This document shows positions 1 to 64,000 of a stretch of 64,000 nucleotides of DNA, one piece after another; position 1 is the stretch's first letter, and each line of letters begins with the position of its first letter. The translations under genes were made by a program, and so were the position numbers. The stretch comes from Luteolibacter sp. SL250 (GTDB lineage: Bacteria > Verrucomicrobiota > Verrucomicrobiia > Verrucomicrobiales > Akkermansiaceae). Below the pieces are notes generated by a model that did no database searches, was not told the DNA's origin, and was given only the letters and a program-made list of their open reading frames with translations. The DNA is taken from positions 1,054,001 through 1,118,000 of the forward strand of contig NZ_CP113054.1 in the NCBI RefSeq assembly GCF_026625605.1, written 5' to 3'.

Positions 1-98
1 TGCTTGGTCTCGGGGATCTTGCCGAGGAACTTCAGGATCGCGTTGGCGATCTTGTGGCCCGGCTGGTCGGGATCGGGGATGACGGGGAGGTTGTCCAT
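1..98 (-). CDS. N-terminal fragment of an unidentified protein
   Basis: A minus-strand reading frame starts with ATG at 98 and runs off the left edge of the window. The visible 32 residues begin MDNLPVIPDPDQPGHK and continue with a short lysine-containing stretch. They contain no signal peptide or motif that I recognise. The start lies one base downstream of the stop of the branching enzyme gene, so the two are probably co-transcribed. Too little is visible to name a function. Confidence 0.5.
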   Translation of the reverse strand, partial: MDNLPVIPDPDQPGHKIANAILKFLGKIPETK

Positions 99-99
99 T

Positions 100-2088
100 T
101 CACATTTTCGCGAACACCAGTCCGGTGCGCGACGGAATATAGACATGGAGCCGGCCATCCGCATCCACGGGATAGTCGAATGAATGGTCAACCCGGCCGT
201 GCCCGCCGAAGTCCCGCGCATCGCTGTCCAGGACGAGCTTCCGCGTCTCCGTCCCGGGGACGGAGAAGGTGAAATCGAAGACGGACTGGCTGACGGAGAA
301 GCTCAGGACGAAAACGAGGTTCGCCCGTTCGAAGCAGAGGATCTTCCGCTCGCGGTCCACGTGGAGATACTGGGCGGGGGCGGCGGCGAGCAGGTTGGTC
401 TCCCGCGCCAGGGTGATGAGCGCGCGGTCGAAGTCGGACAACCAGTGGTATTTCAGTTCCGGGTTGTCCATCAGCGACCACTGCCTGCGGCAATGGTGGT
501 AGGACCAGCCGTTGCCCTCGCGCGGGAAGTCGATCCACTCCGGATGACCGAACTCGTTGCCCATGAAATTCAGCCAGCCCTCACCGCCGACGGCCAGGGT
601 GATCAGACGGATCAGCTTGTGGATGGCGACGCCGCGTTCCACCACAGGGTTCCGGTCCTCCTTCCCCATATGGAAGTACATCTCCTGGTCCATCAGGCGG
701 AAGGCGAGCGTCTTGTCCCCCACCAGCGCCTGGTCATGGCTTTCCGCGTAGGCGATGGTCTTCTCCCCGTAGCGGCGGTTCGCGAGGATGCCGAAGATTT
801 CATCCATGTCCCAGTCCTCGTCGCGGCTGTGCTTCAGCAGCTTGATCCAGTGGTCAGGGATGCCCATGGCGAGGCGGTGGGTGAAGCCGATGCCGCCGTC
901 CTCCAGCGGCTTGCAGAGTCCCGGCATGCCGGACATGTCCTCCGCCACCACGATCGCGCCGGGCTTGATCTCCCGGATGAGCTGGTTGGCGAGCTGGAGG
1001 TAGAGGATGGCGTCGCCGTCCGCATCCGCGCCGAAGTAGTCGTCGTAGGTGCTGAACGCCTTGTCGCCGCGGGAGTGGTAGAGCATGGAAGTCACGCCGT
1101 CGAAGCGGAAGCCGTCGAAGCGGAACTCCTCCAGCCAGTAGCGGAGGTTGGAGAGCAGGAACTGGCGTACTTCCGGTTTGCCGTAGTCGAAGCACTTGGA
1201 GTCCCACAGCGGGTGGTCGCCGCGTTCCCCCGCATGGAAATACTGGTTCCCGGAGCCGTCGAAATCACTCAGCCCCTCCGCGGTGTTCTTCACCGCATGG
1301 GAATGCACCACGTCAAGCAGCACCGCCACGCCAAGGCCGTGGGCGGTGTCGATGAGGTATTTGAGGTCCTCCGGGGTGCCGAAGCGGGAGCAGGCGGCGA
1401 AGAAGGAGGACACATGGTAGCCGAAGGACCCGTAGTAGGGATGCTCCTGGACCGCCATGACCTGCACCGTGTTGTAGCCCGCTTTCACGATGCGCGGCAG
1501 GATGCCGTCCGCGAACTCCCGGTAGGTGTGGACGCGGGCTTCCTCCCCGGCCATGCCCACATGGGTCTCATAGATCAACGGGGTGCCGACCACGGTGGGA
1601 TCGAAATCATTCCGCCACACGTAGGCCTGGGGTGGATTCCAGATCTGGCCGCTGAAGTCATTGGTGGAGGGGTCCTGGACCGCCCGGCGGATACAGGCGG
1701 GGATCCGGTCGCGGCGGCTGCCATCCGCACCGATGACGTGCAGTTTCACCCGCTGCCCGTGCTGGAGCGCGTCGCCCGGCAGGCGGAGTTGCCAGACACC
1801 GCCGCTGGACGGGGCGAGCGGGTGGCTTTCCCGGTTCCAGCCGTTGAAGTCTCCTGTCAGGAACACACCTCTCGCCGCTGGGGCCCACTCGCGGACCATC
1901 CACTGGTTGGCCGCCGCATTGTGGAGGATGCCGGAAAATTTGTGGCCGGTGGCGTAGGCGGGCAGCGAGCCGGATGTCCGCCGGATGTCCGCCAGCGTCG
2001 TCGCGAAGTGGTTCATCCTCCCCTCGATGGCGGCTTGGTGGGGGGTCAGCCAAGGATCGTCACGAACGAGTTTGGGAGCTTCCGACAT
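100..2088 (-). CDS. glgB: 1,4-alpha-glucan branching enzyme, eukaryotic-type (GH13_8-like)
   Basis: This 662-residue protein should introduce alpha-1,6 branches into glycogen in the cytoplasm. An N-terminal CBM48-type beta domain (about residues 60-150, with REWAPAA and LTGDFNGWNR) precedes a GH13 barrel. The catalytic signatures are visible: the nucleophile Asp in FRFDGVTSMLYHSRG, the acid/base Glu in VAEDMSGMPG, and the third carboxylate in AESHDQALVGDKT. The combination VTSMLY, AEDMSGMP and SHDQALVGDKT is characteristic of plant/animal/fungal-like branching enzymes rather than the E. coli GlgB type. The length fits that subgroup. The start at 2088 is the only well-placed ATG. The gene diverges from the downstream symporter across a spacer of about 127 bp that must hold both promoters. 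Confidence 0.93.
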   Translation of the reverse strand: MSEAPKLVRDDPWLTPHQAAIEGRMNHFATTLADIRRTSGSLPAYATGHKFSGILHNAAANQWMVREWAPAARGVFLTGDFNGWNRESHPLAPSSGGVWQLRLPGDALQHGQRVKLHVIGADGSRRDRIPACIRRAVQDPSTNDFSGQIWNPPQAYVWRNDFDPTVVGTPLIYETHVGMAGEEARVHTYREFADGILPRIVKAGYNTVQVMAVQEHPYYGSFGYHVSSFFAACSRFGTPEDLKYLIDTAHGLGVAVLLDVVHSHAVKNTAEGLSDFDGSGNQYFHAGERGDHPLWDSKCFDYGKPEVRQFLLSNLRYWLEEFRFDGFRFDGVTSMLYHSRGDKAFSTYDDYFGADADGDAILYLQLANQLIREIKPGAIVVAEDMSGMPGLCKPLEDGGIGFTHRLAMGIPDHWIKLLKHSRDEDWDMDEIFGILANRRYGEKTIAYAESHDQALVGDKTLAFRLMDQEMYFHMGKEDRNPVVERGVAIHKLIRLITLAVGGEGWLNFMGNEFGHPEWIDFPREGNGWSYHHCRRQWSLMDNPELKYHWLSDFDRALITLARETNLLAAAPAQYLHVDRERKILCFERANLVFVLSFSVSQSVFDFTFSVPGTETRKLVLDSDARDFGGHGRVDHSFDYPVDADGRLHVYIPSRTGLVFAKM

Positions 2089-2215
2089 CGCCGCGCAGCA
2101 TGCCGGTTCCGGATGGTGGCGGAAAGGGAAATGTACGGGAAATGCGGATCAACCCGGCATCCGGAATGCTGCTTATTAGCTTGGATCGGCGGTGGGGAAG
2201 CCTAGTTTGGCGGGC

Positions 2216-3817
2216 ATGTCGGAATTCGGGTTGGATCTGTTCATCGTCGGCGTCTATTTCGCGGTCATCATCGGGATCGGCCTGTACGCGGCCAGGGGGC
2301 AGAAAACGATGGAGTCCTACGCGTTGGGAGACCGCTCCATGCCGTGGTGGGCGGTGCTGGCGTCCATCCTCGCGTCGGAGATCTCAGCCGGCACATTCCT
2401 CGGCACACCGGGGGAAGGTTTCGCGAAGCGGAACTTCATCTACGCGCAGCTCGTCATCGGCACCATCCTCGCCCGCTTGCTGGTGGCTGCGATTTTCATC
2501 AAGCCATTCTACAAGTACAACGTCGTCAGCATCTATGAGTTCCTGGAGATCCGTTTCGGCAGGCTGACCCGGCGGCTGGCGTCCTTCGTTTTCCTGCTGA
2601 CTCGGTCTCTCGCCAGCGGTTCGCGCATCTTCGTTGCCGCCATCCTGCTGGTGCTGGCATGGGAGGTGGTCCATCCCGAGTTCATGGCCATGCCGAAGGA
2701 GGAGCGCTTCGTGCAGGAGATGTTCATCTATGCGGGGGCGGTGGTGCTCATCACCTTCCTGACCGCCATCTACACCACCCTCGGCGGGATCAAGGCCGTG
2801 GTGTGGACGGACCTCATCCAGGTGTCCCTGATGTTCGGCGCGGCCTTCTACGTGTTCTTCTGGCTGCTCGGGAAAACGGGTGGCTGGGAGGGGTTCACCT
2901 CATCGGTTGCCACGCCGGTGGCGATCGATACGGGCATTCGTGAGGACCACAAATCGATCGGTGAATCCATCTACTTCATCCTGTCCCAGGAATACACCAT
3001 CTGGGCAGCGTTGCTCGGCTCCATCTTCACGACCCTCGCCACCCACGGCACGGACCAGGACATGGTGCAGCGGATGCTCACCTCGAAGGACGCGAAGAAG
3101 GGTCAGCGCGCCGTCATCGTCTCCGGTCTGGTTGACCTGCCGGTGGTGGTGGGTTTCCTCGCCATTGGCATCCTCATCTACCGCTTCTATGAGATGAACC
3201 CGGGGCGTGCTCCGGAGGGGGATCCGGGCATCTTCGCCTGGTTCATGGTCCATGATCTCTCACCGGGCCTGCGTGGACTCATCGCGGCCGGCCTCTTCGC
3301 CACGGCCATGGGCTCCCTCTCCACCGCGCTCAACGCGCTGGCGACCACCTACACGAAGGACTGGTACGTCGGGGTGTTCCGGCCGGACGCCACGTCCGAG
3401 CAGCAGATGAAGGCCGCGAAGAAAGCCACCATCGTGTTCTCCGTCCTGCTCGCGCTGATCGGCATCGGCACCGCCTTCGTGAAGCTGAAGAATCCCGAAC
3501 TGCGGATCATCCCGATCGTGCTCGGCTCCTTTGGTTACACGTATGGTTCGTTGCTCGGGGTCTTCCTGGTCGGCATGCTGACGAAGAAACGCGGGAACTG
3601 CGCCGGCAACCTCATCGCCATGCTTTGCGGGTTCATCGTCGTCGGCCTGCTGACCAACCTGCCGAACGACGTGTGGAAGATGGTCACCGGGAACGAGATG
3701 TACAAGAATCCTTCGTGGTTGCCCATGATCTCGTTCACCTGGCGGATCATGGCGGGCACCCTGGTCACCGTGGGAGTGGCGCTTCTTTTCCCCTCCCGCA
3801 ATCGGTTCGAAGCGTGA
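2216..3817 (+). CDS. sodium:solute symporter (SSS family)
   Basis: This polytopic inner-membrane protein of about 533 residues belongs to the SSS/SLC5-type sodium-coupled symporters. It starts MSEFGLDLFIVGVYFAV, the typical first helix, followed by LYAARGQKTMESYALGDRSMPWW and then EISAGTFLGTPGEGF, the sodium-site region of SSS carriers. About 13 hydrophobic helices are visible. I chose ATG 2216 because the family begins with this helix; a GTG at 2192 would add only eight unlikely residues. The substrate cannot be read from sequence. Lying next to the glycogen branching enzyme makes a sugar possible but not demonstrated. Confidence 0.85.
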   Translation: MSEFGLDLFIVGVYFAVIIGIGLYAARGQKTMESYALGDRSMPWWAVLASILASEISAGTFLGTPGEGFAKRNFIYAQLVIGTILARLLVAAIFIKPFYKYNVVSIYEFLEIRFGRLTRRLASFVFLLTRSLASGSRIFVAAILLVLAWEVVHPEFMAMPKEERFVQEMFIYAGAVVLITFLTAIYTTLGGIKAVVWTDLIQVSLMFGAAFYVFFWLLGKTGGWEGFTSSVATPVAIDTGIREDHKSIGESIYFILSQEYTIWAALLGSIFTTLATHGTDQDMVQRMLTSKDAKKGQRAVIVSGLVDLPVVVGFLAIGILIYRFYEMNPGRAPEGDPGIFAWFMVHDLSPGLRGLIAAGLFATAMGSLSTALNALATTYTKDWYVGVFRPDATSEQQMKAAKKATIVFSVLLALIGIGTAFVKLKNPELRIIPIVLGSFGYTYGSLLGVFLVGMLTKKRGNCAGNLIAMLCGFIVVGLLTNLPNDVWKMVTGNEMYKNPSWLPMISFTWRIMAGTLVTVGVALLFPSRNRFEA

Positions 3818-4246
3818 AAAATGGGAGGTGCGTTTTGCTCCGGTGGCAAACCGGTGTTCTTGTGAATACGGCGTGCGCCGTAGATCGTTGCAACGGCTTG
3901 GAATGTGCGTCCGTGCGAACCACCGTGCGTGGGTGAATGCCTTGTAGAATGGCGGAAATGTCACATGCAGGGTTCTGTCTGTTAGAGATTTACGCACGCT
4001 CCGGCGGCTTCGGCGATTCCGATATTTTGGCTTGGTTTAGTATTCGGGAGATCAAGTTTTAAAAAAAATTAGCCGTGGAACGCTTGTGGAATGCCGGACT
4101 GCGGCATGTGCCCGCCGGGGGTTTTCTAAAAAAATTTTCCCTGCCCCGGATCGGTCTGCATGATGGTGACCCAGCAGCGCTCGAGGGGCTTCCGAAACGA
4201 AGCGTGCGCCGCAAATAAACTCATAAATTTTTCATACCAAAGCATC
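3818..4246 (+). other. Non-coding spacer upstream of dnaA, possible replication-origin region
   Basis: This 429 bp stretch has no convincing gene. It contains unusually AT-rich patches for this genome: around 4022-4072 with a run of eight A, 4125-4140 with a run of seven A, and 4211-4238. One near-match to a DnaA box, TGTGAATAC at 3861-3869, agrees with the inverted consensus TGTGNATAA at 8 of 9 positions. A weaker one, TTACGCACG, lies at 3990-3998. I see no dense array of DnaA boxes, so origin function is only a hypothesis from the position next to dnaA and the AT-rich runs. The dnaA promoter must lie here. Confidence 0.35.
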
Positions 4247-5686
4247 ATGTTGGAAAGGCAGGGAGTGTCGGTCGAAGAGAATGATCTAACAGGATACTCC
4301 GAGGAGGGTTCCGCCGGACAGGGCGGTTGGGGGCAGGCTTGTGAACTGCTGCGTTCGATGGTCGGCAACGACGCGTTCCAGCGTTGGTTCCGTGCGACCG
4401 AGTGGCAGGGTCTGGAGGATGGCGTGGGACGCGTGGCGGTTCCCGGTGAGATCCACCAGGTGTGGATCGAGACCAACTACATGCCGGAGCTGAACATGGC
4501 GCTGAGCCAGGCTTTCGCCGACCTCCGCGATGTGAAGGTGGTGGTGGGCGGCGCCATTCCCGGGGAAGTCCCATCCTCCGAGCCGGAGGCGAAGGGCTAC
4601 GTCTATCAGTCCCCTGCGAAGACTCCGGAGGAGCGGGGGGAGGCGCTGGAGCGCCGCATCAAGAACGCCGGCCTGAATCCCGCGTTCACGTTCTCCAGCT
4701 TCGTGGTGGGCAGCAACAGCCAGTTCGCCCATGCGGCGTGCGAGGCGGTGGCGAAGAAGTCCGGCGTCGGTTACAACCCGCTCTTCATCTATGGTGGTCC
4801 GGGTCTGGGCAAAACCCACCTCATGCAGGCGGTCGGCCATGAGTTGCTGAAGCGCAACCCCACCTCCCGCGTCATTTACCTCACCTGCGAGAAGTTCACC
4901 AACGAGTTCATCGACGCGGTGCGGAAAGGCGACATCGAGAAATTCCGCCGCCGCTACCGCAGTTCGGACGTCCTGCTCATTGACGATGTCCAGTTCCTGG
5001 CGGGCAAGGACCGCTCCCAGGAGGAGTTCTTCCACACATTCAATACCTTGCTGGACGGTCGCAACCAGGTGGTTCTCACCTGTGACCGCCCTGCCTGTGA
5101 GATCAAGAGCCTGGAGCCGCGTCTTGTTTCCCGCTTCGAGTGCGGCCTGACCGTGGAGATCCAGCCGCCGCTCATGGAGACGCGGATGGCCATCCTCAAG
5201 AAGAAGGTCGCCGACTGGAAGGTGCGCGTGGATGAGACCGTGCTGGGATTCCTGGCCGAGAAGATCCGCACCAACGTCCGCCGCCTGGAGGGCGCGCTGA
5301 TGCGGGTGGCCACCTACGCCTCCCTGGCCGGTGAATCCGTCGGCGTGGACAAGGTGGAGCACCTCCTGAAGGACCTCCTCCGTGAGGAGGCGGGCCGCCA
5401 GGTTACCATCGACTCCATCCAGAAAGCCGTCGCGGAGCACTTCGACGTGCGGGTGGCGGACATGACCAGCCGCCGCCGTCCGGCGAGCATCGCTTTCCCC
5501 CGCCAGGTGGCCATGTATCTCAGCCGCAGCATGACGAAGGTGTCCCTCATGGAGATCGGCGAGCAGTTCGGCGGCCGGGACCACGGAACGGTCATCCACG
5601 CCTGCAAGAAGGTGGCCGGGCGGATGAAGGAGGAGGGCGAGGTCAGGCAGGTCGTGGACCGGATCGAGGCCCAGCTCCGGCGCTGA
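4247..5686 (+). CDS. dnaA: Chromosomal replication initiator protein DnaA
   Basis: This protein of about 479 residues is the initiator that binds DnaA boxes and loads the replicative helicase. Domain I is seen at LLRSMVGNDAFQRWF (about residues 34-48). A short linker follows, then the AAA+ domain with Walker A GGPGLGKTH near 183-191 and Walker B LLIDDVQFLAG. The C-terminal DNA-binding signature reads GRDHGTVIHACKKV, preceded by SRRRPASIAFPRQVAMYL. The start is uncertain. ATG 4247 lacks a Shine-Dalgarno sequence, whereas GTG 4265 has GGAAAGG six bases upstream. In-frame ATGs at 4160 and 4163 are possible but add atypical residues. dnaN follows after 111 bp, the usual order. Confidence 0.97.
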   Translation: MLERQGVSVEENDLTGYSEEGSAGQGGWGQACELLRSMVGNDAFQRWFRATEWQGLEDGVGRVAVPGEIHQVWIETNYMPELNMALSQAFADLRDVKVVVGGAIPGEVPSSEPEAKGYVYQSPAKTPEERGEALERRIKNAGLNPAFTFSSFVVGSNSQFAHAACEAVAKKSGVGYNPLFIYGGPGLGKTHLMQAVGHELLKRNPTSRVIYLTCEKFTNEFIDAVRKGDIEKFRRRYRSSDVLLIDDVQFLAGKDRSQEEFFHTFNTLLDGRNQVVLTCDRPACEIKSLEPRLVSRFECGLTVEIQPPLMETRMAILKKKVADWKVRVDETVLGFLAEKIRTNVRRLEGALMRVATYASLAGESVGVDKVEHLLKDLLREEAGRQVTIDSIQKAVAEHFDVRVADMTSRRRPASIAFPRQVAMYLSRSMTKVSLMEIGEQFGGRDHGTVIHACKKVAGRMKEEGEVRQVVDRIEAQLRR

Positions 5687-5698
5687 GCCGCGGGATTC

Positions 5699-5722
5699 CC
5701 GGAGGTGCGCGAGTACCTCCGG
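5699..5722 (+). terminator. Hairpin just after dnaA
   Basis: Perfect 8 bp arms CCGGAGGT (5699-5706) and ACCTCCGG (5715-5722) enclose an 8-base loop 12 bp after the dnaA stop. No strong T-run follows, so it may act as an attenuator or mRNA 3'-end stabiliser rather than a full terminator. The AGGAGG-like arm is also buried in the stem. Confidence 0.4.
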
Positions 5723-5762
5723 ATTTCCAACAGAAGGCTTGCCAAGGAAGGTTGAAAACGGA

Positions 5763-5789
5763 AACTACGGGCCAACTCGATCCGTAGTT
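5763..5789 (+). promoter_or_regulatory. Inverted repeat in the dnaN leader
   Basis: Perfect arms AACTACGG (5763-5770) and CCGTAGTT (5782-5789) flank an 11-base spacer. The element ends 8 bases before the dnaN ATG. It is followed by TTCTCTCC, so no Shine-Dalgarno sequence lies between it and the start. It could be a weak terminator (the right arm runs into TTTTCT), a translational control hairpin or an operator. I infer regulation only from position and symmetry. Confidence 0.4.
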
Positions 5790-5797
5790 TTCTCTCC

Positions 5798-6895
5798 ATG
5801 AAGTTCCGTATTTCCAAGGAAGCGTTCCTCGATGGCCTGCAGAAGGTCCAACACGTCGTGAGCTCGCGCACGACCCTCCCGATCCTCTCCAACGTGCTGC
5901 TGGTGGCCAAGGGAGGCCGCCTGCAATTCACCACGACGGACCTGGATGTGGGAATCACCGGTTCCGTGGAAGCGCAGATCGAGAAGGAAGGCGCGACCAC
6001 GCTGCCTGCCAAGCGCCTCGTGAGCATCGTCCGGGAGCTTCCTTCCAGCGAGGTGGAGGTGTCCGTGGACTCCAAGAACCACGCGGAAATCAAGAGCGGT
6101 CCTTCCCGTTTCAAGATCATCGGCCTGGGTGAGGCGGAGTTCCCGCCACTGCCGGACTTCGAGGGTGCGAAAACCTTCAAGATCCCCCAGAAGGATCTCC
6201 GCGACGGACTGAAGAAAACTTCCTACGCGATCTCCACGGACGAGACCCGCTACGTGCTCAACGGCATTTTCGCTTCCTTCCGCGAGGGCAAGCTGACCCT
6301 GGTGGCCACGGATGGCCGCCGCCTCGCCATGGTCGATACGGATCTCGAGTTCCCGGCCTCCCATGAGACGGACGTCATCATCCCGACCAAGGCGGTGCAG
6401 GAACTCCAGCGCCTCCTCGGTGACGAGGGCGACGTGATCGTGAAGCTCAGCGACAACCAGATCTCCTTCCAGGTCGGCGACAACTTCCTCGCCAGCAAGC
6501 TCATTGAGGGCAACTACCCGAACTACCGTCAGGTCATTCCGGGCGACAGCAACGAGCGGGTCATCATTTCCCGTGAGGCGCTGCTGGAAACCGTGCGTCG
6601 CGTTTCCCTCCTTTCCTCCGACAAGTCGAACTCGGTCAAGATGGTCTTCAGCGAGAACAACATCCAGATCACCGCGAACTCTCCGGACGTCGGTGAGGCG
6701 GAGGAGTCCATGGATGTGGCCTACAACGGCCCGCGCATCCAGATCGCCTTCAACCCGGAATTCCTCCAGGCCCCGCTGCGCGCCCTGGACAGCAACGACG
6801 TCTATCTGGACCTCATCGATGAGATGAGCCCCGGCGTCCTGCGCATTGAGGGTTCCTTCCTCTACGTGCTGATGCCGATGCGCGTCACCTCCTGA
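5798..6895 (+). CDS. dnaN: DNA polymerase III beta subunit (sliding clamp)
   Basis: A protein of 365 residues, normal for the beta clamp that tethers DNA polymerase III to DNA. It starts MKFRISKEAFLDGLQKVQHVVSSRTTLPILSN, the typical clamp N-terminus. It contains TDETRYVLNGIFASF and ATDGRRLAM in the second clamp domain, and ends in LRIEGSFLYVLMPMRV, the conserved C-terminal hydrophobic segment with PMR. The gene lies 111 bp after dnaA on the same strand, the common bacterial initiation-gene order. There is no clear Shine-Dalgarno sequence; a hairpin occupies the leader. Confidence 0.97.
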   Translation: MKFRISKEAFLDGLQKVQHVVSSRTTLPILSNVLLVAKGGRLQFTTTDLDVGITGSVEAQIEKEGATTLPAKRLVSIVRELPSSEVEVSVDSKNHAEIKSGPSRFKIIGLGEAEFPPLPDFEGAKTFKIPQKDLRDGLKKTSYAISTDETRYVLNGIFASFREGKLTLVATDGRRLAMVDTDLEFPASHETDVIIPTKAVQELQRLLGDEGDVIVKLSDNQISFQVGDNFLASKLIEGNYPNYRQVIPGDSNERVIISREALLETVRRVSLLSSDKSNSVKMVFSENNIQITANSPDVGEAEESMDVAYNGPRIQIAFNPEFLQAPLRALDSNDVYLDLIDEMSPGVLRIEGSFLYVLMPMRVTS

Positions 6896-6919
6896 GGCTC
6901 CCACTAGCACAAGATTCCA

Positions 6920-7249
6920 ATGGAAGCTCCGCCCTCCGTCGCCGTGGTCCATGTTGATCCCGTCTGGCGGAAGAAGCGGAGCTTCTGGATTTGGAACATC
7001 GTCATCAGCTCCATCCTGATGATCTTTTCTCCAGTCGCCGCCATGATGGCGACCATGGTCGGGATGAAAGGAGCCTTCGGGGCTTTGGGAACGAGCGGGG
7101 CTGATGTCGGAGCGCTTGGCGACCACATCGGGAACGTGATGGTGGCGACGACAATCGGCCTGGGAATTTCGGCGATCATGTTCATCTGGATGGTGGTCGC
7201 TATCATCCGGCTGTGTGTGTTGCCCGCGCCCGTGGAGGCGACGCCGTGA
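6920..7249 (+). CDS. Small two-helix membrane protein of unknown function
   Basis: A protein of 109 residues. Two hydrophobic segments are visible: WIWNIVISSILMIFSPVAAMM near residues 24-44, and a second near 77-101 containing ISAIMFIWMVVAIIRL. They are separated by a glycine/alanine-rich loop. No catalytic motif is seen. The layout, with a basic patch WRKKRSF before the first helix, is vaguely like small TolQ/ExbB-type or uncharacterised membrane proteins, but I do not assign a family. Its stop overlaps the GTG start of the next gene by four bases, so the two are probably translationally coupled. Confidence 0.7.
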   Translation: MEAPPSVAVVHVDPVWRKKRSFWIWNIVISSILMIFSPVAAMMATMVGMKGAFGALGTSGADVGALGDHIGNVMVATTIGLGISAIMFIWMVVAIIRLCVLPAPVEATP

Positions 7250-8352
7250 AGCGCGTCGCCCTGTTTTTCGGATGCTGGCTGGCCTTGATGGCGGCAGCGT
7301 CCGCCCATGTCGTCACCCAGCTCTACGCGGAGTCGAAAGGGACGCCGGAGGCATGGTCGATGGAAGTGCTTTTCGAAGCGGGCTTCGCCGTGCCTGCCGT
7401 CCGTGAGGACCCCGTGGCGGCCGCACCGGACCGCCAATGGCTGCTTGCCCAAGGGCAGGAAGGCTGGGCTGTCCTCCGCACGGAGGCGGAGCGGTACCTG
7501 CGCGAGTGCCTGGCTGTGGAGTCCGCCGGACAAGTGGTGCAGTGGAAGGCGACGTTCATCGACTTTGATTCGGACCCTCCTGCATTTCCCGTCCTGCTTA
7601 CCAACGGCGCCTACCTGCGGATCAAGGTCGATCCCGTGAATCCCGTTGCGGAGCCTGTTACCCTGAAATGGGCGGCGGGGGAGGGGCGTCCAACCTTCAT
7701 CCTGAAAACCGCAGGTTCGGATGGCGGATATCTCACTTTGGAGCCCGGAGGGAGCGGAGCGGTCGGGGGTGATGTCGTAGAAGAATCACAGGCCCGCGGT
7801 GCCCTGCTGACTTCATTCCGGCAGGGCTTCCTCCATGTCGTCCCGGAAGGCTGGGACCACGTGCTTTTCGTGCTCGGCCTGTTCTTCTATCGCAGGAAAT
7901 GGCGGCCGCTACTTTCCCAGTCGCTGGCGTTCACCGCCGCGCATACGGTCACACTCGGACTGGCGGCGGGTGGGATCGTCAAGGTGTCGGGAAACTGGGT
8001 GGAGCCGGTCATCGCCCTGAGCCTGGTGGCGGTGGCACTGGAGAACCTCCGCGCATCAAAGGAAGCGGATGGCCGGGTGAGGCTGGCCGTCATCTTCGGT
8101 TTCGGACTGATCCACGGCCTCGGCTTCGCCGGTGCGCTCTCCGTCTGGCTCAAGCCCGGGGATGGTTTCCTGCCATCGCTGTTGATGGCGAATCTCGGAG
8201 TTGAGACCGCGCAGGCGGCGTTGCTGGCAGGAGCCTGGATTCTCACCATCGGCTGGAACTCCACGCCCGCCTACCGCTGGGTGCGGCTGGCAGCTTGCCT
8301 CGGCATCGCGGGCATTGGCTCGTGGTGGGCGTTCGAGCGGATCTTTCTCTGA
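7246..8352 (+). CDS. HupE/UreJ-family membrane protein
   Basis: A protein of 368 residues starting at GTG 7246, which overlaps the preceding stop as GTGA. It begins with a signal peptide (MKRVALFFGCWLALMAAASA), then an exported domain to about residue 185. A C-terminal block of several membrane helices matches the HupE/UreJ_2 type: GFLHVVPEGWDHVLFVLGL, AFTAAHTVTLGLA and GFGLIHGLGFAGAL. The His-rich helix motifs suggest metal (nickel or cobalt) handling in the known family, but the substrate here is unknown. No hydrogenase or urease gene is nearby. A longer start at 7213 would put charged residues before the signal peptide and is disfavoured. The stop codon directly abuts that of ruvA, leaving no terminator space. 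Confidence 0.82.
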   Translation: MKRVALFFGCWLALMAAASAHVVTQLYAESKGTPEAWSMEVLFEAGFAVPAVREDPVAAAPDRQWLLAQGQEGWAVLRTEAERYLRECLAVESAGQVVQWKATFIDFDSDPPAFPVLLTNGAYLRIKVDPVNPVAEPVTLKWAAGEGRPTFILKTAGSDGGYLTLEPGGSGAVGGDVVEESQARGALLTSFRQGFLHVVPEGWDHVLFVLGLFFYRRKWRPLLSQSLAFTAAHTVTLGLAAGGIVKVSGNWVEPVIALSLVAVALENLRASKEADGRVRLAVIFGFGLIHGLGFAGALSVWLKPGDGFLPSLLMANLGVETAQAALLAGAWILTIGWNSTPAYRWVRLAACLGIAGIGSWWAFERIFL

Positions 8353-8949
8353 TCACCCCTGGAGCGCCCGCAGCGATCCGCGGATGAGGATTTCCGTCGT
8401 CGCCGCAGGATCGGTATCCAGCACCTTCTTCACCGCCTTCCGCGCGTCCACCTGCTTGTAGCCGAGCGCGATGAGCGCCAACTCCGCATCCGCCGCGGCG
8501 GCGCTGACAGAGCCGGAAGCGGCATCCGTCCAGGTATCGACGACGCCCACCTTGTCCTTGAGCTCCAGGACGATCCGTTCCGCGGTTTTTTTCCCCACTC
8601 CCTTCAGCTTGGAAAGGGCGGCGGTATCCCCCGCCACCACCGCCTGCTTGAACCGGTTCGGCTCCATGCCGCTGAGCACCGCGACCGCCATCGTCGGACC
8701 CACGCCGCTCACGCGGTCGATGAGCAGCAGGAAAATATCCCGCTCCTCCTCCGTGGCGAAGCCGAACAGCTTCTGGCCGAGCTGGCTGAAATGCAGGTGC
8801 GTGCGCAGGTCCACCCGGGTGCCCTCGGACGCGTGCAGCCGGTCGAAGGTGGAGAGGGGGACAAACACCTCATAGCCCACACCGCCGGCGTCCACCACCA
8901 GACGGTTCGGGTAGGCTTCCAGGACGGTTCCGCGCAGTCGGGCGATCAT
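8353..8949 (-). CDS. ruvA: Holliday junction branch migration protein RuvA
   Basis: A protein of 198 residues, the usual RuvA length. It starts MIARLRGTVLEAYPNRLVVDAGGVGYEVFVPLST, the oligonucleotide-binding domain. The helix-hairpin-helix region follows (VSGVGPTMAVAVLSGM and LKGVGKKTAERIVLELKDK), then a flexible linker and the C-terminal RuvB-contacting domain (ALIALGYKQVDARKAVKKV). It tetramerises on Holliday junctions and targets RuvB during recombination repair. ruvB and ruvC are not adjacent. Its stop TCA immediately follows the stop of the convergent HupE-like gene. Confidence 0.96.
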   Translation of the reverse strand: MIARLRGTVLEAYPNRLVVDAGGVGYEVFVPLSTFDRLHASEGTRVDLRTHLHFSQLGQKLFGFATEEERDIFLLLIDRVSGVGPTMAVAVLSGMEPNRFKQAVVAGDTAALSKLKGVGKKTAERIVLELKDKVGVVDTWTDAASGSVSAAAADAELALIALGYKQVDARKAVKKVLDTDPAATTEILIRGSLRALQG

Positions 8950-8979
8950 GCGGGGATTTTGTCCGGCCGGGGGAGAAGG

Positions 8980-9813
8980 TCAATGGGCGATGCGGCGGCG
9001 GACAAAGCAGAGTAGGCCGGACAACCCGGCGAGCAGGCCGGAGGAGGGCTCCGGAACGACGTTGATTGAATCGATGGACCAGGTGAGGACATGGTCGGCG
9101 GTGGGGCTGCCTGTGGTCGCTCCGCCGAAGAGAAGATTGGATGCACCGTTGGTCGCACCCTGATTCCGGAAGTTGAGGCTGGCGGCGCTGAAAAAGGTGC
9201 TGCCATCGTTGATGGACGCGGAATAGGTCTGGCTGGCCGGGTCCACGGTGACGGTGAATGAATAGACGACACCGCTTTGCAGCATCATGCCGGTCATCTG
9301 CATGTCACCGGGCACGAACGTGTTTTCGCTGGTGGTGGTGGATGACGAACCATCGTAAAAATACCACTCCCCGTCGGAGAAGTCGGTCGAGTTGTCCCCG
9401 CCCACCACCCCGATGAGCCAGGTGAAGTTGGCGTTCGTGCCATAGTCAACCGCGGTCGATGCCCCGAAGTGGATGCGATCGTCATAGCTGACGAAATTCG
9501 AGACGTTTCCATCATATCTCCAGTTGAATGTCAGTGTGTATGGAGACGCGGCCATGGTGCCGATGCTGCGGCTGATGCCCGCGTTGCTGCTGGTTGTTGT
9601 GCCGGTGGTGACCGAGAGGTAGCTGCCTCCGCCACTGAGTGGATTGGTGGAAACCACAGTTCCGGTCGAGGCCCCCTGCGTCCACCCTGCCGACCATCCA
9701 GTCCCGGAGTTCGGGTAGGTTCCGGTGTCGAAATTGTCCGTGAGCGCGGCATGTGTGATCGCGGGTGCCAGAAACGCACCGGAAATGCAGCAAATGGGGA
9801 GGGAGATTCTCAT
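8980..9813 (-). CDS. PEP-CTERM sorted surface protein
   Basis: A protein of about 277 residues. It has an N-terminal signal peptide (MRISLPICCISGAFLAPAITHA), a Ser/Thr/Gly-rich beta-sandwich-like body, and a C-terminal sorting tag: VPEPSS, a short hydrophobic helix (GLLAGLSGLLCFV), then RRR. This is the PEP-CTERM layout, known to be recognised by an exosortase that moves the protein to the outer surface. The body resembles LamG/jellyroll-type extracellular domains, without a catalytic motif. I chose ATG 9813 because it starts the signal peptide; a longer frame to 9882 adds non-signal residues. It diverges from the cytochrome-type gene at 9949. Confidence 0.85.
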   Translation of the reverse strand: MRISLPICCISGAFLAPAITHAALTDNFDTGTYPNSGTGWSAGWTQGASTGTVVSTNPLSGGGSYLSVTTGTTTSSNAGISRSIGTMAASPYTLTFNWRYDGNVSNFVSYDDRIHFGASTAVDYGTNANFTWLIGVVGGDNSTDFSDGEWYFYDGSSSTTTSENTFVPGDMQMTGMMLQSGVVYSFTVTVDPASQTYSASINDGSTFFSAASLNFRNQGATNGASNLLFGGATTGSPTADHVLTWSIDSINVVPEPSSGLLAGLSGLLCFVRRRIAH

Positions 9814-9948
9814 GGATTTTGGGGATTTGTGGGATATTATGGGGAAATATTGCTTTTTGGCCAGATTGAAATCCGGGATCACCCCAAAGTGTTATCTGTT
9901 CGCAGATTGAGGAAAGGCGGCTGGGGGTGTATCCGTATCCGGCGCCTC

Positions 9949-12402
9949 TTGAACTTGCTCCGCTCCGTCCTCCCTGTCCTGTTGTTCACGGCGATCGCTG
10001 GTGCGGAGATTCCGCGCGAGCTGATCGGTACCTACTGCGTCAGTTGCCATGACGCGGAGGAGAAGAAAGGCGGCCTGGATCTGGAGGCGCTGGAATGGAG
10101 GCCGGGCGACCGGGCGAACCAGGCGATATGGGTGAAGGTTTTCGATTTCATCGACAAGGGCGAGATGCCGCCGAAGAACCGCAAGCAGCGGCCGGACGCC
10201 GCGGAGGTGGAGGAATTTCTGGGCGGACTGGGGAAGGAACTCACCGCGGCGGATGAGAAGCGTGAGGCGGCGAGCGGCCGGACGGTCCTCCGCCGCCTGA
10301 ACCGCGTGGAGTATGAACGCACGCTGCACGACCTGCTGGGCATCCGCACGCCGCTGACGGTGATGCTGCCGAATGACACGCCCATGCACGGGTTCGACAC
10401 CGTGGCGGAGGGACTCCGGCTTTCCACCCTCCAGATGGAGAAATACCTGGAGGCGGCGGACAAGGCCATCGACGACGCGATCCGCCTGGAACCGAAGCCA
10501 GAGTTGGTGAAAGACCGCTTTGAGATGGTGGAGAACCAGGAGGTCCGCTGGCACCTGGAGAAGCCGGAGGGCAAGGGCGATGGCGCGGGTGGCGCCGGGC
10601 CGCACCGGCATCTCCTGCGCATGCTGCCGGACGGGGTTGTGTTCTTCAACACGGGCTATCCCTCGGCCCAGATCAAGCCCCCGAAGGAAAAGCCGCGGTC
10701 ACGGCCGGAAGGAATCTATAAGGTCCGCATCAGCGGATATGCCTACCAAAGCCCGGGGGTGTCCGTCCCGATGCGGGTCTATGGCAACAACTACAAGGAC
10801 AAGCAGCTCCTCGGCTGGTTCGAGATGGAGCCGGACAAGCCGCAGGTGGTGGAGTTCACGACCTTCATCCGTGGCGGGGATTTCATCCAGATCGAGCCCT
10901 CCAACACCGGACAGGATAAGGAAGGAAAGAACGTCTATAACACCCCGGTGAAGGACTTCACCGGTTCCGGCCTGGCCCTGCAGTGGGTGGAGGTCGAGGG
11001 ACCATTGCTGGAGACATGGCCGCCGAAGGGTGTGGCGACCTTGTTCGGTGACATCCCGGTGGTGGAGTTGGACGAGGAGGCCAGGAAGAAGAACAAGAAC
11101 GTCGCCTACGAGATCAGGCCACAGGATCCGAAGGCGGATTCGCGGCGGGCGCTGGAGCAGTTCGCCGGGAAAGCCTTCCGCCGTCCCCTGGAGGCGGGTG
11201 AGGTGGACCGCTACGTCGGCCTGACCCACGCGGCGCTGGATGAGGGCCAACCGTTCATGGAGGCGATGCGCATCGGCTTCCGGGCGATCCTCGTTTCCCC
11301 GCAGTTCCTTTTCTTCCGGGAGGACCATGGAAAACTGGATGACCACGCACTCGCTTCCCGGCTGTCCTATTTCCTGTGGAGCAGGCCGCCGGATGGCGAG
11401 TTGCTGAAGCTGGCTGCAGAGAAAAAGCTGTCCCAGCCGGAGGTGCTGCGCGGCCAGGTGGAACGGCTCCTGAAGGACGGGAAGTCCGCCGCATTCGTGG
11501 AGGACTTCACCGGGCAGTGGCTGGATCTCCGGAACATCGATGCGACGACGCCGGACGCGAAACTGTATCCGGAGTCCGACGAACTGCTCCGCCTTTCCAT
11601 GCCGGAGGAGACGAAGGCCTACTTCGCGGAAATGCTGCAGGCGGACCTGCCGGTGACCACGGTGGTGGATTCCGACTTCGTGATGGTGAACGGACGCCTC
11701 GCGGAGCACTACCAGATCCCCGGAGTGAGCGGGCAGGACATCCGGAAGGTGAAACTGCCGCCGGACAGCCCGCGCGGCGGCTTCCTCACCCAGGCGAGCG
11801 TTCTCAAGATCACGGCGAACGGAACCACCACCTCTCCGGTCCTGCGCGGCGCGTGGGTCATGAAGCGGATCCTCGGCCAGCCACCTTCGCCGCCACCGCC
11901 CGGTGTCGGCTCCATCGAGCCGGACACCCGCGGAGCCACCACCGTGCGGGAGCAGCTCGCCCTCCACAGCACCTCGCAGAGCTGCGCGGCCTGCCATGCG
12001 AAGATCGACCCGCCTGGATTCGCGCTGGAGAGCTTCGACGTGATCGGCGGCTACCGGGAGCAATACCGCTCGCAGGGTGAAGGCGGAAAATTGATCGAGC
12101 TGTCGAACACCCGGGAGAAACGGAAGTATGTGAAGTATGGCCAACCTGTGGATGCCAGCGGCACCCTGGACGGGAAGGCATTCGTTGACATCCGGGAGTT
12201 CAAGAAACTGATCCTGGAAAAGCCGGACCAGTTGATGACGGCGATGGCCGGCAAGCTGGCGACCTACTCCACGGGTGCCGGTATCAGCTTCGCGGACCGC
12301 AGGGCGGTCGCAGAGATTTCACGCAAAACGAAAGAACAGGGCGGCGGGCTGCGAACCCTAGTTCACCAGGTTGTCGCCAGCCCGTTGTTCCTATCCAAGT
12401 AA
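9949..12402 (+). CDS. Secreted c-type cytochrome with DUF1587/1592/1588/1585-type domains
   Basis: A large exported protein of about 817 residues. After a hydrophobic leader (LRSVLPVLLFTAIAGAE), a haem-binding CVSCH motif lies in YCVSCHDAEEKKGG. Next comes the DUF1587-like RLNRVEYERTLHDLLGI, then a central carbohydrate-binding-like beta domain (GIYKVRISGYAY). The DUF1592/1588 blocks follow (AGKAFRRPL, LASRLSYFLWSRPPD, GGFLTQASVLKITANGTTTSPV). A second haem motif CAACHAKIDPPGFALE and a DUF1585-like tail close the protein. The start is most likely TTG 9949, since there is no ATG before the leader; this is uncertain. The family is common in Planctomycetes and Verrucomicrobia and its role is not established. 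It is followed six bases later by a DUF1552 gene. Confidence 0.85.
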   Translation: MNLLRSVLPVLLFTAIAGAEIPRELIGTYCVSCHDAEEKKGGLDLEALEWRPGDRANQAIWVKVFDFIDKGEMPPKNRKQRPDAAEVEEFLGGLGKELTAADEKREAASGRTVLRRLNRVEYERTLHDLLGIRTPLTVMLPNDTPMHGFDTVAEGLRLSTLQMEKYLEAADKAIDDAIRLEPKPELVKDRFEMVENQEVRWHLEKPEGKGDGAGGAGPHRHLLRMLPDGVVFFNTGYPSAQIKPPKEKPRSRPEGIYKVRISGYAYQSPGVSVPMRVYGNNYKDKQLLGWFEMEPDKPQVVEFTTFIRGGDFIQIEPSNTGQDKEGKNVYNTPVKDFTGSGLALQWVEVEGPLLETWPPKGVATLFGDIPVVELDEEARKKNKNVAYEIRPQDPKADSRRALEQFAGKAFRRPLEAGEVDRYVGLTHAALDEGQPFMEAMRIGFRAILVSPQFLFFREDHGKLDDHALASRLSYFLWSRPPDGELLKLAAEKKLSQPEVLRGQVERLLKDGKSAAFVEDFTGQWLDLRNIDATTPDAKLYPESDELLRLSMPEETKAYFAEMLQADLPVTTVVDSDFVMVNGRLAEHYQIPGVSGQDIRKVKLPPDSPRGGFLTQASVLKITANGTTTSPVLRGAWVMKRILGQPPSPPPPGVGSIEPDTRGATTVREQLALHSTSQSCAACHAKIDPPGFALESFDVIGGYREQYRSQGEGGKLIELSNTREKRKYVKYGQPVDASGTLDGKAFVDIREFKKLILEKPDQLMTAMAGKLATYSTGAGISFADRRAVAEISRKTKEQGGGLRTLVHQVVASPLFLSK

Positions 12403-12407
12403 AAGTC

Positions 12408-13691
12408 ATGCACCTCCGCTCCGCCCCACTCTCCCGCCGCACCTTTCTCCGTGGTGCCGGTGTCACGATGGCGCTGCCATTTCTGGAGGCCATGCTGCCG
12501 GTGCGCGTGCTCGCCGCTGCATCCGCCGCCGCCGCGCCGAAGCGCATGGTGGCCATCTGCACCAGCCTGGGCATCTACGGGCCCGCGCTTTTCCCGAAGG
12601 AGACGGGAAGGGGATACAGCTCCACCCCCTACCTGGACCTGCTGAAGGACTACCGGGATGACTTCACCATTTTCTCCGGCCTTTCCCATCCGGAGCAGTC
12701 CGGGCCGGACGGCCATGCCTCCGAGCAGACCTGGCTGACTTCCGCCCGCCACCCGGGCATGGGTGGGTTCCGCAACACCATCTCGATCGACCAGTCCATC
12801 GCGGAGAAGATCGGCCTGCAGACGCGCTACTCCTCGCTGGTGCTGGGGACCAACGGCGTGAGCCAGAGCTACACCCGCAGCGGGGTGATGATCCCGGCGG
12901 AAACGACGCCCTCCAAGGTGTTCGCGAAACTTTTCATCAACGGCAGCAAGGCGGAGGTGGAGAAGCAGATGCGCAAGCTCCGCGAGGGCCGCAGCATCAT
13001 GGACAGCGTGGGGGAGGAGGCGAAGCGCTTCAGCTCGAAGGTGGGTGCCGGGGACAAGGACAAGCTCGACGAATACTTCACCTCCGTCCGTGAGATGGAG
13101 GGCCGCCTGGCAACGGCGGAGGAATGGGTCCAGAAGCCGAAGCCGGACATGGAGGAGAAAATCTCCGCCGACGTCAGCGAGGCGAACGACATCATCGGCC
13201 GCACGCAGTTGCTTTTCGAGCTGGTGCCCCTGGCCCTCCAGACGGACAGCACCCGGCTCATCACCATCCTCATCCAGGGTCGCGGAGACGTGCCGCCGGT
13301 GCCCGGTGTCAGCATGGACCACCACAACCTTTCCCACCACGGCCAGGATCCGGAGAAGATCCGCCAGCTTGAACTGATCGAGAAGGCGAAGCTCACCGCC
13401 TACGGCAAGCTCATCGGCTCCCTGAAGGGGAAATCGGAAAGCGGCGGCACGTTGCTCGACAACACCTCCGTCCTTTTCGGAAGCAACCTCGGCAACGCGA
13501 ACAGCCACGACTGGCGGAACCTGCCGGTACTGCTGGCAGGTGGAGGCTTCCAGCACGGCCAGCACATCGCCTGCGACGCGAAGGACAACACCCCGCTGGC
13601 CAACCTCTTCGTGCAGGTCGCACAGAAGATGGGCGTGGAGATCGACGAGTTCGGCAGCAGCAGCAAGGCGTCCGTGCCCGGCTTCGCCTGA
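12408..13691 (+). CDS. Tat-exported DUF1552 protein
   Basis: A protein of 427 residues starting with a twin-arginine signal (LSRRTFLRGAGVTMALPFLEAM). The body follows the DUF1552 pattern: RMVAICTSLGIYGPALFPKETG early, then FTIFSGLSHPE, and later GVSMDHHNLSHHGQDPEKI and LLDNTSVLFGSNLGNANSHDWRNLPVLLAGG near the C-terminus. The fold resembles sulfatase/phosphatase-like DUF1501 relatives, but no reaction is known. Such genes nearly always follow a DUF1592-type cytochrome gene, and here the spacing is five bases, so the two are one operon and probably one periplasmic system. Confidence 0.88.
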   Translation: MHLRSAPLSRRTFLRGAGVTMALPFLEAMLPVRVLAAASAAAAPKRMVAICTSLGIYGPALFPKETGRGYSSTPYLDLLKDYRDDFTIFSGLSHPEQSGPDGHASEQTWLTSARHPGMGGFRNTISIDQSIAEKIGLQTRYSSLVLGTNGVSQSYTRSGVMIPAETTPSKVFAKLFINGSKAEVEKQMRKLREGRSIMDSVGEEAKRFSSKVGAGDKDKLDEYFTSVREMEGRLATAEEWVQKPKPDMEEKISADVSEANDIIGRTQLLFELVPLALQTDSTRLITILIQGRGDVPPVPGVSMDHHNLSHHGQDPEKIRQLELIEKAKLTAYGKLIGSLKGKSESGGTLLDNTSVLFGSNLGNANSHDWRNLPVLLAGGGFQHGQHIACDAKDNTPLANLFVQVAQKMGVEIDEFGSSSKASVPGFA

Positions 13692-13697
13692 ATTGGC

Positions 13698-14540
13698 CTA
13701 CCTCCTCCGTCGCCGGAAGGCGAAGGATCCGGCCATGCCCGCCGTCAGCAATGACGACGGCTCCGGAACCTGTACGATCTGGATCGCGTTGAGGAACCCG
13801 CGCGTCTGTCCGGACGTCCCGTCGACCGCGATGTTGAGGAATTCTCCATCCGCGATGGTGATGGTTTGCTTCAGGTAGTTCGTGTTGTCCACCCACGCGG
13901 TGTTCGCACCGGTGCTCATGCTGATCGACTCGGAAGAGTAGCCGGAGAAGTCGAAATTTCCCGCGCTTGCGCTGGTTCCCAGATGAACCTGGAAAGTCTG
14001 CGCGCTTGAGGTGTTGGTGTTCCGGGTGAGGGTGTAGATGTCGTAGGTGCCCGCCGCAAGGCCTGAGATCTGCAGGCCCAGGGCGATCCGGTTGGTGGTC
14101 GCGTTGTTGGCCGTGGAGTTGGAGAAAATCGCGTATCTGCCGACGGAATTGTTGGCATAGATGTTCGAGCTGAACGCCGTCCCTGTCACCGCGGAGTGCC
14201 CGCCGGGCTGTGCGGCGAGGTTGATGCTGGTGGATCCGGTCGAAGGCGCGACGCCGAGGTTGATCCCGAGAGAGGATGAAGCTCCTGCGGCGTCCACGAT
14301 GCCGCTGCCGACATCCGCCGTAGTGAGGTTGTTCCAGACGGTTCCCGCGAAGGACGGGTTCTCCGTGTGATAGGGGCTGTTGGTCTGATCCTGAACCGTG
14401 GTCGGCACGTTGAGCGGGTCACCTCCGTTGCCGAAGTTCAGGAAATAGACGGCGGCTGATGCCTGGTTCAGGAGCAGCAAACAGACGAGGAAAACGGACG
14501 GGGGTTTCACGTGCGGAAAAAAATGGGTTCCCGCCATCAT
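13698..14540 (-). CDS. PEP-CTERM sorted surface protein
   Basis: A protein of about 280 residues. It has an N-terminal signal segment (PPSVFLVCLLLLNQASAAVYFLNFG), an Asn/Thr/Ser-rich body and a C-terminal PEP-CTERM tag: QVPEPSSLLTAGMAGSFAF followed by five arginines. The body contains ANNATTNRIALGLQISGLAAGTYDIYTLTRN, typical of beta-sandwich surface proteins. Two adjacent ATGs (14540 and 14537) are possible starts, and a TTG at 14567 is less likely. No Shine-Dalgarno sequence is visible, because the leader is C-rich on the coding strand. Its stop lies six bases from the convergent DUF1552 gene. Confidence 0.83.
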   Translation of the reverse strand: MMAGTHFFPHVKPPSVFLVCLLLLNQASAAVYFLNFGNGGDPLNVPTTVQDQTNSPYHTENPSFAGTVWNNLTTADVGSGIVDAAGASSSLGINLGVAPSTGSTSINLAAQPGGHSAVTGTAFSSNIYANNSVGRYAIFSNSTANNATTNRIALGLQISGLAAGTYDIYTLTRNTNTSSAQTFQVHLGTSASAGNFDFSGYSSESISMSTGANTAWVDNTNYLKQTITIADGEFLNIAVDGTSGQTRGFLNAIQIVQVPEPSSLLTAGMAGSFAFRRRRR

Positions 14541-14650
14541 GGGGAGGAGGAGGGGGATTTCAAGCAAGTTCGGCGGTCCCCGGCTGCGGCATTGGCCCGG
14601 AGGTGTCAGAATCCTTGCGGCACCTTGGCATCGCGGGTAAATCTCGGGGA

Positions 14651-15994
14651 ATGAATCGCAGGAATTTCCTCCAGACCGCTGGCCTCGCGGCGGCCCCGTT
14701 CATCCTCACCCGGAAGTCGCTGTTCGCGGAGGAGGTTTCGGACAAAAAGCACCGCGTCGGGCTGATCGGCTCCGGATGGTATGGGAAGTGTGATCTGCTC
14801 CGCCTGATCCAGGTTTCGCCGGTGGATGTGGTTTCCCTCTGTGACGTGGACTCCGTGATGCTGAAGGAAGCGGGCGATCTGGTCGCCTCCCGCCAAGTGT
14901 CGAAGAAGGTGCCGCGGCTCTACGGCGACTACCGTGAGATGCTGAAGGAAAAGGACCTGGATATGGTGATCATCGGCACGCCGGACCATTGGCACGCGCT
15001 GAACATGATCGCCGCGGTGGAGTCCGGCGCGGACGTCTATGTGCAGAAGCCGACCGGCGTGGATGTCGCGGAGAGCGCCGCCATGCTGGCCGCCGCGCGG
15101 AAGCATGGCCGAGTCGTCCAGGTGGGCACGCAGCGCCGCAGCACGCCGCATTTGATCGAGGCGATGAACGACATCATCAAGGCGGACAAGCTCGGCAAGA
15201 TCTCGCACGTGGAGATTTATTGCTACTACCACATGCGCTCGAAAAAGAACGAGCCTGCGGGCACTCCTCCGGCGAACTTCGACTATGAGATGTGGACCGG
15301 CCCCGCGCCCATGCGGCCCTATGTTCCGACCGTCCATCCGCGGAGCTGGCGGGCGTTCATGGAGTATGGCAACGGCATCGTCGGTGACATGTGCGTCCAC
15401 ATGCTGGACATGGTGCGGTGGATGCTGGATCTCGGCTCGCCGAAAAGCATCAGCAGCAGCGGCGGCATCTTCATGGACAAGGCCAGCGCGGCGAACATTT
15501 CCGATACGCAGACCGCGACCTTCGAGTTCGATGAACTGAACGTCATCTGGAGCCACCGTTCCTGGGGTGATGCGCCGGATCCCAAGTATCCGTGGGGGGC
15601 GACGTTCTACGGTGAGAAGGGCACGCTGAAGGCGAGCGTGAATTCCTATGACTTCATCCCCCGGGCGAAGGGCGAGGCGGCCATCCACCGCGACTGCGTG
15701 ATGGAGCTGGATAAGTATGTCGAGGACCAGACCGAGAAGGATCTGGAGAAGCACGTCGCCCCGGCCATCCGCGGCCACATGATCGACCTGCTGAAAAACA
15801 TCCAGTCGCGTGGCAAGCCGGTGGCCGACATCGAGCAAGGCCACATCTCCAGCGCGGCGTGCATCCTCGCGAACAATGCGATGAAGCTGGGCAGGACGCT
15901 CCGCTGGGATGGCGCGAAGGTCATCGAGGATGATGAAGCGAACGCGCTGCTCGCGCGGCCCTACCGTGCGCCTTGGGTGCATCCGGGAGCCTGA
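14651..15994 (+). CDS. Tat-exported Gfo/Idh/MocA-family oxidoreductase
   Basis: A protein of 447 residues with a twin-arginine signal (MNRRNFLQTAGLAAAPFILT), a Rossmann nucleotide-binding start (RVGLIGSGWYGKCDLLRL) and the family motif around the catalytic lysine written VQKPTGVDV, in place of the usual EKP. A C-terminal Gfo/Idh/MocA substrate domain follows (GTPPANFDYEMWTGPAPMRPY, IVGDMCVHMLDMVRWML). Enzymes of this group oxidise or isomerise sugars with bound NAD(P); the Tat leader implies folding with cofactor before export. I chose ATG 14651 because it begins the Tat signal, although the frame stays open upstream. It is monocistronic as far as can be seen. Confidence 0.87.
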   Translation: MNRRNFLQTAGLAAAPFILTRKSLFAEEVSDKKHRVGLIGSGWYGKCDLLRLIQVSPVDVVSLCDVDSVMLKEAGDLVASRQVSKKVPRLYGDYREMLKEKDLDMVIIGTPDHWHALNMIAAVESGADVYVQKPTGVDVAESAAMLAAARKHGRVVQVGTQRRSTPHLIEAMNDIIKADKLGKISHVEIYCYYHMRSKKNEPAGTPPANFDYEMWTGPAPMRPYVPTVHPRSWRAFMEYGNGIVGDMCVHMLDMVRWMLDLGSPKSISSSGGIFMDKASAANISDTQTATFEFDELNVIWSHRSWGDAPDPKYPWGATFYGEKGTLKASVNSYDFIPRAKGEAAIHRDCVMELDKYVEDQTEKDLEKHVAPAIRGHMIDLLKNIQSRGKPVADIEQGHISSAACILANNAMKLGRTLRWDGAKVIEDDEANALLARPYRAPWVHPGA

Positions 15995-16124
15995 TCAGCG
16001 CGGGATGATCCCGTCTGAAATGTTCTGAAACGATCATCCGTGTGTTCTGTCCGAATCCAACCGGCAAGCATCGCCGCAAGGGACTTGCCCTGCCACGGTA
16101 TCCTGACCGTGATGGGACAACGAC

Positions 16125-17093
16125 ATGCACGGACTCATCAGCCGCTTCACCGATCTCTATCCCGTATGGGTGATCTCCTTTGCCGTCATTGGCCTCGTCA
16201 AGCCGGAGGCGATGACCTGGTTCAGCGGTCCGTGGGTGGTTTGGGCGCTCAGCGCGGTCATGCTGGGGATGGGGTTCACGCTGACCGTCGATGATTTCCG
16301 CCGCATCTTCAGGATGCCCGGTTGTGTCGCTGTCGGACTCATCGCCCACTACACCATCATGCCTCTCTCCGCGTGGGGCATTTCCCACCTCCTGAAACTG
16401 GATCCCGGTTTCGCCGTCGGCCTCATCCTCGTCGCGAGCTGTCCGTCCGGCACCGCGTCGAATGTCATCTGCTACCTGGCCCGCGCCAACGTCGCGCTCG
16501 CCGTCATCATCACACTTGCTTCGACGCTCGTCGCCTTCATCACCACCCCATTGTGGTGCAAGGCGCTGGCCGGACAATACGTCCCGGTGGATGCCCTCCA
16601 ACTTTGCCTTTCCACGCTCCAGATCGCGGTCATCCCCGTCCTCCTCGGAGTCTTCTGCAACTGGAAATTCCCCGCCGCCACCGCGAGGATCAAGCCCATC
16701 GGCCCGCTGGTGTCAGTCGTCGCGCTGATGTTCATCACAGGGAGCATCGTCGGGCAGAACGCCAGCTCCGTGATTGAGAACGCGGGCACGTTGGCCATCG
16801 CCGCTGTCCTGCTCCACGCGCTGGGCTTTGGGATCGGCTACGTTGTCGCGAAATTCATCCGCTATCCGGAGGACATCGCCCGCACCATCTCGATCGAGGT
16901 GGGCATGCAGAACGGCGGACTGGCCGCCGTGCTGGCGAAGCAGAATTTCCCGCTCCAGCCGCTGGCCGCGGTTCCCGCCGTGTTCAGCGCCATCACCCAG
17001 ACGTTGCTCGGCAGCCTCCTCGCAACCTGGTGGCGGAAGCGGCCGGTCAGATCCTCCACTCCCGTGGAACCCATCGCCTCGGAAGAAGCCTGA
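16125..17093 (+). CDS. BASS-family (bile acid:sodium symporter-like) transporter
   Basis: A protein of 322 residues with about 9-10 hydrophobic helices. It shows the BASS/SBF signatures: AVMLGMGFTLTVDDFRRI early, GLILVASCPSGTASNVICYLARANVALAVIIT in the first core region, and the second half-repeat with EVGMQNGGLAAVLAKQNF. Bacterial members carry organic anions such as pantoate, pyruvate or bile acids with sodium. The substrate here is unknown. It is the first gene of a compact plus-strand cluster, nine bases before the kinase gene, so an organic acid feeding the kinase and aldolase that follow is a reasonable inference. Confidence 0.85.
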   Translation: MHGLISRFTDLYPVWVISFAVIGLVKPEAMTWFSGPWVVWALSAVMLGMGFTLTVDDFRRIFRMPGCVAVGLIAHYTIMPLSAWGISHLLKLDPGFAVGLILVASCPSGTASNVICYLARANVALAVIITLASTLVAFITTPLWCKALAGQYVPVDALQLCLSTLQIAVIPVLLGVFCNWKFPAATARIKPIGPLVSVVALMFITGSIVGQNASSVIENAGTLAIAAVLLHALGFGIGYVVAKFIRYPEDIARTISIEVGMQNGGLAAVLAKQNFPLQPLAAVPAVFSAITQTLLGSLLATWWRKRPVRSSTPVEPIASEEA

Positions 17094-17102
17094 TCCACCG
17101 CC

Positions 17103-18179
17103 ATGCCCTCTTCCACCCCACCGCTCCGTGCGGGCACCTACTACTGGAAATGTGACCGCCCCGCCGCGTTCCATGGCAGCTCCGGCCATGACCACGCCAC
17201 CCTATCCCGGATGGTGGAGTCGTTGGTGGAGCGCCGGTTTTCAGCTCCTGCGGAAATCAGCGAGGGGCCGGGGCAGGGGAACCACGTCACCTTCACCGCC
17301 ACCTGCGGAGGGCGGTCCCTTTTCATCCGCATCGACGACAGCCCGGAGCATGACGGCTACCTGGCCATCGAATCGCGGGTCCAGGAAACGGTGCGCGCGC
17401 TGGGTATCCCCACGCCGGAGATCTTCGCGGCCGATGCCTCAAGGTCGGAGGTTCCCTTCGCATGGCAGATCATGCGCCGGATCGATGCGCCGGACATCAA
17501 CCACCATTTCAAGGCAGGCACCCTCGATCTTCATTCCGCTTCGGAGGCCATCGGCGCCGCCATCGCAACCTGGCAATCTCTCTGTCCCGCGGGCTTCGGT
17601 CCCTTCAGGTCCACCGAAGGCGCGTTGGAGGGATGGCACCCGACCTACGGCGACTACTTCTTCCTCCATCTCGACCGGCATCTCCATTTTCTCGAGCGGG
17701 AGTCCTTCCTGTCCCCTGTGGAAACATCGGCCATCCGCCGTGAGATCATCGCCCATCAGACCCTGCTCGATCTGCCCCGGGGTTGCCTGGTGCACAAGGA
17801 TCTCGCCTTCTGGAATATCCTCGGCACCCCCGATGAAATCCTCGCCTTCATTGACTGGGACGATGCCATTTCCGGGGATCCCATGGATGACTTCTCGCTG
17901 CTCGCCTGCTTTCACGGCGCGCAGGTTCTTGCGCCCGCCTTCGCATCCTACCAGACCCGGCGGGCGCTTCCCCCTGAGCACCAGCGCCGCTTCTGGCTGC
18001 ATCTCCTGCGGAACATGCTGGTGAAGTCCGTCATCCGCATCGGCGCGGGTTACTTCGACCGGAGCAACAGTTTCTTCCTCATCAATGACGGTGTGGATCT
18101 GAAGACATTCACCCACCAGCGCCTCTGCCAAGCCCTCGCCGGCCTGCGCGGGGACCTCCCCATTTCATCCCTCCGATAA
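17103..18179 (+). CDS. Aminoglycoside-phosphotransferase-fold small-molecule kinase
   Basis: A protein of 358 residues in the APH/choline-kinase fold. The catalytic loop is CLVHKDLAFWNIL (pattern HxDxxxxN) and the metal-binding segment is LAFIDWDDAISGDPMDDF. The N-lobe contains HVTFTATCGGRSLFIRIDD. Members phosphorylate small alcohols, amino acids or sugars; the substrate is not predictable here. The gene sits between a BASS symporter and an HpcH/HpaI aldolase, 13 bases before the latter. That fits a scheme in which an imported sugar acid is phosphorylated and then cleaved. An antibiotic resistance role is unlikely given the context. Confidence 0.8.
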   Translation: MPSSTPPLRAGTYYWKCDRPAAFHGSSGHDHATLSRMVESLVERRFSAPAEISEGPGQGNHVTFTATCGGRSLFIRIDDSPEHDGYLAIESRVQETVRALGIPTPEIFAADASRSEVPFAWQIMRRIDAPDINHHFKAGTLDLHSASEAIGAAIATWQSLCPAGFGPFRSTEGALEGWHPTYGDYFFLHLDRHLHFLERESFLSPVETSAIRREIIAHQTLLDLPRGCLVHKDLAFWNILGTPDEILAFIDWDDAISGDPMDDFSLLACFHGAQVLAPAFASYQTRRALPPEHQRRFWLHLLRNMLVKSVIRIGAGYFDRSNSFFLINDGVDLKTFTHQRLCQALAGLRGDLPISSLR

Positions 18180-18192
18180 ACCACCTCCCTCC

Positions 18193-18924
18193 ATGATCGG
18201 CTCCTGGCTTTCCATTGGTTCCCCGGTGATCGCGGAAATCGCGGCCCGCTCCGGCTTTGACTGGCTGCTTCTTGACCTGGAGCACGGCAACGCGACGGAG
18301 GCTGCCATCCCCGACCAGCTCCGGGCCATCTCCGGCACCTCCGTGAAAGCCATCGTCCGGGTCGGCGCGCCGTATCCGGATCTCATCGCCCGCGTGCTCG
18401 ACTGGGGTGCCGATGGCATCATGGCTCCGCGCATCAACTCCGCCGCGGAAGCGGAGGCATTGGTAAGTGCCGCCCACTACGCCCCCCGCGGCAACCGGGG
18501 ATACTCCCGCAGTTCCCGCGCTTACGGCTACGGCCTCCAATCTCCGTCCTCCGCCGCGGAGATCACGCCCCCACTCATCATGGCGCAGATCGAAACCATC
18601 GAGGGCGTCCGTCATGCCTCGGAGATCGCCGCGGTGCCGGGCATCGACGTGCTCTTTGTGGGGCCAGCGGATCTCCAGTTCGACCTCAATGCCCGGCCCG
18701 AAGCCGCCGCCTTCACCTACGCCGAATGCCTGGGGCGGGTGAATGAAGCCGCCCGCGCCCATGGTAAGGCTACCGGGATCCTCGTGCGGGACCATTCGCA
18801 GTATCATCACCATCTCGGACTCGGCTTCACCCACATCGCCATCGACTCCGACCTCTCCATCCTCCGCAACGGCTACCAGCAGATCCTCACCCTCGCACGA
18901 ACCCAACTCATTCCGAACCCATGA
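18193..18924 (+). CDS. HpcH/HpaI-family aldolase
   Basis: A protein of 243 residues, typical length for class II pyruvate-type aldolases such as 2-keto-3-deoxy-L-rhamnonate aldolase or HpaI. Visible motifs are FDWLLLDLEHGN with the Asp-x-Glu-His group, PRINSAAEAEALVSAAHYAPRGNRGYS, the metal Glu in MAQIETIEGV, and the metal Asp in VLFVGPADL. It should reversibly cleave a 2-keto-3-deoxy acid to pyruvate plus an aldehyde. The precise substrate is unknown. Its stop overlaps the ATG of the sialidase-like gene as ATGA, so this is a coupled operon. Confidence 0.88.
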   Translation: MIGSWLSIGSPVIAEIAARSGFDWLLLDLEHGNATEAAIPDQLRAISGTSVKAIVRVGAPYPDLIARVLDWGADGIMAPRINSAAEAEALVSAAHYAPRGNRGYSRSSRAYGYGLQSPSSAAEITPPLIMAQIETIEGVRHASEIAAVPGIDVLFVGPADLQFDLNARPEAAAFTYAECLGRVNEAARAHGKATGILVRDHSQYHHHLGLGFTHIAIDSDLSILRNGYQQILTLARTQLIPNP

Positions 18925-21698
18925 CGCGCCATCTTCTCCTGTCCGCCCTTTTCCTTTCCTGGAGCTTCGTTCGTGCTGAAAGCCCGGTGCCCCGGAGCAT
19001 CCTCGATCTCACGCTCGAACCCACCGAAATCAACTTCAACCCCGGTCCGGAATATTCCGAGGAGCAGCAGGACTACGCCATGGTCATCGGCATGGATCGC
19101 ACGCCGAAGGGCCGGCTGTGGGCCGCATGGGTCGGCGGCGGTGACAGTCCGCTCGCGTACTTCATCGCCGCCACCAGCGATGACGATGGGAAAACGTGGT
19201 CCCACCCGCGCATGGTCATCCGCCCTGGCCGGACGGTGACCGGGCTGAACCGCAGCGTCATCGTCGGCAACTTCTGGACGGATCCCACCGGAAAGCTCTG
19301 GATGTTCTATGACCAGTCGCTGGAACAGTTCGATGGCCGGGCCGGTGTCTGGGCCATCACCTGCGAGAATCCCGATGACGAAAAGCCCACCTGGTCCGCG
19401 CCCCGCCGCATCTGGCACGGCATGTCCCTCAACAAGCCCACCGTCCTCACCAACGGCGACTGGATGCTGCCCATTTCCCTGTGGGACCGTGGGCACATCA
19501 AGCCGGTCTTCGGAGACGCCTACCCGGAACTGGATGACCAGCGCATGGCCCACTGGTTCGCCTCCAGCGACCAGGGGAAAACCTGGACCCGGCGCGGCGG
19601 CGTCGCATTCCCGAAGCCCCGCTTTGACGAGCACATGCTGGTCGAGCTCAAGGACGGACGCCTGCGGATGCTCGCCCGCAATGGCGATGGTATCATGGAG
19701 TCCTACTCCGGTGACCAGGGCACGACGTGGAGCGAACCCGTGCCCTCGGAGATCAAGAACCCCAGCTCGCGCTTCTTCTTCCGCCGCCTCCAGTCCGGGA
19801 ACCTGTTGCTCGTAAAGAACGGCCCGCTCGACCGGAAGTTTGAGCGCACCCACATGACCGCCTATCTTTCCGATGACGACGGGAAGACATGGAAAGGCGG
19901 GCTGGTCATCGACGAGCGCGAGGACGTTTCCTATCCCGACGGCTTCCAGGCACCGGACGGTCGCATTTACATCATCCACGACCGCGAACGCTCGAAGCAG
20001 CGCGAGATCCTCTTCGCGAAGTTCACGGAGGCGGATATCCTCGCGAAAGAGTTCGTCACCCAGGGTTCAGCGGGACAGATCCCTGTCTTCAAAGGGCGGG
20101 GGGCGCGGAAAGGTGCGTATCTTCCCAACAACGGCATCCAGCTTGCCGAGCAATGGCCGCCGAAGGATCTGGACCCGAAGTCCGCGGAACCCATGCCGGT
20201 GCCGTATCTGGAAAAGAAGAACATTCCCGCCGTCATCCCCATCAACATCGGCCGCCAGCTTTTCGTCGATGACTTCCTGGTCGAAAGCACCGACCTCACC
20301 CGCACCTTCCACGCTGCGGAAAAGCACGGAACCAACCCCGTCTTCAAGCCGGGAACCAAACACGAACTCGAACCCACCGGGATCGAGGGACAGGACCAGG
20401 CCGTCACCTACCTTGGTCACGGCGGGGTGTTCTACAATCCTGCCAAGAGCCATTTCGAGATGTTCTACACCGCCAGTTGGCGCGGTGGGCTGGCGCTCGC
20501 CACCAGTCCGGACCTGATCCACTGGACCCGTCCGCAGCTCGGGCTTTCCGGAGATAACATCATCCTGCCCGCAGGCTCCGACTTCGCCGGGAAGGACAAC
20601 GCCATCTGGCTCGATTTGGCCGCGAAGGATCCTTCCCAACGCTACAAGGCCATCATCCAGCGCGGGAAAGGCCACACGCTCCATACCTCACCCGACGGCC
20701 TCGTCTGGTCGTCCGGCATCCCCGCAGGGGATTCCGGAGATTACTCGTCGTTCTTCCATAACCCGTTCCGCAACGTCTGGGTCCAGAGCATCAAGCGCAA
20801 CACCGACCGTGGCCGCGCCCGTTACTACCATGAAAGCCGTGCCTTCACCGGCTCCGCCGGGCGGGACAAGTCCGTCTATTGGACGAACGCGGACAAGCTC
20901 GATCCGCCCGATCCTGCGATCAATAATGCCCCCCAGCTCTACAGCCTCAACGCCGTCGCCTATGAGAGCATCCTCCTTGGCGAGCACTACGTCCTGCTCG
21001 GTCCCACGAACCGGGTTTGCGAACAAGGGAAGTTCCCGAAGATCACCGAGCTGCATCTCGGCTTCAGCCGCGATGGCTTTCACTGGTCGCGGCCTGATGA
21101 TCGCAGGCCCTTCATCGCCGCCAGCCGCCAGGACGGACAGCACGACCGAGCCTATCTCCACGGCACCAACGGCGTCATGCTCGTCCATGATGACAAGCTC
21201 TGGTTCCCCTACTGCGGCTACTCCGGCATCGCGCCGAACGGACACCGCGGCATGTACACCGGCGCCTCCATCGGCATGGCCACCCTCCGCCGGGACGGCT
21301 TCGCATCCATGGACGCCACCGGGAAATCCGGCACCCTCACCACCCGGCCCGTCGCCTTCAACGGCCGCCATCTTTTCGTGAACATCAGCAACCCGGGAGG
21401 GGAACTCCGCGTCGAGATTCTTGATGAAAAAGGGAAACCCATCGCTCCCTTCACCAAGGAGAACAGCGTCACCATCAAGGCAGACAGCACCCTCCACGAA
21501 GTCATCTGGAAAGGTGCGGAAAACCTCGAAGAGCTCCGTGGCAAATCCGTCCGCTTCCGTTTCCACCTCACGGATGGCAGCCTCTATTCCTTCTGGGTCA
21601 GCCAGGATGCCAACGGCGCGTCCGGCGGCTACCTCGGCGGCGGTGGCTCCGCCTACGGCGGCATTATCGATACCAAAGGAAAAGACGCCCTCAAATAA
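18921..21698 (+). CDS. Two-domain secreted sialidase-like / GH-like protein
   Basis: A protein of 925 residues with a signal peptide (MTRHLLLSALFLSWSFVRA). The N-terminal half is a BNR/sialidase-type beta propeller. Four Asp-box repeats are seen: TSDDDGKTWSHP, ASSDQGKTWTRRG, YSGDQGTTWSEP and LSDDDGKTWKGG. From about residue 420 a second unit begins (INIGRQLFVDDFLVESTDLTRTFH) and continues with blade-like motifs such as HFEMFYTASW and SPDLIHWTRPQLGLSGDN, typical of GH32/GH43-like five-blade propellers in planctomycete-type proteins. The fusion suggests attack on a complex glycan outside the cell. The exact linkage is unknown, and sialic acid is not implied by the propeller alone. Confidence 0.8.
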   Translation: MTRHLLLSALFLSWSFVRAESPVPRSILDLTLEPTEINFNPGPEYSEEQQDYAMVIGMDRTPKGRLWAAWVGGGDSPLAYFIAATSDDDGKTWSHPRMVIRPGRTVTGLNRSVIVGNFWTDPTGKLWMFYDQSLEQFDGRAGVWAITCENPDDEKPTWSAPRRIWHGMSLNKPTVLTNGDWMLPISLWDRGHIKPVFGDAYPELDDQRMAHWFASSDQGKTWTRRGGVAFPKPRFDEHMLVELKDGRLRMLARNGDGIMESYSGDQGTTWSEPVPSEIKNPSSRFFFRRLQSGNLLLVKNGPLDRKFERTHMTAYLSDDDGKTWKGGLVIDEREDVSYPDGFQAPDGRIYIIHDRERSKQREILFAKFTEADILAKEFVTQGSAGQIPVFKGRGARKGAYLPNNGIQLAEQWPPKDLDPKSAEPMPVPYLEKKNIPAVIPINIGRQLFVDDFLVESTDLTRTFHAAEKHGTNPVFKPGTKHELEPTGIEGQDQAVTYLGHGGVFYNPAKSHFEMFYTASWRGGLALATSPDLIHWTRPQLGLSGDNIILPAGSDFAGKDNAIWLDLAAKDPSQRYKAIIQRGKGHTLHTSPDGLVWSSGIPAGDSGDYSSFFHNPFRNVWVQSIKRNTDRGRARYYHESRAFTGSAGRDKSVYWTNADKLDPPDPAINNAPQLYSLNAVAYESILLGEHYVLLGPTNRVCEQGKFPKITELHLGFSRDGFHWSRPDDRRPFIAASRQDGQHDRAYLHGTNGVMLVHDDKLWFPYCGYSGIAPNGHRGMYTGASIGMATLRRDGFASMDATGKSGTLTTRPVAFNGRHLFVNISNPGGELRVEILDEKGKPIAPFTKENSVTIKADSTLHEVIWKGAENLEELRGKSVRFRFHLTDGSLYSFWVSQDANGASGGYLGGGGSAYGGIIDTKGKDALK

Positions 21699-21716
21699 CC
21701 CGGCAACATTACTCCC

Positions 21717-23546
21717 ATGATTCCATTGCTCAAACCGGCGGCGCTGGCAGCTGTCATTCTCTCCTGCATCTCCCCGGCTCTGGCGGACACCGGAGTCTCC
21801 CTTGCTGACTATGCCGACCACAAGAAGGGCGACGATTGGGCGCCCGCCATCAGAAAGGCATTCGCGGATTCGCCGACGGTGAACGTCCCCGAGGGCCGCT
21901 ACCTCACCTCCCGGGTGGAATTTTCCGATGGCATGACCCTCCGCGGGGCGGGGGAAGGCACCGTGTTCGTTCCCCTCGGAACACGTCTTTTTGACATCAA
22001 CGGCGAGGCCGGGAAAGAGGTGCCCGTTGCTGCTGACATCGTGGATTTCTCAGACGGAATCGATCTTGAATCCGCCGATGGACTGACTGCCGGGGATGAC
22101 ATCCTCATCCGCGGCCAGCGAAACTCCATGATCCGCGAAGGCACCGCCGGACTCCACTATGCAACGGACTGGGTGCTCGGTCGGACCCGGAAATCCAGTT
22201 GCTTCTACGGCGAGTTCGATACCGTCAAGTCCATCGACGGTCCGAAGCTCACCACCGCCGGCAAGCGGATCTTTCCCGGCTACTTCAAGGACGATAGCCG
22301 CGAACCTCCGTCCCTCGGGAAGGATTTCGTCCAGCGGAAGTCCACCACTGTGAGCAAGCTGTCCCTGGTCAGGAACGTGACCCTCCGCGACTTCGCCGTG
22401 GAGGGGACCCGGGACTGCCATATGCCTTTCCGCGTCCGCTATGCGAAGGACTGCCTGCTGGAGAACATCGCTTTCACGACGAACACCGAATCGTTCAAGA
22501 AGGACGGCACGCCCGACCTTTCGGTGGTCTATGCGATCTACGTCCGGAACACCACCGTCCGCAATTTCCGGGTGGAGCTTTCACCGGAGCTTCTGGCCGT
22601 CCTCGACGCCAAGGAAAAGGTCTATAAAAACTTCTCGAACTACAATCTGTTCAAGATCATCAGCAGCACGGCCAGCGGGCTGGAGGGATGCAGTGCCAAC
22701 GGCGGAACCCATCCGTTCAATATCACCCGCAGCGCTTCGGTGGAGGCGGGAGGCGGCATCCCTTCGATCGGTTGTTTCATCCGTAACTGCACCGCGTCGA
22801 ACTGCATCTGGTCCGGCATCAAGGTCCAGCAGGCCTGCTACGACACGGAGGTATCCGGGAACACGGTTACGGCCAGCGCCCAGGGCATCATCACCTGCGG
22901 CCGCAACACGCGGATCACGGACAACCGGCTCACGACCACGGTGCCCCACTCCGCGGACTACTACTACACGCATGTCACGCGTGGAGGCACCATGGGGGTC
23001 GGTGTCATCGAGGGCTACGCGTGCGGCAGCATCGTCAGGAACAACATCATCGATGGCTTCCGTTCCGGCCTCGCCATGGTCGATGGTTACGAGGACAAGA
23101 ACTGCTTCGAGGAAGGCAACATCCTGTTTGAGAACAACGCCGTCAGCGGGTGCCTCCGCGGGTTCACCCTCTACAAGAATCCGCACTGCGTTTCGTTGGG
23201 GCGGAATGATCTGAAGGTTGTCATCCGGAACAACACCTTCTCGCGTGCGGCGGGGAAAGACGGCCAGCCTGCTACCGGCATCCATTTGCCGGACCAGTCC
23301 GCCGGGCTGGAGATCCGTTCGAATGCTTTCCGCGGATTCGATGAAGGCGTATGGATGGGCGGGCTGGTCGATCTGATCGACATCAGCGGCAACGGATTCG
23401 AAGATTGTGGTACCGGGATGACACTCGGGGAAATTTCTCCGGATGCCGCCGGTGCCGTGGTCCGTATCAGGGAAAGCGGCAATACTCTCACCCGGACCGC
23501 CAGGATCAGCGAAGGACTGGGACACGGCCATGTGAAGGGATTTTGA
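21717..23546 (+). CDS. Secreted right-handed parallel beta-helix protein
   Basis: A protein of 609 residues with a signal peptide (LKPAALAAVILSCISPALA). The start resembles pectate-lyase/rhamnogalacturonase-type proteins: SLADYADHKKGDDWAPAIRKAFADSPTVNVPEGRYLTS, which corresponds to the usual NVKDFGA...D..AI pattern. Repeated turns follow: IRNCTASNCIWSGIKVQQAC, VSGNTVTASAQGIITCGRN and FENNAVSGCLRGFTLYKN. It probably binds or cleaves a polysaccharide outside the cell as a partner of the sialidase-like protein 18 bases upstream. The catalytic residues of a specific lyase or glycosidase family cannot be identified by eye. Confidence 0.8.
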   Translation: MIPLLKPAALAAVILSCISPALADTGVSLADYADHKKGDDWAPAIRKAFADSPTVNVPEGRYLTSRVEFSDGMTLRGAGEGTVFVPLGTRLFDINGEAGKEVPVAADIVDFSDGIDLESADGLTAGDDILIRGQRNSMIREGTAGLHYATDWVLGRTRKSSCFYGEFDTVKSIDGPKLTTAGKRIFPGYFKDDSREPPSLGKDFVQRKSTTVSKLSLVRNVTLRDFAVEGTRDCHMPFRVRYAKDCLLENIAFTTNTESFKKDGTPDLSVVYAIYVRNTTVRNFRVELSPELLAVLDAKEKVYKNFSNYNLFKIISSTASGLEGCSANGGTHPFNITRSASVEAGGGIPSIGCFIRNCTASNCIWSGIKVQQACYDTEVSGNTVTASAQGIITCGRNTRITDNRLTTTVPHSADYYYTHVTRGGTMGVGVIEGYACGSIVRNNIIDGFRSGLAMVDGYEDKNCFEEGNILFENNAVSGCLRGFTLYKNPHCVSLGRNDLKVVIRNNTFSRAAGKDGQPATGIHLPDQSAGLEIRSNAFRGFDEGVWMGGLVDLIDISGNGFEDCGTGMTLGEISPDAAGAVVRIRESGNTLTRTARISEGLGHGHVKGF

Positions 23547-23599
23547 CTCGCTTCCCGAGCGGACCGGCGGTGCAATCCGGCATCAACCCGTAACCCGCC

Positions 23600-24370
23600 G
23601 TGGCTGGATTCGACAATTTGCAGGAACTGCATGACCTGTGCCGCCTCCGCTCCACGCTGGAGGCGTTCGCGGCGGTGCGCCTGGGCGGCCATCCGGACCG
23701 CAGTGCGCTGCACCGGATGTTCCTCGGCCATCTCGCCCTGATGAAGGATCACGCCATGCAGGGAGACTATCCGGCGTTCCATGCGGAGGACATGAAGCTG
23801 CACCGATCCCTGGTGGAAAGTGCTGGTGTCGCCGCGTTGTCGCACTGCTGGGAGGCCGTGGCGGGAGACCTCGGCGAATGGATCCGGCACGTGAAGAAAG
23901 TCTATTGGCCGAGCCTGATGACCCTCTACCGGGAGCATGAATTCCTCATTGAAGCCTGGGCTTCCGACGAGTCATGGGTTGCGGAGCAGGCCACGCACCA
24001 CCACCTGGAAGCCGGATGGTTCCGGGTCGCGAGCGCGCAGGGACAGGTCGTGCCGGACATCCATCCAGTGGACCGGGCGACGTCGTTCATCTGCACCCAC
24101 TACGCCAGCGGGATCGATGTCGAGTGGCTGGCGCAGAATGTCAGCTTCGTCAGCGCGAGCCACCTCACGCGCCTGTTCAGGGAGCGGCTGGAAATTTCAC
24201 CCCACGCGTTCCTGAAGCGCGTGCGGATGGAACGCGCCGCGGAACTGCTGCGGACCCACACGGATGCCGTGGAGCTGGTGGCGAGGAAGGTGGGTTACCG
24301 GAACGTTTCCCATTTCTGCCGCGACTTCCGCGGCAATCACGGGGTGACACCGAACCAATACCGGAAGTGA
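23600..24370 (+). CDS. Regulator with FCD ligand domain fused to AraC-type DNA-binding domain
   Basis: A protein of 256 residues from GTG 23600. Residues 8-140 look like an FCD domain, the ligand-binding part of GntR/FadR regulators: RLRSTLEAFAAVRLGG, AEDMKLHRSLVESAGVAAL, YREHEFLIEAWAS and ATHHHLEAG. The expected metal ligands are present (Asp64, His68, His113 and a His at 133-135). No winged-helix domain precedes it, and only 53 bp separate it from the previous gene. Instead, residues 158-255 form an AraC double helix-turn-helix: VEWLAQNVSFVSASHLTRLF and then AVELVARKVGYRNVSHFCRDF ending in PNQYRK. It closes the transporter-kinase-aldolase cluster and probably controls it in response to an acid intermediate. 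Confidence 0.82.
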   Translation: MAGFDNLQELHDLCRLRSTLEAFAAVRLGGHPDRSALHRMFLGHLALMKDHAMQGDYPAFHAEDMKLHRSLVESAGVAALSHCWEAVAGDLGEWIRHVKKVYWPSLMTLYREHEFLIEAWASDESWVAEQATHHHLEAGWFRVASAQGQVVPDIHPVDRATSFICTHYASGIDVEWLAQNVSFVSASHLTRLFRERLEISPHAFLKRVRMERAAELLRTHTDAVELVARKVGYRNVSHFCRDFRGNHGVTPNQYRK

Positions 24371-24382
24371 CTCCGCCCGTCC

Positions 24383-25708
24383 TCAGACGGTGACCAGATC
24401 CAGCGCGCCGCCATTCGAAAGGGCGGTGTTGCCGAAGCTCTGGAGGTCGTGGCCCATGGCCTTTGCGATGGTCATCCAGAGACGGTTGTGCGGGACCTTG
24501 TCGAGCACCAGGGAGCGGCCCATGGTGAAGTCACCGCCACCGCCGAGGAGCACCATCGGGATGTCATCCAGCGTGTGGCTGTTGCCCTTGCCGAGTTCGT
24601 TGGTCCAGACGAGCAGCGTGTTGTCCAGCATGCTGCCCTGTCCGCCAGGCTCGGGAGTGTCGGCCAGGCGCTTCGCGAGGTAGGCGAACTCTCCGGCGAA
24701 CCAGAGGTTGATCTTCTCCAGCTTCGCCTGCGCGTCCGCGTTGTTGTCCGGCTCGTGGGAAAGCGTGTGGTGGCCTTCCTGCACACCCAGCCAGTTCATG
24801 CGGGCCTCACCCACGGAGCGCATGTATTGCAGCGTGGCCACGCGGGCCATGTCGTTGGCGAAGGAATTCACCAGCAGGTCGATCTGCATGCGGGAAATCT
24901 GTGGTGTGTTGTCGTTGACCAGCTCGATGGTCGGGTCGATCTCCGGCATCGGGTGGCCCATGTCCTTTTGCTGGCTCTGGCGGGCGATCTCGCCCTCCAT
25001 CTCGCGCACCAGGTTCATGTGCTCGTCCAGCAGGGCACGGTCTTCGCTGCTGAGTTTGGTGGAAATGCGTTTGAGGTCGCCGCTCACGTGGTCCAGCACG
25101 CTGACGAGACCTTCCTTGTCCTGCATCTTGCCATACAGTTTGCCGAGCATCTGGGACGGATCGTCGATCGGGGCGACGGGCTTGTTGGCGCCCGCGTAGG
25201 ACATCCGGGTCCAAGGATCGGCGCGCTTTGGCACGGCCACGCCGAACTCGAGCGAGCCGAAGCGCGTCTGCGTCTCCGCCTTGCCCTGGAGGAAATTCTT
25301 GATCTCTTGGTCGATGGAAATGCCGCTGGCCCAGCCGGCCGGGGTGTCGGAGCCGCCCTGGATGTTGCCGGGGGCGAGTTCCGTCGCGGTCAGGAGACAG
25401 GACATGCCGCGCATGTGGCGGTCGCCGTCGCCCTGGATCTTATTGTAGACGCCCTTCAGGAGCAGGGTCTTGTCCCGGAACGGGGCGAGCGGTTCCAGGA
25501 TCGACTTGAATTGGAAATCCTTGCCCGCCGCATCCGGCCAGAATTTCTCCTGAACCGTGCCGTTCGGGGAGAACATGATGACCAGCCGCTTCTTGCGCGG
25601 CGCGGTACCCTGGTTGCCATAGAGGCTGCCCAGTCCGCCGATGAATGGCAGGGCTGCGGCGGAGATACCGAGGTGACGGAGGAAATCGCGGCGTGGGATG
25701 GAGGTCAT
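24383..25708 (-). CDS. Tat-exported DUF1552 protein (second copy)
   Basis: A protein of 441 residues with a twin-arginine signal ([22 protein letters not shown]). DUF1552 features follow: [70 protein letters not shown], and [27 protein letters not shown] near the end. It is clearly diverged from the copy at 12408. It lies downstream of a DUF1592-type cytochrome gene on the minus strand with an 84 bp gap. Periplasmic location is inferred from the Tat leader. The function of the family is unknown. Confidence 0.87.
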
Positions 25709-25792
25709 GGCGGGTGGGGCGGTGAAAAAGTGATGGGAACGTTTGGGAGGCGTGGTCCGGTGGTTTATTCCAGGAAAGTGACGGGATTCAGG

Positions 25793-28174
25793 TCAGTTCG
25801 AGGCGGTCTCCTTCGGCGGAGCAGGCTGCATGCCCTGGGTCGTGGCGATGAGGGCGGACTCCACCAGCAGGTCCCGCACATTATAGCCCCGCTCGGCGAA
25901 TTTCTGGACGAGGTTTTTCTCCGTGTCCTTGCCGAAGGCGGCCAGCGGCTGCTTGTTGGTGTGGTGGAAGAGGTGCTTGATGAAGGTCTTCTTCGCGGTG
26001 TCGCTGCCGATGGCGAAGGCGGCGATGTCCTTCGGTGAGGCGATGCGGATGGTGCCGCCGTTGTCGTCCGGATAGTCGCTGGCCGTGTTGATCGGCTTGT
26101 TGTTGTCCATCTCCCGCCAGCGGCCGACGGCATCGTACTGCTCGAGGGCGAAGCCGAGGGGGTTGATCTCCGAGTGGCAGCCCATGCACGCGGCGGAGCG
26201 GGTGGCGTCCGTCACCTTTTCACGCATGGTCCAGGTCGGGTCGAAATGCGCGTCCTTGAACTCCACGGCCTCCGGCGGGGGTTTGAGCGCGCGGCCCACG
26301 ATGCTGCGGGTCAGGAACACGCCCCGGTGGATGGGTGAGGTGTCCTTGAAGTAGGCGAAGGAGGTCAGCAGGTAGGGATGGGTCAGCACCCCGGCGCGCT
26401 GGCTGCCTTCGAGGTGGACTTTTTTGAAGTCGGGACCGACGGATTCTTTTTGGTAGAACTTCGCGAGCCGGTCGTTGAGAACCATGTAGTCCGCGCTCAG
26501 GAGCTGCCGGTAGTCGCCGGATCCGTTCCAGACGATGTCGTCGATGAAGAAATCGAGCGAGCGGCGGAGATCGGCTAGGACGGCGTCGTTGAGGTCCGGG
26601 TAGGTCTTGGAATCCTTGGCGATGTTGTGGATATCCTTCATCTCCAGCCAATGGTGGAAGAAGCCATGGAGTTTTTCCTTTGCCCGGGGGTCCCACAGCA
26701 TGCCATTGGCATAGGCACGGATCTGTTCCTCGGTGCCGAGCTTCCCTTCGTTCGCCCTGCGGAACAGGTCGCGGCTGGGTACGGAATCCCACATGGTCAG
26801 CGCGAGGCGGGAGGCGATGATCTGCTGGGTTGGCTGCCCTTCCTCGGCGGCGGACGGGTAGAGGAACCTCGGGGAGGTCAGGATCGCCAGCACCACGCGT
26901 TTGACGGCGATGTCCGGCTTGTCCGGAGTTGCTGCGAAGCGGGCTTCAATGAGGGTGTTGTATTCCTCGTCGGAGAGGTTCTGGCGGAAGGCGATGGAGG
27001 CCACACCGCGGAAGTAACTCTTGATCTTGTTGATGCGCTCCGGGTCATCCTTCTTCGTCCACATGAACGAGTCGAGCCGGTCGGCGATGATGTCCGCCGC
27101 GCTCATCGAGGCGCTGGTGACCGCATCGAACCATGCTTTCGAGATCGAGGTGCCGCGGGGATAGCCGTCGCTGGAGTCGTCTGCTGGGAACGGGGTGGAA
27201 ACCACCAGCGTCTCCCGCGTGGAGTAGGGGACGAGATTGCGCTGCGGAATGACCTCCAGCACGCCGTTCGGGGCTTTCCACAGCAGCTCGATGGAGGACG
27301 CCTTTTCCTTGAATTTGAAATGCTCGAGCGTGATCGGGTAGGACCGCCCGCCGAGCAGGAAGATGGTGCCTTTCTCCTCACGGATGTCCGGACCGGAACT
27401 GACCCAGCCGTCGATGATGGGGTCGCGCCAGTTGTTGACGTGGAGGCGCACGCCGTTCTGGGACTTGATGACGAACTCATACACGCCGGTTTCCTCGGCG
27501 ATGACGGAGCCTTCCCATTTGGATGAGTATTCGTCACTCGGCAGGACTTCCGGCACGGGGCTTTGCTCGCCCCAGTTGAAGGAAACCTGCCCATCCTTCC
27601 GCATGACGGTATTGCGGCCGCCACCCATGCCTTGGAGCGCGGTCACTCCCTTGCTGGTGAAGCGGACGCTCAGGCCGCGCTCCTTCGTCCAGACCGGCTG
27701 GAAATCCGCGAACAGATCCGCCACCGAGTTCCTGAACTGGGATGCGGTGAGGCGTGAAAAACTCTGCTTGGCCGGTGGTGTGGACTGTTCCCGCGACTTT
27801 TCGGAATAGAAAGCGTGGTAGATGTAGTCGGCCACCTGGGCGGACTGCACGGCGTCCAGCAGCTCCTCCTCATCTTCAGGCATCGTCTTGTCGATGCGCT
27901 TGGCGAGGGACGCGAGCGTCCTGTCACCATGGAGAGGGTCTTCGTATTTGTTCTTCACTCCTTCGCCGTTCTGGCCGTGGCAGTCCACGCAGTGCTTTTC
28001 CCAGATGATCTTTCCGGGATGGACATCCGCTGCCTCGGGCTTCGGTGCTGGAGCGGGTGCTGGAGCGGGTGCTGAAGTTGCGGCTTCCTTGGGAGCAGCG
28101 TCCTGGGCATGCAGGGGCAGGCCTGCCATGAAGATGGCGGCGACTGCGAATGTGCTGGGAGTCAGGATTCTCAT
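25793..28174 (-). CDS. Secreted c-type cytochrome with PA14-like and DUF1592/1588/1585-type domains
   Basis: A protein of about 793 residues starting at ATG 28174 with a signal peptide (STFAVAAIFMAGLPLHA), then an Ala/Pro-rich linker. A cytochrome c motif HCVDCHGQNGEGVKN has its expected methionine region in TMPEDEEELLDAVQ. DUF1587-like RLTASQFRNSVADLF follows, then a PA14-like carbohydrate-binding insert (TGVYEFVIKSQNGVRLHVNNW). The DUF1592/1588/1585 parts carry SRLALTMWDSVPSRDLF, AGVLTHPYLLTSFAY and a second haem motif CMGCHSEINPLGFALEQYD. The PA14-like insert distinguishes it from the copy at 9949. An in-frame GTG at 28195 is a less likely start. Confidence 0.86.
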   Translation of the reverse strand: MRILTPSTFAVAAIFMAGLPLHAQDAAPKEAATSAPAPAPAPAPKPEAADVHPGKIIWEKHCVDCHGQNGEGVKNKYEDPLHGDRTLASLAKRIDKTMPEDEEELLDAVQSAQVADYIYHAFYSEKSREQSTPPAKQSFSRLTASQFRNSVADLFADFQPVWTKERGLSVRFTSKGVTALQGMGGGRNTVMRKDGQVSFNWGEQSPVPEVLPSDEYSSKWEGSVIAEETGVYEFVIKSQNGVRLHVNNWRDPIIDGWVSSGPDIREEKGTIFLLGGRSYPITLEHFKFKEKASSIELLWKAPNGVLEVIPQRNLVPYSTRETLVVSTPFPADDSSDGYPRGTSISKAWFDAVTSASMSAADIIADRLDSFMWTKKDDPERINKIKSYFRGVASIAFRQNLSDEEYNTLIEARFAATPDKPDIAVKRVVLAILTSPRFLYPSAAEEGQPTQQIIASRLALTMWDSVPSRDLFRRANEGKLGTEEQIRAYANGMLWDPRAKEKLHGFFHHWLEMKDIHNIAKDSKTYPDLNDAVLADLRRSLDFFIDDIVWNGSGDYRQLLSADYMVLNDRLAKFYQKESVGPDFKKVHLEGSQRAGVLTHPYLLTSFAYFKDTSPIHRGVFLTRSIVGRALKPPPEAVEFKDAHFDPTWTMREKVTDATRSAACMGCHSEINPLGFALEQYDAVGRWREMDNNKPINTASDYPDDNGGTIRIASPKDIAAFAIGSDTAKKTFIKHLFHHTNKQPLAAFGKDTEKNLVQKFAERGYNVRDLLVESALIATTQGMQPAPPKETASN

Positions 28175-28332
28175 CGGAAAAACACGCGCTGCCACTACGC
28201 CCCACGGGCGGCTGACCTTTCAGAAGAGACACCAGTTTCCCCCGTCCTACAAGGGGCCGCGGCATAGCACGATCGTGGGGCGGACGATCATCCTGTGATT
28301 GAATCCCATCCGGAAATCCCGTAGAGCGGGGC

Positions 28333-28698
28333 ATGGAATTTGAAACGCTGAGCGAGTGGGCGGACGAGGAAGTGAAAGCGGTCGTCCGCATCCTCCCTCC
28401 GGATGTGCAGCAAGCGGCGGAAAAATGCGTGATCACTTTCGAAGCGAAACCTGGCCACGGCGCGTTCGATACGGAGCTGGCCGGGGATGAGCTGGGTCTT
28501 TTCGAAGGCGTTTGCCTGCTCGATGAACCTTCCCCGGAGGATCTTCCCCGGATCCGCATCTTCGTGGAAAACATCTGGGAATGGGTGGAGGAGGACGAAC
28601 AGGACTTCCGTGACGAGGTCGGCACCACTTTCCTCCATGAACTCGGACACTACCTCGGCTGGGATGAGGATGAGGTGAACGAGCGCGGCCTGGAGTGA
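28333..28698 (+). CDS. Minimal zinc metallopeptidase-family protein
   Basis: A protein of 121 residues matching the short metallopeptidase-family (DUF1025-type) layout. The N-terminus is MEFETLSEWADEEVKAVVRILP, and the gluzincin motif TFLHELGHYLGWDEDE is at the C-terminus, with both zinc-binding histidines and the catalytic glutamate in HExxH. The strand before it (ENIWEWVEEDEQDFRDEVGTT) is typical. There is no signal peptide, so it is cytoplasmic. The physiological substrate is unknown for the family. It is followed by an SPFH gene after 107 bp. Confidence 0.87.
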   Translation: MEFETLSEWADEEVKAVVRILPPDVQQAAEKCVITFEAKPGHGAFDTELAGDELGLFEGVCLLDEPSPEDLPRIRIFVENIWEWVEEDEQDFRDEVGTTFLHELGHYLGWDEDEVNERGLE

Positions 28699-28805
28699 CG
28701 GAAGGCCGGTGGTCGAAAGCTCCCGATTGTTTGTAAGGGAATGGGATTTTCCTTCTCAGAAGGAGCGGGAAATCCATAGTTCCCCCAATCATTCAAAACC
28801 AGATT

Positions 28806-29867
28806 ATGGACATTCTCGGATTCATCAAAGGGGAGTTGCTGGAGATCATCGAGTTCATGGACGACTCGCGCGACACCCTCGCGTGGCGGTTCCCGGACGA
28901 TGACAAGGCGATCAAGAACGGCGCGCAGCTCATCGTCCGCGAAAGCCAGCAGGCCCAGTTCGTCTATCTCGGGCAGTACGGGGACACCTTCAGCCCCGGC
29001 AAGCACTCGCTGGTCACGGAGAACATCCCGGTCCTGACGAAGCTCAAGGGGTGGAAGTATGGATTCCAATCCCCGTTCAAGGCGGACGTCTATTTCGTCA
29101 CGACCCGCCTCTTCACCGGCAACAAGTGGGGCACCGCAAACCCCATCATGCTGCGTGACAAGGACTTCGGCGCGGTGCGCCTGCGGGCCTTCGGCACCTT
29201 CGATTTCAAGATCGTGGACGCCCCCACCTTCCTGCGTGAGGTGGCCGGCACGGACCACCATTTCCGCCTGGATGAGTTCGCGGACACCATGCGCTCCCGC
29301 ATCGTCAGCATCTTCAGCAACGCACTCGCGGCGAGCGGCGTGCCCGCGCTCGACCTCGCCGCCCGCTACACGGAGCTGGGGGATTCCCTCCTGCCGCTGA
29401 TCAATCCACAGGTCATCTCCAAGTATGGCCTGGAGGTCACCACCTTCCTCATCGAAAACATTTCCGTCCCGCCGGAGGTGGAGGCCGCCATCGACAAGCG
29501 TTCCAGCATGTCCGCCATCGGCAACCTGAACGACTACGTGAAGTTCCAGCTCGCCGAGTCCATGACGAAAGGCGGCGCCGGCGGTGGCAGTGGCGCGGAT
29601 GCCGCGCAGATGGCCATGGGCTTCGGCATGGCCCAGGAAATGATGAAGTCCATGCAGTCCGGCCCGCCGCCCCTCCCGGGTGGCCCGGCGGCCGGTGCCG
29701 CCCAGATCGCGCCGGACCTCCTTTCGCCCGCACAGGCCGCGGAGCTTCTCGGCGTCACCGAGGCGGACGTCATCGCCTCCGTTGATGCCGGTGACCTGAA
29801 GGGCAAGAAAATCGGATCCGCCTACCGCATTTCCCGTGCGGCCATCGACGCGTTCCTTGCGGAATAA
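28806..29867 (+). CDS. SPFH-domain protein with C-terminal excisionase-like HTH
   Basis: A protein of 353 residues. The N-terminal two-thirds match the cytoplasmic SPFH/virion-core-like group exemplified by Bacillus YdjI: ARESQ-type RESQQAQFVYLGQYGDTFSPGKHSLVTENIPV, then RLRAFGTFDFKIVDAPTFL and ISKYGLEVTTFLIENISVPPEVEAAIDKR. After a Gly/Ala/Pro/Met-rich linker (about 255-300), the last 50 residues read LLSPAQAAELLGVTEADVIAS and then GKKIGSAYRISRAAIDAFL. This looks like an excisionase/MerR-type helix-turn-helix rather than the usual zinc ribbon. The next gene encodes a zinc-ribbon membrane protein, as in the B. subtilis ydjGHI membrane-stress operon, so the pair may build a membrane-associated scaffold. 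No pspA is nearby. Confidence 0.8.
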   Translation: MDILGFIKGELLEIIEFMDDSRDTLAWRFPDDDKAIKNGAQLIVRESQQAQFVYLGQYGDTFSPGKHSLVTENIPVLTKLKGWKYGFQSPFKADVYFVTTRLFTGNKWGTANPIMLRDKDFGAVRLRAFGTFDFKIVDAPTFLREVAGTDHHFRLDEFADTMRSRIVSIFSNALAASGVPALDLAARYTELGDSLLPLINPQVISKYGLEVTTFLIENISVPPEVEAAIDKRSSMSAIGNLNDYVKFQLAESMTKGGAGGGSGADAAQMAMGFGMAQEMMKSMQSGPPPLPGGPAAGAAQIAPDLLSPAQAAELLGVTEADVIASVDAGDLKGKKIGSAYRISRAAIDAFLAE

Positions 29868-29873
29868 GTCGGT

Positions 29874-30965
29874 ATGGCCGAGGTCAGCGCACTGAGGAAG
29901 CATCCCTGCCCGGAATGTGGCGGGGATGCGGAGTGGAACCCGTCGAAGCAGGCGCTCGCCTGTCCGTATTGCGGGACCGTCCTGCCGTGGACACCGGGGC
30001 AGGACCAGATCGGTGCGGCCATCCGGGAGCATCCGCTGGAGGAGGCACTGGCCAGCGTGTCCGCGGAGGCGCGAGGCCTGAAGGAGGAGAAAAAGTCGGT
30101 GAAATGCGAGAGCTGCCAGGCCATCAGCATCTTTGATCCCACCCGTGCCGCCCAGCGCTGCGACTTCTGTGGCTCGCCCGCCATCGTCCCGGTGGCGGAC
30201 ATGCAGGACGTCATCACCCCGGAGAGCCTGCTGCCCGTCGTTATCCCGGCCACCCAGGTCCGGGACAAGCTGCGGCAGTGGTATGGCTCCCGCTGGTTCG
30301 CGCCCAACAAACTGAAGAAGGCGGCGCTGACCGACACCCTCCACGGCATCTACCTGCCCTACTGGACCTTCGACGCCCACGCCAGCTCCAGTTGGTCCGC
30401 GGAGGCGGGCTACTACTACTACGTCTCCGTGAGTGACGGGAAAGGCGGTACCCGCCGGGAACGTCGCACCCGCTGGGAACATTGCTCCGGCCATCAGGCG
30501 AACTTCTTCGATGACGACCTCGTCCCCGGCACCGTCGGCGTGCACCTGAAGCTCCTTCGGAAAGTCGAACCCTTCCCCACCACCGACCAGCTCAAGCCCT
30601 ACGAACCCGCGTTCGTCCGCGGATGGACCGTGGAGCGCTACCAGATCGATCTCAGGAAAGCTTCCGAAACCAACCGCTCCCAGATGGACGCCACCATGTA
30701 CCGCATCTGCGAGCGGGCCGTGCCGGGCGATACCCAGCGCGGACTCCGTGTCTCCACCAACTACAGCAGCCGCACCTTCAAGCACATCCTCGTCCCCGTC
30801 TGGCTTGCCACCTATACCTATGGCTCGAAGTCATTCCAGGTGGTGGTCAACGGCTTCACCGGCAACATGGCCGGAGAGCATCCGCTGAGCTGGGTGAAGA
30901 TCTTCTTCGCCGTGCTGGCCGTCATCACGGTCATCGCCGTGATCTTCGCCCTCAGCAGGGGGTAA
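29874..30965 (+). CDS. Zinc-ribbon membrane protein (YdjG-like)
   Basis: A protein of 363 residues. It has two zinc ribbons at the N-terminus, CPECGGDAEW...CPYCG and CESCQAI...CDFCG. A soluble middle region follows (YLPYWTFDAHASSSWSAEAG) and a C-terminal membrane helix (WVKIFFAVLAVITVIAVIFAL). It is often annotated as a PriA-like zinc-ribbon protein, but no helicase motif is present. It starts six bases after the SPFH gene. In B. subtilis the related YdjG with YdjH and the SPFH protein YdjI helps recruit PspA to the membrane; the equivalent role here is inferred from domain layout and pairing only. Confidence 0.75.
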   Translation: MAEVSALRKHPCPECGGDAEWNPSKQALACPYCGTVLPWTPGQDQIGAAIREHPLEEALASVSAEARGLKEEKKSVKCESCQAISIFDPTRAAQRCDFCGSPAIVPVADMQDVITPESLLPVVIPATQVRDKLRQWYGSRWFAPNKLKKAALTDTLHGIYLPYWTFDAHASSSWSAEAGYYYYVSVSDGKGGTRRERRTRWEHCSGHQANFFDDDLVPGTVGVHLKLLRKVEPFPTTDQLKPYEPAFVRGWTVERYQIDLRKASETNRSQMDATMYRICERAVPGDTQRGLRVSTNYSSRTFKHILVPVWLATYTYGSKSFQVVVNGFTGNMAGEHPLSWVKIFFAVLAVITVIAVIFALSRG

Positions 30966-30989
30966 GGGGTAGCGGGCTGGCTGACCTTC

Positions 30990-33374
30990 TCACTCCTCCA
31001 CCGGCACGGCGCGGAGGGCGGGGCGTTCCTCTTCCACGGGGAGTGCCCGGCGGATGCGGGGTTCTTCCTGGACGGGGACGGCGCGGCGGGGTGGTTCCTC
31101 GCGCTGGGTGGGGCGGGTGGCGGGGCCGTCCTGGATGGGCCTGGCACGCGGGGCAGGAGGAGGTGGCTCGTTGCTGAGGTCTTCCTCGCTCACGATCTGC
31201 GCGCGCGCGGGGTGGATGGGGCAGAGGTCTTCCCTTGGCAGGGCGATGTCGGCCGGGACGGAGTCGTTGTAGGCGGTGCCCGCTTCCTCGCAGCCGGCGG
31301 TGGCGCGTTTGCTGGAAAGCCGGCACAGACGGCAGTCAACCAGATTCACCTTGGTGGTCAGGTTGCCCGCCTTGTAGCCGAGCCGGTCCGCCGTTTTCAT
31401 GATGTCCACCCACACCGGCAGGGCGAGGGTGCCGCCGTAGCCGCCCTGGATGGTCTTTTTCGGCTGGTCGAAGCCGACCCACACCGCACAGGTGAGGGAG
31501 GAGGTGTATCCGGCGAACCAGGCATCCTTGAAGTCGTTCGTTGTTCCCGTCTTGCCGCCGCACGGCTTGTCAAATCCCAGCTTCTTGACGGAGGCGGCGG
31601 TGCCGGTGGAGGTCACCTGGTTGAGGATCTTCGAGATGGACCACGCGGAGCCGGAGGACGCGGCTTGGTAGGACAGCGGCTGGTTCGGGTAGAGGACGTT
31701 GCCTTCCTTGTCTTTGATCTCGGAGATCAGGTAGGTGCGGTAGCGCACGCCGTCATTCGGGAAGATGGTGTAGGCGCTGGCGATCTGACGGGGGGTGGCT
31801 TCCCACGCCCCCAGGAACGAGGCGGGGTTCTCCGGCATCGGCGTGCTGAAGCCCACCATACGGCTGAATTCCTTCACCTTGCCGATGCCCGCGTAATTCC
31901 CCACCCGGATCGACATGGTGTTCCGGGAGCGGATCAGGCCGTAGGATACCGGCTCCATGCCACCGAATTTTCCGTCGGAGTTCGCGGGCCGCCAGCTTCC
32001 CGCCCCTTTGATCTCCCCGGGCTGCAGGGGGCCGTCGCTGATGCGGGTGTCCGGCCGCAGGCCCTCGTCGAACGCGGCCAGATAGACGAACGGTTTGAAA
32101 AGCGAGCCGATCTGGCGGAGGGCCTGGGTCGCCCGGTTGTAGCGGGATTCATCCGCATCCCGTCCGCCGACGACGGCGAGGATTGCCCCGGTGCGGTTCT
32201 CCACCACCACCGCCGCGCCTTGGATGTAGTCCGGCTCCTTGCCCAGACGGTTGTCCTCCGGCAGGTCACGCCACGCCCCGCGGGTGCGGTGCGGGTAGCC
32301 GGAGTAGCGCTCCACCTCGCGCAGTTTCTTGTCCAACGCTTCCTCACCCCGCTGCTGGATGCGCATGTCGATGGTGGTGACGATGGTCAGCCCCCCCAGC
32401 TCGATGTTTTCCTTTTCCAGGATGATCTCCAGGTCATTCCGGATCGCATCCATGGCGTAGGATTCCTCATGCTCGCGCCGCCACATCGGGCGCACGGAGA
32501 TTTCGTCCTTCTTGGCGGTGTCCGCCTGTTCGCGGGTGATCGCCTTCGCCGCCACCATCCGTTCCAACGTCGTGTCCCGTTCGCGGCGGGATGCCTCCAT
32601 GTTCTTGAACGGATTGTAGGCGTCCGGCCCCCGGACGATGCCCGCCAGCAGCGCGGACTCGGACAAGGTCAGTTGTGACGGGTGCTTCTCGAAGTAGATC
32701 CGGGACGCTTCGCCGATGCCCTTGATCTGCCGTCCCCAGTTGATCTGGTTGATGTAGGCTTCCAGAATATCGTCCTTTTTCATCCGTTTCTCGATCCGGA
32801 AGGCAATGCCGATTTCCAGAAACTTCCGGTCCAACTGCTTGATCCGGTCGCCGTTCTCGCCCCGCTTCAGTTGGAAGATGTCGGAGGAAAGCTGCTGGGT
32901 GATGGTGGAGGCTCCCTGCCGCTTGCCCTGCAGGTTCATGATGACCGCCCGACCGATGCCGATGAGATCGATCGCGCCGTGCTTGTGGAACCGCTCGTCC
33001 TCGCGGGCGAGGATCGCTTTGCGGAAATCCTCCGATACCTGTTTCAGGGGGACGATCGAGCGTTTTTCTCCGTGGATCCGCCCGATTTCCTGGCCCTGGC
33101 GGTCGAGGATGATCGAGCGCTCCGGCATCGCGTGCAGCCTGGAAAGGTCGTAGCGGGAAGCGCGGAAGCCATAGACCACCGCCAGCACGCCCAGTCCGTA
33201 GAGTCCGGCGACCAGCGGGTAGCCCACCATCCGGGAAAGGATGCGTGTGGGCGTTCCGAAGGGCCGCGTCAGCGCGTTGAACAGGTGGAACGGCCAGAAT
33301 ATCAACAGCGAGAGCAATCCCGGCGAGCTGCGGCGACGGTTCGTATCAGACGGGTTGCGTTTTGGCATCGGCAT
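30990..33374 (-). CDS. Penicillin-binding protein 1A (bifunctional transglycosylase/transpeptidase)
   Basis: A protein of 794 residues for peptidoglycan polymerisation and cross-linking at the inner membrane. A basic tail and membrane anchor (LVAGLYGLGVLAVVYGF) are followed by the GT51 domain with ILAREDERFHKHGAIDLIG, GASTITQQL and RKFLEIGIAFRIEK. The transpeptidase domain has the Ser-x-x-Lys motif in IGSLFKPFVY, the SRN triad element in IRSRNTMSI and the KTG motif in GGKTGTTNDFKDAWFAG. The C-terminal 80 residues form a Pro/Arg/Glu-rich tail with repeated units such as RRAVPVQEE, RRALPVEEE and LRAVPVEE, probably disordered. It diverges from the protease gene at 33466. Confidence 0.94.
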   Translation of the reverse strand: MPMPKRNPSDTNRRRSSPGLLSLLIFWPFHLFNALTRPFGTPTRILSRMVGYPLVAGLYGLGVLAVVYGFRASRYDLSRLHAMPERSIILDRQGQEIGRIHGEKRSIVPLKQVSEDFRKAILAREDERFHKHGAIDLIGIGRAVIMNLQGKRQGASTITQQLSSDIFQLKRGENGDRIKQLDRKFLEIGIAFRIEKRMKKDDILEAYINQINWGRQIKGIGEASRIYFEKHPSQLTLSESALLAGIVRGPDAYNPFKNMEASRRERDTTLERMVAAKAITREQADTAKKDEISVRPMWRREHEESYAMDAIRNDLEIILEKENIELGGLTIVTTIDMRIQQRGEEALDKKLREVERYSGYPHRTRGAWRDLPEDNRLGKEPDYIQGAAVVVENRTGAILAVVGGRDADESRYNRATQALRQIGSLFKPFVYLAAFDEGLRPDTRISDGPLQPGEIKGAGSWRPANSDGKFGGMEPVSYGLIRSRNTMSIRVGNYAGIGKVKEFSRMVGFSTPMPENPASFLGAWEATPRQIASAYTIFPNDGVRYRTYLISEIKDKEGNVLYPNQPLSYQAASSGSAWSISKILNQVTSTGTAASVKKLGFDKPCGGKTGTTNDFKDAWFAGYTSSLTCAVWVGFDQPKKTIQGGYGGTLALPVWVDIMKTADRLGYKAGNLTTKVNLVDCRLCRLSSKRATAGCEEAGTAYNDSVPADIALPREDLCPIHPARAQIVSEEDLSNEPPPPAPRARPIQDGPATRPTQREEPPRRAVPVQEEPRIRRALPVEEERPALRAVPVEE

Positions 33375-33465
33375 GTGAAGATTAGCGCGTCATGGAACAA
33401 GGTTCCACCTCAGATTGCGGGATAAACGAAACATTCGTTTCGCGCCGCTGTTGAACTATACAACG

Positions 33466-34446
33466 ATGAAGACGCCTCTCGTATTCACCCTGGTTCTGGG
33501 ATGGTCGCTGGCATGGCTGGCAGCCCGGGAACCTGCACGGAACATTGACGATCTGATGAATCTGGAGCGGAAGGTCTCCGATGTCGCGATCAAGGCGATG
33601 CCGGCGACGGTCGCCTTGGTGTCGGATCAGCTCGGCTCATCCGGCTCCGGCGTGATCGTGAGCGAGGACGGCCTGATCCTGACGGCCGCCCACGTCATCC
33701 AGGGGGCGAAGGATATCAGCGTCGTCTTCCCGAATGGCCGCCAGACGGAGGGCAAGGTGCTGGGAGCCAACTACTCGAAGGACATCGCCATGGTCCAGAT
33801 CCTGGAAAAGGGGCCGTGGCCGCACATGGAGCAGGGCATTTCCAAGAGCCTGGAGGCCGGGGACTGGGTCGTGGCGATGGGGCATGCCGCGGGCTACGAT
33901 GCCGCGCGCACCCCGCCCATCCGCTTCGGGCGGGTGATGTCAAAGGGGCCGGGGAATTTCCTGACCACGGATTGCAAGCTCATCGGCGGTGACTCCGGCG
34001 GGCCGCTTTATGATCTGGAGGGCCGCGTGGTGGGGATCAACTCCTCCATCGGCGTGTCGCTGCAGAACAACAACCATGCCGGGATCGACGGATTCAAGGC
34101 GGACTGGGACCGCCTGCTGGCCGGTGAGTCCTGGGGGGAACTGCAGATGAACCCGCTGATGAACCAGGAGCGTCCGGTGCTGGGCATCGGGACCGCGGAG
34201 ACCAGGGGGCGGGGTGTCGGTGTCTCCAGCGTGAAACAGGGTGGTCCGGCCGCGAAGGCGGGCATCAAACGCTATGACATCATCATTTCCATTGATGGTG
34301 CGGAAATCCGCGACCGTGCGGCGCTCGAGGAAAACCTCATCAAGCGTCTGGCGGGGGACAAGGTGAAGGTCGGCATCATCCGGGATGACCGGAACCTCGA
34401 GGTGGAGGTGGTGCTGGTGACGCTGGAATCCCTGATGAAGAAATAA
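33466..34446 (+). CDS. HtrA/DegP-like serine protease with PDZ domain
   Basis: A protein of 326 residues with a signal peptide (MKTPLVFTLVLGWSLAWLAA), a trypsin-like protease domain and one C-terminal PDZ domain. The catalytic triad is intact: His76 in LTAAHVIQ, Asp106 in SKDIAMVQI and Ser177 in IGGDSGGPLYD. The PDZ domain contains VSSVKQGGPAAKAGIKRYDIIISIDG. It probably degrades or binds misfolded envelope proteins in the periplasm. I chose ATG 33466 because it begins the signal peptide; a longer frame from 33415 does not. The next gene starts on the base after the stop. Confidence 0.92.
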   Translation: MKTPLVFTLVLGWSLAWLAAREPARNIDDLMNLERKVSDVAIKAMPATVALVSDQLGSSGSGVIVSEDGLILTAAHVIQGAKDISVVFPNGRQTEGKVLGANYSKDIAMVQILEKGPWPHMEQGISKSLEAGDWVVAMGHAAGYDAARTPPIRFGRVMSKGPGNFLTTDCKLIGGDSGGPLYDLEGRVVGINSSIGVSLQNNNHAGIDGFKADWDRLLAGESWGELQMNPLMNQERPVLGIGTAETRGRGVGVSSVKQGGPAAKAGIKRYDIIISIDGAEIRDRAALEENLIKRLAGDKVKVGIIRDDRNLEVEVVLVTLESLMKK

Positions 34447-35718
34447 ATGAAACCATTTCCTCAAATGAAACGACTTCCCCTGCTATTTTCCCTCCTGCTT
34501 TTGCCCGGCATGCTCCCGGCGCAGTTCCCGGGGGCGCGCCAACAGCGCGAGGAAGTCGAAATTCCCCTGCTCACCCCCGCCGAGCGGAAGACCGTGGAAC
34601 AGCAGCGCGAGGAATTCGCCAGGGCGGTTTCGCCCTCCCTTTCGGCGGCTGCCAAATCCACCGTCCGCATCTGGTACAAGGGGCCGCGCCGCGAAGTCCG
34701 GGCCGCCTATGGCACTGTGATCGGGGATGGGACGAAGATCCTCACGAAGTGGAGCCAGGTCATGAGGGCCGTGGATGACTTTCGCGTCGAGGATGGGAAC
34801 CGGGAGGTCCGTCCCGTGAAAATCACCGGCGTCTACAAGGAAGAAGATCTCGCCATCCTCACCATCGAGGGTGCGCCCCTCACTCCGGTGAAGTGGACCG
34901 CGTCTCCCCTGGAACTCGGCGGCTTCCTCGTCGCAGCCCAGCCCGACGGCCGCCCCGCCGGTTATGGCGTGGTCAGCGTGTTGGAGCGGAACCTCCGCAA
35001 GGAAAGCCAGGGCTTCCTGGGCATCGAAGCCGCCAGGCACGATGGCACCGGCGTGAAAATCGGCCGTGTGACCAAAGGATCCGGAGCGGGTGCCGCAGGA
35101 CTGAAGTCCGGGGACGTGATCCTGAAAGTGGGCGGGCGGGAGATTTCCGGCCTCAGTGAGCTGCAGAACGCGCTGTGGGGCGCGAAGCCGGGTACCGAGA
35201 TCGAGCTTTCCATCCTCAGGGACGGCAAAAATCAGGAGACGGTCCGTGTCATCCTCGGCAGCCGCCCGGAAATGCAGCAGTTCGCGGAAGGCAGGCTCAT
35301 GCAGATGGAGCGGATGGGCAGCCGCCTCAACGAGGTGAGGGATGACTTTTCCAGTGTGGTGGAGACGGACATGGTCATCGAGCCGGAACAGGCTGGAGGC
35401 CCTGTGGCCAACCTGAAAGGAGAGGTGGTGGGCATCACCATGTCACGCTCCGGGCGCACCCGCTCCTACGTCATGCCCTCCGCGGCCATCGAAGCGCTCC
35501 TGCAGAAGGAAACCACCGATCCGGCGCTCGCCGCCAGCAAGCAGCAGGAAGAGCGCGAGGAACAGCTCGCCCTTCGCGCCCGCGAAGCCCAGGGCGCTCC
35601 GCGTGCCCGGATCGTGGAGCCGGATGAATTCCTGAAAATGCAGCGCCACCAGGAGGACATGGGCAAGCTCACCGAGCGCATCCAGTCCGAGCTGGAAGCG
35701 CTCGAAAGGGGGGAATGA
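34447..35718 (+). CDS. HtrA-like pseudoprotease with inserted PDZ domain
   Basis: An exported protein of 423 residues with signal peptide MKRLPLLFSLLLLPGMLPAQ (start ATG 34447, or the in-frame ATG 34465). Residues 85-180 look like the first half of an HtrA protease fold: YGTVIGDGTKILTKWSQVM and EEDLAILTI. The catalytic His position reads Ser103, while the Asp equivalent (Asp134) remains. A PDZ domain occupies about 190-272 (IGRVTKGSGAGAAGLKSGDV). The second protease half follows it: VVETDMVIEPEQAGGPVANL, GEVVGI and YVMPSAAI. The nucleophile position is Ala316 in QAGGP instead of NSGGP. So two triad residues are replaced and the PDZ lies inside the fold. A charged helical tail ends the protein. 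It directly follows the active protease, suggesting a regulatory or binding partner. Confidence 0.8.
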   Translation: MKPFPQMKRLPLLFSLLLLPGMLPAQFPGARQQREEVEIPLLTPAERKTVEQQREEFARAVSPSLSAAAKSTVRIWYKGPRREVRAAYGTVIGDGTKILTKWSQVMRAVDDFRVEDGNREVRPVKITGVYKEEDLAILTIEGAPLTPVKWTASPLELGGFLVAAQPDGRPAGYGVVSVLERNLRKESQGFLGIEAARHDGTGVKIGRVTKGSGAGAAGLKSGDVILKVGGREISGLSELQNALWGAKPGTEIELSILRDGKNQETVRVILGSRPEMQQFAEGRLMQMERMGSRLNEVRDDFSSVVETDMVIEPEQAGGPVANLKGEVVGITMSRSGRTRSYVMPSAAIEALLQKETTDPALAASKQQEEREEQLALRAREAQGAPRARIVEPDEFLKMQRHQEDMGKLTERIQSELEALERGE

Positions 35719-35720
35719 AA

Positions 35721-35755
35721 AAAAGCGGCGGCCCGTGACCGGACCGCCGCCTTTT
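35721..35755. terminator. Bidirectional terminator between pseudoprotease gene and hemQ
   Basis: Arms GCGGCGG (35725-35731) and CCGCCGC (35744-35750) form a GC-rich stem. AAAA precedes it and CTTTT follows, so it can end transcription from both the plus-strand protease operon and the minus-strand hemQ operon. Confidence 0.75.
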
Positions 35756-35768
35756 GTTGGATTGGAAA

Positions 35769-36596
35769 TCAGAGGCAGATCCGGCGGAACAGGACATCCA
35801 GCGGAAGCTGCATGCCGATGTAGAAGTCCCCGAACTCCGCGTAACGCGCGGACACCTCGTCGAAGCGCATTTCATAAACGATCGCCTTCACGTCGATGGT
35901 GTCCTTCGCCAGCAGGGTGACACCCCATTCATATTCATCCAGGCCGGTTGATCCGGTGATGAGCTGGAGGATGCGGCCGGAATAGGTGCGGCCCACCCGG
36001 GCGTGGCCGCTCATCAGCTCGCGCCGGGCGTCGTAGTCCAGGGAGTACCAGTTGTCGTTGCCGCTCCGGCGCTTGGACATCGGGTAGAAGCAGATCACCG
36101 GCCAGTCCGGCAGCATCGGGTAGAGGCGGTGTTTCAGGTAGTGGGCCATCCGCTCGTCGAATTCCTTCAGCGCCTTTTCGAACTCTTCGCTTCCTTCCGT
36201 GAGACCCTTTTCGGCGACCAGTGTCTCTGCGGCGTATTGCTCGCGGGTGGTGGTGTACTCGGAGCTTTCCGTCTGGGAAAGGTAGGAGTAGGCCGGGGTC
36301 AGGATCTCCGGTCCCAGGGAAAGCGTGAGTTGCTTTTCATAGGTGTTCGCCACCTGGAGGTCCGGGGTCAGCAGCATGAAGCCCAGATCCGCCTTCGGTG
36401 TCGCCACGGAGAAGATCAGCAGGTGGGTGTCCGGCGTGGCACGGATTTCCTGGACCAGTTCCGTCAGCCGCGTCTTCGCCTGGCGCTTTTCCTCATCGCT
36501 GAAAAGCGACCACTGGGCGTGGTCAACATGGTAGAACAGGTGCATGACGTGCCAGCCTTCGCGCGGCACGATCGGGGTGATTTCCTTCGAGGACAT
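35769..36596 (-). CDS. hemQ: Coproheme decarboxylase / chlorite dismutase-family protein (HemQ/ChdC)
   Basis: A protein of 275 residues in the chlorite-dismutase fold of HemQ. It starts with REGWHVMHLFYHVDHAQW and contains PDTHLLIFSVATPKADLGFMLL. It carries the HemQ block FYPMSKRRSGNDNWYSLDYDARRELMSGHARVGR, with the catalytic-tyrosine region and the proximal-histidine segment SGHARVGRTYSGRI, and ends with EWGVTLLAKDTIDVKAIVYEMRFDE. It should convert coproheme III to haem b in the coproporphyrin-dependent pathway. It lies three bases after a membrane protein gene with which it is co-transcribed. Confidence 0.92.
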   Translation of the reverse strand: MSSKEITPIVPREGWHVMHLFYHVDHAQWSLFSDEEKRQAKTRLTELVQEIRATPDTHLLIFSVATPKADLGFMLLTPDLQVANTYEKQLTLSLGPEILTPAYSYLSQTESSEYTTTREQYAAETLVAEKGLTEGSEEFEKALKEFDERMAHYLKHRLYPMLPDWPVICFYPMSKRRSGNDNWYSLDYDARRELMSGHARVGRTYSGRILQLITGSTGLDEYEWGVTLLAKDTIDVKAIVYEMRFDEVSARYAEFGDFYIGMQLPLDVLFRRICL

Positions 36597-36599
36597 GGT

Positions 36600-37634
36600 T
36601 CAGCGTCGTTGGGTTGAAATGGGGATTTCGAAAAGCTTCTTGAAGTCGCTGCCGGGGGCGCTTTCGGAAGTTCCTTCGAAGACTTCGATTTTCCACGGCT
36701 TGGTTTCGCCCGTGCGGTAGGCGGCGAACATGCCCTGGTCGTCAAAGCCGGCGGTGGCCGCGATGGTGACGGTCCCATCGCCGCGGACGGGGCGGGTCAC
36801 TCCGTCACCCACGATCGCGCCGTCGGAGTCGCGGAAAAGGACGCGGACGGCGCCAGGTCCTCCGGAGACGCCCAGCTCCACGACCGGCAGCAGCAAGGTG
36901 CCGCGGCGGACCGTTTCCCCACCGGAAATGTCCGGCTCCCGCCAGTAGCTGCTGATCTTGTCCGCAGAGATGATTTTTCCCGGTATGGGGAGATCCCCGG
37001 GCGTCAGGGGCTTCTGATTTTCCGGAATCTTGTTCACCGAGTAGGCCAGGAAAAACAAAAGCCCGCCCACTACCAGTGCCAGGAATCCGACCAGTCCCAG
37101 ACGCTCCACTTTCGAGAGGCCCTTGGTCAGCTCTTTCACCGCGGTGGAGACGGGTTCCGCCGGGGCGGAGGATCCTGCAGCCTCTTCAGGCGCGGAGGGA
37201 TCTTCGGTGTCCTCCTCATCCATCCTGGTCACTTCTTTCCCGGATTCGGCATCTCCGTCCGGAGAATCGTCTAGATCCCCGAACGCCTCGTCCGGTGCCG
37301 CGGAGGTCGGCGGGGCACCCTTGGTTTCCTCTTCGGCGGCCCCTGCGCCTTCGGACTCGTCCGGAGTGGCCAGCGGCTTCTTTTTCGGTGGGGATTGCTT
37401 GAAAACCAGATCGCGGCGGGTGCTGCGGGGGGTGATGGGGAGGATGGTGCGGCCTTCCTGATTTTTACCGGGTTCCGGGGCGGCTTCCTCTTCCTCCGCC
37501 GCCGCATCCGGAGCGGGTTCATCCAGGTCCCAGAGGTCCTTTTCCAGCGCATCCTCGACGCGGTTATCCTTGGTGAAACTGCGGCGCGGTTTCGCGTGTT
37601 TGCCGTCGGATTGGGGGTCGGGCTCGGGTTTCAT
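36600..37634 (-). CDS. Acidic single-pass membrane protein of unknown function
   Basis: A protein of 344 residues from ATG 37634. The first 170 residues are low complexity and highly acidic, with clusters such as PDAAAEEEEAAPEPG and DEEDTEDPSAPEEAAG and interspersed basic patches. This is followed by one membrane helix (LVGFLALVVGGLLFFLAYSV) and a C-terminal beta-rich domain (SGGPGAVRVLFRDSDGAIVGDG). The frame is open much further upstream, but that part is the antisense of ferredoxin and DUF721 coding. No family is recognised. It is co-transcribed with hemQ. Confidence 0.72.
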   Translation of the reverse strand: MKPEPDPQSDGKHAKPRRSFTKDNRVEDALEKDLWDLDEPAPDAAAEEEEAAPEPGKNQEGRTILPITPRSTRRDLVFKQSPPKKKPLATPDESEGAGAAEEETKGAPPTSAAPDEAFGDLDDSPDGDAESGKEVTRMDEEDTEDPSAPEEAAGSSAPAEPVSTAVKELTKGLSKVERLGLVGFLALVVGGLLFFLAYSVNKIPENQKPLTPGDLPIPGKIISADKISSYWREPDISGGETVRRGTLLLPVVELGVSGGPGAVRVLFRDSDGAIVGDGVTRPVRGDGTVTIAATAGFDDQGMFAAYRTGETKPWKIEVFEGTSESAPGSDFKKLFEIPISTQRR

Positions 37635-37694
37635 GGGGTGCGCGGCGAAGTTACGGACTGCCCGGATGGATAGCCAGAGAGAAAGGCGCGGGCC

Positions 37695-37711
37695 GGAAAT
37701 TGTAAATTTCC
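37695..37711. promoter_or_regulatory. 17 bp palindrome in a divergent promoter region
   Basis: GGAAATT GTA AATTTCC forms perfect 7 bp arms around a 3-base centre. It lies between the start of the minus-strand membrane protein gene (37634) and the plus-strand ferredoxin gene (37767). Position and symmetry suggest a regulator-binding site, but the protein is unknown. Confidence 0.4.
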
Positions 37712-37766
37712 AGTTGCAAGGCTGGCCCGCCGCCTGCATCCAGAGCACAGCAATCTGTTGAACCTC

Positions 37767-37997
37767 ATGGCGGACATCGAAGACAAGAATGTGGAAAACG
37801 TATCCGGCAAGTTCTACGTGGACAGCCAGTGCATCGACTGCGATCTGTGCCGGGAAACCGCACCGAACAACTTCACCCGTGCGGATGACGAGGGGTATTC
37901 CTTCGTCTACAAGCAGCCGGAGAACGAGGAGGAGGAATCCCAGTGCGTGGAGGCCATGGAAGGCTGCCCGGTCGAAGCCATCGGCGACAATGGCTAA
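37767..37997 (+). CDS. Small ferredoxin, single [4Fe-4S] type
   Basis: A protein of 76 residues. The cluster-binding cysteines are in CIDCDLC near the N-terminus and in EGCPVEAIG at the end, and an extra Cys in ESQCVEAME could pair in a disulfide as in other monocluster ferredoxins. The rest is acidic. It is a cytoplasmic electron carrier with unknown partners. I chose ATG 37767 over TTG 37758. Its end overlaps the start of the DUF721 gene by eight bases. Confidence 0.9.
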   Translation: MADIEDKNVENVSGKFYVDSQCIDCDLCRETAPNNFTRADDEGYSFVYKQPENEEEESQCVEAMEGCPVEAIGDNG

Positions 37998-38388
37998 ACC
38001 CGCCAGAAAGCGGGGGAGTGGAGATACGGCGCGGCACGCGGCCATCCGCGAAGAAATCCTGCGCGAATGGCGCGGCGGGGATGAGGCGGACGACCTCACC
38101 GCAGGCATCCATCTGGCAGGCAAGTGGGTGGATGCGGTCCTGCGGGCCACCGGCACCCATGACGGACTGCACGAAGACCAGGTGCGGAGCGCCTGGAAGG
38201 AACTGGCCGGTGATTTCATCTCACGCCACGCGGAGCCGGTCTCGGTCAAGGACGGCCACCTGGTTCTGCGCGTGACCCAGCCCGCGATGCGCTTTCATCT
38301 GGAGCAGATGAAGCCCATGCTGCTCACCCGCATCCGCGAGCAGCTCGGAGCGGAGCGGATCAAGTCCGTCAAGTTCACCCTGGGCTGA
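37990..38388 (+). CDS. DUF721/DciA-like protein
   Basis: A protein of 132 residues. A basic N-terminus (MAKPARKRGSG) is followed by a DUF721-like core: VRSAWKELAGDFISRHAEPVSVKDGHLVLRVTQPAMRFHLEQMKP, then LLTRIREQLGAERIKSVKFTLG. This corresponds to the family pattern W..vvG..ia.ht.P..l..g.L.v.v. The DciA part of the family loads the replicative DnaB helicase in bacteria lacking DnaC. That function is plausible here, since no dnaC-like gene is seen, but it is not proven. Confidence 0.75.
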   Translation: MAKPARKRGSGDTARHAAIREEILREWRGGDEADDLTAGIHLAGKWVDAVLRATGTHDGLHEDQVRSAWKELAGDFISRHAEPVSVKDGHLVLRVTQPAMRFHLEQMKPMLLTRIREQLGAERIKSVKFTLG

Positions 38389-38396
38389 ATCTTTCC

Positions 38397-39434
38397 ATGT
38401 TCCGCAATCTCATTTTCGACTGGTCCGGTACCATCGTGGACGACCTCGGTCCCGTGATCGAAGCCACCAACTTCGTCCTCGGGAAATACGGCATCGGCCC
38501 CATGGATCGGGAGGAGTTCCGGCGGCGGTTCCGCCTGCCCTACCGGGAGTTCTATGACGAGCTGCTGCCCGGCATCGCCTTGGAGGAACTGGAGGAACAT
38601 TTCCGTCCGGCCTTCGACGGCGCGACCTCCACGGTCTTCGTCCTGCCGCACGCCCGGGAGAAGCTCGACTGGTGCCGGGAGCTGGGCATCCGCACCTTTG
38701 TCCTCACCTCCATGGATGCCGTCGCCTTCGCCCGGCAGTTGGACGAGTTCGGCCTGAAGGGCCACTTTGAGGCGACCTACGCCGGCGTGCTGGACAAGCG
38801 GCAGTTGATCCACCGCATCCTGGAAAGCCACGGCCTGGCACCGGAGGAAACCGCCTTCGTCGGGGACATGATCCATGATGTGGAGACGGCGCGGCATGCC
38901 GGCATCGCCTCCATCGCCGTGCTGACCGGCTACAATCATCCGGAGGTGCTTGCCGCCGTCCGCCCGGACCTCACCGTGCCGGATCTGGGCGTCCTGCGCG
39001 GCCTGCTGGCGAAGCGGAAATCCTCCAGACCCGTCTCCACGGTCGGCGCGCTCGTTCATGACGGTGCCGGAAGGGTCCTCATGATCCGCACCCACAAGTG
39101 GGGGAACCGCTGGGGCATCCCTGGCGGCAAGATCGAGCGGGGGGAGCCATCGGAGGATGCCCTCCGGCGTGAGCTGCGGGAGGAGACCGGCTTGGAGATT
39201 TCGGACATCCGCTTCGTCATGGTGCAGGATTGCATCGACTCTCCGGAGTTCATGCGGCCGGAGCATTTCATCCTGCTGAACTATGTCGCCCGGGCATCCA
39301 GTACGGACGTCACCCTCAATGACGAGGCCCAGGAATACCGCTGGGTTTCCCCTGCGGATGCCTCCGGTCTGGACCTGAACGAGCCCACCCGCCTCCTGCT
39401 TGCGGAGATCCTCTCCCAGAATCTGCTGCCATGA
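38397..39434 (+). CDS. HAD-family phosphatase fused to a Nudix hydrolase
   Basis: A protein of 345 residues. The first 215 are a HAD hydrolase of the phosphoglycolate-phosphatase type: motif I FDWSGTIVDD, motif II FVLTSMD, motif III Lys in LDKRQLI, and motif IV FVGDMIHDVETA. The nucleophile Asp is present, but the general-acid Asp two positions later is Ser. The last 130 residues are a Nudix domain with a complete box, from GGKIERGE through RELREETG. The fusion may act on a phosphorylated or nucleotide-linked metabolite in two steps, or may clear damaged nucleotides. It is followed, with an ATGA overlap, by folB; a role in pterin dephosphorylation (removing pyrophosphate and phosphate from dihydroneopterin triphosphate) is an attractive inference. 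Confidence 0.85.
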   Translation: MFRNLIFDWSGTIVDDLGPVIEATNFVLGKYGIGPMDREEFRRRFRLPYREFYDELLPGIALEELEEHFRPAFDGATSTVFVLPHAREKLDWCRELGIRTFVLTSMDAVAFARQLDEFGLKGHFEATYAGVLDKRQLIHRILESHGLAPEETAFVGDMIHDVETARHAGIASIAVLTGYNHPEVLAAVRPDLTVPDLGVLRGLLAKRKSSRPVSTVGALVHDGAGRVLMIRTHKWGNRWGIPGGKIERGEPSEDALRRELREETGLEISDIRFVMVQDCIDSPEFMRPEHFILLNYVARASSTDVTLNDEAQEYRWVSPADASGLDLNEPTRLLLAEILSQNLLP

Positions 39435-39787
39435 ATCCACCCGACCAGATCGAGATCCGCCGCCTCAAGGTTTCCACCCATATCGGCGTGCCGGATGAGG
39501 AACGCGCGGAGCCGCAGACCCTTCTGCTCACCATCCGGATGACCCCCTGCCGGAACTTTGACGATCTGGCGGACGATATTTCCCGGACCACCGACTACTA
39601 TGCCGTGTCACTGGAGATCGAGGCACTCGCCGCGGAGAAACCGCGCCGCCTGATCGAGACGCTCGCGGTGGACGTGGCGGAACACCTTCTGGCGCATCAC
39701 CCGCTGGATCGCGTCGCTGTCACCATCGAAAAACACATCCTGCCAAACACGGAGTGCGTCGCCGTGCATGTGGAGCGGGGGAGGTGA
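39431..39787 (+). CDS. folB: Dihydroneopterin aldolase (FolB-like)
   Basis: A protein of 118 residues, the usual FolB length. It starts QIEIRRLKVSTHIGVPDEERAEPQTLLLTI, the FolB pattern I.i..l...a.iGv...Er...Q.l.i. Next comes DDISRTTDYYAVSLEIEALAAEKPRRLIETLAVDVAEHLL, which includes the active-site TLA/E segment and catalytic-loop region, and VTIEKHILPNTECVAVHVER at the end. It should cleave dihydroneopterin to 6-hydroxymethyldihydropterin and glycolaldehyde in folate synthesis. ATGA overlap with the HAD-Nudix gene indicates coupling. Confidence 0.87.
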   Translation: MNPPDQIEIRRLKVSTHIGVPDEERAEPQTLLLTIRMTPCRNFDDLADDISRTTDYYAVSLEIEALAAEKPRRLIETLAVDVAEHLLAHHPLDRVAVTIEKHILPNTECVAVHVERGR

Positions 39788-39840
39788 GCGTGCCCAAATT
39801 TCTTGTCACCGCGGCGCCGGATCTGATATAGGCGTGATCG

Positions 39841-40759
39841 ATGTCCAACCACTCCACCTCTGGATGGATGTCGCACGGGCGGATGGTCGGGATACTGGCG
39901 GCGGCCGTGCTGGTCGGTTCATCACTCGGATGGATTGGCTCCGCCGCCGCTGTGAAGGTCATTCCATCGCTGGCGGGAGCCCCGCAAAAATCATCCGGCG
40001 GGGAAGTTCCGGGAGGCGGTGCGGAACCCCAAGGCAAATGGAAGGCGGGGGAACGTCCTGCAAAGCCGCCAGGAAGAAAGCCGTTGTCCCGGGAGGAGAT
40101 CGCAAAATTTGCGGCGGAAGATGAGAAAATTCCGCGCGGAGGCGGTGCAGCCTTTTTGGGACGCCGTGCATCGGGATGCGGAGAGCAATCCCAAGCTGCG
40201 CGCTATTCTGGACCTGAGGGAGAGTATGGGTGGAGATTCCAAGGCGTATGGCGATTTCCGCCGTAGCCTGCGTGATTGGGAGATGGCCGCGGAGGGCATC
40301 CAGGAGAAAACCGCACGTAACGGGATGTTTTTCGTCGTGGATGATACCGCTGAGCTGCTGTGGAGGACATCCTGGTGGCAGGATGAAAGATTCCGCTCAT
40401 TCATGGATCCGGATGACATACAGGTCCGGCGGAATCTGGCGAAGGACCTGGTGGATCATGACATCGACCCCCGCGGACTCCTGGGTGATCCGGCGGAGGC
40501 GCGGACGGCGATCGGGGTGATAGAGCGGCAGTTGCTGGAAAAATTCCACAATGCGGTGGCCGCCAGTGGGGCTCCGCAGGATCTCTTCAACGAAACAAAC
40601 CTGAGGCTGATGGCCAACAGCCATCACTACGGACTCTTGTACGCCAAAATCCTGGAACAGGTGAGTCCGGAAACAAAAGCGCTCGAAAAGACGGCACATC
40701 AGGAGATCGCCGACTACCGGAAGAAGGCCAAAGAACGGATGCGGGGCGGATCCCCATGA
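39841..40759 (+). pseudogene. Frameshifted gene for an anchored periplasmic protein of unknown function
   Basis: The first part, from ATG 39841, encodes a membrane anchor (GRMVGILAAAVLVGSSLGWIG) and a Pro/Lys linker reaching PLSREEIAKFAAEDEK. The rest of the protein continues in the next frame (FRAEAVQPFWDAVHRDAESNPKLRAILDL and on to 40759). The switch point is AAAA at 40126-40129; with one A fewer, the two parts join as EDEKFRAEAV. The following paralogue at 40767 has the same layout in one frame (PLTSAEYKQLYEAALKKEAQSNPELAKVLAL). This supports a real single-base insertion, a sequencing error, or slippage. An ATG at 40121 could start the second part alone but would lack the anchor. Confidence 0.7.
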
Positions 40760-40766
40760 TGAAACC

Positions 40767-41621
40767 ATGAAGCCGTCCCCATCAGCATCATTCCGCCGTG
40801 ACGGATGGCTCATCGGTATCGTGGCCGTTGTTTCTGTCGTGGCTGGTTCCGGTTCATTCTTCGCCGTCCGGCATCTTGGGGTGGGCATCGCCGGTGAGGG
40901 GAAGGGCGGATCGATTCCCTCATCTCCTGAAATTGTCGGCAGACCGGATCGCCGTGTTCCGCCTCCCACTTCCAAAAGGAATCTCTTTGATCCCGCGCAT
41001 CCACTGACATCCGCGGAGTACAAGCAGCTCTATGAAGCGGCGTTGAAGAAGGAGGCACAGTCGAATCCCGAACTCGCGAAGGTGCTCGCATTGCACGATG
41101 CGTATCAGAAGGACAACAGGGCACTCGGTCCGATCACGGAGGGGATCAACGCATGGGTGGAGAACGGTCAGGATGCCGCGGAGAAGACGGCACGGCGGTC
41201 GGTTTTCAATGGAATGCATTCCATCACCCACATGCTTGCGACCACCTACCAGTGGAAGGAGGCGGATCTTGCCGCCATCACCGATCCAGAGGATACGTCG
41301 GCCCGCAAACGTTTCGCCAAACAGTTGATCTCCGAAGGGATCGATCCGGGGCCTTTCCTCGGAGATGTGGAGGAGGCCCGGGCCGGGATCGACTCCATCC
41401 ACCGTCAGCTATATGAAAAGCTGGAGTCAAAGATGTCGGAAGCGGGTGCGCCCGGTGAGCTGTTCAACCAGCGAACCTATGATCTGATGATCAACTACAG
41501 CCTCGAGGGTCATTTCAAGGCGAAGAGCTACCGGCTTGCCAGCGAGGAGACCAAGAAGCTGGCGGATGCGGAATACCAGATGAGGGCGGGCGGGCGGTTG
41601 CTGCGTCCCGGCGAGCGTTGA
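40767..41621 (+). CDS. Anchored periplasmic protein of unknown function, paralogue of the preceding gene
   Basis: A protein of 284 residues. An N-terminal anchor (WLIGIVAVVSVVAGSGSFFAV) is followed by a polar linker and an all-helical domain. Shared blocks with the preceding frameshifted gene are AQSNPELAKVLAL (versus AESNPKLRAILDL), EKTARRSVFNGM (versus EKTARNGMFFVV), IDPGPFLGDVEEARAGIDSIHRQLYEK (versus IDPRGLLGDPAEARTAIGVIERQLLEK) and GAPGELFNQRTYDLM (versus GAPQDLFNETNLRLM). No known domain is recognised. The start ATG is seven bases after the previous stop, consistent with tandem duplication. Confidence 0.75.
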   Translation: MKPSPSASFRRDGWLIGIVAVVSVVAGSGSFFAVRHLGVGIAGEGKGGSIPSSPEIVGRPDRRVPPPTSKRNLFDPAHPLTSAEYKQLYEAALKKEAQSNPELAKVLALHDAYQKDNRALGPITEGINAWVENGQDAAEKTARRSVFNGMHSITHMLATTYQWKEADLAAITDPEDTSARKRFAKQLISEGIDPGPFLGDVEEARAGIDSIHRQLYEKLESKMSEAGAPGELFNQRTYDLMINYSLEGHFKAKSYRLASEETKKLADAEYQMRAGGRLLRPGER

Positions 41622-41685
41622 TGGGATCGGCTATGGGAGAAAGGCGGAGTTTGACAGATGGGGACGGATGTTGGTGGACTGTGGG

Positions 41686-42516
41686 ATGATGCGTTGGCAG
41701 GGCGTTGCGGTGGTGGCGGTGTTGCTGGCCGGAGCGTTCGTCGCGGGCCGGTGGAGCGTGGAGGTGCCGGAGGCTGCGGTTGATGGAGGTGGGACGGAAA
41801 AGAAGGGACGTGCGGGAAGCGGTGCGCGCATCGAGGTGGCGGAGGATGCCCCGGCACCCCGGATGCGGGTGCGGCGCGAACGGCAGGCGGAGGACCGGAA
41901 GGTGAGGGCCGGAACCACGGAGGTGCCGAGGCAACATCTGGAGGAGATGGTGGCCGCGACTTATCTGCGCGGGAATCTGGATACCATGATGATGGCTGTG
42001 GAAGGCCACGATGGAACGAGCTTTGAAGCGGCATTGCGGATGTTGGGGGCGGACGAGGCGGAGCGGCGGAACGCGATGGCGGTGATGAAGCAGGCCGGCG
42101 AGGAACTGCGGCAGGCCGAGCAGCGGATGATCACGGTGAACAAGGCTGCGACGGTGCCGGACATGATCACGTTGGATCGCAGCGCCATGATGGGTATCTC
42201 CAGAGAAGTGGCGGAGAGGACGAAAGCGGGGCTGGAGCAGGTGTTGCCACCGCAGGTCTCCAAGGTGGTGCTGGAAGGCGTGAGCTGGGGGAGCTTTTAC
42301 ATGAATCCCAGGATGCCGGAGGTGAAGCTGTCGCTGGAAGGTACCAATAGCGGCGGGATGCGGACCCGAATGAATGACGGATACCGGGAGGATGTGGGTT
42401 TCGCCAGAACGGACATTCCGAGGAATGGGGACGGTACTTATCCTGCGGAGAAGATCTTCCCGAAATGGAAGGAACTGGTCGGCGGGATGACGCTGATGCC
42501 GACGGAGGGGCAGTGA
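41686..42516 (+). CDS. Anchored protein of unknown function
   Basis: A protein of about 276 residues from ATG 41686 (41689 is also possible). The anchor is GVAVVAVLLAGAFVAGRWSV, followed by a charged, arginine-rich linker (MRVRRERQAEDRKVRAG). Helical segments follow (LRMLGADEAERRNAMAVMKQAGEELRQAEQRM), then a C-terminal beta-rich part (VSWGSFYMNPRMPEVKLSLEG). Its layout resembles the two preceding genes, but sequence similarity is not obvious. No family is recognised. It has fewer proline-rich segments and looks intact. Confidence 0.68.
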   Translation: MMRWQGVAVVAVLLAGAFVAGRWSVEVPEAAVDGGGTEKKGRAGSGARIEVAEDAPAPRMRVRRERQAEDRKVRAGTTEVPRQHLEEMVAATYLRGNLDTMMMAVEGHDGTSFEAALRMLGADEAERRNAMAVMKQAGEELRQAEQRMITVNKAATVPDMITLDRSAMMGISREVAERTKAGLEQVLPPQVSKVVLEGVSWGSFYMNPRMPEVKLSLEGTNSGGMRTRMNDGYREDVGFARTDIPRNGDGTYPAEKIFPKWKELVGGMTLMPTEGQ

Positions 42517-42639
42517 TGGCCTGTCACGGAGGATGCTCCGGTGGTGATTGTGACGGAATCGGAACATGAAAAGCAGCGCGGAGGCTGGCTGGATGATGTT
42601 TTTGTCACAGCGGGAATGGATTTGATTCCCGGACCAACC

Positions 42640-44556
42640 ATGAGAATCGACATCGTAACGGATACCTTTCTGCCGGATGTGAATGGCGTCGCCATGACGC
42701 TGGGACGGATCACCGACGGTCTCCGCGAGCGGGGGCACCGGGTCCACATCATCCGCACGGGTGAGGGGAGCGGCAACCGGGAGACGGTCGCCGCATCGAT
42801 CCCGCTTCCGGGTTACAAGGAGGTCCGCGTGGGTCTCCCCGGGCCGTTCCGCCTGCGGAAGCGCTGGCTGAAGAAGCGGCCGGACGCGGTGTATGTCGCG
42901 ACGGAGAGCCCGCTCGGCAGGTCTGCGGTGAAGGCGGCGAAGACGCTGGGCATCCCGGTTGCCACCGGCTTCCACACGAATTTCCACGAATACCTGGAAC
43001 AGTACCGGCTTGGTGGGTTGGAGCCTGCGGCAAAGGCATGGTTGAAGCGCTTCCACTCCGCGGCGGACTGCACGCTGGCACCGTCGCCGGAGCTGGTGGC
43101 CCGCCTGCGTGACGAGGGATTTCGTGAGGTGCATCTGCTGGGCCGGGGCGTGGACTCCGTCCTGTTCACCCCGGAGAAGCGGTGCGAAGCCCTGCGCGCG
43201 TCATGGGGTGCGCGGATGGGTGTGCCTGTCGCCATCGTCGTCGGCAGGGTCGCCGCTGAAAAGAATCTGGATCTGGCGATGAAGGCGTTCGAGCGCATGC
43301 GCCAGACCGTGCCGGACCTCCGCTGCGTGGTGGTGGGTGATGGACCGGTGCGCGCGAAGCTGGAGGAAAGCCACCCATGGGTCCACTTCGCCGGTGTGCG
43401 GACGGGTGAGGATCTGGCGGCACACTATGCCTCCGCGGATGTGCTGCTTTTCCCCAGTGAAACGGAGACGTTCGGGAATGTCCTGCTGGAAGGCATGGCA
43501 AGCGGGCTGGTGACGGTGAGCTATGACTATGCCGCCTCCGAACGCCACGTGACCGGCGGCGTGAACGGCATGAAGGCCGTGCGTGGGGATGAAGAAGGCT
43601 TCATCCGCCTGGCGGTGGAAGCTTTGGCACAGGCTCCGGAGATGAGATCCGCCGCGCGGGAGAGTTCCGAAAAACTCGGCTGGAGCGAGGTTGTCCGCGA
43701 GTTCGACGAGCGGATGCAGCGGATCGCCGCGACCGGGAGGGCCGCGGACCCCATGCGGGTGAAGCGCCGGAAGCTTTCCTGCCGCACACTTTTCCTCTCC
43801 GACATCCACCTCGGCATGGCGGACTCGAAGGCGGTGGAGGTCGTGCATTTCCTGAAGCACATCCAGTGCTCGAAGCTGGTGCTCAACGGCGACATCATCG
43901 ACGGCTGGGCGCTCCGCCGTGGTGGCCGTTGGCGCGGGCGGCACAGCCGGGTGATCCGGAAGATCCTCAAGATGATGGAGAAGGATCACACCGAAGTCGT
44001 GTATCTGCGCGGGAACCACGACGATATCCTGGAGCGCTTCCTGCCGCTGGCTTTCGGTCGCCTGAAAGTGGCGAAGGAACACATCCACGTCTCACCCACC
44101 GGCAAGCGGTATCTGGTCGTCCATGGCGACGGCTTCGACAGTGTTTCCACCAAGCACAAGTGGCTCGCCTCCATCGGTGCGGTGGGCTATGACACCCTGC
44201 TGAAGGTCAACCGTGTCTATAACAAATGGCGCGCGTGGCGGGGGAAGGAATACTTCTCCCTCAGCAAGCGGGTGAAGGCGAAGGTGAAGTCCGCCGTCAG
44301 CTTCGTCGACAAATACGAGGAGCTGCTCCAGGAACTGGCCCGCCACAAGCGGTGCGAAGGCATCATCTGCGGCCACATCCACACGCCCGAGGACAAACAG
44401 GTGGGGGACATCCACTACCTCAACTCCGGGGACTGGGTGGAAAGCCTCACCGCCATCATCGAGCACCACGACGGGCGGATGGAGCTGGTGAAATACGCCG
44501 ACTTCTTCAAGGATGGCGACAGGATGGTGGAAGCCGAGGTGGCTGCCGTCGCGTAA
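42640..44556 (+). CDS. Fusion of GT4 glycosyltransferase and LpxH-like metallophosphatase
   Basis: A protein of 638 residues. Residues 1-370 are a GT-B glycosyltransferase of family 4: MRIDIVTDTFLPDVNGVAMTL, ATGFHTNFHEYL, VVGRVAAEKNLDLAM, and FPSETETFGNVLLEGMASGL with the nucleotide-sugar Glu motif. Residues 378-630 are a calcineurin-like phosphatase of the UDP-2,3-diacylglucosamine hydrolase type: LFLSDIHLGMADS, LNGDIIDGW, LRGNHDDI, VHGDGFD and CGHIHTPED, so all metal ligands appear present. An in-frame ATG at 43753, with GGGAGG upstream at 43735, could also produce the phosphatase part alone. Probable role: membrane glycolipid or lipid A-type synthesis. Start ATG 42640 fits the GT4 beginning; the open frame from 42541 is atypical. 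Confidence 0.88.
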   Translation: MRIDIVTDTFLPDVNGVAMTLGRITDGLRERGHRVHIIRTGEGSGNRETVAASIPLPGYKEVRVGLPGPFRLRKRWLKKRPDAVYVATESPLGRSAVKAAKTLGIPVATGFHTNFHEYLEQYRLGGLEPAAKAWLKRFHSAADCTLAPSPELVARLRDEGFREVHLLGRGVDSVLFTPEKRCEALRASWGARMGVPVAIVVGRVAAEKNLDLAMKAFERMRQTVPDLRCVVVGDGPVRAKLEESHPWVHFAGVRTGEDLAAHYASADVLLFPSETETFGNVLLEGMASGLVTVSYDYAASERHVTGGVNGMKAVRGDEEGFIRLAVEALAQAPEMRSAARESSEKLGWSEVVREFDERMQRIAATGRAADPMRVKRRKLSCRTLFLSDIHLGMADSKAVEVVHFLKHIQCSKLVLNGDIIDGWALRRGGRWRGRHSRVIRKILKMMEKDHTEVVYLRGNHDDILERFLPLAFGRLKVAKEHIHVSPTGKRYLVVHGDGFDSVSTKHKWLASIGAVGYDTLLKVNRVYNKWRAWRGKEYFSLSKRVKAKVKSAVSFVDKYEELLQELARHKRCEGIICGHIHTPEDKQVGDIHYLNSGDWVESLTAIIEHHDGRMELVKYADFFKDGDRMVEAEVAAVA

Positions 44557-44613
44557 GCGGAGATTTCACCGCAGCTTCATACTCGTTTCACATTTGGCTG
44601 CGATGACAGCCGC

Positions 44614-46251
44614 ATGTTGAAACGCATCGCACTGCTGTTGGTTCCCGTGCTGGCATCCGCCGCGCCGGAAGAGGGGGCGGGACTGGACGGGGCGGAGGTG
44701 AAGATCCCGTATTCCGAACTGAAGCGTCTCCTGGCGAAGGAACCTTCGCAGGTGGAGGCCGCGCAGCCGCCGCCGGTCCTGTTGTCGGCGAAGTTCACCC
44801 TCGTCGATGCGGAGGGCGGACCGCAGATGGAGGCGGAGTTCCAGGTGGCCGCCTTCGGGGAGAAGCAGGTCGGGCTGCCGTTGATGAAGGCAGGGCTGGG
44901 CGTGGAGGTGCTGGAACCTGCCGATGCGAACGTGATCGTCCGCGACGGGGACATCCAGCTTCTCCTCGACAAGCCCGGAAGGCAGTCCGTCCGGGCCCGC
45001 CTGCTGCCGCAGGTGGACGGGGGCGGATTCAGCTTTTTTCCCGCAGGATGTCCGCTGGTCACGTTCGGCACCGGTCCGATCCGCGGGGGGCGCTCCGTGA
45101 GGCTGGCCTCCAGCGGACGGGTGAGCATGCTCGGCGAAGGTCAGTCGGTCCCGCTCGTCGGGGTGGACCGGAAGGTTGAGGTGGGTTTCGTCAGCGAGGA
45201 GGAGATGCGTGAGGCGACGAAACCTCCGGAACCCTCTGTGTGGGCATGGCGCCATGAGGCGTTGGTTCTGCCCGGCGAGAGCACGATTTCCTACCGCGTG
45301 ATCTCCCGGGCATCGGCATCGTCGGGTTCGGGTGTGGCAGCGTCCCTTGTTCTGCCTGCGGGTGCACGCGGGGTGAAAGTGACCGGTGATGATCTGGTGG
45401 ATCAAAATGGGGTCGTTGGCGGTGACACGCTGGTGATCGGCTGGAAAACCCGCGGGCTGCTTGAGCGTGAGATCAGCCTTTCCTATGAGGTCCCGCGCCG
45501 GTCGCCCGACCGTGGGTGGAAACTGCAGGTTCCGGCGGGTCCGGCTTCGGAGGAAACGTTCGCCCGCTACTTCGTCCGCGCGGTGCCCGCCCTTTCCTAT
45601 ACTGCGGAGGGCCTTTCCGGGCCGGTGTCCCCGCGCGGGTTGCCGGAGGCATTTGCCCGGGAACTGAACGGCGCCTCCTGCTACGAGATCGAGGGCGGGG
45701 CGGAGGTGGCGCTGGCGGTCACCCGGCGGCCTGTCGCCGCCGTGTCCGACGCGATCATGGATGACGCCGCATGGTCGGTGAAGGTGGAGCCGGATGGAGC
45801 CGTGCTGCTGGAGGGCCTGATGACCGTGAGCCATGGCGAGGCGGCGGTGCTGCTGTTCGACACGCCCACGGGGCTGTCGCTGCTGAAGTGTTCCCTGAAC
45901 GGCCAACCGGTCGCCCCCGTGAGCCATGAGGGAGGGAAACTGGAACTCGCCCTGCCGGCGAACGGCCCACCGGCAAAGGTGGAGTGTTCCTTCACCGGCC
46001 GCATCGGGACCCTCGATCCGGTGGAGGGCACCTTTTCCATCGGCCTTCCACAGACGCCGATGTTCATCCGTGCGCTGCAGTGGAAGATCGACCTGCCACC
46101 CGCCTACCAGGCGGAGATCTCCGGCAATGTCATGCGGATGAACCCTGAAGCGGGCGAGCCTCCTTCGCGGGTGGTGGTCCGCAAAAACCTGTGCCGTGAC
46201 GAGCGCCCGGAAGCGCATGTCTTCTACACGCGCAAGAACCCCGGCTTCTGA
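44614..46251 (+). CDS. Large secreted protein of unknown function upstream of a CreD-like gene
   Basis: A protein of 545 residues with a signal peptide (MLKRIALLLVPVLASAAPEE). The rest looks like a chain of beta-sandwich domains without cysteine motifs or obvious catalytic residues, for example VLLSAKFTLVDAEGGPQMEAEFQVAAFG and ALVLPGESTISYRVISR. It ends without a membrane anchor. Its stop is 25 bases before the CreD-like membrane protein gene, so the pair probably works together at the envelope. I do not recognise a family. Confidence 0.7.
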   Translation: MLKRIALLLVPVLASAAPEEGAGLDGAEVKIPYSELKRLLAKEPSQVEAAQPPPVLLSAKFTLVDAEGGPQMEAEFQVAAFGEKQVGLPLMKAGLGVEVLEPADANVIVRDGDIQLLLDKPGRQSVRARLLPQVDGGGFSFFPAGCPLVTFGTGPIRGGRSVRLASSGRVSMLGEGQSVPLVGVDRKVEVGFVSEEEMREATKPPEPSVWAWRHEALVLPGESTISYRVISRASASSGSGVAASLVLPAGARGVKVTGDDLVDQNGVVGGDTLVIGWKTRGLLEREISLSYEVPRRSPDRGWKLQVPAGPASEETFARYFVRAVPALSYTAEGLSGPVSPRGLPEAFARELNGASCYEIEGGAEVALAVTRRPVAAVSDAIMDDAAWSVKVEPDGAVLLEGLMTVSHGEAAVLLFDTPTGLSLLKCSLNGQPVAPVSHEGGKLELALPANGPPAKVECSFTGRIGTLDPVEGTFSIGLPQTPMFIRALQWKIDLPPAYQAEISGNVMRMNPEAGEPPSRVVVRKNLCRDERPEAHVFYTRKNPGF

Positions 46252-46276
46252 TTCCTCATCAACCCCATCCTTTGAC

Positions 46277-47458
46277 ATGAAACTGATCCATCTCATCGCC
46301 TCCATGGCCATCGTCGCCTGCACCGCCATCGCGTGGTTCTTCCTCGGTTCCGTTCTAGCCGACCGGACCCGTCAATCCACCTCGGACATGGCGGCGGAGG
46401 TTGCCGGAGTCTGGGGGCCGGCCCTGGTGCAAAAGCACCCTGAGGCATGGTTCGAAACGCCGAATGCACCCGGCGGCCGTGCGATGCTGCCACCGTCCTC
46501 CTCAAAGATCACGGTGGATCTGAAATCCGAGCCGAAACGCCGCGGGCTGGTGTGGCACAGGACGTACCGGGTGGATTTCAAGGCGGAGTATGTCTTCACG
46601 AATCCCACGCGTATCCCGCAGACGGTCTATGTTTCGTTTCCCCTGCCGGATCACTCCGCAGGCTTGAATGGCTTCCGCTTCCTGCTGGACGGTGTGTCCC
46701 CGGCGGAACAGATGCCGGCGTCGTCCGGCGGGATGACACGGGCGGTGGTGGTGCCCGCGCTCGGTTCCGTGACGCTGCACACCGGCTACGGCACCCGCGG
46801 CTCTGACAGTTTCAGCTACGTCTTTCCCGACAACCGGCGGGTTGCAGGGTTCGACCTGGTGATGAAGACGGACTTCGGGGAAATCAACTTCCCTGTCGGC
46901 ACCGGCTCTCCGGGTGAAAGGGCGGGTAGCGGCGGCGGTTGGGAACTCCGCTGGAACTACCCGGATGTACTCGGGGCGCCATCGATCGGGATGGACATGC
47001 CGAATCTCCTCAACGCGGGGCCCGTCGCGGCGCGGATCGCCTTTTTTGCACCGGTTTCGCTGCTCCTGTTCGTGGTGGTGATGCTGTTGATGGCCACCCT
47101 GAAAGGGGTGCCGCTGCATCCGGTCCACGTCTTCTTCGTGTCCGCGGGCTTCTTCGCCTTCCACCTGTTGTTCGCCTATCTGGTGGATCTGGTGCCGCTC
47201 GCCCCGGCATTCGGGATCGCGACGGTCGTCTCCGTGGTGCTGGTGTGCGGCTACCTGAAGGCGGTGGGAGGCCGGGCCTTGTTCAGGATCGCGCTGCCCG
47301 CGCAGCTCGGTTACCTGGTGCTGTTCAGCCTGTCGTTCTTTTTCGATGGCCTGACCGGCATCACGCTGACCGTCTGCTCCGTTCTGACGCTCGCCCTGCT
47401 CATGGCGCTCACCGCCAAGGTTGACTGGAGGGCGTTTGAAAAGGCGCGCACCGCATAA
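46277..47458 (+). CDS. CreD-like inner membrane protein
   Basis: A protein of 393 residues from ATG 46277. One N-terminal helix (LIHLIASMAIVACTAIAWFFLG) is followed by a periplasmic beta-rich domain of about 230 residues (RTYRVDFKAEYVFTNPTRIPQTVYVSFPLPD). About six C-terminal helices follow, with LHPVHVFFVSAGFFAFHLLFAYLVDLVPL. This single helix, large loop and helix bundle matches the CreD layout, and LHPVQYLLVGLAL-type helices are typical of CreD. CreD has been linked to envelope integrity and beta-lactam response in proteobacteria. The classification is by layout and partial motif, so moderately sure. No CreBC pair is nearby. Confidence 0.62.
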   Translation: MKLIHLIASMAIVACTAIAWFFLGSVLADRTRQSTSDMAAEVAGVWGPALVQKHPEAWFETPNAPGGRAMLPPSSSKITVDLKSEPKRRGLVWHRTYRVDFKAEYVFTNPTRIPQTVYVSFPLPDHSAGLNGFRFLLDGVSPAEQMPASSGGMTRAVVVPALGSVTLHTGYGTRGSDSFSYVFPDNRRVAGFDLVMKTDFGEINFPVGTGSPGERAGSGGGWELRWNYPDVLGAPSIGMDMPNLLNAGPVAARIAFFAPVSLLLFVVVMLLMATLKGVPLHPVHVFFVSAGFFAFHLLFAYLVDLVPLAPAFGIATVVSVVLVCGYLKAVGGRALFRIALPAQLGYLVLFSLSFFFDGLTGITLTVCSVLTLALLMALTAKVDWRAFEKARTA

Positions 47459-47526
47459 AAAACGTCGGCGCTTGGCAAACGGGTGATGGCTTTGCAAGAG
47501 TGGGGACGTATCACCAACTTCGCATC

Positions 47527-49470
47527 ATGAAACCCATCGCCGCCGTTCTACTGCTCGCCTGCATCGCCACCGCCCAGGATCTGAAACCACCGGCCCGGGC
47601 GTTTCCTCCGGTGGGGGACAAGCTCAGCGAGGCGGACCGGGCGACGCTCACGGAAGAGCTCAAGCTGGTGCAGGCGGAATTCGACACGCTGCCCAAGAAG
47701 AAGGAGAACGCGAATGCGGAAATTTTCCTGAAGGCCATCCGCTATGCGCTGGACTACACGGAATACTACAAGCCCTCCGACGCGGGAGCCGACCGTGGAC
47801 TGCTTACGGAGGCCCGCAAGCGCATCACCGCGCTGAAGAACGGCGAGCAGCCGTGGATGACCGCCAAGGGCCTCGTTGTCCGCGGTTACTACAGCCCCAT
47901 CGATGGATCCCCGCAGCCGTTCGCGCTGGAGATCCCCCAGGATGCGCCGGACCAGAACGCTCCGGCCTGGCTCTGGCTGCAGGGCCGCGGTGAAACGCGC
48001 ACGGACCATCATTTCATCGAGGAACGCCTCGGCAGGCCGGGGCAGTTCCGTCCTCCGGGAACCATCATCGTGCACCCGTGGGGACGCTACTGCGTGGGCA
48101 CCAAGAACGCGGGCGAACAGGACGTCCTCCACGTGCGTGACCTGCTGGTGGCCGAAGGCAGGATCGACCCGAAGCGGGTGGCGCTCTGCGGCTTTTCCAT
48201 GGGAGGGGCCGGTGCCTGGATGCTGGGGGCCCACCACACGGACAAATGGACGGTCGTCCACGCCGGCGCGGGATTTGTCGAGGTGCGGAAATTCCAGAAC
48301 CTGAAGGACGAGGTGGTCGCGGCCATGCCTCCTTGGGAGATCACCCTCTGGGGTCAGAACGACGTGCCGGACTATGCGCGCAATCTCCTGAACGTTCCGC
48401 TCATCGCCTACAGCGGTGAGAACGACAAGCAGCGGCAGGCCGCCGAGATCATGACGGAAGTGCTGGCGAAGGAAGGTCTCACCCTGAAGCACTTCATCGG
48501 TCCGAAGACCGAGCACAAATACGAGCCGGAAGTCAAAAAGGAGGTCGAGGCGGAGATCCAGAAGGCTCTCCTCAATCCTCCCGCATCCTATCCGTTGAAG
48601 CTCACCTACCAGACGAAGACACTGGACTACTCGGAAATGTATTGGGTGGAGGCCACCGGGCTGGAGGAACACTGGAAGGACAGCCGGATCGACGCGACCA
48701 TCGACGCGCCTCTGCCTGCCGCGAAGAAGGCGGAGATCAAGACGAAGAACATCACCTCGATGAAGCTGCGCTCATGGAACGGAGAGGATTTCGGCGGCCC
48801 CCTTGCCATCAGCATCGATGGGCAGGACCTCACCGCCAACGGAGGCGGGAAAGCCATCCTGCTGACGAAGGCGGATGGGAAATGGACCGCAGGCGCCGCG
48901 GAGGACACCACCACCCTCCGCAAACGGCCAGGACTGCAAGGTCCGATCGATGATGCCTTCACCGGTCCCTTCATGTATGTCCTGCCGGACGGTCCGTGCG
49001 CCACTCCGGAGGCGGAGGCATGGGTGAAGGCGGAGCTGGCCTACCAGACCGACCGCTGGAGGTACCTCATGCGCGGTGATGTCCGGACGAAAAAGGCCTC
49101 CGAAGTCACGCCGGACGACGTGAAGAACTACAACCTCATCCTCTGGGGGGACCCGAAGGCGAATCCGCTGATCAAGACCCTGCTGCCCCGCCTGCCCATC
49201 CAGTGGACGGCGGAGAAGATCAGCGTGGGGGACAAGAGCACGGCATCCACCGGACACATCCTCTCCATGATCTATCCCACCCCGGCGGGCCGTTACATCG
49301 TCCTCAACAGCGGCCTCACTTTCCGTGAGAACCACAAGAGCAACGCGGTGCAGAATCCGCAGCTTCCGGACTGGGCGATCATCGACCTTTCCGTGCCGCC
49401 GGACGGCAATGCTCCGGGCAAGGTGGTCGCCGCGGATTTCTTCGACGAAACCTGGAAACCAAAGAAGTAA
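47527..49470 (+). CDS. Secreted alpha/beta-hydrolase (esterase/peptidase-like) with C-terminal extension
   Basis: A protein of 647 residues from ATG 47527 with a signal peptide (MKPIAAVLLLACIATAQ). The middle region is an alpha/beta-hydrolase of the prolyl-oligopeptidase or PHB-depolymerase type: PAWLWLQGRGETRTDHHFIEE, KRVALCGFSMGGAGAWMLGAHHTDKW (nucleophile in GFSMGG), AYSGENDKQRQAAEIM and FIGPKTEHKYEP, which may hold the acid and histidine. The C-terminal 270 residues have unknown function (YWVEATGLEEHWKDSRIDATIDAPLP). Exported esterase activity on plant or algal material is likely but unproven. The LprI-like gene follows eight bases later. Confidence 0.78.
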   Translation: MKPIAAVLLLACIATAQDLKPPARAFPPVGDKLSEADRATLTEELKLVQAEFDTLPKKKENANAEIFLKAIRYALDYTEYYKPSDAGADRGLLTEARKRITALKNGEQPWMTAKGLVVRGYYSPIDGSPQPFALEIPQDAPDQNAPAWLWLQGRGETRTDHHFIEERLGRPGQFRPPGTIIVHPWGRYCVGTKNAGEQDVLHVRDLLVAEGRIDPKRVALCGFSMGGAGAWMLGAHHTDKWTVVHAGAGFVEVRKFQNLKDEVVAAMPPWEITLWGQNDVPDYARNLLNVPLIAYSGENDKQRQAAEIMTEVLAKEGLTLKHFIGPKTEHKYEPEVKKEVEAEIQKALLNPPASYPLKLTYQTKTLDYSEMYWVEATGLEEHWKDSRIDATIDAPLPAAKKAEIKTKNITSMKLRSWNGEDFGGPLAISIDGQDLTANGGGKAILLTKADGKWTAGAAEDTTTLRKRPGLQGPIDDAFTGPFMYVLPDGPCATPEAEAWVKAELAYQTDRWRYLMRGDVRTKKASEVTPDDVKNYNLILWGDPKANPLIKTLLPRLPIQWTAEKISVGDKSTASTGHILSMIYPTPAGRYIVLNSGLTFRENHKSNAVQNPQLPDWAIIDLSVPPDGNAPGKVVAADFFDETWKPKK

Positions 49471-49477
49471 CATCGAC

Positions 49478-49831
49478 ATGAAACTTCCATCATTGCTGTG
49501 CCTGCTGGCCTTCGCCCCGCTGGTGGTCCACGCCCAATCCAACGCCGAGATGAAAGAGGAGGCCGCGTCCATCCTCGACAAGTCCGACACGGCGATGAAC
49601 AAGGCCTACCAGCAGTTGCTCTCCATCCTCAATGACGAGGGCAAGAAGCGCCTGCGCGAAACCCAGCGGGCATGGCTCGCCTACCGGGATGCCCAGGCTG
49701 GATTCGACTCCCACCACATGGCAGGGGGGACGGGGGAAGGCCTGGAGCGGCTGGGCAGCCTCAACATGCTCACCGAGGAAAGGACGAAGCGCCTGCAGGA
49801 GGACTACAAGCGCTTCAAGGAACTCCAATAG
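49478..49831 (+). CDS. LprI/DUF1311-type secreted protein
   Basis: A protein of 117 residues with a signal peptide (MKLPSLLCLLAFAPLVVHA). The rest is a helical domain with the DUF1311 pattern: SDTAMNKAYQQLLSILNDEGKKRLRETQRAWLAYRDAQAGF and then LTEERTKRLQEDYKRF. Related domains in LprI inhibit lysozymes, and other members are of unknown role. It lacks the cysteine pair of many DUF1311 proteins. I chose ATG 49478 because it begins the signal peptide. It is downstream in the esterase operon. Confidence 0.8.
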   Translation: MKLPSLLCLLAFAPLVVHAQSNAEMKEEAASILDKSDTAMNKAYQQLLSILNDEGKKRLRETQRAWLAYRDAQAGFDSHHMAGGTGEGLERLGSLNMLTEERTKRLQEDYKRFKELQ

Positions 49832-49838
49832 CTCCGGC

Positions 49839-50282
49839 TTATTCCGCGGACAGCTTGCAGTCCTGGATCTCCTCCTCGCCGGTCGCCTTGTCCACCTGTT
49901 CGGGGATGATGTGGCCGGCGATGAGGCCCGGGCGGACCTTGCTGCGGACGAACGTGGATTCGCCCGGTTTCACGGTGATGGTCGCCTTGTGGGTCCACTC
50001 CGTGGACATGGAAACCACGTGCTGGCCCGGCTTCTGGTCGGAGTAGATGAAGCCCTGGCCCTCCGAGGTGCCCACCGCCGTGCCATCGATCTTCACCGCA
50101 GGTTTGATCGCGGCTCCGAAGGAACTCGGCCGGTAGATGAACACCCGGCTGTGGCCCTTCGCCACGGAAGGAAGCGTTGATTTCGCTTCGGCATAACTGG
50201 GGCCGCTCGCACAACTGACGAAGCTGAGTGAACCGGCGAGGAGGGAGGAAAGGACGAGGGTGCGTTTGAGGATGGAAGGCAT
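49839..50282 (-). CDS. DUF2846-like lipoprotein
   Basis: A protein of 147 residues. The leader ends LAGSLSFVSC, a plausible lipobox, followed by ASGPSYAEAKSTLPSVAKGHSRVFIYRPSSFGAAIKPAVKIDG. This matches the DUF2846 pattern (ryfvyR......g.....v.idg), and GFIYSDQKPGQHVVSMSTEWTHKATITVKPGE follows. Function unknown; probably a periplasmic lipoprotein. It converges with the LprI-like gene, with only seven bases between stops. Confidence 0.8.
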   Translation of the reverse strand: MPSILKRTLVLSSLLAGSLSFVSCASGPSYAEAKSTLPSVAKGHSRVFIYRPSSFGAAIKPAVKIDGTAVGTSEGQGFIYSDQKPGQHVVSMSTEWTHKATITVKPGESTFVRSKVRPGLIAGHIIPEQVDKATGEEEIQDCKLSAE

Positions 50283-50410
50283 CCGGGGAAACTCGACACT
50301 GCGGCATGGCCGATCAACCGAAATCGGCCTTTTCCGAAGGATTGCATCATTCCGAATGTCCTTTCGGTGAATGGGTTAAATCGGATTCACCGTGATGGCG
50401 GTTTGTCCGC
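50283..50410. other. Intergenic region with two perfect hairpins
   Basis: This 128 bp spacer between two minus-strand genes contains GGCCGAT/ATCGGCC arms (50308-50314 and 50323-50329) followed on the plus strand by TTTT. A second inverted repeat has arms CGGTGAAT and ATTCACCG around a 12-base loop (about 50367-50394). The first has terminator form only for plus-strand transcripts, while both adjacent genes read minus. The DUF2846 promoter must also lie here. Confidence 0.4.
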
Positions 50411-51166
50411 TCACTTGATGTTCATCCTTTTGAAGACCGGCTTCAGCGCCTCCGCCCAGACCTGGTAGCCAGGCTCCGCGAGGTGCAGCTTGTCCGCCGC
50501 GAAATGCTCCGGATTGGCGGGCTTGCCCTCCTTGTTGGCGTAGAGGGTGAACAGGTCCAGCACCTCGAAGTCCTTGCCGGGTTTGCCCAGCTTCAGGATG
50601 CGGGTGTTGATGTCCGCATAGGCGCCCGGCTTGGCGGGTGCGTCCGCCTTGTCGCGGGGTGGGATGGTGCAGACGATGATGGGCACGCTGGCCTTGTAGG
50701 CCCGCGCCTGTGCGATCAGCTCCTTGATGTTCGCCTCGATGGTGGCGGGATCCCCGTGGGCGCTCAGGTCATTCGAGCCGATGTTGATGACGATCGCCTC
50801 CGGTTCGAGATCCAGCACATCCTCCTTGAAGCGGAACAGCACACCGCGGCTCACGTCCCCGCCGATGCCGCGGTTGGCGACTTTCAGCCCGGGGAATGAG
50901 GCGGCCAGGGATTTCCAGTTGCCGGTCAGCGAGTCGCCGACAAAGACGACCGCTCCCTTGTCCTTCTGCCGCTGGCTCCAGAAATAATTCCGGTTGTCCG
51001 TCATCCAGCCGTGGACCCGGATCACACCCTGTCCCGGCCAGGCGGATGCCTCCTTCGCGTCAGGGAATGGCGTCGGTCCGTCGGCTGCGGAGGAAGGTGT
51101 GAAAGTGGTGACGAGGGTGATCACCGTGGCGACCGGAAGGATCAGTTTCGGAAGATGGAGTTTCAT
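50411..51166 (-). CDS. Secreted SGNH/GDSL-family esterase
   Basis: A protein of 251 residues with a signal segment (KLILPVATVITLVTTFTPSSA). SGNH blocks are present: nucleophile in VVFVGDSLTGNW, Gly in NRGIGGDVSRGVLFR, Asn in INIGSNDLSAHGDP and catalytic Asp-His in DKLHLAEPGYQVWAEAL. It resembles the PAF-acetylhydrolase IB-type sugar esterases that often remove acetyl groups from polysaccharides. ATG 51166 begins the leader. It lies 38 bases after the DUF1593 gene, so one operon. Confidence 0.85.
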   Translation of the reverse strand: MKLHLPKLILPVATVITLVTTFTPSSAADGPTPFPDAKEASAWPGQGVIRVHGWMTDNRNYFWSQRQKDKGAVVFVGDSLTGNWKSLAASFPGLKVANRGIGGDVSRGVLFRFKEDVLDLEPEAIVINIGSNDLSAHGDPATIEANIKELIAQARAYKASVPIIVCTIPPRDKADAPAKPGAYADINTRILKLGKPGKDFEVLDLFTLYANKEGKPANPEHFAADKLHLAEPGYQVWAEALKPVFKRMNIK

Positions 51167-51204
51167 GGATTTCGGCGGGATACGTGGTGGTGGGCTTGGA
51201 AGTT

Positions 51205-52212
51205 TCAGGGCTGGCACCAGGCCATCCGCTTGGCGAAGTCCTTCTGGAAATCCGGGCGCCAGCGGCTGACGGAGAGACGTGGGTCATCCTGCCCGTCTTG
51301 CTCCGCATCGCGGAACCAGCCATCGGCTTCCTTCAGGAACCGCCCGCCCCATCCGGGCTTCGTCGGGTCGCCGGGATCATTGCCTCCTGCCGGTAAGAAG
51401 AAGTACCATGAAGGCGTGTCCCCTTCCTTCATGCAGCCATGCGGATTCGGGGCGGTCCAGGTTTTCACCGGATAGAGTTGGCCGAGCGGCCCTTTCGGAA
51501 GCACGTTCTTCGCGATCCATTCCTGGCTGGTGAGCGATTCATCCCCGGTGAGGTACATCCCCCGGTAGGTGCTCTCCCGCTTGTCCCTCCCGGGTGGAGC
51601 CTTGGCGAGGATGTAGAACAGGCCGGGGAACTCCCCGCGCATCCAGTCCGCGATCTTGTCCTGGTCGTCGATGTCATAGACGCGGAGGCGTGTGATGAAG
51701 ACACGGTAGCCTTCCTCTCCACGGTCGTTCCGCACCCTCCACAGTGCCTGCGCGAAATCCGTCTGGCCTCCCCAGATGGCGATGTTGAGCGGACGTTCCC
51801 CGCTCCCTGCATCCACGGCGGAGATCAGCGCGCGGGAGCCGTCGGTATCATGGCCATCGCCGATATGGCCGCGGCCACGGAGCGGGTTTCCCGCTTTCAC
51901 GCTTTCCAGCAGGTGGTCCGCCTCCGGCCAACCCTGCGCGTGTTTCCGCAGGGATGGCAGCACCTTGCCATAGGCGAGGATCGTCTCCCGGATGAGGTCG
52001 GGCCGGACGATGGGTTCCTTCAGTTGTCCCGGGATGCCCGCGGAGCTGGCGAGCAGCAGGCGGATGTCGAACTCATTCGCATAGACCATCAGCCTCACCA
52101 GCGACTGCTGGTCGTCCGGATCCCCGCCGATGTCTGTCAATACCGCCAGTCGTGGCCGCTCCGCCGCGAAGCCGCAGACGGAAAGCAGGAACATGAACAG
52201 GAGGATCCGCAT
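51205..52212 (-). CDS. DUF1593 nucleoside-hydrolase-like secreted protein
   Basis: A protein of 335 residues with a signal peptide (MRILLFMFLLSVCGFAA). The DUF1593 start is RPRLAVLTDIGGDPDDQQSLVRLMVYANEFDIRLLL, where the Asp cluster resembles the metal site of nucleoside hydrolases. It continues with LNIAIWGGQTDFAQALWRVRNDRG and ends in a WGG-type C-terminal region. Such proteins occur in polysaccharide-utilisation settings and may act as glycosidases, but their activity is unknown. It pairs with the SGNH esterase downstream. Confidence 0.8.
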   Translation of the reverse strand: MRILLFMFLLSVCGFAAERPRLAVLTDIGGDPDDQQSLVRLMVYANEFDIRLLLASSAGIPGQLKEPIVRPDLIRETILAYGKVLPSLRKHAQGWPEADHLLESVKAGNPLRGRGHIGDGHDTDGSRALISAVDAGSGERPLNIAIWGGQTDFAQALWRVRNDRGEEGYRVFITRLRVYDIDDQDKIADWMRGEFPGLFYILAKAPPGRDKRESTYRGMYLTGDESLTSQEWIAKNVLPKGPLGQLYPVKTWTAPNPHGCMKEGDTPSWYFFLPAGGNDPGDPTKPGWGGRFLKEADGWFRDAEQDGQDDPRLSVSRWRPDFQKDFAKRMAWCQP

Positions 52213-52301
52213 GGGTTCCGGCAATGATGGCATCCGTGACGATCATTGCGAGGAGCTTCTTTTCTGTCGAAATCACCCAGCCCATCGGCTTTCATGATGG
52301 C

Positions 52302-53222
52302 ATGTTCCAACGGCTGGAGATCAGGGACCGCAAGCTGGCTGAGACCGACGATGAAAACGCGCCGATCCTGCTCTGCACGGACCCGACGGAGGAGGAACGG
52401 GCCTTTCTGATCGATGGAGTCGGCATCGACCGCCACACCCTCGCCTCATCGCTCGACCCCAACGAACTCGGGCGGGTGGAATTCGAGCCGGATCACGCCG
52501 CGATCATCATCAAGCGGCCGAAGCAGTACTGCTCCGAGGACAACTTCTTCTTCAAGGTCAGCTCGGTTGGCATCTTCGTGTTCAGGGAGCGGTTGGTGTT
52601 CGTCGTGTCCGAGGAAGGGCTGCGTTTCGAGGGGAAACACTTCCAGCAGATCCGCAATCTGGACGATGTGATGCTGAAGGTGATCTTCCGCTGCGTCTGG
52701 CACTTCGAAGAGCACCTCAACGTCTTCAACATGATCGCGGAGGAACTGGAGCAGAAGGTGAACACCTCCATGGAAAACAAGCACCTGCTCCACATGTTCA
52801 CGCTGGAAAAGAGCCTCGTCTATTACCTCAACGCCATCGGCAGCAACGGCAGGGTCATCGAGCGGCTGAAAGCCTCCGTCAGCAGGCTGAGGCTCACCCC
52901 GGAGGATTGCGAGTTCCTTGATGACCTGACCATCGAGAACTCCCAGTGCCAGGAAATGGCGGCGACCTACAGCCAGGTGCTCTCCGGTCTGGTGGGGGCC
53001 AGGGTCAGCGTGGTCAGCAACAACCTGAACGTGACCATGAAGCGGCTCATGCTGGTGACCATCGGGCTGATGGTGCCGACCGCCATTTTCAGCATCTTCG
53101 GGATGAACGTGAGGCTTCCCGTCGTGGAGCACAGCGGGGCTTCCGGTTTCTGGATGATCCTCGCTCTCGCAGGAGCATCCGCCGGGGCGGTGTTCGTGGT
53201 CTCCCGATGGATGAAATGGTGA
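52302..53222 (+). CDS. CorA-type divalent cation transporter
   Basis: A protein of about 306 residues from ATG 52302; a longer frame from 52224 is possible. The layout is that of CorA: a large cytoplasmic N-terminal domain with a long helix (MLKVIFRCVWHFEEHLNVFNMIAEELEQKVN) and LEKSLVYYLNAIGSN. Two C-terminal helices follow, with the first ending in the signature FSIFGMNVRLP, where GMN is the selectivity motif. It should move magnesium or cobalt inward across the membrane. Its stop is just before the non-coding tandem element. Confidence 0.87.
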   Translation: MFQRLEIRDRKLAETDDENAPILLCTDPTEEERAFLIDGVGIDRHTLASSLDPNELGRVEFEPDHAAIIIKRPKQYCSEDNFFFKVSSVGIFVFRERLVFVVSEEGLRFEGKHFQQIRNLDDVMLKVIFRCVWHFEEHLNVFNMIAEELEQKVNTSMENKHLLHMFTLEKSLVYYLNAIGSNGRVIERLKASVSRLRLTPEDCEFLDDLTIENSQCQEMAATYSQVLSGLVGARVSVVSNNLNVTMKRLMLVTIGLMVPTAIFSIFGMNVRLPVVEHSGASGFWMILALAGASAGAVFVVSRWMKW

Positions 53223-53234
53223 CCCCGGCGGGTA

Positions 53235-53310
53235 ACGCACCCGCGTAGCCGCGATGGCGTAATGGCGGACGGGCCGGTTTTGTGCCAGTCTATCCCTGTC
53301 AGCGCGAACG
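53235..53310 (+). repeat. Leader copy 1 of a 189 bp tandem duplication
   Basis: This 76 bp segment matches 53424-53499 at 63 of 76 positions by hand count without gaps. The last 39 positions, starting GGCCGGTTTTGTG, differ at only three. No reading frame is preserved. It probably holds promoter or 5' RNA sequence for the C-tract element that follows. Confidence 0.85.
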
Positions 53311-53403
53311 GCCCCCGACGAAAGCGAAGACGCCCCCCCACACATCCCCCCGAAAGCAGATCGGCAGAAAGTCCCCCCGGCTTGTCTGCCGATTCGCTTT
53401 TCA
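53311..53403 (+). ncRNA. Putative C-tract small RNA, copy 1
   Basis: Four C tracts lie at 53312-53316, 53333-53339, 53346-53351 and 53373-53378. The last is in the loop of a long hairpin. The outer arms are 53353-53368 and 53385-53400, complementary except for two central positions, with an inner AAG/CTT extension. This leaves a nine-base apical loop TCCCCCCGG. TTTTC follows as a possible terminator tail. The structure is shared with copy 2 although the stems are different sequences. RNA function is inferred; strand plus is chosen from the terminator polarity. Confidence 0.6.
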
Positions 53404-53423
53404 GCGATGTCGTCCCGGAACCT

Positions 53424-53499
53424 ACGCGGGCACGTAGCCATGATGGCGTAATGTTGGAATGGCCGGTTTTGTGACAGTCTCTCCATGTCAGCGCGAACG
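53424..53499 (+). repeat. Leader copy 2 of a 189 bp tandem duplication
   Basis: Second copy of the segment at 53235-53310. It retains TAGCC, GATGGCGTAATG, GGCCGGTTTTGTG, CAGTCT and TGTCAGCGCGAACG. A short inverted pair TGACA/TGTCA is perfect here and imperfect in copy 1. Confidence 0.85.
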
Positions 53500-53605
53500 A
53501 CTTTCCCCCCCAACGTGAGCGCAGGGCTTGAACTCCCCCCGAACAGCCCCCCGGACAGAACCGGCGGATGAAGCCTCCCCCCCGGGCTCATCCGCCGGTT
53601 TGCTT
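53500..53605 (+). ncRNA. Putative C-tract small RNA, copy 2
   Basis: Four C tracts lie at 53505-53511, 53535-53540, 53547-53552 and 53577-53583. The terminal hairpin has perfect 13 bp arms (53559-53571 and 53588-53600), plus an inner GCC/GGC pairing and apical loop TCCCCCCCG. GGTTTGCTTTC closes it as a weak terminator, which also faces the convergent gene ending at 53606. Stem sequence differs from copy 1 while pairing and loop are kept, which supports selection on RNA structure. Confidence 0.6.
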
Positions 53606-53992
53606 TCAGGCTCCCAGCACGCGCCTGACCTCCGCGTGGGTGGCCAGCACGTGGGGATCCCGACGGAGTGTTTCCGCATAGGTGGTGCCGAAGCCACCGT
53701 CCTTCGCATCCGCTTCCAGCAGCGCGCGGATCTCGCCTATCAGGGCCTCCGCCCGTTCGTCCGTGATGGGCACCTTTTTGTCGAAAAGCGCGTCATCGAC
53801 CCGGGCGATCAGCCTGGTGAAGGGCTGCAGCCACTCGAACCATGGATCATGGGCGAGCAACTGGAGGAACGCCCCGGCGGACGGGATGGGTCCGGCGGCG
53901 TGTTCATACACCGCCCTTTCGGAGGTGATCAGTTCCCGGTGCAGTTTCAGCAGGCCGTTGCGTGCGGCCTTCAGTTTTTCGATGGAGTTCAT
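53606..53992 (-). CDS. Small helical protein of unknown function in the mhqOD-like operon
   Basis: A protein of 128 residues, rich in helix-forming residues and without signal or membrane segment: MNSIEKLKAARNGLLKLHRELITSERAVYEHAAG, FLQLLAHDPWFEWLQPFTRLIARVDDALFDKKVPI, ERAEALIGEIRALLE. No motif I recognise. Its ATG overlaps the end of the MhqD-like gene (GTTCATGA region), so it is probably translated with the two detoxification genes and may be a partner or stress protein. Confidence 0.75.
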   Translation of the reverse strand: MNSIEKLKAARNGLLKLHRELITSERAVYEHAAGPIPSAGAFLQLLAHDPWFEWLQPFTRLIARVDDALFDKKVPITDERAEALIGEIRALLEADAKDGGFGTTYAETLRRDPHVLATHAEVRRVLGA

Positions 53993-54627
53993 GATGAGGT
54001 TTGTTTGAGCCAGTTCCGTGTTGCGTCCAGTTCCGCCGAGGTGAGCTGGTGTCCGGTGGGGATCTCCAAGTGCTTCACTTCCGCCCCCGCGCCCCGCAGC
54101 ATGGCCGCGAGACGGCGGGCGTTTTCGAGCGGCAGGATCGGGTCGGTGATCCCGCTTGCCAGAAAGACATCCGTCCCGGTGAGGTCCGGTGCCTGGTCCG
54201 GGGTGAGCGGAACCATCGCCCGCAGGAGGACGGCGCGGTGCAGCACGCCGGGGCGCAGCAGCATCAGGCTGGCGGCGATGTTCGCGCCGTTCGAGTAACC
54301 GAGGGCGGTCACCCGCTTCGCGTCGAAGCCATACTGCCCCGCCGCCGCCGTGATGAAATCCGCCAGCTCGTGCGTGCGGTGGATGAGATCCTCTTCATCG
54401 AAGACACCCTCAGCCAGCCGCCGGAAGAAGCGCGGCATCCCGTTTTCCAGAATCTTTCCGCGCGGGCTGAGCACGTTTGCCTCCGGTGCCAGCGAGCGGC
54501 CCAGCTCGATGAGGTCGTTTTCATTCCCTCCGGTGCCGTGGAGCAACAGCAGGGTGTCCGCCCCCGCCACATCGGTGGCGGGGATGAAGCGGTGGATGAA
54601 TCCCAGATCGTTGGAGGCGGTGTTCAT
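53989..54627 (-). CDS. MhqD-like carboxylesterase (alpha/beta-hydrolase)
   Basis: A protein of 212 residues of the carboxylesterase/phospholipase type: LLLLHGTGGNENDLIELGRSLAPEANVLSPRG, nucleophile in VTALGYSNGANIAASLML, Asp near FLASGITDPILPLENA and His in IPTGHQLTSAEL. In B. subtilis the related MhqD is induced by quinones together with the dioxygenase MhqO. Here the two genes are adjacent and overlap by four bases, which supports the same role in quinone or catechol detoxification, although the substrate is inferred. Confidence 0.83.
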   Translation of the reverse strand: MNTASNDLGFIHRFIPATDVAGADTLLLLHGTGGNENDLIELGRSLAPEANVLSPRGKILENGMPRFFRRLAEGVFDEEDLIHRTHELADFITAAAGQYGFDAKRVTALGYSNGANIAASLMLLRPGVLHRAVLLRAMVPLTPDQAPDLTGTDVFLASGITDPILPLENARRLAAMLRGAGAEVKHLEIPTGHQLTSAELDATRNWLKQTSS

Positions 54628-55598
54628 GACTTCGCTGCGGTGGAAGGTTGGTAGTTGAGGGGCTTGATGTTCGCTTCGATGGAGGCGCGGTGTGGTTCCA
54701 GGAATGGAGGCAGGGCCAGCGTTTCGCCGAGGTGCTCGGGATCCTCACCGTCAGCGGCGAAGCCGGGGCCGTCCGTGGCGATCTCGAACAGGATGCCGCC
54801 GGGGATGCGGAAGTAGAGGGACTTGAAGTAGTGCCTCTCCACCTCTCCGGAGGTCTGGTAGCCGTGGCTTTCGATGTGCTTCTGCCAGGCGATCAGTTCG
54901 TCCTCGTCGCGCACCCTCCATGCCACGTGGTGGACTCCACCCGCGCCTTGCAGGCCGCGTTGGGTGGAGGCGTCCAGCCTGAGCTTCGCGCCCACGCCGC
55001 CGTCCCCGGTTTCGAAGAGGGAGGCATCAGCGGAGCTTTGGCGGAAGCCCAGCACTCCGGTCAGGAAGCGCGCGGTCAGGTCGAAGTCCGCGACGGTGAG
55101 GTTCACCGATCCCAGGCCGACGATGGCGGCTTCCAGCGGCACGGGGCTGCCGTGCCATGGATGGATGTCCCCGGCGACCGTCGTTTCGGCGATGAGCCGC
55201 AGGTGCTGGCCCTCCGCATCCTGGAAGGGGAGCGTGGGCAGGCCGTCCACGGTTTCGATCTCGCCGCGGGTCACACCCTGCGAGTCGAGCCACTTCACCC
55301 AGTGGGCGAGGGAGGCTTCGCCGCCGGAGACGCGCAGGCCGGTTTCGGAGACGGTGCCCGCTCCGTTCCGTGCGGGGCGGATGCCCGCCCAGTCGAAGAA
55401 CGTGAGGTCGGTGCCCGCGCTGCCGATGGCGTCCGCATAGAACAGGTGGTAGGCGGAAACGTCGTCCTGGTTCACGGTGCGCTTCACCAGCCGCAGGCCG
55501 AGCGTCTTCGTGTAGAAGTCGAGGTTGGCCTGGGCGTTTGCCGTGACGGCGGTGACGTGGTGGAGACCGTGGAGAACCGGATGTGTGGTGGTTTTCAT
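54624..55598 (-). CDS. MhqO-like ring-cleaving dioxygenase (VOC superfamily)
   Basis: A protein of 324 residues from ATG 55598 with two vicinal-oxygen-chelate halves. The first begins LHGLHHVTAVTANAQANLDFYTKTLGLRLVKRTVNQDDVSAYHLFYAD, where the MhqO pattern V.TVNqDD..tYHLyYgD is easily seen. The second includes LGSVNLTVADFDLTARFLTGVLGF and GGVHHVAWRVRDEDEL, and the C-terminal metal Glu is in IPGGILFEIATDGPGF. It likely opens hydroquinone-type rings. The frame is open upstream to 56447, but that part is antisense to the next gene. Confidence 0.86.
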   Translation of the reverse strand: MKTTTHPVLHGLHHVTAVTANAQANLDFYTKTLGLRLVKRTVNQDDVSAYHLFYADAIGSAGTDLTFFDWAGIRPARNGAGTVSETGLRVSGGEASLAHWVKWLDSQGVTRGEIETVDGLPTLPFQDAEGQHLRLIAETTVAGDIHPWHGSPVPLEAAIVGLGSVNLTVADFDLTARFLTGVLGFRQSSADASLFETGDGGVGAKLRLDASTQRGLQGAGGVHHVAWRVRDEDELIAWQKHIESHGYQTSGEVERHYFKSLYFRIPGGILFEIATDGPGFAADGEDPEHLGETLALPPFLEPHRASIEANIKPLNYQPSTAAKS

Positions 55599-55733
55599 GG
55601 CCGTAGGATGCACCGGGCGGGCGGTTTTGGATAATGCGGAGATGTATGGCTGAGGATGCGCGGGAGTATGACCCCCGCCGTGACAAGGTGCAGCTTCCTT
55701 GACGGGATTCCACCTCCGGATAGCGTGGCCGGA

Positions 55734-57011
55734 ATGAAATCCATCAGAACGCTCTTCCGCATCTCCGCCCTTTCCCTGGTGGTGGCCTGCGCCGCCACCC
55801 TCCATGCGGAACCCGCGCCCCTCAAACTGAAGGACAATGACCTCTGGGTCATGGTCGGGGACAGCATCACCGCCCAGCGCCAGCACTCGAACTACATCGA
55901 GCTGTACTACCGCACGCGCCACCCGGAGCTGAAACTGCACTTCCGCAACTCCGGCATCGGAGGCAACCGCACGAACCATGTGCTCGACCGCTTCGAATAC
56001 GATGTCGCTGCCTGGAAGCCCACCATCGTCAGTGTCGAGCTGGGCATGAACGATGTCGGCGGGGAGTTCGCCAAGACGCTGCCCGCTTATGTGGAGGGGA
56101 TGAAGAAGATCATCGCGAAGATCCGGGCCATCCCCGCCACGCCGATCCTGATTTCCTCCAGTCCCGTCGATGACGGCAGCAAGATGAACGACTGGCGGGG
56201 TGACCGCTGCAAGACCATCCATCCATTCACGGAGGCGCTGCAGAAGCTGGCGGCGGAGGAGGATGTCCTGTTTGTGGACCAGTACCATCCGCTCATCGAC
56301 GTGTGGGGTGACAACCGCCGGAAAGGCGCGGAACTCGCCGCGAAGAATCCGCAGCCGGAGCCTGCACCCGCACCCGCTCCGGATGGGAAGCCCGCCAAGC
56401 CGAAGCTTCCTCCATCCCTCATCCCGCTCGGCGGGGATCCGGTCCACCCCGGTCCTGTCGGCCAGTACACGATGGCGGCGGTGATCTTGAAAGGCCTCGG
56501 AGCCGGTGGTGACGTCAGCTCCGCCACCATTTCCGCGGATGGCAAAGTCGGTGGGACGAAGGGATGCAAGATCACCGATGTCTCCGCTGCGGACGGGAAG
56601 CTGTCCTTCACCCGTCTGGATGAAACGGGGTTCTGGCCGGTCCTGCCGTCCGGAAAGGCGGCGTTCGATCTCCTGCCCTCGGGGCTGGATCTCTCACAAT
56701 ACCTGCTCAAGGTCACCGGCCTGCCGGAGGGTGAGTATAACATCTCCATCGATGGCAAACCGGCTGCGAAGGCGACGTCGAAGCAACTGGCGGAGGGCTG
56801 GAACATGACCCTCGCCATGACCGAACGCTCCTCCGCCATCGGCAAGCTGGTCCAGCAGCTCCAGTCGCCCCTCAACCAGGCATGGCGGAAAGCGAGCAAG
56901 GAAAAGGATGCCGAAAAGCTGGCTGCCGCGCAGGCTGCCATCGAGGCGTGTGAAAAGGAGCTGCAGGCCCTCGTCCAGCCGGTGCCAGTGAAGGTCGCCA
57001 TCAGCAGGTAG
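55734..57011 (+). CDS. Secreted SGNH/GDSL-family hydrolase
   Basis: A protein of 425 residues from ATG 55734 with a signal peptide (FRISALSLVVACAATLHA). SGNH motifs: DLWVMVGDSITAQRQHSNYIELYY, RNSGIGGNRTNHVLDRF, VSVELGMNDVGGEF and GGDPVHPGPVGQYTMA with the catalytic Asp-His region. An Ala/Pro/Lys insert (AAKNPQPEPAPAPAPDGKPAKPK) splits block IV from V, and a C-terminal beta domain plus helices ends the protein. Probably deacetylates carbohydrate outside the cytoplasm. Diverges from the mhqO-like gene. Confidence 0.85.
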   Translation: MKSIRTLFRISALSLVVACAATLHAEPAPLKLKDNDLWVMVGDSITAQRQHSNYIELYYRTRHPELKLHFRNSGIGGNRTNHVLDRFEYDVAAWKPTIVSVELGMNDVGGEFAKTLPAYVEGMKKIIAKIRAIPATPILISSSPVDDGSKMNDWRGDRCKTIHPFTEALQKLAAEEDVLFVDQYHPLIDVWGDNRRKGAELAAKNPQPEPAPAPAPDGKPAKPKLPPSLIPLGGDPVHPGPVGQYTMAAVILKGLGAGGDVSSATISADGKVGGTKGCKITDVSAADGKLSFTRLDETGFWPVLPSGKAAFDLLPSGLDLSQYLLKVTGLPEGEYNISIDGKPAAKATSKQLAEGWNMTLAMTERSSAIGKLVQQLQSPLNQAWRKASKEKDAEKLAAAQAAIEACEKELQALVQPVPVKVAISR

Positions 57012-57150
57012 AACCGCGCGCCCGCCGTGGCTGGTGCTTTTGCAACGGCGGGCCGCTTTGTGCAACCGGCACGAGGCGGTCTTTCGTCTGCTGATGAAGC
57101 ATTGGCGGGGATTTTCCCGTTGGCACGGCCATGGCTGGGATGGCGGCACC

Positions 57151-57723
57151 ATGAGTGCAGTCACCAGTGAGAAACATCAGGATAATCTGAAGATGTATGT
57201 GAACGATGTCATCGGCCTCGAGCGGGACATCATCAATGCCATCGAAGGCCAGTTGGAAGACGACCGCGTGAAGGCGCATCCGCAGCTCTCGGGTGTGCTT
57301 CGCGGCATCGTTGCCGGGGCGAACTCCCGGCTCGAAACGCTGAAGTCCATCTCCGAGGAGGAAGGCGGAACCTTCGGCGCGGCGATCAAGGAAGCCGCCA
57401 TGAGCGTGACCGGCGTGCTGGCCGGGATCTATGGAAAGCTCCGCGAGCATCCGCTGTCCCGCATCGTCCGCGACGACCGGATGGCCATGAACATGACGGA
57501 GACCAGCTACGCGATGCTCTACACACTGGCGCTCGCCGTCGGGCACGGACGATGTGCGGATCTCGCTCTTTCCGGCATCAACACCGCCGCGCCCCAGGTG
57601 CTGCAGCTCACGGACCTGCTTCCGCAGATCATCCTGCAGGAACTCGCAGCGGACGCCCCGCTGGAGAACCCGGATGTGGCGGACAAGGTGGTGGATGTCA
57701 TCCATCGCGCATGGAGTGCGTGA
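57151..57723 (+). CDS. Ferritin-like four-helix protein of unknown function
   Basis: A protein of 190 residues from ATG 57151 without signal peptide. Long helices are visible: DNLKMYVNDVIGLERDIINAIEGQLEDDRVKAHPQLSGVLRGIVAGANSRLETLKSISEEEGG and a second pair from SYAMLYTLALAVGHG. The layout resembles YciF/DUF892-type ferritin-like stress proteins, but I do not see a full di-iron ligand set. A perfect terminator follows. Confidence 0.6.
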   Translation: MSAVTSEKHQDNLKMYVNDVIGLERDIINAIEGQLEDDRVKAHPQLSGVLRGIVAGANSRLETLKSISEEEGGTFGAAIKEAAMSVTGVLAGIYGKLREHPLSRIVRDDRMAMNMTETSYAMLYTLALAVGHGRCADLALSGINTAAPQVLQLTDLLPQIILQELAADAPLENPDVADKVVDVIHRAWSA

Positions 57724-57747
57724 CGGCGGAGACGAATTCATTGTCGG

Positions 57748-57778
57748 AAAAGTGATCCGTCTTTTGCGGATCACTTTT
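57748..57778. terminator. Bidirectional terminator
   Basis: Perfect 12 bp arms AAAAGTGATCCG (57748-57759) and CGGATCACTTTT (57767-57778) enclose a 7-base loop, with a T-run on the plus strand. It serves the ferritin-like gene, and the right arm includes the last codons of the convergent esterase gene. Confidence 0.85.
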
Positions 57779-58709
57779 TCAGCATGTCGATCAGGAACGA
57801 CTCGCTGGTCGGGTGCTTCGTATCCGGCGCACCTGGGTGGACCAGCTTGCACGGGACCTTCAGCGCGGTGAGTTTCGCGTGCAGCGGCACACCGTAGTTC
57901 GCGGAGTGTGTGGGGTCCTTCTCCGGCTGTCCCATGGCGGGAAGGGTGGTGTAGATCAGGTAGATGGGAGGATCATCCGCGCTGGCATGCTCGATCGGTG
58001 AATACTCCCGGATGAGCGGCAGCAGTTCCTCCCGCTTGGACAGGAACTCGGCGAAAAGGGTATCACGGGATTTCACGCTCGCCGGGTCCATGAAGCCGAA
58101 GGCGTGGCCGCCGTAGCGGCTGTTCGGCGTCCATTCCTTGCACTGCTGCGGGTCGAGGGAGGTCTGGCCGCGGGTTCCCGCCGCGCACAGCAGACGGGTG
58201 GACTCACGGGCGATGGGGTCGCTGCTTTTCGGGTCGGCCATGTCGTCGTGCATCGCCAGCCACAGGCTGGTGCAGGCACCTGCGGAGCCGCCGGTCGTCG
58301 CCACGCGGGTTTTGTCGATGTTCCACTCCGCGGCCTTGGAGCGGACGAACTGGAGCGCGCGCGCCGCGTCCTCCAGCGGTGCCTTCACCGGCGGATGGAT
58401 GCCATCGACCTGCGCCTGCCACGTGTAGCGGTAGTTGATGGACACCACGGAGATGCCCTTGTCCAGATAGGCCTTGAAGTCGGTCTTCTTGTCCTTGTCG
58501 CCCGCCGTCCATCCGCCGCCATGCACGAAAAACAGGAGAGGAGTGGGCTTGTCCGAGGCTGCCTTGTAGAAATCCAGCACCTGCCGTTCGTGGGTGCCGT
58601 AGGCGACATCGGCCGCAGTGGGTGGCATCGCCGCTTTGGCGGGCTTCACGGGAGTTTCCGCCGCGATGGCGGCCAGCGGCAGCAGGGCGATCAAAAGGGT
58701 TTGGCGCAT
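57771..58709 (-). CDS. Secreted alpha/beta-hydrolase (HSL/BD-FAE-type esterase)
   Basis: A protein of 312 residues from ATG 58709 with a signal peptide (MRQTLLIALLPLAAIAAE). The oxyanion motif is LLFFVHGGGWTAGDKDKKTDF, the nucleophile is in VATTGGSAGACTSLWLAM, and SINYRYTW is typical of carbohydrate esterases related to feruloyl esterases. The catalytic acid and histidine are probably in DDPPIYLIYT and the HPGAPDTKHPT segment. An open frame upstream would run through the inverted repeat and is not used. Confidence 0.83.
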   Translation of the reverse strand: MRQTLLIALLPLAAIAAETPVKPAKAAMPPTAADVAYGTHERQVLDFYKAASDKPTPLLFFVHGGGWTAGDKDKKTDFKAYLDKGISVVSINYRYTWQAQVDGIHPPVKAPLEDAARALQFVRSKAAEWNIDKTRVATTGGSAGACTSLWLAMHDDMADPKSSDPIARESTRLLCAAGTRGQTSLDPQQCKEWTPNSRYGGHAFGFMDPASVKSRDTLFAEFLSKREELLPLIREYSPIEHASADDPPIYLIYTTLPAMGQPEKDPTHSANYGVPLHAKLTALKVPCKLVHPGAPDTKHPTSESFLIDMLKK

Positions 58710-58756
58710 GATCGGAACATGACGACCCACGGCGCGGAGATCAACAGGGGAAACGG

Positions 58757-58848
58757 ACGGAGCGCGGACTTCAGTCCGCCCCGGAGACTCCAGACACTGC
58801 AGGATGGAACCCTTTGCGAAGCCAAGCGGACTGAAGTCCGCGCTCCGT
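58757..58848. repeat. Long inverted repeat, REP/MITE-like
   Basis: Perfect 23 bp arms at 58757-58779 (ACGGAGCGCGGACTTCAGTC plus CGC) and 58826-58848 enclose 46 bases. Each arm itself contains the near-palindrome GCGGACT-TC-AGTCCGC, so alternative hairpins can form. The right arm ends two bases before the stop of the next minus-strand gene. This looks like an extragenic palindromic element rather than a terminator. I saw no second copy in the window. Confidence 0.8.
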
Positions 58849-58849
58849 T

Positions 58850-59872
58850 TCACGGCAGCAGGAACCGATGCCGTTCCGCATGGGAAATGCCCAGCGCCAG
58901 CAGCGGGTCCGCATCCGCCCCCAGTTCCCGGCCCACGATCTCGTGTTCATGCCGCAGGTTCGTGTGCACCAGATACGGATTGTCCGTGTTGATGCAGTAG
59001 GCGATGCCCTCCTTCGCCAGAGTCCTGACGAAATCACCCACACAGGCGAAGTCCGGCACCACCCGCGTCACGCGGTTCACCGTCGGGCAGAGTTCCAGGC
59101 AGATATCATGTTCCTTGAGGATGGAAATGATCCGTTCCCGCTGTTTTCCCTCCGCTTTCCGCAGCTCGATCCCGTGGCCGATCCGGTCCGGCCGCACCGT
59201 CTCCAGCACGCGCAGCATGCCTTCCGGGCCGGTGCCCTCGCTCTCTCCCACGTGGTAGGTGATCTTCAGCCCGGCGTCGCGCGCCTTCTCCATCATCGCG
59301 GCCACCTCGCTCATCCATGGCTTGCTCAGCTCCAGCGAGCGGGACTCCGGCCCTGCCATGTCGATACCGACCACGCCGTTCGCCCCGTTGAGCGAGCCGC
59401 GGCTTTTCCATTTCACCGCCGCATCGATGATCTGCCAGTTCGCCTCCAGCGGCAGGTCCCGCCCGAGGGACAGGATGATGCCCGTCGCCACCCCGTAGTG
59501 GAGGGAGGCCCGCTCCAGCCCCTGCATGACCGCGAGGATGATGGCGTCCATGGTGTGCAGCCCGTGGCGCATGCGCTTCTGCGGGTTGAAGCGCAACTCC
59601 AGCGACTGCACCCGCGCCCGGCGGTAGGCCTTTGCCACCACCTGGTAGGCGGACACGCTTGCGGCGGAGGGGGAGGACTGGATCTCCTCCGTCACCTGGA
59701 AGTAGCGGCCCAGGAAATCATCGAGCGACTTCACTTCATCCGGCTTCGCCGTCAGGGAAGCGTGGAAGCTGTTGAAATCCACATACTCCGTCCTCAGCCC
59801 GTTGTCGCAGAGGATCTCCCAGAGCACGGAAGACGGAACCGCGCCGCCAAGGTGGATGTGCAGGTCGTGCAT
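58850..59872 (-). CDS. Adenosine deaminase-family (amidohydrolase) protein
   Basis: A protein of 340 residues in the ADA fold. It starts with the metal site MHDLHIHLGGAVPSSVLWEIL. Next are GVVGIDMAGPES, ITYHVGESEGTGPEGMLRVLE (metal His), RIGHGIEL and CPTVNRVTRVV. The final metal region is CINTDNPYL, where ADA proteins usually have STDDP; the first Asp remains and the second is Asn. It is slightly shorter than typical ADA. It may deaminate adenosine or another purine; the substrate is not certain. Confidence 0.82.
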   Translation of the reverse strand: MHDLHIHLGGAVPSSVLWEILCDNGLRTEYVDFNSFHASLTAKPDEVKSLDDFLGRYFQVTEEIQSSPSAASVSAYQVVAKAYRRARVQSLELRFNPQKRMRHGLHTMDAIILAVMQGLERASLHYGVATGIILSLGRDLPLEANWQIIDAAVKWKSRGSLNGANGVVGIDMAGPESRSLELSKPWMSEVAAMMEKARDAGLKITYHVGESEGTGPEGMLRVLETVRPDRIGHGIELRKAEGKQRERIISILKEHDICLELCPTVNRVTRVVPDFACVGDFVRTLAKEGIAYCINTDNPYLVHTNLRHEHEIVGRELGADADPLLALGISHAERHRFLLP

Positions 59873-59995
59873 GCGCCATTGTGCCGGAGCACCCGCCGCT
59901 TGGCAACCCGCATGCCGATCCAGTCATGGCTCCCATTTCAAACCGGGCCGTATTTTGTTGCGTGACTCCCGCGCGTTCCGGGACATCTTGCGCGC

Positions 59996-60790
59996 GTGTC
60001 TGAGACGGATTCCCACCATCGGTTCGGCGGCATTGCCCGGCTTTACGGTCAGGCGGCGCTGGAGCGTTTCCTGAAATCCCGCGTCGCCGTCATCGGCATC
60101 GGCGGGGTGGGGTCGTGGGCGGTCGAGTCGCTGGCGCGTTCGGGCATCGGCCACCTGACCTTGGTGGACTTGGATGAAATCTGTCTGACCAACGTGAACC
60201 GCCAGCTCCACGCGATGGACGGCCAGATCGGCCGTCAGAAGGCGGATGCGATGGCGGACCGCGCAAAGGCGATCCACCCGGACTGCGACGTGCGGATCCT
60301 CCACACCTTTTTCACGGAACGGAATGCCGGGGAGATCCTCGATCTGGGCTTCGACGCTGTGCTCGATGCCATCGACTCCGTGAAGCACAAGGCCCTGCTG
60401 GTGGCGGAGTGCCACCGCCGCGGCATCCCCGTCGTCACCTGTGGCGGGGCGGGCGGCAGGAGGGATCCCACCCGTATCCGCGTCACGGATCTGGCCTACA
60501 GCGGAAAGGACGCTCTGCTCCACCAACTGCGCCGCACCCTGCGGGCGGACCATGCTTTCCCGAAGACGCCCATCAACAGCAAGCCGGACCCGCTGGGCAT
60601 CGACGCCGTCTTTACCGACGAGCCGCCGCTTTTCCCGCAGTACGATGGCTCCGTCTCCTGCGAGCGTCCGGAAGGCACGAACCTGCGCCTGTCCTGTGAG
60701 TCCGGCTACGGCACCGCCACGCACGTGACGGCCAGCTTCGGCCTCATCGCCGCGGGCCGGGTGCTGGAAAAGCTCGCCTCGCAGGCATGA
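59996..60790 (+). CDS. tcdA: tRNA threonylcarbamoyladenosine dehydratase (TcdA)
   Basis: A protein of 264 residues of the E1-like (ThiF/MoeB) family. It begins HHRFGGIARLYGQAALERFLKSRVAVIGIGGVGSWAVESLARSGIGHLTLVDLDEICLTNVNRQ, the TcdA pattern with the ATP/nucleotide loop GIGGVGS and NVNRQ. It includes DAIDSVKHKALLVAEC and GAGGRRDPTRIRVTDL. It should cyclise t6A37 to ct6A in tRNA. It starts at GTG 59996; no better ATG is present. A terminator hairpin follows. Confidence 0.92.
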   Translation: MSETDSHHRFGGIARLYGQAALERFLKSRVAVIGIGGVGSWAVESLARSGIGHLTLVDLDEICLTNVNRQLHAMDGQIGRQKADAMADRAKAIHPDCDVRILHTFFTERNAGEILDLGFDAVLDAIDSVKHKALLVAECHRRGIPVVTCGGAGGRRDPTRIRVTDLAYSGKDALLHQLRRTLRADHAFPKTPINSKPDPLGIDAVFTDEPPLFPQYDGSVSCERPEGTNLRLSCESGYGTATHVTASFGLIAAGRVLEKLASQA

Positions 60791-60793
60791 AAA

Positions 60794-60814
60794 AAGCGGC
60801 CGGATGGGCCGCTT
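60794..60814. terminator. Bidirectional terminator between tcdA and rpmJ
   Basis: Arms AAGCGGCC (60794-60801) and GGCCGCTT (60807-60814) with a 5-base loop. The left flank is A-rich, giving a strong U-tail for the minus-strand rpmJ transcript. The plus-strand tail is short. Confidence 0.8.
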
Positions 60815-60844
60815 CCTTCGAAAATGGTTGGATCCGCGTTCGGA

Positions 60845-61009
60845 TTATTTGACGCCCTTCTTCGAGAGGCGGGTGCCGACAGTCGCGCCTTGGCGGGCCT
60901 TGAACTTCGGGTTGCTCTTGCAGATGACGTAGACCGTCCCTTTGCGTTTCACGACTTGGCAATCAGCGTGACGGCGTTTCGCGGAGGCGAGGGAAGAGAG
61001 AACTTTCAT
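60845..61009 (-). CDS. rpmJ: Ribosomal protein L36, zinc-independent (YkgM-like) type
   Basis: A protein of 54 residues: [20 protein letters not shown], then [20 protein letters not shown] and a short basic tail. It matches the E. coli YkgM type (RHPDCQIVKRKG...VICKSNPRFKA), in which the zinc-ribbon Cys/His set of classic L36 is incomplete: His replaces the first Cys and no fourth ligand is seen. It is a large-subunit ribosomal protein. ATG 61009 begins the family sequence; the longer open frame is not used. A strong terminator lies downstream. Confidence 0.93.
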
Positions 61010-61061
61010 GGCTGAAAAATGGTTGGGGCTGCCGGTGGCGGGCGCGACCGGGACGCGGAAG

Positions 61062-61688
61062 CTACCGGGCGGGACCGGGATGTAAAGCGATTTCTTGTCC
61101 TTGTCGGAAAATCGCCAGATGGCGGTCCACGGATTTGCCGGGGGCGTCCGGCAGCGGGCGGGACTGGGCGTGCCGCAGGTTCGCGACGAGGCCGGCTCCA
61201 CGGGTCCGCAGCGCGGCGACGAGCAGCTCGTGCTCCCGGTCGAAATACGACGTGCAGACCAGCAGTCCGGAGGGCTTCAGCCTGCCCAGCGCATTGCCCA
61301 GCAGGCGGTCCCACACGGCGGGTTCATGCCAGTAGTTCTGGTGGCGGATGAAGATGAAATCAAAGGCGGGCAACTGCCGCATCCGGTCCGTGGCGGCGGC
61401 GTCCCCGCAACGGAACCCGATCTCACCGTCCGGCAGCGCCCAGCGGGCCGCCGCTTCCGCGATGGCATCCGGACGGAGATCGATTCCCAGGTAGAAGCCG
61501 ATCTGCATCGGCTCCAGTGCCTTGGCCAGCGCGCCGGTTTCGTCCGCCCGGCCACAGGCCAGATTCAGCACGGCGAGCGATCCCGCCGCCTGGAATTCCG
61601 CGGCCCGCAGGCCGTCGCGCAGCAACGCCTCCAGCCGGACGACGTCCTCGTCCGTGCCCGGGTAGCGGAATGGCCTGCGCTGGATCAC
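61062..61688 (-). CDS. SAM-dependent methyltransferase-like protein
   Basis: A protein of about 208 residues starting at GTG 61688. Class I methyltransferase features: motif [18 protein letters not shown], motif [30 protein letters not shown], then [20 protein letters not shown] and [20 protein letters not shown]. The substrate is unknown. The longer open frame upstream is antisense to the kinase gene and is not coding. It diverges from the NahK-like gene across 96 bp. Confidence 0.75.
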
Positions 61689-61784
61689 GCGCGGAGGTTT
61701 TCCGGAATGCGGCGCTTTGGCAATACCGGGGAACGGTGGGGGAGATGGCCCTCCCGGCGCCCGCCAGTCGGCATCCTTGCAAAA

Positions 61785-62963
61785 ATGCGTCGATTTGGTC
61801 ACAAGTTCCCCGTGCCTCCGACATCGCCGACCCGCCCGATCAATCCGCAAGTCCAGAAGCTGGTGGCGGACATCGGCAACCAATTCGCCGTCCAGGGGGA
61901 ATTCGTCCTCGGTGAGGAGATCGACAGCGGCCACATCAACTCCACCTACCGCGCCAGCTACCGGCTCCCGGACGGCGCGGTGGAGCGCTACATTTTCCAG
62001 GCGATCAACCGCAACGTCTTCAAGGATCCGTATGCGGTGATGACCAACGTAGAGCTGGTCACCCACCACATCAACGGCAAGGTCCTCCGCCGGAAGCATG
62101 ACCTGGGCGGGCAGACGCTCAACCTTTTCCCCGCCCGTGTCGGGGGATTCTGGGTGGAGGACGCGCAGGGGGCGGTGTGGCGCTGCTACAACCACATCGA
62201 GGACTGCGTCACCTACAACATCGTGGAGAACGAGCGGCAGGCCTACCAGGCGGCCCACGCCTTCGGCGCGTTCCAGGATCTGGTCAGCGACCTGGACGCC
62301 TCCGTCATCATCGACACCATCCCGGATTTCCACAACACGCGGAAACGCTACGACCGCCTCGCGGAAATCATCGCCGCGGATCCCTGCGGGCGTCTGGAAA
62401 GCGTCCGGGCGGAGGTGGATTTCATCCAGGCGCGTGAAACCCTCGTGGACATCCTGCTCGATCTCGCCGCTGCCGGGCAGATCCCGCTGCGCGTCACCCA
62501 CAATGACACGAAGATCAACAACGTCATGATCGACGCGCAGACGGATGAAGCCGTCTGCGTCATCGACCTGGACACCGTCATGCCCGGTCTGGCGCTCTAT
62601 GACTTCGGCGATCTCATCCGCACTGCCACCAGCCCAGCGGCGGAGGATGAGCAGGACCTTTCGAAGGTGAAGATGCAGATGCCCATGTTCGAGGCACTGG
62701 TCCGCGGCTATCTGGATACGGCGGGCGGTTTCCTCAATGAAACGGAGGTCCGCTACCTGGCATTCTCCGGGAAACTCATCACGCTGGAAGTCGCCATCCG
62801 TTTCCTGACCGACTACCTGGAAGGAGACGTGTATTTCAAGATCCACCGCCCCGGCCAGAATCTCGACCGCTGCCGCAACCAGATCCAGCTCGTGCGGGAA
62901 ATCGAGGCGCAGGAACCGGCCATGAACGCCTTTGTCGAACTCCAGCGCCGTCAGGCCCGATGA
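61785..62963 (+). CDS. NahK-like sugar 1-kinase (APH fold)
   Basis: A protein of 392 residues in the aminoglycoside phosphotransferase fold. N-lobe: LGEEIDSGHINSTYRASYRLPDG. The family block FQAINRNVFKDPYAVMTNVELVTHHI is characteristic of NahK-type N-acetylhexosamine 1-kinases. The catalytic loop is VTHNDTKINNVMID and the metal site is VIDLDTVMPGLALYDFGD. It probably phosphorylates the anomeric position of a hexosamine to feed nucleotide-sugar formation. The next gene, a glycosyltransferase, overlaps by four bases. ATG 61785 gives the family's N-terminus; the earlier frame is not coding. Confidence 0.88.
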   Translation: MRRFGHKFPVPPTSPTRPINPQVQKLVADIGNQFAVQGEFVLGEEIDSGHINSTYRASYRLPDGAVERYIFQAINRNVFKDPYAVMTNVELVTHHINGKVLRRKHDLGGQTLNLFPARVGGFWVEDAQGAVWRCYNHIEDCVTYNIVENERQAYQAAHAFGAFQDLVSDLDASVIIDTIPDFHNTRKRYDRLAEIIAADPCGRLESVRAEVDFIQARETLVDILLDLAAAGQIPLRVTHNDTKINNVMIDAQTDEAVCVIDLDTVMPGLALYDFGDLIRTATSPAAEDEQDLSKVKMQMPMFEALVRGYLDTAGGFLNETEVRYLAFSGKLITLEVAIRFLTDYLEGDVYFKIHRPGQNLDRCRNQIQLVREIEAQEPAMNAFVELQRRQAR

Positions 62964-64000
62964 AAGTCGCCTATGTGACTCCCTATGCCTCCGGGGATGT
63001 CCACGCCTGGTCCGGCTCGGTTTTCCATGTGCGGGAGGCGCTCGCAAATGCCGGGTGTGACATCCTGCCGGTGGATAGCCTGAATCTCAAGGCGGCGAAG
63101 ATCGAGGGCAAACTGATGTCGCTGGCCTTCAAATACCTCACCGGAAAAACGTTCCTCAGCGACCGCACTCCGGGAATCCTGAGAGCTTGTGCGGAGCAGG
63201 TGGAATTCCGCTGCGAACACATCGGCCCGGATGTCATTTTCAGTCCCGGCTCCATCCCGATCGCCAAGGTGAAGTCCGACAAGCCAATCGTGTTCTGGAC
63301 CGATGCCACCTTTGCCGGGATCAAGGACTACTACCGGGATTTCTCAAACCTCGCCAAGCTGTCGGTCTGGCAGGGGAGTCGTGCGGAACAGCAGGCGCTC
63401 ACCAACTGCTCGCTGGCCATCTACACCTCGGAGTGGGCGGCGAAAAGCGCGGTGGACCACTACGACGTCGATCCCGCCAAGGTGAAGGTGGTACCCTTCG
63501 GGGCGAATGTCTCCGCCGCCCGGGACGAGGCGGTGGTGCGCGGGCTGGTGGCCGCGCGTGATCTGGAGACCTGCGAGCTGCTCTTTGTCGGTGTCGATTG
63601 GGAGCGCAAGGGCGGTCCCATCGCGCTGCGGACGGCGGAGATCCTGAAGTCCCGCGGTCTGGCGGTCCGCCTGCATGTCGTCGGGTGTGAGCCTCCCGGG
63701 GAACTGCCGGATTTCGTCGTTCGGCATGGATTCATCTCGAAGAAATTCCCGGCCGGCGCGGCCCGGCTGGCGAAGCTGTTTTCGGACGCGCATTTCCTCA
63801 TCGTGCCATCGCGGGCGGAGTGCTTCGGCCTGGTCTTCGCGGAGGCGGGATCGTTCGGCCTGCCATCGCTCGCGGCCATCACCGGAGGGGTGCCCTCCGT
63901 CGTCACCTCCGGGAAAAACGGCATGCTGTTCCCGTTGGAGGATGAGGGGGAGGGATACGCGGATTTCATCCAGGCACAGATGGCGGACCCGGCTGCCTAC
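62960..64000 (+). CDS. GT4-family glycosyltransferase, truncated by the window end
   Basis: The frame starts at ATG 62960, overlapping the kinase stop as ATGA, and is open to the last base. I translate MKVAYVTPYASGDVHAWSGS, then IGPDVIFSPGSIPIAK, KPIVFWTDATFAGI, LFVGVDWERKGGPIALRTAE and FLIVPSRAECFGLVFAEAGS. This is the GT-B family 4 pattern, with the nucleotide-sugar Glu motif at the end. The nucleotide-sugar donor may come from the NahK-like kinase pathway. The C-terminus is outside the window. Confidence 0.87.
   Translation, partial: MKVAYVTPYASGDVHAWSGSVFHVREALANAGCDILPVDSLNLKAAKIEGKLMSLAFKYLTGKTFLSDRTPGILRACAEQVEFRCEHIGPDVIFSPGSIPIAKVKSDKPIVFWTDATFAGIKDYYRDFSNLAKLSVWQGSRAEQQALTNCSLAIYTSEWAAKSAVDHYDVDPAKVKVVPFGANVSAARDEAVVRGLVAARDLETCELLFVGVDWERKGGPIALRTAEILKSRGLAVRLHVVGCEPPGELPDFVVRHGFISKKFPAGAARLAKLFSDAHFLIVPSRAECFGLVFAEAGSFGLPSLAAITGGVPSVVTSGKNGMLFPLEDEGEGYADFIQAQMADPAAY

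Follow-up and report, generated by a model that had tools for sequence, protein, structure and literature searches.

Tandem C-tract elements of Luteolibacter sp. SL250: a putative multi-copy small RNA family and a candidate regulon under a shared promoter

The window analysed here, a stretch of 64,000 nt from the genome of Luteolibacter sp. SL250 (contig NZ_CP113054.1, positions 1,054,001 to 1,118,000), contains a CorA-type transporter gene (52224-53222, + strand, in window coordinates; Pfam PF01544, E 1.9e-32) followed by two similar elements in tandem, 189 nt apart (53246-53401 and 53435-53607, both on the + strand), each with several runs of cytosines. What might such elements encode, and what could the cytosine runs be for? 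An initial annotation had taken them for a structured RNA that binds many mRNA start regions, possibly linked to the transporter upstream. Judging from sequence comparison, the elements look like genes of a dispersed, multi-copy family of trans-acting small RNAs (sRNAs) in Luteolibacter and the Akkermansiaceae, here called hexa-C sRNAs, and we propose, with a probability of about 0.45 for the whole explanation including its mechanism, that these sRNAs may be multi-site decoys for a partner that binds C-tracts.

The tandem pair and the hexa-C family

We found the 76-bp leader to be repeated at an offset of 189 nt with 63 of 76 positions identical, as had been annotated; among as many as 2000 random pairs of 76-mers elsewhere in the window, the highest count of identical positions was 35. 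The four tracts of five to seven cytosines claimed for each copy were also confirmed, with lengths of C5, C7, C6 and C6 in copy 1 and C7, C6, C6 and C7 in copy 2, so that the two-copy region holds eight tracts of at least five cytosines (C5+), against a maximum of three C5+ or three G5+ runs in other 371-nt stretches of the window taken in steps of 10. In copy 1, a palindromic activator-type operator (53249-53260; family consensus ACGYGATCRCGT), recognised in an alignment of 44 promoters and centred at about -43.5 from the inferred start, precedes a putative extended -10 element, CAGTCT (53286-53291; family YANNNT, with an invariant A column in the alignment), which would place the start near 53298. 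The predicted sRNA of about 104 nt (53298-53401) matches covariance model R1 with E 2.0e-28 in its own genome, copy 1 being in the training set, and carries tract 1 (C5, 53312-53316) in its 5' part, tracts 2 (C7, 53333-53339) and 3 (C6, 53346-53351) in the linker, and tract 4 (C6, 53373-53378), by sequence and folding, in the apical loop of an intrinsic terminator hairpin with a U tail (53354-53401). Copy 2 has the corresponding parts, all likewise on the + strand: a palindromic operator (53438-53449) and a putative extended -10 element (53475-53480) with a start near 53487, both placed by sequence and the promoter alignment; a predicted sRNA of about 120 nt (53487-53607; R1 match with E 8.4e-25, copy 2 being in the training set); tracts of C7 (53505-53511), C6 (53535-53540), C6 (53547-53552) and, in the folded terminator apical loop, C7 (53577-53583); and an intrinsic terminator hairpin with a U tail (53558-53606).

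Both hairpins are more stable than shuffled sequences (z -4.3 for copy 1 and -4.9 for copy 2), in keeping with the long terminator-like hairpins described initially; the nine-base loop assigned to them did not hold for copy 1, in whose minimum free energy fold the outer part of the supposed loop pairs and leaves an apical loop of 5 nt, while copy 2 folds into a 7-nt, all-C loop whose stem has 14 bp and, beyond a bulge, 4 bp more. The view that the stems had been rewritten with pairing kept is borne out by covariation across the family, and only the accompanying remark that they have almost no sequence in common was overstated, CGGC-GA being common to both. A 381-codon open frame also runs antisense over most of the CorA gene and both sRNA copies (52446-53591, - strand); it is most likely spurious, the DNA being GC-rich.

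A DNA similarity search revealed eight similar places in the SL250 genome; across the genus, 61 genomes yielded 21 such places, located in seven of them. R1, trained on 18 of the first 21 copies, gave 21 matches in the SL250 genome at E<=0.1, which were sorted into 14 hexa-C sRNAs, one sRNA of a second type, five sites in the promoter or leader of an mRNA and one at the terminator that follows such a gene. Of the 211 genomes of the family Akkermansiaceae, 35 had matches at E<=0.001, some of these being mRNA leaders or the second sRNA; in the widest search, that of the order, 34 of 331 genomes matched at E<=1e-4 with stricter filters, representing two of 44 genera, both within one family. A promoter-pattern search among named records returned 16 stretches, all titled Luteolibacter, Akkermansiaceae or other Verrucomicrobiota. 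An R1 search of 100 loci listed 120 matches (L221-L229 were searched separately afterwards), and removal of three partial, overlapping or mRNA rows, seven mRNA leaders, one sRNA of the second type and four truncated copies left 105 copies from the 30 genomes examined, including 14 in SL250, 13 in G149 and seven in G145; G134 has one further copy beyond the 105. The tandem pair lies behind CorA in one close relative as well, G149, and the remaining 12 of the 14 SL250 copies are located away from CorA, so the suggested functional link to the transporter was dropped and the gene is regarded as a neighbour only.

Copies with compensatory changes were found in relatives. Among 119 distinct aligned matches, each of the ten terminator pairs in the model has changes at both of its positions, by a count that took all 120 rows, non-sRNA rows included, and that leans towards the model, the alignment having been fitted to R1. 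In the modelled stem 94.6% of cells pair, compared with 23-51% when the partner is slid by 1-3 columns, and double-change cells number 178 against a shuffled mean of 48; mean pairwise identity in the 18 nt before the terminator loop is 31%. When the tails were folded independently, the terminator loop held a C5+ tract in 90 of 105 copies, against 13% in dinucleotide shuffles, and tract 1 lay within an apical loop of its own in 72 of 96 copies tested, the other nine having no C5+ in their first 45 nt. Three or four C5+ tracts are present in 83 of the 105 copies, whereas two copies have none and three have one. The tracts themselves are uniform: 249 of 348 are exactly C6, 291 are preceded by T and 320 are followed by G or A, giving the consensus U-C6-R-A (purine-A after the cytosines), compared with 115 C6 and 278 T-preceded runs among the 634 C5+ runs of the SL250 genome as background. 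Their mean predicted probability of being unpaired is 0.89, against 0.34 for other cytosines. These comparisons strongly support selection of the stems for pairing and of the U-C6-R-A tracts for single-strandedness, with one tract in the terminator loop, and they agree with the original proposal of an RNA element under structural selection in Verrucomicrobia with C-rich loops; we infer that the hexa-C tracts are the working parts of the sRNAs. By sequence, the elements have the general features of trans-encoded sRNAs, namely a promoter of their own, an intrinsic terminator and a conserved structure.

A shared promoter and its candidate regulon

Alignment of 44 upstream regions revealed the palindrome, a TGGCCG block, the extended -10 element with its invariant A and, where transcription would begin, a conserved GTCAGCGCGA; no -35 box was seen in this alignment. 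The centre of the palindrome falls some 42.5-43.5 nt ahead of the inferred start, a spacing like that of class II activators, and we read the region as an activator-type promoter; that it is shared among the aligned genes is strongly supported by their sequences. The existence of the family and of its promoter we regard as almost certain.

A promoter-only model, R2, was run on the SL250 genome and on 12 relatives. It gave 26 matches in SL250 at E<=10, of which 20 had E<0.05, and 95 in the relatives under the stricter limit of E<=0.01. The protein genes matched include those for choice-of-anchor A and choice-of-anchor K PEP-CTERM proteins (relatives of the latter being recognised by eye), a MarR paralog, a small membrane-type protein and others. 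In addition, a second conserved sRNA (GUAAGGGAU...) lies behind the same promoter in 14 copies over 10 of the 13 genomes searched with R2, the SL250 copy (L042; C1:928104-928230, - strand; R1 and R2 match) being near a tRNA gene at L042:1734-1805 and the others at L292, L294-L299, L303, L306, L311, L312, L315 and L319. It consists of a 5' GUAAGGGAUAGCAC, a GCCC/GGGC mini-hairpin and a covarying terminator whose loop contains AAGGGA, has GGGAU at the loop and at the 5' end, and itself bears a C-tract; it was not found among the matches read in G145, G004 and G028, all of which have hexa-C sRNAs. The AAGGGAU loop had suggested a sponge for CsrA, an idea abandoned when no CsrA was found in six of six genomes. 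Sequences at L304 (G145), L307 (G050), L317 (G150) and L318 (G004) are also sRNA-like, with C-tracts, the same promoter and a different layout, those at L304 and L307 being similar to each other. On these promoter matches, the hexa-C sRNAs, the second sRNA and several mRNAs form a candidate regulon, with a putative activator in common.

Of the 22 mRNA units defined by the promoter, 17 have a C5+ tract within 45 nt of the ATG, a feature present in 47 of 787 sampled ordinary genes (12 of 274, 26 of 273 and 9 of 240 in the separate samples). The 22 units were hand-picked from R2 matches in 13 genomes, with sRNA-like hits, the ambiguous L321 and a few weak matches set aside; they are not independent, orthologues recurring among about 12 kinds of gene and some units being in the R2 training set, and of the 17 with tracts, 15 were flagged by script and two read from the script output. 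The tract is absent from five units, and of the eight that are not among the R1 matches listed, only four have it, R1-matched units being pre-selected for C-tracts. The distance from the end of the last tract to the ATG, taken in 21 tract-bearing units (16 of the 17, L300 being left out, plus five more MarR paralogs), is 0-6 nt in 20 of them. The 57 leader tracts, 42 of them preceded by U, are less sharply hexa-C than those of the sRNAs, comprising 29 C5 and 19 C6.

For example, the MarR paralog is present, at 88-100% identity to the query, in 8 of 211 genomes, and in all eight its gene has C6 directly before the ATG, in a leader ending in ATCCCCCCATG, and an R1 match at its start (L077, L212, L220, L228, L309, L324, L325 and L326). 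All eight genomes also hold a hexa-C sRNA copy, seven within the 105-copy set and G134 by a separate search, although their R1-positivity is partly circular, the leader itself matching R1. The paralog may itself regulate the regulon. Another MarR relative, of lower similarity, was tried as a marker and is present in 204 of 211 genomes; only the eight-genome paralog tracks the sRNAs. A gene for a membrane-type protein of 115 or 114 amino acids has about five leader C-tracts in SL250 (L045/L043; C1:2725369-2725894, - strand) and in G149 (L293), the SL250 locus having an extra C7 tract between the stop codon and the terminator.

The sequence TCCCCCCATGA occurs 10 times in the SL250 genome and its reversed control not at all, and eight of the ten sites begin open frames of 129 amino acids or more. 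Their products include, by Pfam or NCBIfam, the regulon's choice-of-anchor A protein, a RibD_C protein and a glycosyltransferase, whose gene is preceded by a palindrome as judged by eye; by eye only, DNA polymerase I, a FabV-like reductase and a glyoxalase-like protein; and one protein with a PEP-CTERM-like tail by eye matched neither Pfam nor NCBIfam. PEP-CTERM genes at large were rejected as the regulon: a PF07589 search of the 4.9-Mb SL250 genome gave 84 matches at E<=0.01, R2 matched one of 30 such loci, this being the known divergent promoter in L112, and 4 of 28 had C5+ no more than 45 nt from the first in-frame ATG.

Decoys, antisense RNAs and other readings

The C-tracts of the sRNAs and those of the leaders cannot base-pair with one another, and the tract that the sRNAs share with the co-regulated mRNAs suggests a common partner, which favours a decoy over antisense pairing to G-tracts. 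In the decoy model, a single transcription factor would activate the C-tract sRNAs together with the C-tract mRNAs (for PEP-CTERM surface proteins, the MarR paralog and others); a putative partner, either an RNA-binding protein or a G-rich RNA, would bind the C-tract beside the AUG of co-regulated and other mRNAs; and the hexa-C sRNAs would titrate this partner, freeing the start codons. That a single activator governs both hexa-C decoys and mRNAs with C-tracts at the start codon, which implies a so far undescribed bacterial factor recognising U-C(5-6)-R-A there, is a tentative proposal. Neither CsrA (PF02599; 3 of 14 control genomes positive) nor Hfq (PF17209; 5 of 14 control genomes positive) was found in six genomes, and no Shine-Dalgarno enrichment was seen upstream of 265 starts called by a simple caller in 400 kb of the SL250 genome (L078-L097), so that another rule of start-codon control may operate. 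Cytosine is strongly preferred at -1 (56%) and -2 (47%) of these called starts, and a comparison of where G- and C-runs lie relative to starts in 400-kb samples led nowhere. In a synonymous-shuffle test of coding sequence, G6 and C6 were depleted in sRNA-positive and sRNA-negative genomes alike, C6 at least as strongly in the sRNA-negative G018, and the depletion therefore lends no support to the decoy model.

The same sRNA family may act by direct antisense pairing of the hexa-C loops with G-rich sites of the U-Y-GGGGGG-A type near target starts, altering or blocking translation, a reading that we consider possible but somewhat doubtful. Antisense action is the established mechanism for sRNAs with C-rich loops, as described for sX13 with 4G motifs, B11 with a six-G tract and RepG with a G-repeat; the tracts are predicted to be unpaired, in loops; the Hfq-independent action reported for sX13 would agree with the negative Hfq searches; and T-G6-A runs are present in the SL250 genome, some inside genes. 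However, no enrichment of G5 or G6 runs was seen ahead of called starts, though a small set of targets would escape notice, tract length and flanks look more fixed than antisense seeds require, and the C-tracts at the AUG of co-regulated mRNAs are left unexplained. REP-like repeats around GTCGTGAGAC, were considered as sRNA targets and led nowhere; 464 kb of the SL250 genome (L085, L093, L094 and L096) has nine of them, three followed by G6-G7, and the 400-kb samples taken from G050 and G018 have none.

The presence of GGGAU in the second sRNA, and its promoter shared over 10 of 13 genomes, would fit a circuit of RNAs only, in which this sRNA pairs with AUCCC of the C-tract leaders and is sponged by the hexa-C sRNAs; the complementarity is just 4-5 bp, with GGG and not GGGGGG, and the C-tract on the second sRNA itself and the three genomes with hexa-C sRNAs in which it was not found among the matches read make such a circuit improbable. 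Action of the C-tracts on DNA or transcription, with RNA as a by-product, is less probable still. Several C-tracts per element could serve for Rho loading, an i-motif or a G-quadruplex on the opposite strand, and Rho prefers C-rich RNA, but the RNA stems covary with a tract held in the loop, the tracts in the window lie 7-25 nt apart with hairpins in between, and an intrinsic terminator is present. The multi-copy, dispersed and tandem occurrence would also suit a decayed mobile element or a repeat lacking RNA function; this we consider hardly credible, since it is contradicted by compensatory covariation across genomes and by the conserved promoter and loops, and neither a reading frame nor terminal repeats were noticed by eye in the copies read.

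Relation to known C-rich sRNAs

The cuckoo, CcsR or ar14 RNAs of alphaproteobacteria are tandem, multi-copy sRNAs with C-rich loops. The hexa-C sRNAs resemble them in these traits (on these RNAs see also PMC7143759). The kinship with CCUCCUCCC cuckoo RNAs that had been suggested was rejected, because this motif is present in none of the 105 copies and the best match to ar14 (RF02344), at one of 16 loci, scored 27 bits (E 0.26), far below the cut-off of 58.8. Indeed, no Rfam family reached its cut-off on the hexa-C sRNAs: Rfam 15 gave no match at E<=5 in the window between 50000 and 57000, 6C RNA (RF01066) included, and 16 family loci gave at E<=1 one tRNA and three sub-threshold matches, none of them to 6C RNA.

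The 6C RNA, or B11, reportedly acts 'independent of RNA chaperones', in the words of the title of Mai et al. 2019. In mycobacteria it has loops with cytosine strings and one target with a six-G tract in its 5' UTR (PMC10470900); the likeness of the loops is a resemblance and not homology. 6C RNA has two C loops and belongs to another phylum, and no Rfam match was found here. It is defined by two stem-loops with C-string loops; in the hexa-C sRNAs, a hairpin bearing a C-tract stands at each end (with tract 1 in a loop in 72 of 96 copies, and a tract in the terminator loop in 90 of 105), and there are linker tracts besides. RepG of Helicobacter pylori, whose C/U-rich terminator loop is the working part and binds the G-repeat of a single mRNA leader by base-pairing, is similar in its C-rich terminator loop, but is not described as a multi-copy family in the part of the source available (PMC8295292). 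In Xanthomonas, sX13 has several stem-loops with C4-C5 apical loops, is Hfq-independent, needs its C motifs for activity and acts on 4G motifs near starts (PMC3771888). The hexa-C sRNAs are like sX13, by its description, in having stem-loops with C-rich apical loops; they differ in that sX13 has C4/C5 loops on three stems and 4G targets, and the available part of its description mentions neither a multi-copy regulon nor C-tract leaders.

Literature listings (open-access PMC) yielded nothing on sRNAs of the Verrucomicrobia group. The sRNAs with C-rich loops are of a known kind, and the hexa-C family, its regulon and the link between C-tracts and start codons appear to be new. Two sRNA families supported by covariation, their shared promoter and a candidate regulon point to a layer of gene control in environmental Verrucomicrobia that has not yet been described. 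CsrB and RsmZ carry many copies of a motif of mRNA start regions on one sRNA, partly in hairpin loops, and the decoy model would share their logic in repeating a start-region motif on a single sRNA, with the difference that C6 takes the place of GGA and that CsrA was not found in the six genomes searched. If the decoy model is true, the hexa-C sRNAs would represent a C-tract counterpart of CsrA/CsrB in bacteria whose genomes, where searched, gave no match to CsrA or Hfq and whose sampled genes showed no Shine-Dalgarno signal.
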